Origin: Burkholderiaceae bacterium
GTDB lineage: Bacteria; Pseudomonadota; Gammaproteobacteria; Burkholderiales; Burkholderiaceae_B
DNA: 35,845 nt
Direction of reading: 5' to 3'
NCBI GenBank assembly: GCA_023653055.1
Contig: JAMNXR010000022.1
Coordinates: 1-35,845 of the forward strand
Of the stretch, positions 1-35,845 are shown one piece after another (positions within the stretch are counted from its first letter, which is position 1; each line of letters starts with the position of its first letter). Under the pieces are notes generated by a model. That model searched no databases. It was given only the letters and a program-made list of their open reading frames with translations, and was not told the DNA's origin. The position numbers were made by a program, and so were the translations under genes.

Positions 1-67
1 CCAGTTTGCGGTCCACGTGTTGAACGGCTAAACCTGAGAGACCTAGGATAGAATCGATGTGGGACAT
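1..67 (-). CDS. 5' fragment of a gene running off the left edge, possibly a transposase
   Basis: Only about 22 codons are visible, beginning MSHIDSILGLSGLAVQHVDR. The ATG at 67 is chosen because a GGAG lies about 9 bases upstream of it. An in-frame ATG at 82 is the alternative, and the frame is closed by a stop a little further upstream. The N-terminus loosely recalls ISL3-type transposases, which open with a short 'LLGLxGLxVxxV' segment. The fragment is too short to prove that. Beyond the reading frame and the start signal nothing more can be said. Confidence 0.45.
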   Translation of the reverse strand, partial: MSHIDSILGLSGLAVQHVDRKL

Positions 68-144
68 CGGTATTAGCTCCATTAAATGTGTTTCTTCGCA
101 AAAACAAGTTTAATGAATACCGTTGTCCCCCGTTAATGATGTAG

Positions 145-171
145 AGCCGCACAATGCGGGGCTTTTTTTTC
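145..171 (+). terminator. Rho-independent terminator
   Basis: A GC-rich stem (CCGCA / TGCGG, three-base loop, extended by AG/CT after a small bulge) is followed by eight T residues on the plus strand. This is a textbook intrinsic terminator. No plus-strand gene is visible to its left, so it probably ended a gene that is now outside the window or interrupted. Confidence 0.75.
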
Positions 172-215
172 TATCTTGAAATTGTCGCCGTCCGCATTCG
201 CGAAGAGCGATCTTT

Positions 216-236
216 CTCATCTAGTCCCTAGATGAG
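216..236. repeat. perfect 9-bp inverted repeat at the 3' end of the hydrolase gene
   Basis: CTCATCTAG at 216-224 and CTAGATGAG at 228-236 are perfect reverse complements separated by three bases. The repeat contains the stop codon and last codons of the hydrolase, so the transcript would end in a tight hairpin. No T-run follows on the minus strand, so it is not a standard terminator. It could stabilise the mRNA 3' end or be a protein-binding dyad. Confidence 0.55.
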
Positions 237-1074
237 GCGGTGGAAGGACCGATGTCACCAGCGCAGGATGGGTCAGTAGCAGATTGTGTTCCGCGTTCTC
301 AATCTGCCGGTACTCATGCATAGGCAACAGTGAGCGAACCTCGGCCACATCACGTAGGGGAACGACTCGGTCGGCGCTGCCCGCCACCACAAAAATCTCA
401 TGCGTGCTCGATTGCAGGCGTTGGTAGTGCTCCCTCTGCTGGCCCAGCGTTCGGTTGGCAAACATGGAGGCCAAGGCATCGGCGTATCCTGGCGCACGCG
501 CCTCGCTGACGAAGCGCCGGGTCAAATCCTCGGCCCCAATGGCTTGGTACCTGCGTGCGCGGCGACGCTCCAGTACCGGAAGGCCGACACGGCGCATCAT
601 CAGGCCGCCAATGCCATGCAGCGAGAAGACTTGGCCCCAGAAGGAGTTCGTCATGAAGTCCAGGAGCGGTGCGACCAGCACCAGTCGCTCGATGCGCTCG
701 GGTCGCTGGCTGGCCATCGCAGCCGCGAGCGCCGCGCCAAACGAATGACCGAGCACGGTCATTGGGCGGTGGGAGGTAATGCCGTCCAAGACCTCCAACG
801 CCTGTTCAAGAAAGAAGCTGAAGTCATATTGGACTGCAGGGCGGTCTGAAAGCCCGTGCCCGAACAGGTCGAATCGGATGGTCCTCCAGCCTGCGGCTCG
901 GAGATGCGGGACCAGTCGGTCGAACTCCCATGCCGGAACCGTGGCGCCGTGCACCAGCAGGATCGTAGCTTGATCGTCCTGACCCTCTTCAATGACGTGG
1001 GTAAGTCCCGCTCTGAGCGGCAGGTAGCGGCCGGGACCGTTAACCCTGAGCTCATCGAGTGAACGTTGCCGCAC
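217..1074 (-). CDS. alpha/beta-fold hydrolase
   Basis: A 285-residue soluble alpha/beta hydrolase with no signal peptide. The fold is shown by LLVHGATVPAWEF (oxyanion-hole HG), the nucleophile elbow GHSFGA, an acid segment GSADRVVP and a catalytic histidine in NAEHNLLL near the C-terminus. The family contains esterases, haloperoxidase-like enzymes and C-C hydrolases, and the substrate cannot be read from sequence. The GTG start at 1074 has GAGG five bases upstream. The gene is monocistronic. Its base composition stands out: four 60-base segments (541-720 and 841-900) total 159 G or C in 240 (66%), against about 49% in samples from neighbours. It also lies next to a possible insertion sequence, so recent acquisition is plausible. 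Confidence 0.9.
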   Translation of the reverse strand: MRQRSLDELRVNGPGRYLPLRAGLTHVIEEGQDDQATILLVHGATVPAWEFDRLVPHLRAAGWRTIRFDLFGHGLSDRPAVQYDFSFFLEQALEVLDGITSHRPMTVLGHSFGAALAAAMASQRPERIERLVLVAPLLDFMTNSFWGQVFSLHGIGGLMMRRVGLPVLERRRARRYQAIGAEDLTRRFVSEARAPGYADALASMFANRTLGQQREHYQRLQSSTHEIFVVAGSADRVVPLRDVAEVRSLLPMHEYRQIENAEHNLLLTHPALVTSVLPPPHLGTR

Positions 1075-1158
1075 TTTTGCCTCGAAAATCCATCTCTAAG
1101 AAATCCATGTAGGTATCGACCATGGTGTTATTTAGGTGTTCATTCTGAATTCAAGCAG

Positions 1159-1183
1159 AAAACCTGAGGCTTAGCCCCTCAAG
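1159..1183 (-). terminator. probable terminator of the racemase operon
   Basis: On the minus strand TGAGG pairs with CCTCA around a seven-base loop, followed by GGTTTTC. The hairpin overlaps the last codons and stop of the racemase gene. The T-run is short, so efficiency is uncertain. Confidence 0.45.
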
Positions 1184-1899
1184 TGCAACAGCGTTGCCTC
1201 CACCAAAGACTGTGTGGAGTCGATAAACCGGAGTGGGTCATTTTCCAGTTCGTGGATCATGCCAAGCGGAATTTCGGTACAGCCAAGAATCACAGATTCA
1301 GCCCCTCTATCGAACAGCCGATCCGCAGCCTGTCGTAACAGAGCGCCTCCTGCCTCCAGATCACCCGCTTTAACAAAAGCGATACCGGGCGATATCAGTT
1401 CACGAAAATCCTCTTCACTCGGTACTAAAGGCTTGAGACCCAACGCCGTCAGACGTTGAGTGTAAATACCCATGTGTGCAGTGCCTTCGGTGGAAAGTAC
1501 ACCGATGGAATTTGCATTGGGGTTGCGCGCCAGCACTTGTTGGGCACTCGCATCCACGATATGCAGAAAAGGCATGTTCGCGCGTTTAGCCAAGTCCTCG
1601 TACCAGCAGTGCGCGCTATTACAAGGCATCGCAATGACTTGTACGTTCGCTGCGTTCAGAAAGTCGACCGCTGCGAGCAGCTGCGGGAGCGGACTCGGGC
1701 CTTCACCTAAAACAGATGCTGTTCGGTCAGGGGTCGTGCAGTCACCGTATAAAAGAACAGGGATATGTTGCTGGTCGGTTTGCGCTGTTGTGGACAGCGT
1801 GAGTTTGCTCAGAAAGTCCGCTGTGGCCAGCGGACCCATGCCGCCTATGACGCCTAGCCAGCCGGGGGGTAATTGTGCGGAGGTATTGAGAGAGGTCAT
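1171..1899 (-). CDS. aspartate/glutamate racemase family protein
   Basis: A 242-residue cytoplasmic member of the Asp/Glu racemase superfamily (RacX/YgeA type), cofactor-independent enzymes that use two cysteines as acid/base. Visible family marks are GVIGGMGPLATADF near the N-terminus, the first catalytic segment MPCNSAH (Cys93) and the second, LGCTEIP (Cys207). Both cysteines are present, so the protein should be an active racemase or isomerase. Whether it uses aspartate, glutamate or a broad set of amino acids cannot be told. Its ATG overlaps the stop of the upstream yecA-like gene by four bases (ATGA at 1896-1899), so the two are translationally coupled. A hairpin at its stop probably ends the operon. 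Confidence 0.92.
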   Translation of the reverse strand: MTSLNTSAQLPPGWLGVIGGMGPLATADFLSKLTLSTTAQTDQQHIPVLLYGDCTTPDRTASVLGEGPSPLPQLLAAVDFLNAANVQVIAMPCNSAHCWYEDLAKRANMPFLHIVDASAQQVLARNPNANSIGVLSTEGTAHMGIYTQRLTALGLKPLVPSEEDFRELISPGIAFVKAGDLEAGGALLRQAADRLFDRGAESVILGCTEIPLGMIHELENDPLRFIDSTQSLVEATLLHLRG

Positions 1900-2492
1900 A
1901 TTCCGGATCCACGACGGCGTTTTTGAAAGTATGCGTACAGGTTCGCCAGGCCCTCAAACATTGACTCGAGCAACTCCTCACGGGCCTCGGCGAGTATGGC
2001 TGGGGAACGTATCTCGGGGTCAGGATGATGTTCATGAGCCAGCATCATCATTGGCACGAGTAGTTGACCGAGTGTTTCATCATCCATGAGGTCTGACCAA
2101 CTTCCGTCGTCGCTCAGGGACACGCCTAACATGAAGCCTGCTGCCCACTCATTGCCTAGGGTCACACCCTCTTCGTCCATGATGAGCGGAGGCACGTAAA
2201 TGTTATCGGTCTTGACGGTGCTTTGGAGCTCGTCCGCAATGGTATTCCAGTGACGCATCAACCATGCCATCACCTCACGGGACTGTTGTTCAGTCTTAAA
2301 CGCGTCGGTCTGATCCATGATGACTTCGATGTATTGATCGAGTGGCACTAAGTGGGGCGCGCAAATCAAGGCACAAAAAAGTCCATCAAGCGCTTCAAAG
2401 CTCTGAATAGAGCCGTGACACTCGGACAAAAAATCATCAAAGGTTTCGATCTCTGTCGGCGTTAATGGATTGTGCTTGAGGTGCTGAGCCAT
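1896..2492 (-). CDS. YecA/UPF0149 family protein
   Basis: A 198-residue all-helical protein of the YecA/YgfB-like UPF0149 family. The signature is near the N-terminus: a DDFL helix, then SFEALDGLFCALICAP followed by VPLDQYI. Later W-x-G/GFM-type helices (NEWAAGFMLGVSL) also fit. Many YecA proteins end in a SEC-C zinc motif. This one does not, and stops at a basic tail (QKRRRGSGI), so it is the short form. Molecular function is unknown. It is first in a two-gene operon with the racemase, whose start it overlaps by four bases. Confidence 0.85.
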   Translation of the reverse strand: MAQHLKHNPLTPTEIETFDDFLSECHGSIQSFEALDGLFCALICAPHLVPLDQYIEVIMDQTDAFKTEQQSREVMAWLMRHWNTIADELQSTVKTDNIYVPPLIMDEEGVTLGNEWAAGFMLGVSLSDDGSWSDLMDDETLGQLLVPMMMLAHEHHPDPEIRSPAILAEAREELLESMFEGLANLYAYFQKRRRGSGI

Positions 2493-2593
2493 GCTAGTTT
2501 CCTAAGACTGAATGCGTAGACGACACTTTAGCAAGTATTTCTAAGTCAATGGTTTCTTTGGTTACGTATTAGGAACTGTCAGCACTAGGCACT

Positions 2594-2601
2594 GCTAATA
2601 T
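2594..2601 (+). promoter_or_regulatory. candidate extended -10 promoter element for the lipoprotein gene
   Basis: TG-C-TAATAT fits an extended -10 element about 60 bases before the chosen ATG. No good -35 box is found at the usual spacing. This is an eye-level match only. Confidence 0.3.
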
Positions 2602-2661
2602 GGGGATTAAGCTTCAATTTTGATTGAGCATTATTACAGCTCAATCCATTCATCAGGAAAA

Positions 2662-3261
2662 ATGATGACTTTTATGTTTCGTTTCTTAGGCGCTACGGTA
2701 TTGGTCGGCCTGATGGCTGCTTGCAGCAATGCCCCCATTGTGCGGAGCGATTACGACCCGCGTGCTGATTTCGCTTCGTATCGAACGTTTGCCTTTATGG
2801 AGCCACTCGGTACGGATCGTGCTGGCTATACAACTCTACTGACCGAACGACTCAAGCGCGCTGCGGCCTTGCAGATGGAATCACGCGGCTATGCCTTAGA
2901 CGAAAAAAATCCTGACCTATTGATTAATTTTCAGACGACTGTGCAAAGTCGCACGGAGTATGTAGGCCCACCCCCCATGATGTGGGGGGGTGGTTTTGGT
3001 TTTGGCTATGGTGCGGGCTTTTATAGTGGCTGGCCTGGCTATGCCTTTGGGCCCGATGTCATTCAGTACAACGAAGGGACGATGAAGGTCGACTTGATCG
3101 ATACCAAGCGCAGGCAGATGGTGTGGGAGGGAGTCGGCACCTCGGTGATCGGTGATGCCCAGCAAACAGCCTCTGATGCAACGGTTCAAAATATGATGAT
3201 TTCAATTTTTGCACGCTACCCATTTCTAGCAGGTTCTCGTGTGGTTGCACCGCGTAAATAA
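2662..3261 (+). CDS. DUF4136-type outer-membrane lipoprotein
   Basis: A 199-residue lipoprotein. The ATG at 2662 is preferred over an upstream in-frame TTG (2620) because AGGAAA lies just before it and it gives a compact type II signal peptide ending in the lipobox LMAAC, with Cys21 as lipidation site. The mature part has the DUF4136 pattern: SDYDPRADFASYRTFAF, a helix with ALQMESRGYALDEKNPDLLINF, and a late MKVDLIDTKRRQMVWEGVG strand. A glycine/tyrosine-rich, Trp-containing loop sits in the middle (PPMMWGGGFGFGYGAGF). Asp is the residue after the lipidated Cys in inner-membrane retained proteins; here it is Ser, so export to the outer membrane is expected. Function of the family is unknown. 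It lies 26 bases before the next gene and may be co-transcribed with it. Confidence 0.88.
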   Translation: MMTFMFRFLGATVLVGLMAACSNAPIVRSDYDPRADFASYRTFAFMEPLGTDRAGYTTLLTERLKRAAALQMESRGYALDEKNPDLLINFQTTVQSRTEYVGPPPMMWGGGFGFGYGAGFYSGWPGYAFGPDVIQYNEGTMKVDLIDTKRRQMVWEGVGTSVIGDAQQTASDATVQNMMISIFARYPFLAGSRVVAPRK

Positions 3262-3287
3262 ATCTTTAAAACAGGTCAGGCGATCAT

Positions 3288-4118
3288 ATGTTTAAGCCAT
3301 CAACTTTTACTTATTACGCTGCTCGCCTCCGTAGTCTATGTATTTTGATGCTGTGTTTCTCGTCAGCGTTCTCTGTCGCCAGCGCGCAGGAGAAAGCACT
3401 GACGGGTTTCGGCATCGTGCTCATGCATGGCAAAGGCGGGCAGCCTGGTGGCTATATTCAGCCAATGGCCTTGGCGCTTGAGGCTGAAGGTGCGTTGGTC
3501 GTGATGCCAAAAATGGCGTGGAGCGGCACCAAAGGCCGGCCTGATTCTTACAGCGTGTCTTATACAAATGCGCTGTTGGAAATCGATCGTGCCATTGCAC
3601 AACTCAAGTCGCAAGGCGCCACTAAGATTTTTGTGGCGGGTCAAAGCTTAGGTGCCAATGCAGCATTGGGATTTGCAGCCAAAAATGGAGCGGAAATTTC
3701 TGGAATCGTGCTATTGGCGGCGGGTCACACGCCAGAGCGCGTGAGATTGCCTGAGATTGCTACAGCGCTGGCGAGTGCGCAGCAGTTAATGTCCTCTGGA
3801 AAGGGGCAAGAGGTTGCGAACTATCCAGACTTTAATCAAGGAAAAATATTTCATACTCGCGCAACGGCTGAGGCCTATGTGAGTTTTTTTGATCCCAAGG
3901 GCCCTGCCGTCATGCCCACGAATGCTTCGTTGTTACCCTCAATGCCGATGCTTTGGGTGATCGGGCGACGTGATGGACTGGTCAGTGCGGGTCGAGGCTA
4001 TGTCTTTGACAGAGCGCCTGCAAACAAGAAAAGTCGATATGTTGAGATTGATGCAGGTCATATCGACACCCCTCAGGTTGCACCTGCAGAAGTGATTGCT
4101 TGGCTCAAGACGCTATAA
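3288..4118 (+). CDS. exported alpha/beta hydrolase
   Basis: A 276-residue protein with a Sec-type signal peptide (basic N-terminus, hydrophobic core, ASA-Q cleavage near residue 33). The mature part is a small alpha/beta hydrolase: LMHGKGGQPGG forms the oxyanion loop, GQSLGANAAL is the nucleophile elbow (Ser120), GRRDGLV gives the likely catalytic Asp, and DAGHIDTP the His. The layout resembles dienelactone-hydrolase-like or DUF3530-like esterases, with the substrate unknown. The stop codon is directly followed by the ATG of the next gene with no spacing, so this hydrolase and the following serine hydrolase are almost certainly made together and act in the same compartment. Confidence 0.88.
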   Translation: MFKPSTFTYYAARLRSLCILMLCFSSAFSVASAQEKALTGFGIVLMHGKGGQPGGYIQPMALALEAEGALVVMPKMAWSGTKGRPDSYSVSYTNALLEIDRAIAQLKSQGATKIFVAGQSLGANAALGFAAKNGAEISGIVLLAAGHTPERVRLPEIATALASAQQLMSSGKGQEVANYPDFNQGKIFHTRATAEAYVSFFDPKGPAVMPTNASLLPSMPMLWVIGRRDGLVSAGRGYVFDRAPANKKSRYVEIDAGHIDTPQVAPAEVIAWLKTL

Positions 4119-5258
4119 ATGAATCTCCCCATGCGGTATTCAATTTTTCTAATGATGTGGATGGTGATTAATGTCTCGGCTAACGCTCAGGGTGTCGCCG
4201 AGGTCAGTCCACGACGGGCTGCAGGTGGAATGGCGACTGAATTTAAAAATCACCAATACGCTGCGGATCCGAGCTTTGTCGCTTTGCCAAGGCGCGAGCC
4301 TCTGGGTCGAGAAATTGATATTGTGCGTCAAGCGCAGCAGATCGTGGATCAGAATCCTTTGCTGAGCATGATCTTGGTTGAGCGTGGCGAAATTATTTTT
4401 GAGGCCTATAAAAGTCCCGCTCGCGCCGATCGTCCAAACTTTTCTTGGTCGATGAGTAAAAGTTTGACCGCCTATACCTTGGGCATGATGCATTGCGAGG
4501 GGGAATTTCCTGATTTGGATACGCCGGCACAGACATACTCAGCAGACTTGTCAGGGACGGTCTACGGTGAGGCGACCGTGCGGCAGCTACTTACGATGCG
4601 CTCGGGGGTGAGACGCGCCATTGCCAGTGGTGATCATTTAGTCGTTCAGTCAAATTGCGAAGTGGGTGTGGACTGCGACGGTTGGCAGCGGATGCGTGCA
4701 CAAAAGTTGAGTGGACTTGAGTATCTTCACGCTGTCAAAGAACGCGACATTGAGTCTGGTCGGGAGTTTCGATATTCTGGAACAGACACCTTAGCGCTTG
4801 GAAATATCATCGAAAAAAATGGCGGTTTACTACAAGCGTTTCATCGGTATATTTGGAGCAAGATTGGCGCGGAGGGGGCGGGATATTGGCTGCTCGATAG
4901 AGAAAATGTACCAATTGCGCAGGCGGGGTTTAGTGCGACAACACGTGACTGGGCGCGCATGGCAATGTACAGCGTCACATTATTAAAAAATGGCACGCCT
5001 TGCCAGCAGGCGTTTATGCGACAAGCGACGACTCAGCAGGCGGTCAACCGTGGAAAAGTTGGGCAGGCGCATCGGGGTTATGGCTATCAGACTTGGATCA
5101 CGACAGATGGGCCAAGAGATTCGTATTGGTGGTTAGGGTACGGTGGGCAGCGCGTGGCTGTTGATCCAGAGAAAGAAAGAATTTTGGTGGTCACCAGCCA
5201 GCGAGAGTCCTATATGAACAAGGTAAGACTACTCTTCGCTGACTGGCAACGGAATTAA
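4119..5258 (+). CDS. exported serine hydrolase of the beta-lactamase (class C/6-aminohexanoate-dimer hydrolase) fold
   Basis: A 379-residue protein with an N-terminal signal peptide ending near SANAQG. The catalytic SxxK motif is SMSK (Ser111, Lys114) in the context FSWSMSKSLTAYTLG. A YSGTD segment supplies the Tyr of the YxN-type motif, and LGYGGQRVAV replaces the KTG box, a pattern typical of the esterase/amide hydrolase branch rather than true beta-lactamases. Related enzymes cleave esters, D-amino-acid amides or nylon oligomers. The ATG at 4119 abuts the upstream stop; an in-frame ATG at 4131 would give a slightly shorter signal peptide. The gene is convergent with the Bug receptor, with only 12 bases between them. 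Confidence 0.9.
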   Translation: MNLPMRYSIFLMMWMVINVSANAQGVAEVSPRRAAGGMATEFKNHQYAADPSFVALPRREPLGREIDIVRQAQQIVDQNPLLSMILVERGEIIFEAYKSPARADRPNFSWSMSKSLTAYTLGMMHCEGEFPDLDTPAQTYSADLSGTVYGEATVRQLLTMRSGVRRAIASGDHLVVQSNCEVGVDCDGWQRMRAQKLSGLEYLHAVKERDIESGREFRYSGTDTLALGNIIEKNGGLLQAFHRYIWSKIGAEGAGYWLLDRENVPIAQAGFSATTRDWARMAMYSVTLLKNGTPCQQAFMRQATTQQAVNRGKVGQAHRGYGYQTWITTDGPRDSYWWLGYGGQRVAVDPEKERILVVTSQRESYMNKVRLLFADWQRN

Positions 5259-5270
5259 AAGGATTGAGGA

Positions 5271-6263
5271 CTAGTTGAGCTTGATGTTGTTTGCTTTTCC
5301 AACCTCTTGCCATTTTTTGTTGTCGGTCCTGACGTATTCGGCAAACTGCTCAGGGGTGTCGCCGACGGGTTGAGCGCCCAACTCAAGCATTTTTTGTTGC
5401 ATCTCAGGCGTTTTTAAAATCGCAACAATGTGTTTGTTTAGGTCATCCACGAGTGGTTTTGGTGTGCCCGCAGGCGCAAATAACCCAAACCATGCTGACA
5501 TGTCATAACCGGGGACGCCCGCTTCGGTCAAAGTGGGGATCTCTGGTGCGGCAGGCCAGCGTTTATCAGTGGTAACAGCCAGTGCACGTACCTTGCCAGC
5601 TTTAATCAGATTCATCGATGATGGCAAGTTATCAAAACCGATTTGCACTTGTCCCCCCATCAAGTCGGTCAACATCGGCGCGCCGCCTTTGTAAGGGATG
5701 TGGGCGATATCGATTTGAGCAAGTGTTTTGAGCAGTTCGCCGCTCATGTGTGGCGAGCCACCATGGCTAGTCGAACCAAAATTAATCGAACCAGGTTTCG
5801 CTTTGGCCAACGCAATCAGCTCTTTGACATCTTTGGCTGGGAACGCGGGGCTCGCCAACAAAACATTGGGCGTGCTGGCGACAAGGGTCACAGGCACAAA
5901 ATCCTTGGTGGGATCATAAGGTGGAGGCGACTGTAGCGCTGTGATAATGCCGTGGGAGGCGATCGTGCCCATGACAAGTGTTCGACCATCAGGGGCTGCT
6001 TTGGATACCTGTTGTGAGCCAATCACACCGCCTGCGCCTGCTTTGTTTTCAATGACGACTGTCATGCCGGTGCGCTGCTGTAGGCCGGGTGCGAGGTTGC
6101 GGGCCAACAGGTCTGTTGTGCCACCGGGCGGGTAGGGCACGACGATACGTAAGGTTTTGTCAGTCGACTGTGCGCCAGCAAGTGCCGACCATGCGAGGAG
6201 CGTCGTGAGTGCGAGGCCTTTGAGCGTGGTGCGGCGTGTATGAGTACGAGTGGGATGAGTCAT
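5271..6263 (-). CDS. Bug/TctC-family periplasmic substrate-binding protein
   Basis: A 330-residue periplasmic receptor of the tripartite tricarboxylate transporter (TTT) type. Family marks are the first strand LRIVVPYPPGGTTDLLAR, the loop VVIENKAGAGGVIGSQ and the segment INFGSTSHGGSPHM. The signal peptide carries TRRTTLK, close to a twin-arginine motif, so Tat export is possible. Bug proteins bind small carboxylates through main-chain contacts, and ligands cannot be predicted. No TctA or TctB membrane subunit is in the window, so it is an orphan receptor. It lies 71 bases downstream of the AtuA-type pair on the same strand, suggesting that it captures the substrate which that pathway degrades. 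Confidence 0.93.
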   Translation of the reverse strand: MTHPTRTHTRRTTLKGLALTTLLAWSALAGAQSTDKTLRIVVPYPPGGTTDLLARNLAPGLQQRTGMTVVIENKAGAGGVIGSQQVSKAAPDGRTLVMGTIASHGIITALQSPPPYDPTKDFVPVTLVASTPNVLLASPAFPAKDVKELIALAKAKPGSINFGSTSHGGSPHMSGELLKTLAQIDIAHIPYKGGAPMLTDLMGGQVQIGFDNLPSSMNLIKAGKVRALAVTTDKRWPAAPEIPTLTEAGVPGYDMSAWFGLFAPAGTPKPLVDDLNKHIVAILKTPEMQQKMLELGAQPVGDTPEQFAEYVRTDNKKWQEVGKANNIKLN

Positions 6264-6334
6264 GATGTCTCCTGATTATTATGAGGTTTTTATTACATGA
6301 TCGGTTTAGTCGGTTCAGTATGGATTGCGTAAGA

Positions 6335-6691
6335 TCAGGCAATCAGTTCTGGGGCCTTTAGAAAAGCTTTTAAATGCTCGGGCACTTCGATTTCAAAGCC
6401 TAGCACTGCAGCGGAAAGTGCCTTGCCATAGTTGTCTAGACACAGGCTTCTGGAGACGCCGCCACCGAGCGCACCCTGACAGACAAAGTTCATCGCATGA
6501 ATATTGTCGACGTCGTAGCGCGTCACAGTGCCAGTAATGGCGCCACCATAGAATTTTTTGAAGCGTTCTTCGGTGAGTTGTTCTTTGAGCAGGGGATAAA
6601 GCTCAGGTGCATAAGCAAAGACAGCAATGTTGGATGTGTTGCCTTTGTCGCCCGAGCGCGTATGCGCGACGTGTTGAAGTTTGACTTTCAT
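6335..6691 (-). CDS. AtuA-associated small subunit (AtuA C-terminal ferredoxin-like domain protein)
   Basis: A 118-residue protein matching the small domain that is fused to, or encoded after, AtuA-type proteins. It starts KVKLQHVAHTRSGDKGNTSNIAVFAY, the conserved HxRSGDKGN signature of this family, and contains NFVCQGALGGGVSRSLCLDNYGK. In AtuA systems for acyclic terpenes the large and small parts work together in acyl-CoA hydration or isomerisation. It begins three bases after the stop of the large AtuA-like gene, so the two almost certainly form a complex. Family assignment is firm; substrate is unknown. Confidence 0.85.
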   Translation of the reverse strand: MKVKLQHVAHTRSGDKGNTSNIAVFAYAPELYPLLKEQLTEERFKKFYGGAITGTVTRYDVDNIHAMNFVCQGALGGGVSRSLCLDNYGKALSAAVLGFEIEVPEHLKAFLKAPELIA

Positions 6692-6694
6692 GGC

Positions 6695-8050
6695 TTAGCT
6701 CTCAATGTAGGTGACAGACGCAGGGACTTTTTCGCGCGGGACGAGTGAAGACCACACGCCAATTACTTCGCGGGTACGGTCCTGGTGCGGCACGCGCTTG
6801 CCCGTGTGGGCAATGCCTGAGACAGCCATGCCATCAATTTCGCGCCCAACCTTGGCGGCTTCTTCTTTCGTTTTTGTTCGTGCAGCGACACGCACCGCAA
6901 TTTCGTAAGGCTCTGGGGCATCTGCCGGAGTTGCATCGCCATGGATGGCATTCAAGCCAAGAAAATCAATGCGGAGATCTTCGGCTTGAAGCTTGACGAT
7001 TTTGAAGCGTTCCTCGAGTACTTTTTTGGCGATCTGCGCGCGTCGCAGGGCACCAGGGCCAGCATAAAAAAACATGTCTTCGCCAATATGACCTTCGGTG
7101 CAGCCAATAGAAACTTTAAGTGTGGGTGTGCGTGGTTTACCGCTGATGTGACTCACGTGCACACGATCTGGGCCGACTTGTTCGAGTTTGACAGTGGTGA
7201 AATCCACGACGACATCAGGCGTGAGGTAGTTGGCGGGGTCGTGGACTTCGTACAGGAGTTGTTCTTTCACAGTCTGCAACGTGACCGCACCGCCTGTGCC
7301 GGCGACCTTGGTGATGACGGCGCTACCGTCACGGCTCACGATTGCAATAGGGAAGCCGAATTTCCATGGCTCAGACACGTCTTTGAACCCCGGATCCATA
7401 AAGTAACCACCGGTAACCTGTGCGCCGCACTCCATCAGGTGGCCGATGCCTGTCCCTTGGCCGAGTTTGACGTGATCCAAGGGATCCCAGCCAAACTCGA
7501 ACATCATGGGTGCCATAAAGATAGACGGGTCTGCGACGCGTCCCGTGATGACGATTTGAGCGCCAGCTTTCAGCGCCTCGACGATGGGCTCTGCGCCGAG
7601 GTAGGCCTCAGCGGAGATCAGGGTGGACTGAAGTGTGGAGGTTTTTTCACCTGTTTCCATGATTGTGTCGGTCATTTCCAGGACATGCTCGGTGATGAGG
7701 CTGCCGTTGACAGAGGCGATTTTCACACCGCTGTAACCTAATTCTTGTAAAAGTTCAGCAACGCGTCGTGCCGCAGCGTCGGGATTGATCCATCCCTGAT
7801 TGGTGATGATTTTGGTGCCACGTTTCATGCAGGCGGGGAGGACGGCCTTCATGCGGTCATCAAGATAGGTGTCGTAGCCCGGAAAAGACTTATCGCGTCT
7901 GGCTCGAACTTGTGCGGCAGAGACGGTGGCCTCAGCCATGGTTTCAAAGCATAGGTAGTCTAGATCGCCTAGTTCTGCGTTTTGGGCAGCAGGTTCAACG
8001 CGATCCCCCCACCATGCGGCACCTGAACCGATGCGAATGGTTTCTTTCAT
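6695..8050 (-). CDS. AtuA-like protein (DUF1446, acyclic terpene utilisation family)
   Basis: A 451-residue cytoplasmic protein of the usual length for DUF1446. Recognisable segments are IRIGSGAAWWGDR at the start, LDYLCFETMAEATVS, ITNQGWINPDAAARR, IVITGRVADPSIFMAP and GCTEGHIGEDMFFYAGPGALRRAQ. AtuA acts in the citronellol/geraniol pathway of Pseudomonas, but the family is much wider and many members sit with Bug receptors, as here. The ATG at 8050 has GAGGAG a few bases upstream. It heads a three-gene operon (AtuA-like, small subunit, Bug receptor). A perfect inverted repeat at 8092-8118 lies in its promoter region and may be the operator. Confidence 0.92.
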   Translation of the reverse strand: MKETIRIGSGAAWWGDRVEPAAQNAELGDLDYLCFETMAEATVSAAQVRARRDKSFPGYDTYLDDRMKAVLPACMKRGTKIITNQGWINPDAAARRVAELLQELGYSGVKIASVNGSLITEHVLEMTDTIMETGEKTSTLQSTLISAEAYLGAEPIVEALKAGAQIVITGRVADPSIFMAPMMFEFGWDPLDHVKLGQGTGIGHLMECGAQVTGGYFMDPGFKDVSEPWKFGFPIAIVSRDGSAVITKVAGTGGAVTLQTVKEQLLYEVHDPANYLTPDVVVDFTTVKLEQVGPDRVHVSHISGKPRTPTLKVSIGCTEGHIGEDMFFYAGPGALRRAQIAKKVLEERFKIVKLQAEDLRIDFLGLNAIHGDATPADAPEPYEIAVRVAARTKTKEEAAKVGREIDGMAVSGIAHTGKRVPHQDRTREVIGVWSSLVPREKVPASVTYIES

Positions 8051-8091
8051 TTTGTCGCTCCTCTCAGTTTTTTGAATGTTATCTATGAATC

Positions 8092-8118
8092 ATTGACGTA
8101 AAAAGCACTGACGTCAAT
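8092..8118. promoter_or_regulatory. candidate operator: 8-bp inverted repeat in the divergent promoter region
   Basis: ATTGACGT (8092-8099) and ACGTCAAT (8111-8118) are perfect reverse complements separated by 11 bases. Half-sites are thus about two helical turns apart, as for a dimeric repressor. The site is 42 bases upstream of the AtuA-like start and 80 before the glycosyltransferase. No regulator gene adjoins it. Confidence 0.45.
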
Positions 8119-8177
8119 ACATTAGGCCCGCCCACACACATATTTGGTGTGGTCTTCAAGCGTTTAGGAAGATATTC

Positions 8178-8201
8178 ATGCTCTACTGCGTACCAATATG
8201 A
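8178..8201 (+). CDS. seven-codon leader ORF coupled to the glycosyltransferase
   Basis: ATG at 8178 opens a frame reading MLYCVPI and stop. AGGA lies about eight bases upstream of it. Its TGA overlaps the ATG of the glycosyltransferase as ATGA. The glycosyltransferase itself has no visible ribosome binding site, so translation may reach it by re-initiation after this tiny ORF. The peptide is too short for homology support. Confidence 0.35.
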   Translation: MLYCVPI

Positions 8202-8851
8202 TTACTGTCGTTATTGCTTCTTATCGCTACGGGCACCTCGCTGCACATTGCATCGAATCGCTATTGTCCCAATCCAGCCCCCCTTCGAGAATTTTATTTG
8301 TGGATGATGGCGGGATGGATTGCGCCCATCTCCCTAGCTTGTATCCAGATATTGAATACATCCTCAGGCCTCAAAATTTAGGTACGGTCAATAATTTTCA
8401 AGATATGCTCTCAAGAGTCGAGACTGAGTATGTGCTCTTTATTGGCGCAGATAATTGGCTCAGGTCGGATTCAATCGAGCTCTTGTCTACCGCAACAACA
8501 GATATCGTGACCTACGACATCGTTGTGACGGGTGAGCTAAAAGAAGAAATCTTGACGCGCGTGCCTGGCGAGACACGTCCACATTTGGGTGATTTGTATT
8601 GGGATCGACAAGCGCAGCATCACGGTTCGATGATGTATCGCACGGAGTTCGGTCAGCGTGTGGGATACCAGAGGAGATTCGAGCATATTGGGCATCCCCA
8701 AGAGGATTGGAATCTCTGGGACAAAATGCTGGAGCAGGGTGCGACAGTTGCGAGTTTAAAAGAAGGCCTGTTGTTTTACAGAAGACATCGAGAAAATTTT
8801 TTGAAGTACGGCGAGCAAATTGTTCCGTCGGATGTGGAAATGTCTGTTTGA
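8198..8851 (+). CDS. short family 2 glycosyltransferase
   Basis: A 217-residue GT-A fold glycosyltransferase, soluble and with no membrane segment. ITVVIASYRYGHLAAHCIESLLSQ is the family 2 N-terminus, VDDGG (Asp36, Asp37) binds the nucleotide, and GADNW (Asp85) stands in the place of the DxD metal motif. EDWNLW in the C-terminal third fits the conserved ED pair containing the catalytic base. It likely transfers a sugar from a nucleotide-sugar donor to a surface glycan or small acceptor. It is monocistronic and ends in a clear terminator, so it is not part of a visible polysaccharide cluster. The start at 8198 is coupled to an upstream seven-codon ORF. Confidence 0.85.
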   Translation: MITVVIASYRYGHLAAHCIESLLSQSSPPSRILFVDDGGMDCAHLPSLYPDIEYILRPQNLGTVNNFQDMLSRVETEYVLFIGADNWLRSDSIELLSTATTDIVTYDIVVTGELKEEILTRVPGETRPHLGDLYWDRQAQHHGSMMYRTEFGQRVGYQRRFEHIGHPQEDWNLWDKMLEQGATVASLKEGLLFYRRHRENFLKYGEQIVPSDVEMSV

Positions 8852-8884
8852 AAATTTGAGTGCAGACAAAACAGTTTTAAATGC

Positions 8885-8924
8885 AAATGAGACTGCAATC
8901 CATTTGGGAGGCAGCCTCATTTTT
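8885..8924 (+). terminator. Rho-independent terminator after the glycosyltransferase
   Basis: AATGAG and CTGC pair with GCAG and CTCATT across one A/C mismatch and a 14-base loop, followed by a T-rich tail on the plus strand. It lies about 35 bases after the stop and separates this gene from the convergent Bug gene. Confidence 0.75.
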
Positions 8925-8965
8925 ATTGCTTCATCAAGTCGTGATCAAGCTAATTTTTGCATCAT

Positions 8966-9949
8966 TTAGTCTACGCTTGCACCTGAGCTTTTGACGATTT
9001 TCTGCCAGTTAGCCAAATCGTCTTTGATGAGTGTGGCGAATTGCTGGGGGGTGCTTTCAAGAGGTTCGCAACCTTGCTTCAGCAGACGCTCTTGAACATC
9101 TTTGTCAGCCAAGGCTGTTTTGATGGCAGCGTTAAGCTTGTTGACGATGGCGACAGGTGTGCCTGTCGGGGCCAAAATGCCATACCAGGGCGTTGAGCCG
9201 AAGCCCGGAATCGTCTCGCTGATGGAAGGGACGTTAGGTAGAGCGCCGATACGCTTTTCGTTCGTCACAGCCAAAGCTTTGATCTTCCCAGCCTTGAGCA
9301 GGCCAAGTGAGGAAGGTGCGCTTTGTACCGAGATGGGGACTGTTCCACCTGCGACGTCTGTTGCAGCGGCTGACGCGCTTTTGTAGGGTACGTGTTGTAT
9401 GTTCAGGCCGACCTGCTGTTTGAACATTTCCATGATCAGGTGATTGAGCGTGCCATTTCCTGCGGAGGCATAGTTGTATTTGCCTGGGTTGGCTTTAAGC
9501 TGAGCAATCAGTTCGTTGACATTATTGGCTGGAAAGGCCGCATTGGCGACGAGTACATAACCTGCACTGGCCACGAGGCCCACAGGCGTAAAGTCTTTGA
9601 TAGGGTCAAAACCAGTGGTTTTGTAGAGCCAGGGGTTGATCACCTGAGCACCATTGGTCGTCAGCATCAGTGTGTAGCCATCTGGTTTAGCTTTTGCCGC
9701 GGCGGCGGTGCCGATGTTGCCACCTGCACCCGTACGGTTTTCAACCACAAATTGTTGGCCGAGGATTTCGCTCAGCTTGGCGGCAATGATCCGTGCAATG
9801 GTGTCATTGGCGCCGCCTGTGGCCTGGGGCACGATTACGGATACTGGACGGCTTGGATAGTCAGCTTGTGCCGAGGCGGTGCCGTGCGCCAGTACGACAA
9901 GGGCGGCGCCTGCGACGAGGGCGCGGGTCATGGTCGAAATAATGCGCAT
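8966..9949 (-). CDS. Bug/TctC-family periplasmic substrate-binding protein (second copy)
   Basis: A 327-residue TTT receptor. The ATG at 9949 is preferred over the longer reading frame (to 10048) because CGGAG lies just before it and the protein then begins with a clean signal peptide ending ASAQ. Family marks are VSVIVPQATGGANDTIARII, FVVENRTGAGGNIGTAAAAKAKPDGYTL and YNYASAGNGTLNHLIMEMF. It shares only the family framework with the receptor at 5271-6263 and is probably for another ligand. No membrane subunits or catabolic genes adjoin it: it is convergent with the glycosyltransferase and divergent from the copper locus. Confidence 0.93.
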   Translation of the reverse strand: MRIISTMTRALVAGAALVVLAHGTASAQADYPSRPVSVIVPQATGGANDTIARIIAAKLSEILGQQFVVENRTGAGGNIGTAAAAKAKPDGYTLMLTTNGAQVINPWLYKTTGFDPIKDFTPVGLVASAGYVLVANAAFPANNVNELIAQLKANPGKYNYASAGNGTLNHLIMEMFKQQVGLNIQHVPYKSASAAATDVAGGTVPISVQSAPSSLGLLKAGKIKALAVTNEKRIGALPNVPSISETIPGFGSTPWYGILAPTGTPVAIVNKLNAAIKTALADKDVQERLLKQGCEPLESTPQQFATLIKDDLANWQKIVKSSGASVD

Positions 9950-10068
9950 GTCAATCTCCGGTATTTTTGTAAGAAATGCTTTTATACAGCATGGGGATGA
10001 CTTTGGGCTGCCAGGCAAGCCATTCAAGGGAAAATCATGAGTGTTCAATTGCAGTAAAATTATCCCTT

Positions 10069-10455
10069 ATGTTTACGCTCACTCAACTTAAACGCCTTGC
10101 TTCAGCGCTCCTCGCGGTGATGTTGCTGGCCGTTTCTGCGCCCACGATTTCCAAAGTGATCGTGATGGATACGTCACAGTCTGCATTGATTGAGATTTGT
10201 ACGGCTGAGGGTGTTAAACGTATCAGCTTTTCGGATTCGTCATTGAGCGCGCAACAGCCGACCGGGGAGCATGACGCGCACGCTGAGGAGTGTCCCTATT
10301 GCCATCTTCAATCCACCCAAGCTGTTCCCCCTGCGGCGTTGACGTTTCTAAGCGTCTCTGTCCTTGCGTTTTTTCCTTCGCTTTTTTATCAAGCACCTAA
10401 ATCCCAGTTTGCCTGGGCACCTCAACGCGCTCGCGCGCCGCCCGTCCTCTCCTAA
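10069..10455 (+). CDS. DUF2946 family membrane/periplasmic protein
   Basis: A 128-residue protein opening the copper locus. DUF2946 features are a hydrophobic N-terminal segment (ASALLAVMLLAVSAPTIS), then EICTAEGVKRIS (Cys44) and the CPYC pair (Cys75, Cys78) followed by a second hydrophobic stretch and a short basic tail. The His/Asp-rich GEHDAHAEE before CPYC suggests metal binding. Members are often found beside copper genes in proteobacteria; their role is unproven. The ATG at 10069 is chosen by the family N-terminus. An in-frame ATG at 9976 would add 31 unrelated residues. The ribosome binding site is weak. It is first in an apparent operon with the PCuAC-like, mbnP and mbnH genes. Confidence 0.82.
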   Translation: MFTLTQLKRLASALLAVMLLAVSAPTISKVIVMDTSQSALIEICTAEGVKRISFSDSSLSAQQPTGEHDAHAEECPYCHLQSTQAVPPAALTFLSVSVLAFFPSLFYQAPKSQFAWAPQRARAPPVLS

Positions 10456-10518
10456 ATTCTAAATCTAGAGATCCTCTCGTCTTTGGGCGTGGGGAACTGC
10501 ATTTATGTATTTGGAGAA

Positions 10519-11028
10519 ATGATGAGCCGAATTCAATTCGTGCGTCGTGCATTGTTGTTCTGCATCACGACCTTGCCTTTTGCGATGGGTGTGGTCCATG
10601 GTCACACCTATAAAGCCGCAAGTTTAAAAGTCGATCACCCCTACGCGACGCCCACTCCCGCTGGGGAACAAGTCAGCACCGTGTATTTTCGCGCGTTTGA
10701 TAACGTTGGAAAAACTGCCGATGAACTGATTGGCGCGCGAGTAGATATTGCTGAACGCGTTGAGATCCGGCGCTCAGTTGTGGTGGATGGCGTTGCGGAG
10801 GATCGGGTCGTCAAGGAAGTGAGTCTGCCAAGCGGTAAAGGACCCTCTTTCCGGCACGACGCCAAAAATGGCTATCACTTGTTATTGGTCAATCTTAACG
10901 CTCCCTTGAAAAACGGCGATCGCTTCCCGCTCTGGTTGACGTTTCGTCATGCTGGGGAAATGAAAGTCATGGTCTGGGTGCAGACACCCAGAGGGGCACA
11001 AGCGCCTCAGCACGATCACAAACATTAA
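10519..11028 (+). CDS. PCuAC-like periplasmic protein lacking most copper ligands
   Basis: A 169-residue exported protein with the cupredoxin-like PCuAC fold: signal peptide, ASLKVDHPYATPTPAG...TVYFRAFDN, then AERVEIRR, GYHLLLVNLNAPLKNGDRFPLWLTFRHAG. Normal PCuAC proteins hold Cu(I) with a His in 'VELHxM', Met residues after it and a final HxM. Here the first His is Arg84, no Met follows, and only His120 of the GYHLxL segment remains. A histidine-rich tail (HDHKH) may supply other metal sites. It is thus either a non-copper scaffold or a chaperone with new ligands. Start: GGAG lies before the ATG pair at 10519/10522. It sits between DUF2946 and mbnP, nine bases before mbnP. Confidence 0.87.
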   Translation: MMSRIQFVRRALLFCITTLPFAMGVVHGHTYKAASLKVDHPYATPTPAGEQVSTVYFRAFDNVGKTADELIGARVDIAERVEIRRSVVVDGVAEDRVVKEVSLPSGKGPSFRHDAKNGYHLLLVNLNAPLKNGDRFPLWLTFRHAGEMKVMVWVQTPRGAQAPQHDHKH

Positions 11029-11037
11029 GGAATAAAA

Positions 11038-11925
11038 ATGAAAAACTATTTAGCTTTAGTTGGAACGTCACTCTTGGTCGCATGTTCGACCGTGCCTTCG
11101 CAGCAGACTGCCACTCAGCCCGTTGAGTTACGCTTTATGGCGGAGGTTAACGGTCAGGCGTTTGAATGTGGTCAGTCATATAAAAATATTGGCACGACAC
11201 GCTCAACGATGACACCTACCGATTTCCGGATGTTTGTCAGTCAGGTGCAGTTACTGACGTCAGAGGGAAAAGCGGTGCCGGTTCAGCTGATTCAAGATAA
11301 AGCGTGGCAGTTGGATGCGATTGCCTTATTGGATTTTGAAAATGCGCAGGGTCCTTGCGGTAATGGAACGTCAGCAATGAATACGGTGGTCCGTGGCACA
11401 GTGCCTGCAGGACAATATACCAGTGTCAAATTTAAGGTGGGTGTGCCCTTTGAGCGGAACCATGGGGATCCAACCGTGGCGCCTGCGCCTTTGAGTTCGA
11501 CCGCTATGTTCTGGACCTGGCAAGCTGGGTACAAGTTCATTAAGTTTGATGCAGCCACTTCAGGTCGTCCCGTGCACGCGGTGCAGTCAGCGGCGCATGG
11601 GGGTGCCAATGCGTCTGGTTTTTCAGTGCACTTAGGGAGCACGCTTTGTGCTGCTCCAGCGCGTACACAAGCCCCATCCGCCTGTCAGAATCCCAACCTG
11701 ATTGATGTGACATTGACTGATTTTGATATCAAAAAGAATCAAGTCGTGGTGGATATTGGAAAAGTATTGGCGGGCGCAAATGTCGATATCAATGCACCCA
11801 ACACGTCACCGGGGTGCATGAGCTTTCCAAAGGATTCAGATTGCCCGCCAATCATGAATGCCTTGGGGTTGGCTTATGACGGCAAAGCCCCATCTGGCAC
11901 TCAGCAGTTCATCATCAAGCGGTAA
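11038..11925 (+). CDS. mbnP: MbnP family copper-binding lipoprotein (four-Cys motif, metallo-mystery pair partner)
   Basis: A 295-residue lipoprotein: signal peptide with lipobox LVAC (Cys16). Family marks are VNGQAFECG (Cys44), the FWTWQAGYKFIKFD block with Trp159 and Trp161, SVHLGSTLC (His198, Cys204), a further Cys216 in CQNPN, and a C-terminal GCMSFPKDSDCPPIMNALGL (Cys260, Cys269). In characterised members (MbnP, CorA/MopE) a tryptophan of the FWxWQ region is oxidised to kynurenine by the diheme partner and helps bind copper. Which of the two Trp is modified here cannot be read from sequence. A good ribosome binding site (AAGGAA) precedes the ATG. The mbnH gene starts four bases after the stop, as expected for the pair. 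Family assignment is strong; role in copper uptake is inferred. Confidence 0.92.
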   Translation: MKNYLALVGTSLLVACSTVPSQQTATQPVELRFMAEVNGQAFECGQSYKNIGTTRSTMTPTDFRMFVSQVQLLTSEGKAVPVQLIQDKAWQLDAIALLDFENAQGPCGNGTSAMNTVVRGTVPAGQYTSVKFKVGVPFERNHGDPTVAPAPLSSTAMFWTWQAGYKFIKFDAATSGRPVHAVQSAAHGGANASGFSVHLGSTLCAAPARTQAPSACQNPNLIDVTLTDFDIKKNQVVVDIGKVLAGANVDINAPNTSPGCMSFPKDSDCPPIMNALGLAYDGKAPSGTQQFIIKR

Positions 11926-11929
11926 ATCG

Positions 11930-13075
11930 ATGAAAGTGTGCGCATTGCCACGCGTCATGATGTCCTTGTTGGGCATCATGGCAAGTGCTGTATTTTTTAA
12001 CGCTCTTGCACAGACCTATCAGCGGGAAATTCCACCATGGGTACCCGCGCCCGTTGTCCCTCACGACAATCCTATGTCGGATAAAAAAGTCGAATTAGGG
12101 CGTCATCTTTTTTACGATAAACGCTTATCGGCAGATCAAACGATGTCGTGCGCGACCTGTCATCACCAAGAAAAAGCGTTTACGGATGGTCGTGTGTTTT
12201 CGAGAGGGTTGACCGGTCAACCTGCGATGCGCAATACGATGTCGCTGGCGAATGTCGCGTATTTGCCCGTATTGACATGGTCCAACCCTTCTCTGAGTTC
12301 TTTGGAGGTACAGGCGCTGATCCCATTGTTTGGCGAACACCCGGTTGAAATGGGCATGGCGGGCAAGGAAGAATTGTTATTTGAGCGCCTAAAGAAGGAG
12401 CGGGTCTATCAAGGCCTATTTCGAGAGGCATTTCCAGAGGAGGCACAAAGCGGGGAGGCTGCGTTGTATTCCCTTTCGACAGTGACCAAGGCGCTGGCAA
12501 GTTTTCAACGACGCTTGTTGTCCTTTGATAGTCCGTATGATCGATTTCGCTATGGCGGTGATCAGGCCGCCTTGAGTCCACAGGCCAAACGTGGAGAGGC
12601 TTTGTTTTTTGGTGAAAAAATGGAGTGCTATCACTGCCACGGTGGCTTGAACTTTACCGACAATATTAAACACACACGCCTGCCTTTTCCGGAGCTAGGC
12701 TTTCACAATACAGGCCTCTACAACGTAGATGGAAAAGGCGCATATCCAAAAGGTCAGACGGGGATCGAAGAAATGACCGGTGCAGCCTCGGATATGGGTA
12801 AGTTCCGCACGCCGACTTTGCGAAATATTGCCAAAACAGCGCCCTATATGCATGATGGTTCAGTACCGACGCTTGCGGCAGTGATCCGTAACCACTATGC
12901 ACGTGCGGGTCGGGCAGGTGGACAAGCCTCAGGACCGAATCCAATGCGAAGCGAATTGTTAGTAGGGTTTCAGGTGAGCGAACAAGAGGTGCAAGACCTG
13001 ATCGCGTTTTTACATGCGCTCACGGATGAGGGTTTTTTAAAGGATGAGCGATTAAGCGATCCGTGGCAGCGGTGA
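11930..13075 (+). CDS. mbnH: MbnH family diheme c-type cytochrome peroxidase-like enzyme
   Basis: A 381-residue periplasmic diheme protein of the MauG/CcpA superfamily. The ATG at 11930 gives a signal peptide ending NALAQ; a longer in-frame start at 11858 would overlap mbnP by 68 bases. Heme sites are CATCH (Cys74, Cys77, His78) and CYHCH (Cys233, Cys236, His237). MbnH-type marks are LGRHLFYDKRLS, FGEHPVEMG, KFRTPTLRNIAKTAPYMHDGS (Met308 a likely axial ligand). MbnH uses peroxide to oxidise a tryptophan of its partner MbnP to kynurenine through a high-valent diheme state. Pairing with the adjacent mbnP supports the same reaction here. Its 3' end overlaps the convergent DUF4143 ATPase gene by 24 bases. 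Confidence 0.92.
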   Translation: MKVCALPRVMMSLLGIMASAVFFNALAQTYQREIPPWVPAPVVPHDNPMSDKKVELGRHLFYDKRLSADQTMSCATCHHQEKAFTDGRVFSRGLTGQPAMRNTMSLANVAYLPVLTWSNPSLSSLEVQALIPLFGEHPVEMGMAGKEELLFERLKKERVYQGLFREAFPEEAQSGEAALYSLSTVTKALASFQRRLLSFDSPYDRFRYGGDQAALSPQAKRGEALFFGEKMECYHCHGGLNFTDNIKHTRLPFPELGFHNTGLYNVDGKGAYPKGQTGIEEMTGAASDMGKFRTPTLRNIAKTAPYMHDGSVPTLAAVIRNHYARAGRAGGQASGPNPMRSELLVGFQVSEQEVQDLIAFLHALTDEGFLKDERLSDPWQR

Positions 13076-14230
13076 GGCTTGCGCGACATTTTTCCAGCCC
13101 CATACATTGATGCCATCGCGGTCGAAGTTGTTTGTGCCTCCATATAGGATGGTAGAGTTGAGAGACTCAGCCTCTGAGAGTAATCGCCATTTTTTAAGAC
13201 TTTGAGTCCAGTCTGAAGCGTAGGTGCTGCCTGATTTGATTTCGATGGCTTGAAGCCCTTGCGTTGTTTCGCACAAGACATCAATTTCCTGGCCTGAGTT
13301 GTCTCGCCAAAAATAGAGATCGGGTACGAGACCCGCGTTTAGACGCTGTTTGTAAAGCTCGCTAACAACCCAGGTTTCAAATAGTGCGCCTCGTGCTGCA
13401 TGTGTCTCTAAGGTTGTGGCATCGCGTATGCCCATGAGCCATGCTGCTAAACCTGAGTCTAAGAAATAAAGTTTTGGCGTTTTGACCAGTCGTTTTCCAT
13501 AGTTGCGAAAGTGCGGCCGCAGCAAGGTGACGATATAGCTGCTTTCGAGTACGGTTAGCCACTGTTTGGCCGTGACGGCACTAATGCCGCAGTCTGCACC
13601 GAGTGCAGTGAGGTTGAGGAGCTGTCCCGTCCGAGCCGCACACATTTTGACGAAGGTTTGAAACTGACCTAAATCTCGTACGGCGATCAACTGACGCACG
13701 TCGCGCTCGACATAGGTCGCAACGTAATTGCTGAACCAGTCTTGCGGGCTGACAGGACGGTCATACAGTGTTGGATATCCTCCTTGGAAAAGCATCTGAG
13801 TGAGCGTGTCTGGGAGTTTGTTGACATGTCCGAGTTCGGAAGCGCTCAAGGGGAGTAATTCAACGCGGGCGACACGACCGGCAAGGGTTTGCGTGATGCT
13901 TTCGATCAAACTAAATTGCGCTGAACCTGTCAGGACAAAATCGCCCATGCGTTGTCGCTCATCGACTAAACCTTGTAGCCAGGACAGTAATTGAGGGCAG
14001 CGCTGAACCTCGTCCAGAATCGCTCCCTGTGGAAAACGCGCTAAAAAACGTTTTGGATCCGCGAGCGCAAACTCTCGCTCATCTGGATTTTCCAAGGAAA
14101 TATAAGGTTTGTCTTTGAAAAGATTGCGTGCAAGCGTAGTTTTCCCCGCCTGACGAGGTCCGGTAATCGCAATCACGGGAAATCCCTGGGCGAGGCGGGT
14201 CAGGGTATGTGCTGCATCACGAGGGATCAT
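13052..14230 (-). CDS. AAA ATPase with DUF4143 domain
   Basis: A 392-residue cytoplasmic protein of the common ATPase/DUF4143 family. Walker A is GPRQAGKTT (Lys30), Walker B ILDEVQ (residues 71-76), and TGSAQF near 101-106 is the sensor segment. After a winged-helix-like middle part (GISAVTAKQWLTVLESSYIV) comes a C-terminal PD-(D/E)xK-like region, with EIDVL and IEIKSG giving the D and ExK residues. The physiological role of the family is not known; many members are solitary accessory genes, as here. The ATG at 14230 lies behind an AT-rich promoter region with a perfect inverted repeat. The gene overlaps mbnH convergently. Confidence 0.92.
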   Translation of the reverse strand: MIPRDAAHTLTRLAQGFPVIAITGPRQAGKTTLARNLFKDKPYISLENPDEREFALADPKRFLARFPQGAILDEVQRCPQLLSWLQGLVDERQRMGDFVLTGSAQFSLIESITQTLAGRVARVELLPLSASELGHVNKLPDTLTQMLFQGGYPTLYDRPVSPQDWFSNYVATYVERDVRQLIAVRDLGQFQTFVKMCAARTGQLLNLTALGADCGISAVTAKQWLTVLESSYIVTLLRPHFRNYGKRLVKTPKLYFLDSGLAAWLMGIRDATTLETHAARGALFETWVVSELYKQRLNAGLVPDLYFWRDNSGQEIDVLCETTQGLQAIEIKSGSTYASDWTQSLKKWRLLSEAESLNSTILYGGTNNFDRDGINVWGWKNVAQASPLPRIA

Positions 14231-14252
14231 TTACAAATCCAAGTTTCAACTT

Positions 14253-14269
14253 TATAATTGTAAATTATA
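14253..14269. promoter_or_regulatory. AT-rich dyad upstream of the DUF4143 gene
   Basis: TATAATT and AATTATA form a perfect 7-bp inverted repeat with a three-base spacer, 23 bases before the ATPase start. It contains a consensus -10 sequence (TATAAT) in either direction, so it may be the ATPase promoter core, an operator, or both. Confidence 0.4.
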
Positions 14270-14278
14270 GGTCAAAAG

Positions 14279-14308
14279 TCATTTATATACCTGATTTAAA
14301 TGATTTTT
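14279..14308. terminator. weak AT-rich hairpin between two minus-strand genes
   Basis: TCATTTA and TAAATGA pair around an 11-base loop, flanked by AAAA on one side and TTTTT on the other. It sits immediately after the stop of the manganese exporter gene. The stem is AT-only apart from one pair, so terminator strength is doubtful. Confidence 0.3.
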
Positions 14309-14887
14309 CTAAAACCCAAACCCCGCACCCCCACCAAACAAAGTCGCAATGCCTAGGATGGCAAAGATCGCAGCAGCGATCGAATGGACCAGTTTCATTG
14401 GGATTTTGTTGGCTAATTTATCCCCAAGAAAGACCGCAGGGACGTCTGCAATCAACATGCCGAGCGTGGTGCCGATCACCACTAAGAGGGGGGCGGCATA
14501 GTGGGCGGCCATGGCTACCGTTGCAATCTGTGTTTTGTCACCCATTTCGGCGAGGAAAAAGGTAATGAGTGTGGCACCAAAGACGCCAAACTTTTGCGCA
14601 ACTTTGGTTTCTTCATCCTCGATCTTGTCGGGAATCATGGTCCAGATTGCCATGCCAATGAAGGAAATACCCAACACCCAGCGCAGGATTTCAGGTGTGA
14701 CTGCTGAGGTGATCCAGGCACCGAGGGCACCGGCCAAGCCATGGTTAATCAAGGTCGCCACCAAGATGCCGAGAATGATGGGTACGGGTTTTTTAAAACG
14801 GGCGGCGAGGATGAACGCTAAAAGTTGCGTTTTATCGCCGATTTCGGCGAGTGCGACAACGCCCGTTGATAAAAGAAGGGATTCCAT
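14309..14887 (-). CDS. mneA: TMEM165/GDT1 (UPF0016) family manganese exporter
   Basis: A 192-residue inner-membrane protein with six predicted hydrophobic segments in two homologous halves. Each half carries the family signature: EIGDKT (Glu15, Asp18) and EMGDKTQ (Glu115, Asp118), the acidic residues that line the cation path. Bacterial members such as MneA export Mn2+; eukaryotic relatives move Ca2+/Mn2+. Length is normal. No yybP-ykoY manganese riboswitch could be recognised in the short leader (14888-14954). It lies 67 bases downstream of the bicarbonate permease gene on the same strand. Confidence 0.92.
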   Translation of the reverse strand: MESLLLSTGVVALAEIGDKTQLLAFILAARFKKPVPIILGILVATLINHGLAGALGAWITSAVTPEILRWVLGISFIGMAIWTMIPDKIEDEETKVAQKFGVFGATLITFFLAEMGDKTQIATVAMAAHYAAPLLVVIGTTLGMLIADVPAVFLGDKLANKIPMKLVHSIAAAIFAILGIATLFGGGAGFGF

Positions 14888-14954
14888 GGAGGTCTGGGCC
14901 GGTGATTGGCGCAGCCGAGAGTGGTGAAAGAGAAGATCTTAACAGGATGAGGTA

Positions 14955-15899
14955 TCAGCCTAAAAAGTGTTCAGCAACTTTCGCGTAAAGCGGAATCCCG
15001 ATAATTAAATTAAACGGAAATGTCAGCCCAAGCGACAAGCCAAAATACAGGCTTGGATTGGCTTCAGGCACGGCGTAGCGCAACACGGCTGGCACAGCAA
15101 TATAGGACGCACTAGCCGCGAGCACCATCAGCAGCGTGGCGTTGCCGGGTGATAAATTGAGCAAGAGCGCCAGACCGAGCGCAATCGAGGCATGTAGCAG
15201 AGGCCCGAGTACAGCATAGAGAATCAGTGCGGGTGAGATACTTTTAAATTGTGGCAAGTTGCGTGCGGTCATCAATCCCATGTCGAGCAAGAAAAATGCC
15301 AACATGCCTTTAAACAGATCGCCTGAGAAGGGTTGCATGGCGGCTTGCCCCGCGTCACCCGTTAACAGCCCAACAAACATGGCCCCAAGCAAAAGGAGTT
15401 GCGCGCCATCCGTAAAAGATTCATGCAAAATTTTCCCAATCGGGATCGATTTTTGCTGACGCAGGGAGTTTGCAAGGATGACGGCCAAAATAATCGCGGG
15501 TGACTCCATCAGCGCCATCGCTGCCGCCATGTGGCCGCCGAATGCGATCTCCTGATTTTCTAGAAACTGGATGGCGGTGACAAAGGTGACTGCGCTCACA
15601 GAGCCATAGGTGGCAGCAATGGCTGCTGCATCAAAACCTGAGAGAAAGCGCTTGAGTATCCAATAGCCAAGCACAGGAACAACAATTGCTAACAGGATCG
15701 CAGCACCCAAACTCGTTGCCACTTCGGCAGTGAGCCCAGATTGCGCGAGCGCAAAGCCGCCATTGAGGCCAAGCGCCATCAATAGGTAAAGAGATAAAAA
15801 GCGAGAAATAGCAGGAGGAATTTCTAAATTGGAGCGTACAAAACCAGCCAATACGCCGAAGATGAAAAACAGAATGGCAGGGTCGAGAAGATTTTGCAT
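14955..15899 (-). CDS. sbtA: SbtA-like sodium-dependent bicarbonate permease (DUF897)
   Basis: A 314-residue polytopic membrane protein with about ten hydrophobic segments. It opens DPAILFFIFGVLAGFVRSNLEIPPAISRFLSLYLLMALGLNGG, the SbtA/DUF897 signature, and has the paired segments YGSVSAVTFVTA and LAASASYIAVPAVLRYAVPEANPSLYFGLSLG. Cyanobacterial SbtA takes up bicarbonate with sodium. The ATG at 15899 is chosen because AAAGGA lies seven bases upstream; the frame could begin six codons earlier (15917). It is transcribed divergently from a CbbR-like LysR gene, which supports regulation by inorganic carbon. No SbtB (PII-like) gene adjoins it. Confidence 0.9.
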   Translation of the reverse strand: MQNLLDPAILFFIFGVLAGFVRSNLEIPPAISRFLSLYLLMALGLNGGFALAQSGLTAEVATSLGAAILLAIVVPVLGYWILKRFLSGFDAAAIAATYGSVSAVTFVTAIQFLENQEIAFGGHMAAAMALMESPAIILAVILANSLRQQKSIPIGKILHESFTDGAQLLLLGAMFVGLLTGDAGQAAMQPFSGDLFKGMLAFFLLDMGLMTARNLPQFKSISPALILYAVLGPLLHASIALGLALLLNLSPGNATLLMVLAASASYIAVPAVLRYAVPEANPSLYFGLSLGLTFPFNLIIGIPLYAKVAEHFLG

Positions 15900-15968
15900 G
15901 TGCGTCCTTTCATGCAATGGTAGAGCGACATACCATCTATTGTAAAATCGATTATTGTATATAAATGT

Positions 15969-15984
15969 ATAGATAAATATCTAT
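15969..15984. promoter_or_regulatory. candidate LysR operator overlapping the lysR start codon
   Basis: ATAGATA and TATCTAT form a perfect 7-bp inverted repeat with a two-base spacer, in the 83-base divergent region of sbtA and lysR. It overlaps the first bases of the lysR ATG. LysR regulators commonly bind such dyads and repress their own gene. The surrounding region is very AT-rich. Confidence 0.4.
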
Positions 15985-16879
15985 GAATATTACTTTTCGA
16001 CAACTCAAGCTTTTCCTTGCACTTGCAGAGACGGGCAGTGTGAGTGCGGCCGCCCGGGCGATGCATGTCACTCAACCCACAGCCTCGATGCAACTCAAAG
16101 AGGTCACGCAATCTATCGGTATTCCTCTGTTTGAGGTGATTTCTAAAAAGGTGCATCTCACCGACATGGGGCTTGAACTCGCACAAACGGCACGCGCAAT
16201 CGTTCAGACATGGGAGGCCTTTGAACAGGGCGTCGATAATGTGAAGGGGCTCGCACGTGGCAAGCTGAGGGTTGCAGTGGTCAGCACGGCAAAATACTTT
16301 ATCCCCCGTTTAATTGGATCGTTTTGTAAAAAATATCCAGAGATTGATGTGTCGCTTGAAATCCTCAACCGTGATGGTGTGGTGCAACGGATGCGCGATA
16401 ACTTAGATGATCTGTACATCATGTCTCAGCCCCCCATTGATCTGGATTTGAGTGATGAGATTTTTATGGCAAATCCGCTTGTCTTAATCGCTGCGTCGCG
16501 ATCAATATTGGTTAAACAAGGGGGCGTTGAGTTAAAAAGTTTAGGTGACCAGCGCTTCATCCTCAGAGAGCAGGGTTCTGGAACGAGAATGGGTGTTGAC
16601 CAGTACTTTAAAAAAAATAAATTCAGACCGAATATCAGGATGGAGCTCGGCAGTAACGAAGCGATCAAAGAGGCTGTGGCAGGGGGGCTGGGGATTGGAA
16701 TCGTTTCTCGTCATTCCTTACATGGTCAGCAAAAAGAGCACGGTGTCGCAGTGGTTGATCTATTGGGCTTTCCGATTCTCTCTAATTGGCATATCGTGCA
16801 TCCTGCCAGCAAGAAGTTGTCGCCCATTGCGACTGAATTCAAGCTTCACATGCGCAAGGAATTGAAGCGCCACCTATGA
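15983..16879 (+). CDS. CbbR/CmpR-like LysR family transcriptional regulator
   Basis: A 298-residue LysR regulator. Residues 1-60 form the winged helix-turn-helix (FRQLKLFLALAETGSVSAAARAMHVTQPTASMQLKEV). The effector domain begins with KLRVAVVSTAKYFIPRLIGSFCKKYPEIDVSLEILNRDGVVQRMRDNLDDLYIMSQPP, closely following the CbbR/CmpR pattern of carbon-fixation and bicarbonate-uptake regulators. It is divergent from the SbtA-like permease, its likely target, and its stop overlaps the start of the cyanophycinase gene (ATGA, 16876-16879), so it may also control that gene. The start has no obvious ribosome binding site; the dyad at 15969 overlaps it. Confidence 0.93.
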   Translation: MNITFRQLKLFLALAETGSVSAAARAMHVTQPTASMQLKEVTQSIGIPLFEVISKKVHLTDMGLELAQTARAIVQTWEAFEQGVDNVKGLARGKLRVAVVSTAKYFIPRLIGSFCKKYPEIDVSLEILNRDGVVQRMRDNLDDLYIMSQPPIDLDLSDEIFMANPLVLIAASRSILVKQGGVELKSLGDQRFILREQGSGTRMGVDQYFKKNKFRPNIRMELGSNEAIKEAVAGGLGIGIVSRHSLHGQQKEHGVAVVDLLGFPILSNWHIVHPASKKLSPIATEFKLHMRKELKRHL

Positions 16880-17805
16880 GAAATAAAGTGTCCTCTGGAA
16901 AGTATGTGCATACTTTGTTCATATGCATCGTGATCTGTATTGGGGTACTCATTACGCCTCAAGGGTACGCCGAAGTTAGCGTAGAGAAGCATAAGCGTGG
17001 ATCACTCATCATTGTCGGTGGGGGCGATACACCTTATACGATTCAAAAACGATTTGTAGAGTTGGCGGGTGGGGCCGGACGCGCGCGAGTCGCGATTTTT
17101 CCAATGGCTGCAACCGAGTATGACGAAGAGGCTGAAGAAGTCCTCGCTGAGTTGAAATGGTTAGGTGCAGATGCTGTACTGCTGAATATGGATCGAGAGC
17201 AAGCGCAATCCAGAGAAATGGAAAAGGTGTTGACGGGATTTACGGGCTATTGGTTTTTAGGGGGTGACCAAAATGTATTGGCCGCTTCGTTACTCGACAC
17301 GCGCGCCTTGAGAACAATTGAATTTCAATATGAAAAAGGCGCCGTGATCGGCGGAACCTCAGCAGGAGCGGCCGTGATGACTGCCACCATGCTGACGGGG
17401 GAACGTCGGACAGCCAGTGGCCGCATCAACGAGGATCCTAACGCGGTTGCGTTACGCAGTACTGTTGTCACGCCAGGGTTTGGTCTGTTACCTGGTGCGA
17501 TTATCGATCAACACTTTAGTCGACGGTCACGTGACAATCGGTTGGTGAGTGCGATTTTAGATAACCCTCAATTGCTAGGGGTCGGTATTGATGAGGAGAC
17601 CGCCTTGGTTGTTCGCCCAGATGGCAAGTGGGAAGTCTTAGGTAACGGTCATATCAAGATTTATGATGCTAGGCGTGCATATATTGTGAACGAGGATAAT
17701 GATTCGGTAGGTGCCTCGGGTATCAGGTTGCATGTATTGCCACGCGGCTCTCAGTTTGACCCAAAGTTAGGTCGGCTAGGATCGTGGCGTAACCAGTCTT
17801 TGTAA
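16876..17805 (+). CDS. exported cyanophycinase (peptidase S51)
   Basis: A 309-residue serine peptidase family S51 protein. A hydrophobic N-terminal segment (residues 11-32, ending YAE) indicates export. Cyanophycinase marks are SLIIVGGGDTPYTIQKRFVELAGG, the FLGGDQN loop, the nucleophile motif GGTSAGAAVM (Ser162), IIDQHFSRRSRDNR and GVGIDEETALVV. These enzymes cut cyanophycin into beta-Asp-Arg dipeptides. An exported form would use cyanophycin or related isopeptides from outside the cytoplasm. No cyanophycin synthetase is in the window. It is translationally coupled to the LysR gene upstream and lies 30 bases before the YdcF-like gene. Confidence 0.92.
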   Translation: MRNKVSSGKYVHTLFICIVICIGVLITPQGYAEVSVEKHKRGSLIIVGGGDTPYTIQKRFVELAGGAGRARVAIFPMAATEYDEEAEEVLAELKWLGADAVLLNMDREQAQSREMEKVLTGFTGYWFLGGDQNVLAASLLDTRALRTIEFQYEKGAVIGGTSAGAAVMTATMLTGERRTASGRINEDPNAVALRSTVVTPGFGLLPGAIIDQHFSRRSRDNRLVSAILDNPQLLGVGIDEETALVVRPDGKWEVLGNGHIKIYDARRAYIVNEDNDSVGASGIRLHVLPRGSQFDPKLGRLGSWRNQSL

Positions 17806-17835
17806 ATTCGCGTATGACTAATAACAATTGAAGAC

Positions 17836-18591
17836 ATGATTTATTTCCATAAAATCCTACCTTTAATTTTGTCGCCGCTCATCGTCACGATGTTATTGGT
17901 GGCATACGGAGTCATAAAAAATAATAAACGCTACAGCGTAGCGGGCTTAGTATTGCTCTATGCCTCAAGTACCTTTGTCATTGCGGATTTTTTGTTTGCA
18001 AAACTGGAAGGGCAGGATTTGAGAATTGAGGCCAAGGATGCACCTCGCGCGGATGCGATTGTCGTGCTCAGCGGGACGATGACGCACGTACAGGGTGCTG
18101 CAGGACCGGTTACTGAATGGAACGATGCCGATCGTTTTTTTGCGGGTCTTGAGCTGTATCAAGCAGGCAAGGCGCCACGTTTGATTTTTACTGGAGGCTT
18201 GTTGCCTTGGGAAAAAACCTCGCAAACTGAGGGTGCAGTGCTGAAAGCACATGCGCAGCGTTTTGGGATTCCGGAGGCAAGTATTGGCGTGTCGGGTGAG
18301 GCACAAAACACTTCACAAGAAGCGGTTGCAGTCAGAGCAATGTTGACGGATTCAAAGATATTGCTCGTCACTTCGGCCTTTCACATGGATCGCGCCAAGC
18401 AACAGTTTGAACGTCAGGGCTTTGAGGTGAGTGCATTTCCAGTGGATTTTAAAGTGCGCGGAAAAGCGTTCACACCCATGGATTTCTTACCCGATCCACG
18501 CGCGCTGGGTTTAACGGATATGGTGGTGCGCGAGTGGATCGGTCGGCTTTATTATCAGCTGAGGGCCTGGATACAAGACAGTAGGAGCTAG
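17836..18591 (+). CDS. YdcF/ElyC family (DUF218) membrane protein
   Basis: A 251-residue inner-membrane protein with two N-terminal transmembrane helices (about residues 8-26 and 34-53) followed by a periplasmic DUF218 domain. Domain marks are ADAIVVLSG, FFAGLELYQAGKAPRLIFTGG, LLVTSAFHMDRAKQQFERQGFEV and a C-terminal VREWIGRLYYQLRAW. E. coli relatives (ElyC, SanA, YdcF) are linked to envelope maintenance; the chemistry is unknown. It follows the cyanophycinase by 30 bases and may share its transcript. Its stop overlaps the stop of the convergent repeat-protein gene by four bases. Confidence 0.9.
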   Translation: MIYFHKILPLILSPLIVTMLLVAYGVIKNNKRYSVAGLVLLYASSTFVIADFLFAKLEGQDLRIEAKDAPRADAIVVLSGTMTHVQGAAGPVTEWNDADRFFAGLELYQAGKAPRLIFTGGLLPWEKTSQTEGAVLKAHAQRFGIPEASIGVSGEAQNTSQEAVAVRAMLTDSKILLVTSAFHMDRAKQQFERQGFEVSAFPVDFKVRGKAFTPMDFLPDPRALGLTDMVVREWIGRLYYQLRAWIQDSRS

Positions 18592-18848
18592 CGCTTGCTG
18601 GTCGAGGTGCCGGTGGTCCTGCCAGAGGCATCGCGATAGGTTGTCTTGCCTGAGGAGTTTGTGGATGCGCTCCCAGTGGTTCTACCCGACGAATCGCGGT
18701 ATGTTGTCTTGCCAGAAGAATTGGTCGTCGCACTCCCCGTGGTCCGTCCTGACGCATCACGATAGGTTGTTTTTGATTGGGCCGAAGCAATACCTACGGA
18801 CGAAATGGTCAAGGCTATCGCAGCACAAACAGTCAATGCAACTTTCAT
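18588..18848 (-). CDS. secreted small protein made of three 21-residue repeats
   Basis: An 86-residue protein. Residues 1-24 are a signal peptide (ending ASAQS). The whole mature part is three tandem copies of a 21-residue unit, KTTYRDxSGRTTGSAxTNSSG (residues 26-46, 47-67, 68-86), the last truncated and ending in SKR. The unit is rich in Thr, Ser and Gly with one Tyr and a YRDxSGR core, suggesting short beta-hairpins. There are no cysteines. I recognise no named family. The start is secure: AGGAG precedes the ATG. The gene stands alone with its own upstream region, convergent with ydcF. Confidence 0.8.
   Translation of the reverse strand: MKVALTVCAAIALTISSVGIASAQSKTTYRDASGRTTGSATTNSSGKTTYRDSSGRTTGSASTNSSGKTTYRDASGRTTGTSTSKR
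18591..18773 (-). repeat. 63-bp tandem repeat, about 2.9 copies
   Basis: Units at 18711-18773, 18648-18710 and 18591-18647 encode the 21-residue repeats of the small secreted protein. Units differ at few positions, so copy number may vary among strains by slippage. Confidence 0.8.
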
Positions 18849-18904
18849 TTTTCAATCTCCTAGATTTTCTCTGTATGGCAAAAAAGTTATATCTAAATGA
18901 TTAC

Positions 18905-18920
18905 CATAATGAACATTATG
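18905..18920. promoter_or_regulatory. inverted repeat between the repeat-protein gene and trxC
   Basis: CATAATG and CATTATG form a perfect 7-bp inverted repeat with a two-base spacer. It lies 57 bases upstream of the repeat-protein start and 146 before trxC. It may be an operator for either gene; no known consensus fits well. Confidence 0.35.
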
Positions 18921-19065
18921 CATCAATTTTATTGCGTAAGATCGCTAGAATGTGTGGGAAGGGTAAGAAACACCTCCAATTTAGAAATGCACGTATCATG
19001 GTGATCTGCATGACGTGATGAAGTTGTTAGAGGCTTTAGTTCACCTTACGCTTTTGGAGAAACGC

Positions 19066-19491
19066 ATGAGAATGAATTGCCCACACTGTCAGAAAATCAA
19101 TCAACTGTCTGTTGAGCGGTTGTCCAGTGCGCCAATTTGTGGCGCATGTAAACAAGATCTACTGTCGGCTCCAGTAGACGTAAATGAGCAGACTTTTAAT
19201 GAATTGTTAACAGGGTCGCCATTACCGATCGTGGCGGACTTTTGGGCAGTGTGGTGTGGCCCTTGTCAGATGTTTGCACCAACCTTTAAGGCAAGTGCTG
19301 CCAAACACGCCAATCGGGTATTGCATATCAAAATCAATACCGAAGAAAATCAGGCGTTATCGCAACGTCTCAATATTCGTTCGATTCCAACACTTGCAAC
19401 CTACAAGAGCGGTAAAGAAGTGAATCGTGTCAGCGGTGCCTTGCCCGCCGCTTCGCTTGAGCAGTTTATCCAGCAAGCACTAGCGACTTAA
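19066..19491 (+). CDS. trxC: thioredoxin 2 (TrxC)
   Basis: A 141-residue zinc-containing thioredoxin. The N-terminal zinc finger has two Cys pairs, CPHC and CGAC; the thioredoxin domain carries WCGPC in the context ADFWAVWCGPCQMF and the cis-proline segment IRSIPTLATYKSG. It reduces protein disulfides in the cytoplasm, notably under oxidative stress. The ATG at 19066 is chosen for the TGGAG upstream and the family start MxxxCPHC; the frame is open to 19015. Length is normal. The 3' end overlaps the convergent glycosyltransferase gene by 12 bases. Confidence 0.95.
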   Translation: MRMNCPHCQKINQLSVERLSSAPICGACKQDLLSAPVDVNEQTFNELLTGSPLPIVADFWAVWCGPCQMFAPTFKASAAKHANRVLHIKINTEENQALSQRLNIRSIPTLATYKSGKEVNRVSGALPAASLEQFIQQALAT

Positions 19492-20532
19492 ATTGGCGTA
19501 AAGCATTAGATATTTTTGCGCCATCTTGTGCACATCATGTTCTGACATGACATATTGTTTAGCATTGGCCGCCATTTCTTGGGCCGATGCTGGATGACTG
19601 AGTAACCATTCAATATGTTGTGCAATGGCTGCGGCGTCACCGACTGGCGCGAGCAGACCCCGCCCCTCAGCCAGAACTTCTTTGATGCCGCCTGTATTCG
19701 TTCCAATCACGGGAATACCTAGGGACATAGCATCTAGGAGGCTACTACCCAGTGCTTCAGAGATTGAGCACAGGACAAAGGCGCTTAGCGCAGGATAGAG
19801 TTGCTCGGGATTTTTTTGAAAGCCCAAAAGAAGATATTTTTTCTCAAGTCCAAGTTCGGCGATGCGGGCACGCGCAGCCATAGAGGAGGGGCCGTCGGCG
19901 CCCCAATGAACAAATACAACATCTGGATGCGTTTGACAGACGCGAGCAGCGGCTTGGATGAGGGTGAACGGATCTTTTTCAGGCTTGAGTACTGCACTGG
20001 TGCCGACGAGTCGTTTACCCGTGAGTGCGTGTGTGGAGAGTAGGCTGTTGATTCTGTCGGTATCGGGGAAGATGGTGAGTGTGGCGCTCGGAATGATGAG
20101 GGTCGTGATGCCCAATCTGCGTGGCTCAGAGGCAGCAGCCTGACTGATTGCTACGAGTTGATCCACGGACTGCCATTTGAGCCGGGTCAAAAACTTGCCA
20201 GTCTTGACTGGAAAGTCGGTTCGTCTTGAGAAGACAATGGGTCGTCGGTGGAGCGGTTTGCTTAAGACGGCTCCGGTCACGCTACCCGCTGTCTGCGCAT
20301 GCAAAATATCAAAGCGTGCGCCATTAAACGCGAGCCAACTGGCTAGGGAAAGAGCACTGCGGGCATGATGCACGGTAAAGCCGGCTTCGCGGGCCTTGAG
20401 AGAGAGCTCAGCACCTGCCCGACAAATGAATTCGACGTGGTGGCCGAGATCGCGTTGCGCGCAAGCGGTTAAAAGCGTTTGTCGCTCGCCGCCACGCCAG
20501 CCTTTTTCAAGGTTGATTTGAAGAATTTCCAT
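19480..20532 (-). CDS. family 4 glycosyltransferase (GT-B fold)
   Basis: A 350-residue soluble GT-B glycosyltransferase. The N-terminal domain begins EILQINLEKGWRGGERQTLLTA, with the GGxE/R acceptor loop. The C-terminal nucleotide-sugar domain has GTSAVLKPEKDPFTLIQAA, LLLGFQKNPEQLYPALSAFVLCS and SEALGSSLLDAMSLGIPVIGTNTGGIKEVL. In the usual EX7E motif the second Glu is replaced by Asp (E-ALGSSLL-D). It probably adds a sugar to a lipid-linked or lipopolysaccharide acceptor. It is isolated from other glycan genes. The ATG at 20532 is the first in frame and matches the family start. Confidence 0.92.
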   Translation of the reverse strand: MEILQINLEKGWRGGERQTLLTACAQRDLGHHVEFICRAGAELSLKAREAGFTVHHARSALSLASWLAFNGARFDILHAQTAGSVTGAVLSKPLHRRPIVFSRRTDFPVKTGKFLTRLKWQSVDQLVAISQAAASEPRRLGITTLIIPSATLTIFPDTDRINSLLSTHALTGKRLVGTSAVLKPEKDPFTLIQAAARVCQTHPDVVFVHWGADGPSSMAARARIAELGLEKKYLLLGFQKNPEQLYPALSAFVLCSISEALGSSLLDAMSLGIPVIGTNTGGIKEVLAEGRGLLAPVGDAAAIAQHIEWLLSHPASAQEMAANAKQYVMSEHDVHKMAQKYLMLYANLSR

Positions 20533-20659
20533 ACTGAAAGGATAACAGAGGTCAGAGAAGCTGCGCCGGGGAATAGGGTTGAGCGAGCGCTGACCTTACT
20601 CGGCGATCATATTAAAATTGAATGTGTATAAACATATGTACTTTTAAGGCGGATGACAC

Positions 20660-21883
20660 GTGTCACGTGAGCTTGATCAGGAATTTTTGCTTGATGCCCG
20701 GGCGTTAGAGCATGCTGTTGCATTAATGGGGCAGACCTTCGTCGCAGGCGATGCGGTGTCACTGGGTGCAACACTACCCGAGACCGGAATGGGGTCGCTG
20801 GCGACCTTGGATCAGCTTGCCCCTGTCGTGCTCGGCCAAGCTGCGCGCCTAGGCTCGCCAGTTGCGTTTGCACACAAGGATCCGCCCACACCTTGGGTCA
20901 CATGGGCCACCACGCTGTGGAACGCCTCGCTCAATCAAAACTTGTTGCATCCTGCCACGGCTCCCGTTGCGCGCGCACTTGAAGAAAAAGTGATTGCGTG
21001 GCTGAGTCCGTATTTCGGTATGACAGGCGGTCATATGACGCCTGGTTCGTCTGCGGCGAATCTCACGGCGCTTTGGGCTGCACGCGAATGTGCGGGTGTC
21101 ACGGAGGTGGTGGCTTCAGACTCGGCACACTTATCCATTAAAAAGTCTGCGCACATCCTGGGTTTGCGTTTTACGATGATTCCTACCGATGCGCGTGGTG
21201 TGTTGAGTGTGGAGGCATTGCCCAAGGACATGACGCGTACGGCTTTAGTCTTGACTTCTGGGACCACGAGTGTTGGCGCACTGGATCCCCTGTCACTAAT
21301 TGGCTTAGCGGCATGGACGCATGTGGATGCCGCGTGGGGCGGACCGCTGCGCATGACCCGTTACGCGGATCGATTGGCCGGCATTGAGCGGGCAGATTCG
21401 GTTGCGGTGTCTTCGCACAAATGGTTGTTCCAACCTAAAGAGTCCGCGCTCGTATTTTTTCGCGATGCGGTCAATTCGACTGAAGCCATCAGTTTTGGTG
21501 GCGCGTATTTGACAGAACCAAACGTGGGTCTGTTGGGCTCGCATGGTGCAACCGCGATTCCGTTACTCGCAATGCTGATGAGTTGGGGCCGCGCGGGCGT
21601 AGCGCTTCGTATTGAGCGATGTATGGACTTGGCAGAGCAGCTGGCTGAATATATTTCCAACGAGGCGCGACTGGAGCTGTTTGCTTTACCCACGACAGGA
21701 ATCGTGGTGTGGCGTGCACGCAGTCAGCCGGTCTTTGAGCGCCTAATAAAAGGTTTGCCAGGCGGCATGACGTCGACCGTGACAATTGGGCAAGACAAAT
21801 GGTTACGCAACACTGCAGCCAATCCCAATGCGGATATGTCGCTCATGATTGAAACGATTCGAAAGGTATTGGACGAGGCATGA
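20660..21883 (+). CDS. PLP-dependent decarboxylase family protein (group II type)
   Basis: A 407-residue fold-type I PLP enzyme related to group II amino-acid decarboxylases. Marks are WNASLNQNLLHPATAPVARALEEKVIAWL, TPGSSAANLTALWAAR, the PLP-binding VDAAWGG (Asp223) and SSHKWLFQPK with the Schiff-base Lys254. The usual C-terminal part is short: 407 residues against about 450-500 in classical enzymes. Decarboxylation is likely but other PLP chemistry is possible, and the substrate is unknown. The GTG at 20660 follows AAGGCGG. The gene overlaps the downstream hydrolase start by four bases, so the two products probably act together. Confidence 0.88.
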   Translation: MSRELDQEFLLDARALEHAVALMGQTFVAGDAVSLGATLPETGMGSLATLDQLAPVVLGQAARLGSPVAFAHKDPPTPWVTWATTLWNASLNQNLLHPATAPVARALEEKVIAWLSPYFGMTGGHMTPGSSAANLTALWAARECAGVTEVVASDSAHLSIKKSAHILGLRFTMIPTDARGVLSVEALPKDMTRTALVLTSGTTSVGALDPLSLIGLAAWTHVDAAWGGPLRMTRYADRLAGIERADSVAVSSHKWLFQPKESALVFFRDAVNSTEAISFGGAYLTEPNVGLLGSHGATAIPLLAMLMSWGRAGVALRIERCMDLAEQLAEYISNEARLELFALPTTGIVVWRARSQPVFERLIKGLPGGMTSTVTIGQDKWLRNTAANPNADMSLMIETIRKVLDEA

Positions 21884-22569
21884 ACGTGAACACAACGACT
21901 AAACCCACCATTATGCTGGCCCCCGGCTTTATGACCGACTACGACATGTGGAGTGATTTTGTTCCTTTTTTAAAGGATTACAACGTCATCTATGCGGACT
22001 TTCGAGAAGGGACCACTTTGCAGGAATTGGCCGCGAGTAATCTTAAGCGTTGTCCTGAGCGTTTCATTTTGATTGGTTTCTCATTGGGGGGCTACATCGC
22101 GCGTCATATGGTGTACCAGGCACCTGAGCGGGTGGAGGCCTTGATATTGATTGGGACCTCGACGCGACCAACAGCGCCGCCCGTGTCGGATGGGCCAGCC
22201 GCCAAAATGTTTCGGGGCATGAGTCGCAGTGCACTCAAACGCGCCGTTCATGTAGATCGAGAAAATGACGAGGCCCTGATCGCACGACTCAAAGATATGG
22301 GTGAGCGCCTGGGTGCTGAGATATTTGCCAGATTGTCTGCGCTGCAGAGAAAGTCAGATCTTGAGAATATGCACACGATTCAGTGTCCCGTACTCGTGGT
22401 GACTGCGGATCAGGATCGGTTGCGGTCTATGCAAGAGGCCGAGGAAATGGCGCAGGCCGCGCGCGCACCGCTTGTGGTCCTCGAGCACTGTGGCCATATG
22501 ATGCCGATGGAAGAGCCAGAACAATTGGCTGGGGTGGTGTTGCCTTGGTTGTCTAAGGAAATTGGGTAA
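21880..22569 (+). CDS. alpha/beta-fold hydrolase coupled to the PLP enzyme
   Basis: A 229-residue soluble alpha/beta hydrolase. IMLAPGFMTDYDMW is the oxyanion segment, IGFSLGGYIARH the nucleophile elbow (Ser68), VTADQDRLRS the acid and EHCGHMMPMEEPEQLAG the histidine. The form is short, without a large cap domain. It overlaps the PLP decarboxylase by four bases (ATGA). A sensible idea is that it hydrolyses an ester or amide before or after the PLP step, but this is inference from position only. Confidence 0.9.
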   Translation: MNVNTTTKPTIMLAPGFMTDYDMWSDFVPFLKDYNVIYADFREGTTLQELAASNLKRCPERFILIGFSLGGYIARHMVYQAPERVEALILIGTSTRPTAPPVSDGPAAKMFRGMSRSALKRAVHVDRENDEALIARLKDMGERLGAEIFARLSALQRKSDLENMHTIQCPVLVVTADQDRLRSMQEAEEMAQAARAPLVVLEHCGHMMPMEEPEQLAGVVLPWLSKEIG

Positions 22570-22689
22570 TCGGGGTAGATTTGATTAAGTGTCAGTATTT
22601 GTGAGTAAATTGATCAGTCTAAGGTAATGCTGGTGCTAAAGTTGAACTGAAACCGCGCTTTTTATGATTACTTCACTAGGACTTATCTC

Positions 22690-22965
22690 ATGATTAACCG
22701 TCAAATGATTTCAAGTATTGTTGCTGTCGCTGCTTTTGCGTTTATTTCGGTAACCAACGCACAAACTCCCACTGCCAACCAACTAAATGAGATTAAAGAA
22801 GCACAGGAACGATTTACTGCTGCAGACAAGAATGGTGATGGCAAGCTCACACTAGAGGAAGCCAAAGCAGGTATGCCGCGTATTGCCGCCAATTTTAAGA
22901 GAATCGACGTAAATAACGATGGTTTTGTGACAATGGAAGAAATCAAGGCCATTATTCTTAGGTAA
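22690..22965 (+). CDS. periplasmic EF-hand calcium-binding protein
   Basis: A 91-residue protein with a signal peptide (to about residue 24, TNAQ). The mature part has two canonical EF-hand loops: DKNGDGKLTLEE (Asp46, Asn48, Asp50, Lys52, Glu57) and DVNNDGFVTMEE (Asp73, Asn75, Asp77, Phe79, Glu84). All side-chain calcium ligands are in place. The pair probably forms one compact domain that buffers or senses Ca2+ in the periplasm. AGGA lies about nine bases before the ATG. It is monocistronic, followed by a dyad at 22974-23003. Confidence 0.92.
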   Translation: MINRQMISSIVAVAAFAFISVTNAQTPTANQLNEIKEAQERFTAADKNGDGKLTLEEAKAGMPRIAANFKRIDVNNDGFVTMEEIKAIILR

Positions 22966-22973
22966 TGGGTATT

Positions 22974-23003
22974 TCTAGGCTGGCGCAATAGCGCTGGCCT
23001 AGA
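22974..23003. promoter_or_regulatory. symmetrical dyad between the EF-hand gene and the PrpF operon
   Basis: TCTAGGC and GCCTAGA (7 bp) enclose TG-GCGC-AATA-GCGC-TG, with GCGC pairing inside a 2x2 internal loop. As RNA it is a stable hairpin but has no T-run after it, so it is a poor intrinsic terminator. It may stabilise the EF-hand transcript or serve as an operator for the operon starting at 23062. Confidence 0.45.
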
Positions 23004-23061
23004 CCAGCAGCTATGATGGGCAAAAGTTTTCTTACAAATTTGCCCCTGTATAGAGCTGAAA

Positions 23062-24324
23062 ATGTCGAATAATCAGGCATCCATTGCCGTGACGCATGCG
23101 CCCAAGCCCCCGGGTTTTGAAAGTTTCTCACCGAGACTGATTCACGGTGTCGCCCATTTTCCCCTTTATTACATGCGTGGTGGTACCTCCACAGGTGTTG
23201 TCATCTGGGAGCCACACTTACCGCAGTCGTTGGAACTCAAAGAAGAATTGATCCGACGCGTGATGGGTGTGCCTGTCGAGGGTGAAACCAAAGGCAACAA
23301 GCAAATTAGCGGTCTCGGTCGCGGTCCTGCGACGAGTAATAAAGTATTTATGTTGAATACTTACGAGGGTCCTGACGCGGACCTCAGCAGCACACTGGCG
23401 CAGCTCGCCGCAGATAAGTCCGCGATCGACTGGAGCGTGAATTGCGGCAACATGTCTTCGGCTTTGCCAATTTACGCTTTAGAAACCGGCTTAATTCAGG
23501 CGCAAAACCCGCAGACACAACTACGGATTTTTAATACCAACACAAAAGTGATTACCGATGCGCGCCTGCGTACGCCAGAGGGCAATTTGATGGTGCCTGC
23601 CGATACGGAGATTCCTGGTGTGATGGGCGAATTTCCTGGTGTAGAGCTCAGTTTGCGGCAGCCTATTGGTGCCAAGACGGGCAAGCTTTTTCCTACCGGT
23701 CATCGCAAAGATGTGTTTGCGGGTGTGACGGTGAGCTGTTTGGATGTCGCTGTGCCGATGGTGATTGTGAATGCCGCGGAGCTGGGGATGCTCGGAGATG
23801 AAACAATAGAGGCGTTGAATCAGGACCACGTACTGAAAGCGCGCTTGCGTGAAATATGGGTCGAAGCTGGCCTAAAAATGGGACTCAAGAAGCGCAATGG
23901 CGAGTTGATGACGCGCACCGAATTGGAAAATAGTGAAACGGTTCCCAAAATTTGTATGGTTTCACCGCCCAAGCACGCTGGACACATCACGGTCAGGTAT
24001 TTCACCCCTCAGTCGGCGCACAACTCTCTCGCAGTTACGGGCGGTTGTTGCCTAGCGACGGCGTGTTTGCTCCCGGGTACAGTGGCCCATGAGGTCGCGC
24101 ATGATCTGCAGGCGTTTTCAAATGAAGAACGAGAAATCGTCGTCGATATGGAAAATCCCGCGGGAATATTGCGCGCTCGGATCTGCGGGGCTTTGTCCGA
24201 CGAAGGCGCCTCGATCCCTTGGGCCGCTTACACACGCAACACGCAGGTGTACATGCGCGGATACATGCCGATTTACGCACCCTCAGCGGAGTTGATGCAT
24301 TTTTTCAAAGGAGCCTCAAATTGA
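23062..24324 (+). CDS. PrpF-family isomerase (4-oxalomesaconate tautomerase-like)
   Basis: A 420-residue PrpF-family protein with the diaminopimelate-epimerase-like double fold. Marks are FPLYYMRGGTSTGVVIW (38-45), SGLGRGPATSNKVF (Lys94), WSVNCGNMSSALPIYALE (Cys128) and VTGGCCLATACLLPGTV. The commonest form of the first motif is MRGGTSKG; here Thr44 replaces Lys. Lys94 and Cys128 fall in motifs that carry the catalytic Lys and Cys in PrpF. Known members isomerise aconitate or 4-oxalomesaconate. It is first in a four-gene operon with ureidoglycolate-lyase-like, amidohydrolase and GST-like genes, overlapping the second by four bases. The pathway is not recognised. Confidence 0.9.
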   Translation: MSNNQASIAVTHAPKPPGFESFSPRLIHGVAHFPLYYMRGGTSTGVVIWEPHLPQSLELKEELIRRVMGVPVEGETKGNKQISGLGRGPATSNKVFMLNTYEGPDADLSSTLAQLAADKSAIDWSVNCGNMSSALPIYALETGLIQAQNPQTQLRIFNTNTKVITDARLRTPEGNLMVPADTEIPGVMGEFPGVELSLRQPIGAKTGKLFPTGHRKDVFAGVTVSCLDVAVPMVIVNAAELGMLGDETIEALNQDHVLKARLREIWVEAGLKMGLKKRNGELMTRTELENSETVPKICMVSPPKHAGHITVRYFTPQSAHNSLAVTGGCCLATACLLPGTVAHEVAHDLQAFSNEEREIVVDMENPAGILRARICGALSDEGASIPWAAYTRNTQVYMRGYMPIYAPSAELMHFFKGASN

Positions 24325-24797
24325 AAACCATCATTGCCAAACCTTTAAATGCAAAAGATTTCGCGCCGTTTGGCGAGGTGTTGGATATGCCCAAGGCACC
24401 GAGCCGCGTATATTTCCAAGAGGCGCTTGGCAATCTGCGCCCGCATGCTTCAGCGTCTATTTCAACGACGTATAAAGAGCCCAGTCCAGCCTTGCCTTTT
24501 CAGATCACCGCCCTAGAGCGTCATGAGTTTTCCTCTCAGAGCTTTATGCCAGCAGAGGTGGCGGTCTGGATGATTGTGGTTGCACCTCATGATGCGGAGG
24601 GCAAGCCAGACATGGACGGTGTACAAGCTTTTCTGGCGAATGACTCGCAGGGCATTACGTACAAACCAAATGTTTGGCATCACGGGCTCACTGTTTTTGA
24701 TGCCCCTGGAAAATTTAATATTTTTATGTGGCGAGATAATACTTCGGGGGATGAGGAGTTCGTGACGGTACCGCCTTTTTCGGTGTCGCGCGCTTGA
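24321..24797 (+). CDS. ureidoglycolate lyase (AllA-like) family protein
   Basis: A 158-residue cupin-fold protein of the AllA family, close to the usual length. Marks are AKPLNAKDFAPFGEVLD, ERHEFSSQSFMP and YKPNVWHHGLTVFD (His120, His121). AllA splits ureidoglycolate into glyoxylate and urea. No other allantoin or urea gene is nearby and the operon context is PrpF plus amidohydrolase, so the true substrate may be another ureido or alpha-hydroxy acid. The start is a TTG at 24321, preceded by AAAGGAG at good distance and overlapping the upstream stop as TTGA; no ATG fits the family N-terminus. Confidence 0.88.
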   Translation: MKTIIAKPLNAKDFAPFGEVLDMPKAPSRVYFQEALGNLRPHASASISTTYKEPSPALPFQITALERHEFSSQSFMPAEVAVWMIVVAPHDAEGKPDMDGVQAFLANDSQGITYKPNVWHHGLTVFDAPGKFNIFMWRDNTSGDEEFVTVPPFSVSRA

Positions 24798-24833
24798 TGC
24801 GCTAGACGTGACTTTTTAAAGAGGAACGCAGTC

Positions 24834-25919
24834 ATGCCCTCAGTATTAGAGGTTAGACAAAATAAAAATCCAGACGGCTCACCCGCTGCCGTGCATGTTC
24901 TCAAAGATAATGCGGCCTGGCGGGGCATGCTAAGCGAAGAGATCATCGAGCCTGAGCGTCCGATCATTGATCCGCATCATCACCTATGGGATAAGCCAGG
25001 TCAGACGTATTTGATCCGCGAGTTTTTTGCAGATGCGCAGTCAGGCCACAATATACGTGGAACGGTGTACATCGAGGGCGGATCTTATTACGGTAACAGT
25101 GTGCCGGAGATGATGAAGCATCTCGGCGAGGTTGAGTTTGCCAATGGCATGGCGGCGGTCGCGGACAGTCAGGCGTATGGCAACACGCTTGTGGCGGCTG
25201 GGATTGTGGGTGGCGCAGACTTGACTTTTGGGGCAGAGATCGCTGGGCTGCTCGAGGCCCAGATGGCGACGGCACCTCAGCGGTATCGCGGGATTCGTTT
25301 GATTACAAAATGGGATGCAGACGAGGCGCTCAACAATAGTCGGTACGTGATTCCACCTGGTTTGTTGAGCCATCCGCAATTTCGCGCGGGCTTTGGGCAA
25401 CTAAAAGCGAGAGCGTTGAGTTTTGATGCGATGGTCTATCACCCGCAGCTGTTGGAGCTGGCAGATCTTGCAAATGCGTTTCCTGACACGACGATTAACC
25501 TCAATCACATTGGTGGTTTGATCGCCAAGACTCGAACGTATCGTGAGCATGAAGCCGAAGCCACGGCGCACTGGCAAGACTCGATGCGCGTGCTGGCTCG
25601 CTGTCCCAATGTATATGTCAAGCTCGGAGGCTTAGGGATGCCTTATCTTGGTTTTGGCATGGATCAGCTTGAGCATCCCCCCACCTCTAAACTCCTATCA
25701 CAGGCATGGGGTCCTTATTTCAATTTTTGTATTGAAACTTTTGGTCCCGAGCGTTGTATGTTTGAGAGTAACTTTCCACCCGATCGTGACTCTGTCGCGT
25801 ATCACGTGTTGTGGAATGCCTTTAAACGTGTAGCGATGCCTTATACGGCTGCAGAAAAGCATGCTTTGTTGTTTGGTACGGCAGCTAAGGCGTACCGTTT
25901 ATCTGTCACACCTGAGTGA
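24834..25919 (+). CDS. amidohydrolase family (Amidohydro_2) metal-dependent hydrolase
   Basis: A 361-residue TIM-barrel hydrolase of the 2-pyrone-4,6-dicarboxylate lactonase/amidohydrolase-2 group. The metal motif is IIDPHHHLWD (His48-50). Later barrel residues are INLNHIGG and the C-terminal MFESNFPPDRDS with the likely catalytic Asp. Relatives open lactones or decarboxylate aromatic or dicarboxylic acids. With a PrpF-type tautomerase in the same operon, a lactone or enol diacid intermediate is plausible. The ATG at 24834 has GAGGAA before it. Its stop overlaps the GTG of the next gene. Confidence 0.9.
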   Translation: MPSVLEVRQNKNPDGSPAAVHVLKDNAAWRGMLSEEIIEPERPIIDPHHHLWDKPGQTYLIREFFADAQSGHNIRGTVYIEGGSYYGNSVPEMMKHLGEVEFANGMAAVADSQAYGNTLVAAGIVGGADLTFGAEIAGLLEAQMATAPQRYRGIRLITKWDADEALNNSRYVIPPGLLSHPQFRAGFGQLKARALSFDAMVYHPQLLELADLANAFPDTTINLNHIGGLIAKTRTYREHEAEATAHWQDSMRVLARCPNVYVKLGGLGMPYLGFGMDQLEHPPTSKLLSQAWGPYFNFCIETFGPERCMFESNFPPDRDSVAYHVLWNAFKRVAMPYTAAEKHALLFGTAAKAYRLSVTPE

Positions 25920-26539
25920 GGACTGGGATCGTGTCAGCGATTTTGTATTCTTATCGACGCTGTCCCTACGCCATGCGCGCCCGGATGGCCTTGCGCTGTG
26001 CCGAGATTTCCGTCGAAATACGTGAAATTAGTTTGCGCGACAAACCGCCCGAGATGCTGGCGATTTCTCCCAAGGGAACGGTGCCCGTATTGCATTGTGC
26101 AGATGGTCATGTCATCGAGCAGAGTTTGGACATCATGCGCTGGGCGCTTGCGCAAAACGACCCCTTGCATTGGTTGCGTTGGACGGTCGATTCAGAAGAG
26201 TATGCGCAACAAGAGGCTCTGATTGCGTGTAATGACACAACGTTTAAATACTGGCTCGATCGTTACAAGTATGCAGAGCGTTATCCAGAGTTTGCTTCAG
26301 CCTATTATCGTGAGCAAGCCTTGACATGTCAGCTTGATCCGTTAGAGCAACGCTTGTCTCAGCAGGCTTTTTTAGGGGGAGAGACCGCGGCCTTGAGTGA
26401 TGTCGCGCTATTTCCATTCGTCCGACAGTTTGCTGCAGTCGATACGGCGTGGTTTGAGACAAGTCCTTACCCAGCGACGCGGCAGTGGCTGCGCGGCTGG
26501 GTAGAAAGCGACCTGTTCACACGCATTATGGCCAAGTAA
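25916..26539 (+). CDS. glutathione S-transferase-like protein
   Basis: A 207-residue two-domain GST. The N-terminal thioredoxin-like domain opens ILYSYRRCPYAMRARMAL with the CPYA glutaredoxin-type motif, followed by the cis-Pro loop KGTVPVLHCADGHVIEQSLDIM. The helical C-terminal domain ends in LSDVALFPFVRQF. The Cys-type active site suggests thiol transfer or glutathione-conjugate reduction rather than classical conjugation. The GTG at 25916 overlaps the upstream stop; a GTG at 25931 with GAGGA eight bases upstream is an equally good start. Last gene of the operon; it meets slyX end to end with no spacer. Confidence 0.88.
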   Translation: MRTGIVSAILYSYRRCPYAMRARMALRCAEISVEIREISLRDKPPEMLAISPKGTVPVLHCADGHVIEQSLDIMRWALAQNDPLHWLRWTVDSEEYAQQEALIACNDTTFKYWLDRYKYAERYPEFASAYYREQALTCQLDPLEQRLSQQAFLGGETAALSDVALFPFVRQFAAVDTAWFETSPYPATRQWLRGWVESDLFTRIMAK

Positions 26540-26785
26540 TTAATAATGCGGTGGCAGTTCTTCACGCAAGTTGGGTAAACCTGCGCTGCGATCCTGGGGC
26601 AACTGTTGACGCAAGGCGTTGACCTCCCGCGCTAAGGCATCGATCATTTGTTGTTGACGAAAAATGGTTTGATTGAGTTGATCGAGCATGTCGTCGGCGA
26701 GTCCGGTTTTAATTTCCAGATCCGTTAGACGTTGCTCGATGGGTGGCTGAGTGTGCATGTGCTGCTCGTGTGGGTGAATGCTCAA
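26540..26785 (-). CDS. slyX: SlyX family protein
   Basis: A short coiled-coil protein of the SlyX family. The signature is RLTDLEIKTGLADDMLDQLNQTIFRQQQMIDALAREVNALRQQL, a heptad-rich helix, followed by the usual proline/His-containing tail ending PPHY. Function is unknown. Two starts are possible: a TTG at 26785 that overlaps the upstream stop as TTGA (81 residues), or an ATG at 26758 (72 residues), which matches the typical start better. It is the last gene of a four-gene minus-strand operon. Confidence 0.85.
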   Translation of the reverse strand: MSIHPHEQHMHTQPPIEQRLTDLEIKTGLADDMLDQLNQTIFRQQQMIDALAREVNALRQQLPQDRSAGLPNLREELPPHY

Positions 26786-27648
26786 GCGTGGGATATTGAG
26801 CGAGGATCACGCACGGACCAGCGATCTGCTTCGACCGTTGCGATAAAGTCCGCTAAAAATAGATTAAACCAGTCAGGTTCTTCGAGATTGATGGTGTGCC
26901 CCGTCTTGGGCAACATCAGCAGACCGCAGGCCGGGATTGTCTTTTTGAGAAAGATACCAGGTGCGATGCATTGGTCGTCTTCGTCGCCGTTAATGACGAG
27001 CGTGGGAACCTGCATGTTTTTGAGTTGCGCTTCAAAATCGTAGATCGATGGACGTGAGGCCTGAACGCCGCGCATGGTGTTAGCCGCACCTAGACTGTCG
27101 TGCTCACCAAGTTGGGTGGCAAACTCTTGCCAGCCACGCGGACTTTTATTTTGAAGCTGTACGCGTGTCGCACCCAGTGCATAGGTTTTAGCGAGCTCTT
27201 TGGCACCAATTTTTTCAAACTGATCCGCGGTTGCGCGTGATTTGGCACGCATCTGTTCTTGGGTCGATTTTTCAGCGGCGTAGCCTGCACCTGCGACGGT
27301 CAGGGACAAGGCGCGTTCGGGGGCGGTTAGCCCAAAATGTAAGGTCGCAAAACCACCCATCGACAAGCCGACAATGTGCGCACGTTCAATCTTGGCGGCA
27401 TCCATCACCGCCAGGATGTCTTGCACTGCATTTTCCTGAGAATAGGCACTGACATCCTTGGGTACATCGGAAGGGGTGTAGCCGCGCGCGGAATAGGTGA
27501 TACAACGATGGCGACGTGAGAAATGTCGCATTTGCGGTTCCCATGCACGCCAATCGCCGGCGAACTCGTGCACGAATACGATCGGTGTCCCTTGGCCCGC
27601 TTCTTCGTAGTGCAGTCGAATATTGTCTTTGGTGGTAGCCCAGCTCAT
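26782..27648 (-). CDS. alpha/beta-fold hydrolase
   Basis: A 288-residue soluble alpha/beta hydrolase. The frame is open far upstream, but ATG 27648 is the start: AAGGAG stands directly before it, the family N-terminus begins there, and it overlaps the MFS stop as ATGA. Marks are VFVHEFAGDWRAWEP (oxyanion loop), ITYSARGYTPSD, the nucleophile elbow GLSMGGFATL, the acid NGDEDD and TGHTINLEEP. HEFAGD replaces the usual HGxxGS, a pattern known in some enol-lactone and C-C bond hydrolases. It is encoded between an MFS transporter and slyX, so its substrate may be imported by that transporter. Confidence 0.92.
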   Translation of the reverse strand: MSWATTKDNIRLHYEEAGQGTPIVFVHEFAGDWRAWEPQMRHFSRRHRCITYSARGYTPSDVPKDVSAYSQENAVQDILAVMDAAKIERAHIVGLSMGGFATLHFGLTAPERALSLTVAGAGYAAEKSTQEQMRAKSRATADQFEKIGAKELAKTYALGATRVQLQNKSPRGWQEFATQLGEHDSLGAANTMRGVQASRPSIYDFEAQLKNMQVPTLVINGDEDDQCIAPGIFLKKTIPACGLLMLPKTGHTINLEEPDWFNLFLADFIATVEADRWSVRDPRSISHA

Positions 27649-28892
27649 GAGATCTCCTTGGTAGATGTGTGACGACCGCGCATGACGACGGCGGCCGCAA
27701 AAAAGTTTAGGCCAGCAGCCAAGCCCAGTGGAAGTTGATAGCCACCGCTGAGATCGTATAGCACGCCGAAAAATGCAGGGCCGAGCGAGGACATCAGCTG
27801 CATGAGCATTGCGGCAATGCCAAAGATGATGCCAAAGGAGGCTGCACCAAACTCTCGGCGCACAATTAGTGGGGGTAGCGTTGTGATGTTGCCGGCAGAC
27901 AGTCCAAAACCAAGCACGGCGATGATAAGTGCCCAAGTGTAGTCATGAAACAGAGCCCCCACGCCCAAGCTGATCGCGGCATTGAGCAGCACGCCACAGG
28001 CAATCAAGCGGACATCCAGATGATCGGAAAAGCGTGCAAGCAAAATTCGACCGCAAAAGGCCAGTACGGCGGCGAGTGTGACGCATAGCGCCGTGGCGGA
28101 AGCACCTATTGCGGGGAGTAGGAGTGATACTTGATGCGTCAGAAACCCGATCTGTACCATCAGTGCAAGACCAAAGGCCAGCGTGACGGTTCGCAACATG
28201 GTGGTGCTGAGCGCTGCCGAGCGCGTCCAGGTGCGTGCAGGTGTGGAGGGTTTGGCGTCTGTTGCTGAAAGGCCATCTGGGAGAAGTCCCAGATCTTGCG
28301 GACGGCGTCGCAAAATGAACACGCTAATCGGCCAGACGGTTGCGAGGACAATCAGCGCGACGACCAGCATGGCACTGGAAAAGCCTAGCGAGCCAATCAG
28401 GATGAGCAAGATAGGGACCCCCACCATCCCGCCAATGCTCGCACCCAACATCGCTGTAGAGACGGCGCGACCTTGATGACGATCAAACCAGGGGGCAAGA
28501 GCAGAGGTGATGGCGGTGGTGGAGAGGCATGACCAGCCCAAGCCCATCAAGGCAAAGCACGCATAGACATGCCAGACCTGAGAGATGCCGCCCATGGCAA
28601 TAAAGCCGCTCGCCATCACAGCGGCACCCAACGCCATGACACGTTGTGGACCGTATTTGGAGATGGCGCTGCCAACGAAGCTTAAAACCGATGCATTCAC
28701 CAGAAAGGCGAGCGTCAGGGCAGACGAAACTAGACCAATCGACCAGTCGTGCATGTGACTGATGGTGTGCAGATACACACTGGGTCCGTAAAGCCCAAAG
28801 GACCATGCGACGGTTGCAATCGCCATGCAGCCTGCGACCATCCACCAGCCATGAAAAATTTTTTGTTTCATGGTTGGTGAAGCGTGCTGCAC
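27645..28892 (-). CDS. MFS transporter (monocarboxylate/OFA-like)
   Basis: A 415-residue permease with twelve predicted helices. The start HGWWMVAGCMAIATVAWSFGLYGPSVYL and the central hydrophilic loop (LRRRPQDLGLLPDG) resemble bacterial monocarboxylate or oxalate/formate-type MFS carriers. The GTG at 28892 follows GAGG at 9-base spacing; an ATG at 28871 is the alternative. It lies four bases after the GST gene and overlaps the hydrolase start by four bases, so the three are one operon. Substrate is not predictable; a small organic acid is likely. Confidence 0.88.
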   Translation of the reverse strand: MQHASPTMKQKIFHGWWMVAGCMAIATVAWSFGLYGPSVYLHTISHMHDWSIGLVSSALTLAFLVNASVLSFVGSAISKYGPQRVMALGAAVMASGFIAMGGISQVWHVYACFALMGLGWSCLSTTAITSALAPWFDRHQGRAVSTAMLGASIGGMVGVPILLILIGSLGFSSAMLVVALIVLATVWPISVFILRRRPQDLGLLPDGLSATDAKPSTPARTWTRSAALSTTMLRTVTLAFGLALMVQIGFLTHQVSLLLPAIGASATALCVTLAAVLAFCGRILLARFSDHLDVRLIACGVLLNAAISLGVGALFHDYTWALIIAVLGFGLSAGNITTLPPLIVRREFGAASFGIIFGIAAMLMQLMSSLGPAFFGVLYDLSGGYQLPLGLAAGLNFFAAAVVMRGRHTSTKEIS

Positions 28893-28896
28893 GTGC

Positions 28897-29508
28897 TTAA
28901 GCCTCGAGCTGGCAGGCTTTGAACGCGGGTAATGCTTCGCAACGTGCTGTCAGGGCGACGAGGTGAGGGAAATCGGCCGCCACGGCAACCTTTGGAATCA
29001 TTTTATTGAGGAAGAACCAACCGACCGAGACGGTCAAACAGTCTAGGCGTGCTTTGTCGCCACCAGGAAAGGTATTTTTGGCTGCGAGTGCTTCGAGCAC
29101 GACCAAGCTGGCGTGGACTTGAGCACCCAGGCCATCAATAAAAGGCTGATGCACTTTTTCGGCAGGACGCTTGAGGGGTTCGTACAAAATCTGAATCGCT
29201 TTGTCGAGACCGCTTGTCATCACGGCGCAATGCTGAAGAATATGACGGCGTTCTGCACCGCTCGCTGGCAGCAGTTTCTGACCGGGGCTCATTTCAAGCA
29301 GGGTATCGATGATGGCGGAGCTCTCAACCAAGTGTTCGCCATTGTCGAGCACCAGGACGGGGACCTTGGCGATCGGATTAAACGTCTTGATGGCCTCGAC
29401 ATCTTTGGCAGTCGACAAGCTTTTGTGCTCGTAAGGGATGCCAAGTGTTTGCAGAACGACGCCCACACGGCGTACAAAAGGGGAAACGTAGCGGCCAACC
29501 AAAATCAT
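28897..29508 (-). CDS. glutathione S-transferase
   Basis: A 203-residue GST of the bacterial YfcF/YibF-like kind. ILVGRYVSPFVRRVGVVLQTLGIPYEHK is the N-terminal thioredoxin-like strand and helix, with Ser9 at the usual catalytic position; NPIAKVPVLVLDNGEHLVESSAIIDTLLE carries the cis-Pro loop and the glutathione-binding ESxxI. The rest is the helical domain. The ATG has GGAG seven bases upstream. It heads the minus-strand operon GST, MFS, hydrolase, slyX. It is not closely similar to the GST-like gene at 25916. Confidence 0.9.
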   Translation of the reverse strand: MILVGRYVSPFVRRVGVVLQTLGIPYEHKSLSTAKDVEAIKTFNPIAKVPVLVLDNGEHLVESSAIIDTLLEMSPGQKLLPASGAERRHILQHCAVMTSGLDKAIQILYEPLKRPAEKVHQPFIDGLGAQVHASLVVLEALAAKNTFPGGDKARLDCLTVSVGWFFLNKMIPKVAVAADFPHLVALTARCEALPAFKACQLEA

Positions 29509-29608
29509 TTTTTATCTCCGTTGTGTATGGATGTTATGTATTGCTGTGTTGTATTGATTTACAGTTGAGTATCGCTCAAATTTGTCCTTGCACCAAGAGA
29601 TCCCAAAG

Positions 29609-30361
29609 ATGACTGGAAATATGACTCAGAAAATCACGATGCGTTCTAACGCCATTTACTCAAAACTGAATGGTTTTGCCCTCATGATCGCCCTGACGGC
29701 TTCTTCGTGCGCGTTGGCCCAACCTGCCGCGCAGAGCCCCAGGGTCGACCTGGGAGACTTCAAGATCGATCTGACGGAGGTCAGTATTGGTCGCTTTGCC
29801 GAGTATGCAAAACGTAAAAATGTCGTGACGGAGGCCGAGCGCAGCGGCGGAGGTTTTGAATACGTCATGGGTTGGCAAAAGCGCAAAGGCTGGAACTGGC
29901 GCACACCTTTTGGCACGCCCGCACAACCCGACGAACCCGCGGTACAGGTGAAGTGGTCTGAGGCACGCGCCTTTTGCCAAGACGCGGGGGGAGATTTGCC
30001 TACCAAGGCGCAATGGCAGCGTGCGGCCTACACAGAGCAGCGTCAGAACCCGCCCGCACCTTTTGTAAAGGGCAAAACCTACGAATATCCCACTGGAGAT
30101 ACGGGCGAGGGTGCGAATGTGAAGGGTGGTGCGGACGGTTGGGAGACGCACGCACCGGTCGGTCGCACCCGTGCGGGGGTGAACGGACTGTTCGATATGG
30201 GGGCGAATGCTTGGGAGTGGTTATTAGACTCACAGGGTAAGACCCATTTAACCGCGGGAGGCTCTTGGTGGTACGGCCCTTCGCAGATGCGTGTGGAGGG
30301 GATGCAATACAAACCCGAGGATGTCTACGTGGTTTATATTGGTTTTCGCTGCGTATACTAA
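29609..30361 (+). CDS. exported SUMF1/FGE-fold protein without the catalytic cysteines
   Basis: A 250-residue exported protein of the formylglycine-generating-enzyme-like fold. The signal peptide ends near SCALAQ. Fold marks are FKIDLTEVSIGRFAEY, VQVKWSEARAFCQDAGGDLPTKAQWQRAAY, GLFDMGANAWEWLLD and GGSWWYGPSQMR...GFRCVY. True FGE needs two cysteines in its 'GGSFxCHxSYC' segment; here the region reads GGSWWYGPSQMR, so both are missing and formylglycine formation is unlikely. It may bind ligands or act as a scaffold like many SUMF1 relatives. The start is uncertain: ATG 29609, 29621 or 29639, or TTG 29582. It lies 38 bases before a sulfur transferase gene. Confidence 0.86.
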   Translation: MTGNMTQKITMRSNAIYSKLNGFALMIALTASSCALAQPAAQSPRVDLGDFKIDLTEVSIGRFAEYAKRKNVVTEAERSGGGFEYVMGWQKRKGWNWRTPFGTPAQPDEPAVQVKWSEARAFCQDAGGDLPTKAQWQRAAYTEQRQNPPAPFVKGKTYEYPTGDTGEGANVKGGADGWETHAPVGRTRAGVNGLFDMGANAWEWLLDSQGKTHLTAGGSWWYGPSQMRVEGMQYKPEDVYVVYIGFRCVY

Positions 30362-30399
30362 GCTCGCTGCAAGTTTATTTGAAAATTTAGGAGATATTT

Positions 30400-30744
30400 T
30401 TGTCCACGCCAATTAGCGCCTTGAATTCCGATTTTGCCGTTGCACCTCAGTTGCAACCGAGCGATATGGCTGCGGTGGCCGTCGCTGGTTTTAAAAGTGT
30501 GATTATTAATCGTCCGGATTACGAAGCGGGCCCCAGTCAGCCAACAGCGGCCGAGGTGAGTGCAGCGGCTCACGCTGCGGGTCTCGCGGTCGAGTATCAG
30601 CCCGTAGTGAGTGGTGGGATGACGGCGCAGGACGTTGCGCGTTTTACAGAGCTGTTGGCTACGATGCCTAAGCCAATTTTGGCCTACTGCCGTTCTGGTA
30701 CGCGTTGTACGGTGTTGTATCGCGCTGCAACTGGAAATTCTTGA
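30400..30744 (+). CDS. DUF442 / TIGR01244-type sulfur transferase
   Basis: A 114-residue protein with the cysteine-phosphatase/rhodanese-like DUF442 domain, as in the N-terminal part of Blh/CstB-like proteins. Marks are the start SDFAVAPQLQPSDMAAVAVAGFKSVIINRPDYE and the active-site loop AYCRSGTRC near the C-terminus, with the nucleophilic Cys in CRSGTR. It likely moves or oxidises sulfane sulfur in the cytoplasm. The start is a TTG at 30400 preceded by AGGAG at six-base spacing. It may share a transcript with the FGE-fold gene upstream. Confidence 0.88.
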   Translation: MSTPISALNSDFAVAPQLQPSDMAAVAVAGFKSVIINRPDYEAGPSQPTAAEVSAAAHAAGLAVEYQPVVSGGMTAQDVARFTELLATMPKPILAYCRSGTRCTVLYRAATGNS

Positions 30745-30833
30745 TCTGGATCAATTATTCGCTCAAAGTTTGTTTGGCTTTCGCAGATTAAGGTCTAGTA
30801 TGCAGTCATGTCGTTCTCTTTGGAGCAAATACC

Positions 30834-31310
30834 ATGATGTTTAAAAAAATCTTGATTCCGACGGATGGTTCTGCAATGTCAGCGCAGTCCGCGAATGCGG
30901 GTATTTCCTTTGCTCGCTCAACGGGTGCCGAAGTAGTGGCATTGCATGTGTCGCAGCCTTTTGCGGCAACGATGGGTTTTGACGGTATGTCGGCCGCGTA
31001 TGCGATCACCGACGAGGATTATGACAAAGCCAATGCAGAGCAGGCTAAAACATACCTCAAAGGTGTCGTGGACCGCGCTGAGACTGCTGGTGTGAAAGCG
31101 ACTGCGCATGCTGTGTCCAACTTTAATATTGCAGACGGTATTGTTCAGGCCGCAACGGATTACCAATGCGATATGATTTTTATCGGGAGTCATGGACGTA
31201 GCGGTTTGACACGTCTGTTGCTGGGTAGTGTGACGACCAAAGTCTTGGCGCTCACGCATACTGCTGTGCTGGTCTATCGAGTCAAAGACGAACCTAAAGC
31301 AGCAAAGTAG
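30834..31310 (+). CDS. universal stress protein (UspA family)
   Basis: A 158-residue single-domain universal stress protein. FKKILIPTDGSAMSAQSANAGISFA is the N-terminal strand with the Asp of the ATP site, and the GSHGRSGLTRLLLGSVTTKVLALTHTAVLVYR segment is the Gly-rich ATP-binding motif (G-2x-G-9x-G-S). It should therefore be an ATP-binding form. The role is stress survival; exact partners are unknown. TTGGAG precedes the ATG pair at 30834/30837. The gene has its own 89-base leader and is followed by a hairpin region. Confidence 0.93.
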   Translation: MMFKKILIPTDGSAMSAQSANAGISFARSTGAEVVALHVSQPFAATMGFDGMSAAYAITDEDYDKANAEQAKTYLKGVVDRAETAGVKATAHAVSNFNIADGIVQAATDYQCDMIFIGSHGRSGLTRLLLGSVTTKVLALTHTAVLVYRVKDEPKAAK

Positions 31311-31330
31311 GATCTGACGCAGTCGATTAA

Positions 31331-31372
31331 AACCATACGCCTTGTATGGGCATTTTTCTCAGGCGTATGGTT
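31331..31372 (+). terminator. terminator region with two alternative hairpins
   Basis: An 11-bp perfect stem is formed by AACCATACGCC (31331-31341) and GGCGTATGGTT (31362-31372). The left arm can instead pair locally: CCATAC (31333-31338) with GTATGG (31344-31349), followed by GCATTTTT, a small intrinsic terminator. The two structures exclude each other. At minimum the region ends the usp transcript; it may also affect read-through to the peroxiredoxin. Confidence 0.6.
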
Positions 31373-31479
31373 GTTTTCAATTTGCGCTCCCGCTTAAGCG
31401 CCTGCTGGCTTATGATAGAGCTCACGCAAGGTTCAAGTGCGGCAGCCGTCGCTGCCCGTGAAGCCTCAGGAGAGCGGAT

Positions 31480-31983
31480 ATGACTATCAAAGTCGGCGAT
31501 CGAGTACCCGATGCCACACTCACAGAATTTATCGAAACTGAAACAGCAGGCTGCACCATTGGCCCCAACTCTTTCCAGGTCGCTGACCTGGTCAAAGGCA
31601 AAAAGATTTTGATGTTTGCCTTGCCCGGTGCCTTTACACCTACATGTTCCGCCAAACACGTGCCTAGCTATGTTGAGCATTTCGATGCCATCAAAGCCAA
31701 AGGCGTGGACGAAGTCTGGTGTGTCGCAGTCAATGATGCGTTCGTCATGGGCGCTTGGGGCCGTGATCAAAAAGTCGCTGGCAAGGTTCGCATGATGGGT
31801 GACGGTTCTGCTGAGTGGACCAAAGCACTCGGTCTGGAGTTGGACCTCAACGCGCGCGGTATGGGCACACGCTCAACGCGTTATGCCGCCTACATCGTTG
31901 ATGGTGTGGTCAAGGTCTTAAACGTCGAAGGTCCCGGTAAGTACGAGATCAGCGATGCCGCTTCGATGCTCAAGGCGATCTAA
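31480..31983 (+). CDS. peroxiredoxin (Prx5/PrxII type)
   Basis: A 167-residue atypical peroxiredoxin. The peroxidatic motif is PGAFTPTCS (Thr53, Cys56), and the domain continues with VDEVWCVAVNDAFVMGAWG and RSTRYAAYIVDGVVKVLNVE, a close match to the Prx5 group. It reduces hydrogen peroxide and alkyl peroxides using glutaredoxin or thioredoxin. A further Cys25 lies in AGCTIG near the N-terminus; the late resolving Cys of human Prx5 is absent. The ATG at 31480 follows AGGAG. A strong hairpin ends the transcript. Confidence 0.94.
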   Translation: MTIKVGDRVPDATLTEFIETETAGCTIGPNSFQVADLVKGKKILMFALPGAFTPTCSAKHVPSYVEHFDAIKAKGVDEVWCVAVNDAFVMGAWGRDQKVAGKVRMMGDGSAEWTKALGLELDLNARGMGTRSTRYAAYIVDGVVKVLNVEGPGKYEISDAASMLKAI

Positions 31984-32057
31984 GCCTGCAGATTTTTTTG
32001 CTGATTTTCTTTTAGACTGAGTAAGGCGGTCGCATTGTCATACTCACGTTGTATTCT

Positions 32058-32103
32058 CATCCCGTCTATTTAGGATCTGTGTCCTGCATAGACGGGATGT
32101 TTT
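32058..32103 (+). terminator. long-stem terminator after the peroxiredoxin gene
   Basis: CATCCCGTCTAT (32058-32069) and ATAGACGGGATG (32088-32099) form a perfect 12-bp stem, extended inside by AGGA/TCCT, and followed by TTTTC. It lies about 75 bases after the stop and only ten bases before the MFS start, so the MFS gene must depend on read-through or a promoter inside this short region. Confidence 0.75.
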
Positions 32104-32112
32104 CATATTCAG

Positions 32113-33249
32113 ATGATCTCAACCCTTGGTTCTTTCCCTTCGCTGTACCTTGCCACTTTATTGATGCTGGTCAGTACCGGACTATTCAATACGTATATCG
32201 CGTTGAAATTGTCTGCAGACTCTGTGAGCGCCTTTTGGATCGGGACACTGATTTCAGCCTATTACCTGGGCCTGGTGTTTGGCGCGCGAATCGGACATCG
32301 GTTGATTATCCGTGTGGGTCATATCCGCGCCTGTGCGACGGCTGCCATTGTGTCGATCTGCGCCGTCTTATCTCAAAGCTTGTATGAGTCTCTACCCATC
32401 TGGATCGGTTTGCGGTTAATCGTCGGTGTGGCGATGTCGGTGCAGTACATCGTCGTTGAAAGTTGGCTCAACGAGCAAACAGAAAATAGCCACCGTGGGC
32501 GTGTGATGTCCGTCTATATGGTGATGTCTGGTTCCGGTACGGCGCTAGGACAACTGGCGATCACGTTTTATCCGACACTCGATCTGCGTCCACTGATTTT
32601 TGTAGCGGTCTGTCAGGCGCTGAGCTTACTGCCCATTGTGTTAACGCAGCGCAAGCTGCCGATTCCTCAGCCTCCCGCTCCCGTTGATTTCTCTTATTTT
32701 TTCAAAGCCGCACCTCAAGCGCTGTTCACCGTATTTTTAGCTGGCAATATTTCAGCATCATTCTATGGTTTGGCGGCAGTGTTTGCTTTTGGGCAAGGCT
32801 TGAGTACACCGCAGATCGCGCTCTATACCGCGACGAGTGTGATTGCGGGCCTTGTCGCACAGTGGCCGATGGGGTGGCTGTCTGATCGTACGGATCGTGC
32901 GAAGTTGATTCGAAACAATGCCGTGGTCTTTACTGTGATCGCTGTGTTGATGTGGGGCTGGATGAGTTGGCCTTATTGGGTGATGTTGATTTTTGCCGCG
33001 GTCTTTGGCGTGATTCAGTTCACGTTTTATACCCTGGCCTCTAATCTGGCCAATGATCGTGTGAGTGCTGAAAAGCGCGTGGGACTTGCCGCGGTCGTAC
33101 TAATGACCTACGGTGTGGGGGCCACGATCGGACCGATGATCGCCGGTGCCTTGATGCGTGCCGGTGGACCAAACATGCTGTATGTCTTTAGCTCGACCTG
33201 TGCGTTGATATTGGTGTTGTTGATGTGGCGGCCTAAATGGACTCGGTAA
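32113..33249 (+). CDS. MFS transporter (YcaD-like)
   Basis: A 378-residue permease with about twelve helices. FPSLYLATLLMLVSTGLFNTYIALKL opens the first helix; GLVFGARIGHRLIIRVGHIRA contains the cytoplasmic loop 2 motif; VESWLNEQTENSHRGRVMSVYMVMSGSGTALGQ is typical for the YcaD-like drug or metabolite subgroup; WLSDRTDRAKLI is the loop 8 motif. Substrate unknown. The ATG at 32113 has no strong ribosome binding site. It overlaps the next gene by 13 bases. Confidence 0.9.
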   Translation: MISTLGSFPSLYLATLLMLVSTGLFNTYIALKLSADSVSAFWIGTLISAYYLGLVFGARIGHRLIIRVGHIRACATAAIVSICAVLSQSLYESLPIWIGLRLIVGVAMSVQYIVVESWLNEQTENSHRGRVMSVYMVMSGSGTALGQLAITFYPTLDLRPLIFVAVCQALSLLPIVLTQRKLPIPQPPAPVDFSYFFKAAPQALFTVFLAGNISASFYGLAAVFAFGQGLSTPQIALYTATSVIAGLVAQWPMGWLSDRTDRAKLIRNNAVVFTVIAVLMWGWMSWPYWVMLIFAAVFGVIQFTFYTLASNLANDRVSAEKRVGLAAVVLMTYGVGATIGPMIAGALMRAGGPNMLYVFSSTCALILVLLMWRPKWTR

Positions 33250-34322
33250 GTCAGTTTGCCTTGGGCGCTGCGCTGAGCGTCACGGTGATGGGCCGTCGCA
33301 CAGCAGTATGGAAAGCCGCGCTATGGGGCGGGCTGGCAGGGACGTTGCCGGATCTTGATGTTGTGATCAATCACGGTGATGCCATTTTAAATATGGTGAA
33401 GCATCGGGCGGAGAGTCATTCCCTGTTGTATTTGAGCTTGCTTGCGCCTCTGTTCGGGTGGGGGTTGGCGCGTCTGCAAGTGCCAGGCCAAGCGTTGCAG
33501 TCTGCGTTGTGGCAAAGATGGACCTTGGCGCTGTGGTTAGCACTTTTTACCCATCCGTTGCTGGATTTGATGACCGTGTATGGCACGCGGCTATTGCTGC
33601 CGTTTACGGATCACCCCTATGGTGTGGGGAGTGTTTTTATTATTGATCCGCTTTACACCTTGCCGCTTTTGTTGGGTCTCGGTGCTGCGTTATTGTTGAA
33701 ATCATCGCGTGGTTTGAGATGGAATCAAGTGGGACTCGCGTTGAGTACCTTGTATCTGATGTGGGGCTTTGGTGTGCAGATTTACATCACAAACCTGGCG
33801 CTTGCCTCTTTAAAAGAAACCGGTATTCAAGCTGAAAGACTGTTAGTCAATCCTACTGCTTTTAATTCAGTCTTATGGCGGATGGTGGCGATGACGTCTG
33901 ACTATTACTACGAAGGCTTTCGGTCGCTATTGGATGCGCAACCGCATATCACGTGGCGTCGCTATCCGAGATGCGACGCGTTGATGCGCGATCCTTCAGA
34001 CAATGCTGGTGTTGCGGCGATCGCAAAATTTAGCCATGGCTTTTATAGCCTTGGCCAACAAGATGGGCGTCTGACCGTGATGGATCTGCGTATGGGTCAG
34101 GAACCGTATTATTTTTTCCGTTTTGATGTGGGGCAGGTGGGTGAGGGAACAGATGCGATTGTGTCGCGCGCGGTCGGTCAGAGACCGGATGTCGCCACTG
34201 CACTGCCCTGGCTGTGGGCGCGTTTAAAGGGAAAGGATCTGCCTTTGCCTGCTGCCGACCACGCAGGACGTTCCATTCAAGCGTTACAGTTTGAGCGTTG
34301 CGGGTATCCTAATAAAAATTAG
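33237..34322 (+). CDS. YdjM/DUF457-type membrane-bound metal-dependent hydrolase
   Basis: A 361-residue inner-membrane protein. The N-terminal part has the DUF457 pattern: WGGLAGTLPDLDVVINHGD (Asp residues), then VKHRAESHSLLYLSLLAPL (His-rich motif HRxxSHS), a further FTHPLLDLMTVYGTRLLLPF helix, and PYGVGSVFIIDPLYTLPLL. These His and Asp residues resemble a zinc site. The C-terminal 150 residues are soluble, longer than in YdjM. No experimental function is firmly known. It overlaps the MFS gene by 13 bases and is followed 12 bases later by another MFS gene, so the three form an operon. Confidence 0.87.
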   Translation: MDSVSQFALGAALSVTVMGRRTAVWKAALWGGLAGTLPDLDVVINHGDAILNMVKHRAESHSLLYLSLLAPLFGWGLARLQVPGQALQSALWQRWTLALWLALFTHPLLDLMTVYGTRLLLPFTDHPYGVGSVFIIDPLYTLPLLLGLGAALLLKSSRGLRWNQVGLALSTLYLMWGFGVQIYITNLALASLKETGIQAERLLVNPTAFNSVLWRMVAMTSDYYYEGFRSLLDAQPHITWRRYPRCDALMRDPSDNAGVAAIAKFSHGFYSLGQQDGRLTVMDLRMGQEPYYFFRFDVGQVGEGTDAIVSRAVGQRPDVATALPWLWARLKGKDLPLPAADHAGRSIQALQFERCGYPNKN

Positions 34323-34333
34323 AGGGGACGAGA

Positions 34334-35572
34334 TTGACTCAAGTGCAGGCAAGACCAGGTAGATGGTATTTCGGTTGGAATATTGTCGCGGCTGCGACGT
34401 TTGTGACCTTACTCACGGTAGGAATGAGACTGGGGATTGGCCCTTTTTTTATTCCGATGGCCGAAGATCTGGGTTTTAGCCGGACGTTGCTTGCGACGAT
34501 TGTTGCCGTGGGGATGCTTTTTTATGGCATCGGCATGCCGGTTGCGGGAGTGTTGGTCGCCCGTTATGGCACGCGCTTTGTTCTGTTGGTTGGGACGGCG
34601 ATCGTGATGGGCTCAGTATTGTGGGCGATCGTAGCGCGTGAGCCATGGTCGTTCATGCTGTCATTCGGGGTAATGATGTCAGTGGGGCTGGCATTTACCA
34701 GCCCCGTAGCGTTGACGCCCGTGATCAGTCGCTGGTTTACACGTCAGCGCGGGATGGCGCTGTTTTATCTCTCCACAGGATCAATGGCAGGGATCGCGAT
34801 CATGACGCCCCTGATGACTTGGGCGATTGAGACCTATAGCTGGCAGACGACCTTGCTTGGCTTTGCGATTGTGTTTGCGTTGCTGACCATTCCGTCCGCG
34901 CTTTTCATCATCCGTGATGAGGCGCCGGAAAATTCGGATCTTCTGCCCTCACAGATCAATGCTGAAAATAAACAGAGAGCCGCTGCAGCCTCTGCAATGA
35001 CTTTTTCTGATGCCGTGCGTACGGTCGTATTTTGGAAGATCTGCCTTGGATTATTTGTCTGCGGCTTTAGTATGAATCTCCTGGGGACACACGGCATGCC
35101 AATGCTGATGGATCATGGCTTTGATTCGGCGACCAGTGCGCTGGGAGTTAGCATCATCGGTATCGTGGCGATTTTTGGAACGTTGATCCTCGGACGATTG
35201 GCGGACAAGCTCGAGCGTCGCAGTATTTTGGCTGTGATTTATTTTGTTCGCGGGCTTGGATTTTTTGCTTTGGTGATGGTGGGTACGCACGTAGAGCTGT
35301 TCGCGGCATCTTTCGTCGGCGGATTGGTGTGGGCGGGCAGCATCGCGATGTCTTCAGCGATTTTGGCCGATACGTATGGCGTGAGGCTGGTGGGTGTGTT
35401 GTATGGTCTGGCGTATCTTGGACACCAGTTTGGCGCAACGTTTAGCTCTTGGCTTGGTGGCTGGGGGTTCGAGACGTTCGGCACCCACTGGGTGGCGTTT
35501 GGGATGTCGGGCGGGTTATTGATTATGGCGGGGTTGATTTCGATGACGTTGCCTAGGAATGCGGTGCGGTAA
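34334..35572 (+). CDS. MFS transporter (OFA/monocarboxylate-like)
   Basis: A 412-residue twelve-helix permease. RWYFGWNIVAAATFVTLLTVGMRLGIGPFFIPM at the start and VARYGTRFVLLVGTAIVMGS, SRWFTRQRGMALFYLSTGSMAG and GRLADKLERRSIL are typical of the oxalate/formate-type or monocarboxylate branch. It is not the same gene family branch as the YcaD-like carrier at 32113. The start is TTG 34334, preceded by GAGGGG. It is the last gene before the IS3 element, whose end lies 27 bases after its stop, so its 3' flank may have been replaced by insertion. Confidence 0.9.
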   Translation: MTQVQARPGRWYFGWNIVAAATFVTLLTVGMRLGIGPFFIPMAEDLGFSRTLLATIVAVGMLFYGIGMPVAGVLVARYGTRFVLLVGTAIVMGSVLWAIVAREPWSFMLSFGVMMSVGLAFTSPVALTPVISRWFTRQRGMALFYLSTGSMAGIAIMTPLMTWAIETYSWQTTLLGFAIVFALLTIPSALFIIRDEAPENSDLLPSQINAENKQRAAAASAMTFSDAVRTVVFWKICLGLFVCGFSMNLLGTHGMPMLMDHGFDSATSALGVSIIGIVAIFGTLILGRLADKLERRSILAVIYFVRGLGFFALVMVGTHVELFAASFVGGLVWAGSIAMSSAILADTYGVRLVGVLYGLAYLGHQFGATFSSWLGGWGFETFGTHWVAFGMSGGLLIMAGLISMTLPRNAVR

Positions 35573-35598
35573 ACATAAGGCAACAAAAAAGCACCAAC

Positions 35599-35845
35599 TG
35601 AACTGACCCCATAAAGTTGGACACCCGTCCAGCCTTTTGGGGTTTTTTCATGAGTAAGTATTCTAAGCAGTTTAAGCTATCGTTAGTTCAACAATATTTG
35701 TCTGGTACTGACGGCTTAAAGTTTATTGCCCGAGAACATGGGTTAGAGCATTCTCTGATACGTAGATGGGTATCTGCGTATCAACAGCATGGTATTTCTG
35801 GGTTGCAAACGAAATATGTCGTGTACAGCGCCGAGTTTAAATTAA
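35599..35845 (+). mobile_element. left end of an IS3-family insertion sequence, cut by the window edge
   Basis: The sequence TGAACTGACCCCATAAAGTT (from 35599) is the usual terminal inverted repeat of IS3-family (IS150-like) elements, directly before an orfA gene. The right end is outside the window. Confidence 0.8.
35650..35845 (+). CDS. IS3-family transposase OrfA (partial)
   Basis: 65 codons are visible, beginning MSKYSKQFKLSLVQQYLSG and continuing with GLKFIAREHGLEHSLIRRWV, a helix-turn-helix typical of IS3/IS150 OrfA, which binds the element ends. A second basic segment begins at the window edge. The ATG at 35650 lies about 50 bases inside the left inverted repeat, as usual. Codon use is AT-richer than the neighbouring genes. 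No frameshift is seen in the visible part. Confidence 0.82.
   Translation, partial: MSKYSKQFKLSLVQQYLSGTDGLKFIAREHGLEHSLIRRWVSAYQQHGISGLQTKYVVYSAEFKL

Follow-up and report, generated by a model that had tools for sequence, protein, structure and literature searches.

A probable copper-starvation operon with a CruR-like leader, a predicted histidine-brace PCuAC protein and an MbnP/MbnH pair in a Burkholderiaceae bacterium

Four genes on the + strand of the window, the whole 35,845-nt stretch of DNA that was analysed, are likely to form an operon that serves to capture and pass on copper in the periplasm under copper starvation, comprising a CruR-like leader, a PCuAC protein for Cu(II), and MbnP with its Cu(I) site. 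The genes, in the order cruR-PCuAC-mbnP-mbnH, are as follows.

10069..10455, + strand: DUF2946/CruR-like copper-responsive upstream ORF, 128 aa (PF11162, CPYC, RAPP)
10522..11028 (alternative start 10519), + strand: PCuAC-fold protein with an N-terminal HX10H histidine brace and lacking HXnMX21HXM (PF04314, motifs, alignment)
11038..11925, + strand: MbnP, copper protein and predicted lipoprotein (LVAC lipobox, judged by eye; TIGR04052, 7l6g)
11930..13075, + strand: MbnH, diheme MauG-like enzyme, expected Trp-to-Kyn oxidase (TIGR04039, 6e1c)

The tight spacing on one strand claimed in a sequence-only reading was confirmed, with gaps of 63, 9, and 4 nt between successive genes. The nearest gene-like ORFs on either side are encoded on the - strand, the upstream one diverging from the set and the downstream one converging on it; given the divergent ORF upstream and an order kept in the loci of the genus, the CruR-like ORF is taken as the first gene of the set. 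Among 12 operon-bearing loci tested, several of which end at contig ends, the flanks of the window are shared with that of genome G427 alone. Scans for promoters (5 versus a shuffle mean of 3.3) and terminators (3 versus 4.4) gave no clear excess and were not used. The host is a freshwater-type bacterium, in which the four-gene set looks induced by copper shortage.

The MbnP/MbnH pair proved intact, as had been proposed. MbnP scores 288 bits against TIGR04052, above the curated equivalog cut-off of 140, and matches PDB 7l6g over nearly its full length (E 2.8e-37), while MbnH scores 461 bits against TIGR04039 (cut-off 362.85) and matches 6e1c nearly throughout (E 1.1e-101). We take these two structures to be MbnP and MbnH of Methylosinus trichosporium OB3b. 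MbnP contains FWTWQ and combines WxW with six Cys and the conserved His and Met; the six Cys, both WxW Trp, and H142 are invariant in 19/19 aligned MbnPs (window included). The first Trp, W159, presumably marks the expected kynurenine position, which we take to be that of Manesis 2021. The motifs of the pair are located as follows.

11512..11520, + strand: WxW motif (W159, W161) of MbnP (motif, alignment), the first Trp being the expected kynurenine
12149..12163, + strand: heme c motif 1 (CATCH), residue 74 of MbnH (CXXCH motif)
12626..12640, + strand: heme c motif 2 (CYHCH), residue 233 of MbnH (CXXCH motif)

From what is known of the family, MbnH would use its two hemes to convert Trp159 of MbnP into kynurenine and thereby complete a Cu(I) site. 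The earlier reading had named a better score of the pair against MauG or CcpA as counter-evidence; when run, the MauG model gave MbnH 182.8 bits, far below its cut-off of 443.85, and a MauG or CcpA-type identity was rejected on this score together with the TIGR04039 and 6e1c matches. MbnH does belong to the diheme peroxidase superfamily, as would suit an oxidative or redox role other than copper supply, such as peroxide handling. We nevertheless consider such a role very improbable, since the family models separate so clearly and both the CruR-like leader and the PCuAC neighbour point to copper. Like the OB3b pair, this one has both MbnH heme motifs and, in MbnP, the WxW together with His, Met, and Cys at matching positions; it differs in its partners, here cruR and PCuAC, in the lipobox of MbnP, and in the lack of an mbnB-family match. 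A methanobactin cluster was rejected for this genome, in which PF05114 (mbnB family) found no match, the control matching in 2/14 genomes; PF02461 (AMO/pMMO) gave no match here, but it matched none of the control genomes either and so carries no weight.

The DUF2946 protein matches PF11162 with 46.8 bits (E 6e-12, cut-off 23.7); NCBIfam assigned no family to it or to the PCuAC protein. CruR is a copper-responsive leader ORF whose downstream genes are expressed only at low copper (PMC9426467); its CXXC has an established copper-sensing role in Bordetella pertussis (PMC9426467), and RAPP arrests the ribosome (PMC9426467; PMC12992588). The corresponding elements of the window are given below.

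10291..10302, + strand: CXXC (CPYC, residue 75), putative copper-sensing motif of the CruR-like ORF (motif; B. pertussis CruR role, PMC9426467)
10353..10452, + strand: C-rich, G-poor stretch (39 C and 18 G per 100 nt), candidate Rho-loading region (composition)
10432..10443, + strand: RAPP (residue 122), predicted ribosome-arrest motif of the CruR-like ORF (motif; PMC9426467, PMC12992588)
10456..10518, + strand: 63-nt intergenic region, presumed site of Cu-dependent Rho termination (by inference from PMC9426467)

The window ORF thus joins a DUF2946 match to a CXXC and a near-C-terminal RAPP at the conserved spacing, with 43 residues between CPYC and RAPP and three after RAPP; among 115 motif-bearing ORFs, with repeats of the same locus counted, the spacing is 44-45 in 88 and 43 in 4. 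A RAPP so close to the protein end, with a constant distance to CXXC, is in keeping with an arrest peptide and counts against DUF2946 as a copper carrier, which was rejected. By analogy, the gene is probably a CruR-type regulatory leader and not a copper capture or delivery protein. That all four products form one copper delivery pathway, in which DUF2946 binds copper after export and PCuAC acts as an ordinary Cu(I) chaperone, would agree with an apparent signal peptide and a CXXC with nearby His in DUF2946 (both by eye), but is unlikely in view of the arrest-peptide arrangement and of a PCuAC lacking three of its four Cu(I) ligands. Of the sequence-only reading, the MbnP/MbnH pair, the probable conversion of Trp to Kyn, and a copper role are supported, whereas capture or delivery by DUF2946 becomes unlikely given its CXXC/RAPP signature and the PCuAC protein needs another description, having a brace and no standard Cu(I) site.

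The B. pertussis operon, cruR-crtA(bfrG)-bp2921 (Roy 2022, PMC9426467), whose genes were later named crtA and crpH (PMC12914433, PMC13038864), is likewise headed by a DUF2946 leader with CXXC and RAPP in front of copper genes. Its downstream genes encode a TonB-dependent transporter and a PepSY_TM protein, in contrast to PCuAC-mbnP-mbnH here, and no TonB-dependent transporter lies within the four-gene operon. The CXXC-RAPP spacing is 45 in B. pertussis against 43 here, and the gap after the leader, long gaps being stressed by Roy 2022 (PMC9426467), is 162 nt against 63 nt (PMC9426467), the shorter gap being a point against the proposed explanation. The C-rich, G-poor composition at the end of the leader is reached at 0.02% of the + strand positions of the window and 1.7% on the - strand. 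By the published homologue, the leader would stall the ribosome at RAPP under low copper, shielding the RNA from Rho and allowing the next three genes to be expressed; copper on CPYC would relieve the stall, and Rho would end transcription.

The PCuAC protein matches PF04314 with 73.8 bits (E 1e-20, cut-off 29.4) and shares fold and family with canonical PCuACs (AccA, 9yah; T. thermophilus 2k6w), but it has R, D, H, and L where the four Cu(I) ligands would be, so that the canonical HXnMX21/22HXM primary site is absent. It carries a second potential site instead.

10603..10638, + strand: predicted histidine brace for Cu(II), H28-X10-H39, at the start of the mature protein (motif; PmoF1 alignment)

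H28 directly follows a hydrophobic leader ending in VHG (cleavage site judged by eye), and H28 and H39 align with both His of the Cu(II) brace in methanotroph PmoF1. The protein thus has the arrangement of the PmoF1/PmoF2 PCuAC domains (6p16, 6p1g): the same fold, HX10H at the mature N terminus, and no primary site. It differs from them in that no methanotroph context was found. By sequence it also scores higher with canonical PCuACs (48 bits) than with PmoF1 (25 bits), which suggests that the site was probably lost separately from PmoF1. Most likely, judging from motif and fold, the exported protein is cleaved to leave His28 first and holds Cu(II) by the brace, not Cu(I) by the usual site.

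A decayed chaperone kept as a scaffold or protein contact, its HX10H inherited and no longer used, would account for the free variation at the primary-site positions of site-lacking PCuACs (RDHL, QEHL, KWQL, QWRY, and others). Yet both brace His are kept in 17/18 PCuACs that were readable and whose Cu(I) site is incomplete, and the residue just before the brace is small (A, G, or S) in 49/53 adjacent PCuACs in which the pattern was read, making such decay improbable. One PCuAC (L185) has a single Cu(I) ligand changed and a single brace His left.

The brace also goes with mbnPH. It is present in 55/60 unique PCuACs lying <=200 bp from mbnPH (those identical over the last 120 residues counted once; the five lacking it include L064, which is cut by a contig end) and in 0/40 low-ranked PCuACs elsewhere, the latter being read from ~0.8 kb stretches with neighbours outside view, in genomes without an MbnP match or with it on another contig. 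These 40 lower-ranked proteins, among the PCuAC matches listed, make up the 53 without same-strand mbnPH together with 11 top-listed ones, an own-genome PCuAC copy (L066), and one from a locus with mbnPH on the opposite strand (L152). The window enters neither the 55/60 and 17/18 counts nor those of co-occurrence and spacing. The adjacent PCuACs L170 and L180 lack the brace, and dual-site PCuACs with a brace occur also without mbnPH nearby.

That cruR, PCuAC, and MbnPH-like genes cluster together had been reported by Roy 2022 (PMC9426467). A scan of genome contigs yielded 243 confirmed stretches, of which the best 80, ranked by likeness to the window MbnP, were kept; the window's own genome may be missing from these. 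The order cruR-PCuAC-mbnP-mbnH is found in 8/8 of the uncut MbnP loci in the genus, counting the window, and in 4/4 of a second genus. In the phylum sample, a DUF2946 or PCuAC partner occurs at MbnPH in 1/15 loci only (from 15 of the 18 new genomes that matched, G709, G721, and G747 being left out as below the family cut-off). The proposed co-occurrence with DUF2946 and PCuAC is strong within the genus and the family but weakens as distance grows.

Within Burkholderiales, we infer four losses of the PCuAC Cu(I) site. A single loss is rejected by the tree of joined operon proteins, built on 28 chosen loci and the window. It is not rejected by PCuAC alone, where holding the 11 brace-only rows together fits 23.6 log units better than the free tree (p-AU 0.84); this tree leaves out L064 and L137, both cut by contig ends. 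The MbnP tree leaves out L116, L160, and L188, with MbnP ORFs <230 aa, and ORFs >420 aa were trimmed to the last 400. Independent-pairs tests on the PCuAC tree, which set adjacency against the brace and against site loss, had only five starred pairs, too few for a decision, and for site loss they leaned neither way.

The presence of MbnPH and PCuAC in cruR operons is known already (PMC9426467). In the literature searched, no earlier description of the brace-mbnPH link or of repeated Cu(I)-site loss was found, nor any paper on MauG plus PCuAC or on a metallo-mystery pair. In the likely copper-starvation operon, PCuAC may handle Cu(II) and MbnP Cu(I), the two supplying copper to clients, e.g., heme-copper oxidases. 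A broader proposal, which we hold tentatively and with more doubt than confidence, is that brace PCuACs outside methanotrophs are dedicated partners of MbnP/MbnH, that at least four Burkholderiales lineages shed the Cu(I) site because the kynurenine site of MbnP took over Cu(I), and that the result is a Cu(II)-to-Cu(I) relay under a copper-sensing arrest peptide. A frequent Cu(II)-brace partner with a repeatedly lost Cu(I) site offers a concrete idea for MbnPH outside methanotrophs, namely that the kynurenine site may replace that of the chaperone, and it would put the kynurenine-copper chemistry under the control of a leader that senses copper and arrests translation. Beside mbnPH, an annotation as 'PCu(A)C' may not denote a Cu(I) chaperone that serves CuA.

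Four genes lie in tandem on the + strand, separated by gaps of 63, 9 and 4 nt and flanked by one divergent and one convergent ORF:

10069-10455, +, CruR-like DUF2946 leader ORF
10522-11028, +, PCuAC
11038-11925, +, mbnP
11930-13075, +, mbnH

The MbnP/MbnH pair named in the sequence-only reading is borne out by curated models, as the third product matches MbnP (TIGR04052, 288 bits; cut-off 140) and the fourth MbnH (TIGR04039, 461 bits; cut-off 362.85). MauG, which that reading raised as a competing family, was rejected for the fourth gene at 182.8 bits (cut-off 443.85). No paper on MauG with PCuAC was found in the open literature. The closest solved structures are 7l6g for MbnP (E 2.8e-37) and the diheme enzyme 6e1c for MbnH (E 1.1e-101). 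Six cysteines, H142, W159, W161, H198 and M261 are invariant among 19 aligned MbnPs, the window's included. The first Trp of the WxW motif reportedly becomes kynurenine in a site that holds Cu(I), and the same modification is expected here. Further along, a cyanophycinase gene with a leader-like start (16876-17805; TIGR02069, 169.9 bits, cut-off 126.6) adjoins a DUF218 gene (17836-18591).

The DUF2946 gene, previously read as a member of a copper-capture or delivery system, is most likely a regulator instead. Its product (46.8 bits, the sole DUF2946 match in the genome) carries CPYC at residue 75 and, 43 residues on, RAPP at residue 122, three residues short of the C-terminal end. In Roy 2022 (PMC9426467), the Bordetella pertussis DUF2946 ORF CruR controls the genes downstream; RAPP is modelled to arrest the ribosome at low copper, keeping Rho off, until CXXC senses copper and arrest is relieved. 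RAPP lies equally near the end there, whereas the spacing is 45. PMC12992588 describes ribosome arrest in vitro by the RAPP of CruR and notes that arrest can occur with RGPP too, a variant present in some relatives' cruR-like ORFs. The stretch 10353-10452 is C-rich and G-poor to a degree equalled by 0.02% of + strand positions in the window, and the best such values of 115 cruR-like ORFs (repeats included) have a median of 0.20 vs 0.10 for random stretches of the same loci. Among same-strand ORFs in the 3 kb before mbnP, 89 of 1045 bear the cruR motifs, compared with 26 of 8397 ORFs elsewhere, a figure that includes more distant relatives. By analogy with its homologues, the operon would be expressed at low copper. 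At locus L049 (9824-10102), a second DUF2946-like ORF with CXXC but without RAPP immediately follows mbnH.

The grouping itself is not new, because cruR operons with MbnPH-like and PcuAC genes are already listed in Roy 2022 (PMC9426467). Within the window's genus, 9 of 32 genomes carry MbnP, and the order cruR-PCuAC-mbnP-mbnH is complete in eight of these (window included), the ninth contig ending within PCuAC; in a second genus of the family it occurs in all four MbnP-bearing genomes (250 sampled). With cruR counted up to 3 kb upstream and PCuAC no more than 3 kb away, window excluded, the two genes were found at 12/13 (the miss being a cut contig) and 13/13 loci of the own family, 8/16 and 5/16 of the order sample, 56/80 and 59/80 of the best 80 named loci, and 1/15 each of the phylum sample. 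The association with MbnPH is therefore strong among close relatives and weak among distant ones. In another Burkholderiales genome, locus L028 has the order cruR, large ORF, mbnP, mbnH, followed by a DUF692/MbnB-like ORF (4059-4874, - strand; judged by eye from its start), possibly a methanobactin-type cluster. In Limnohabitans parvus, locus L127 (5316-15174) is far richer in copper genes than the window's region: mbnPH is surrounded there by three cruR-like ORFs, a canonical PCuAC and a dual-site PCuAC, and more large ORFs follow.

The mature PCuAC is predicted to begin with a histidine brace, H28-X10-H39, that would bind Cu(II). We compared 146 unique PCuACs, and the brace occurs in 55/60 that lie no more than 200 bp from mbnP or mbnH, 11/33 further off in the same loci and 9/53 without same-strand mbnPH (9/13 window-like and other picks vs 0/40 low-ranked), while the canonical Cu(I) site (HXnMX21HXM) is incomplete in 17/60, 2/33 and 0/53, contrasts that are inflated by similarity ranking and relatedness and on which tree-based pair tests were undecided either way. 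The HX10H spacing was pattern-confirmed in 53 of the 55, and L190, one of the other two, has it when read. The five adjacent PCuACs without a brace comprise the cut L064, canonical second copies at L143 and L150, whose loci also hold a brace copy, and two real exceptions, L170 and L180. The 17 incomplete adjacent proteins are 16 brace-bearing ones and L064; among the 18 incomplete-site PCuACs whose N terminus could be read, both brace histidines are retained in 17 and one of them in L185. At the Rhodobacterales-type loci L159, L161 and L162 (about 9970-10865), a longer PCuAC-like protein after mbnH has HX10H, lacks the Cu(I) site, carries an added C-terminal part and adjoins a dual-site PCuAC. 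Searches of the open literature on MbnP/MbnH, kynurenine, the PCuAC brace, PmoF1 and DUF2946/CruR turned up neither a description of brace PCuACs next to MbnPH nor one of recurrent Cu(I)-site loss, though Fisher 2019, Kenney 2019 and Manesis 2021 may contain part of either.

Loss of the Cu(I) site appears to be recurrent. In a joined tree of PCuAC, MbnP and MbnH (29 loci, ligand columns omitted), the window and relative G427 group with G064, a genome of another family whose PCuAC retains both sites (support 100/100), and the rest of the genus forms a separate group with the second genus. A single clade for the 11 brace-only rows was rejected (p-AU 0.0002). L138, which retains the first His, is placed beside intact L140 in the tree, and L143 beside intact L124; both look like further losses. 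Parsimony, with ligand regain discounted, gives at least four losses in Burkholderiales. A single loss stays compatible with the PCuAC-alone tree, where the tree held to it fits better (p-AU 0.84). The MbnP tree likewise unites the window, G427 and G064 (support 96), and this pairing suggests that the operon was transferred between families.

The genome also has a canonical PCuAC elsewhere and two COX1 genes. Having lost its Cu(I) site, the operon PCuAC would handle Cu(II), and Cu(I) would go to MbnP, whose site requires kynurenine. The canonical PCuAC and the two COX1 genes would maintain oxidase assembly.
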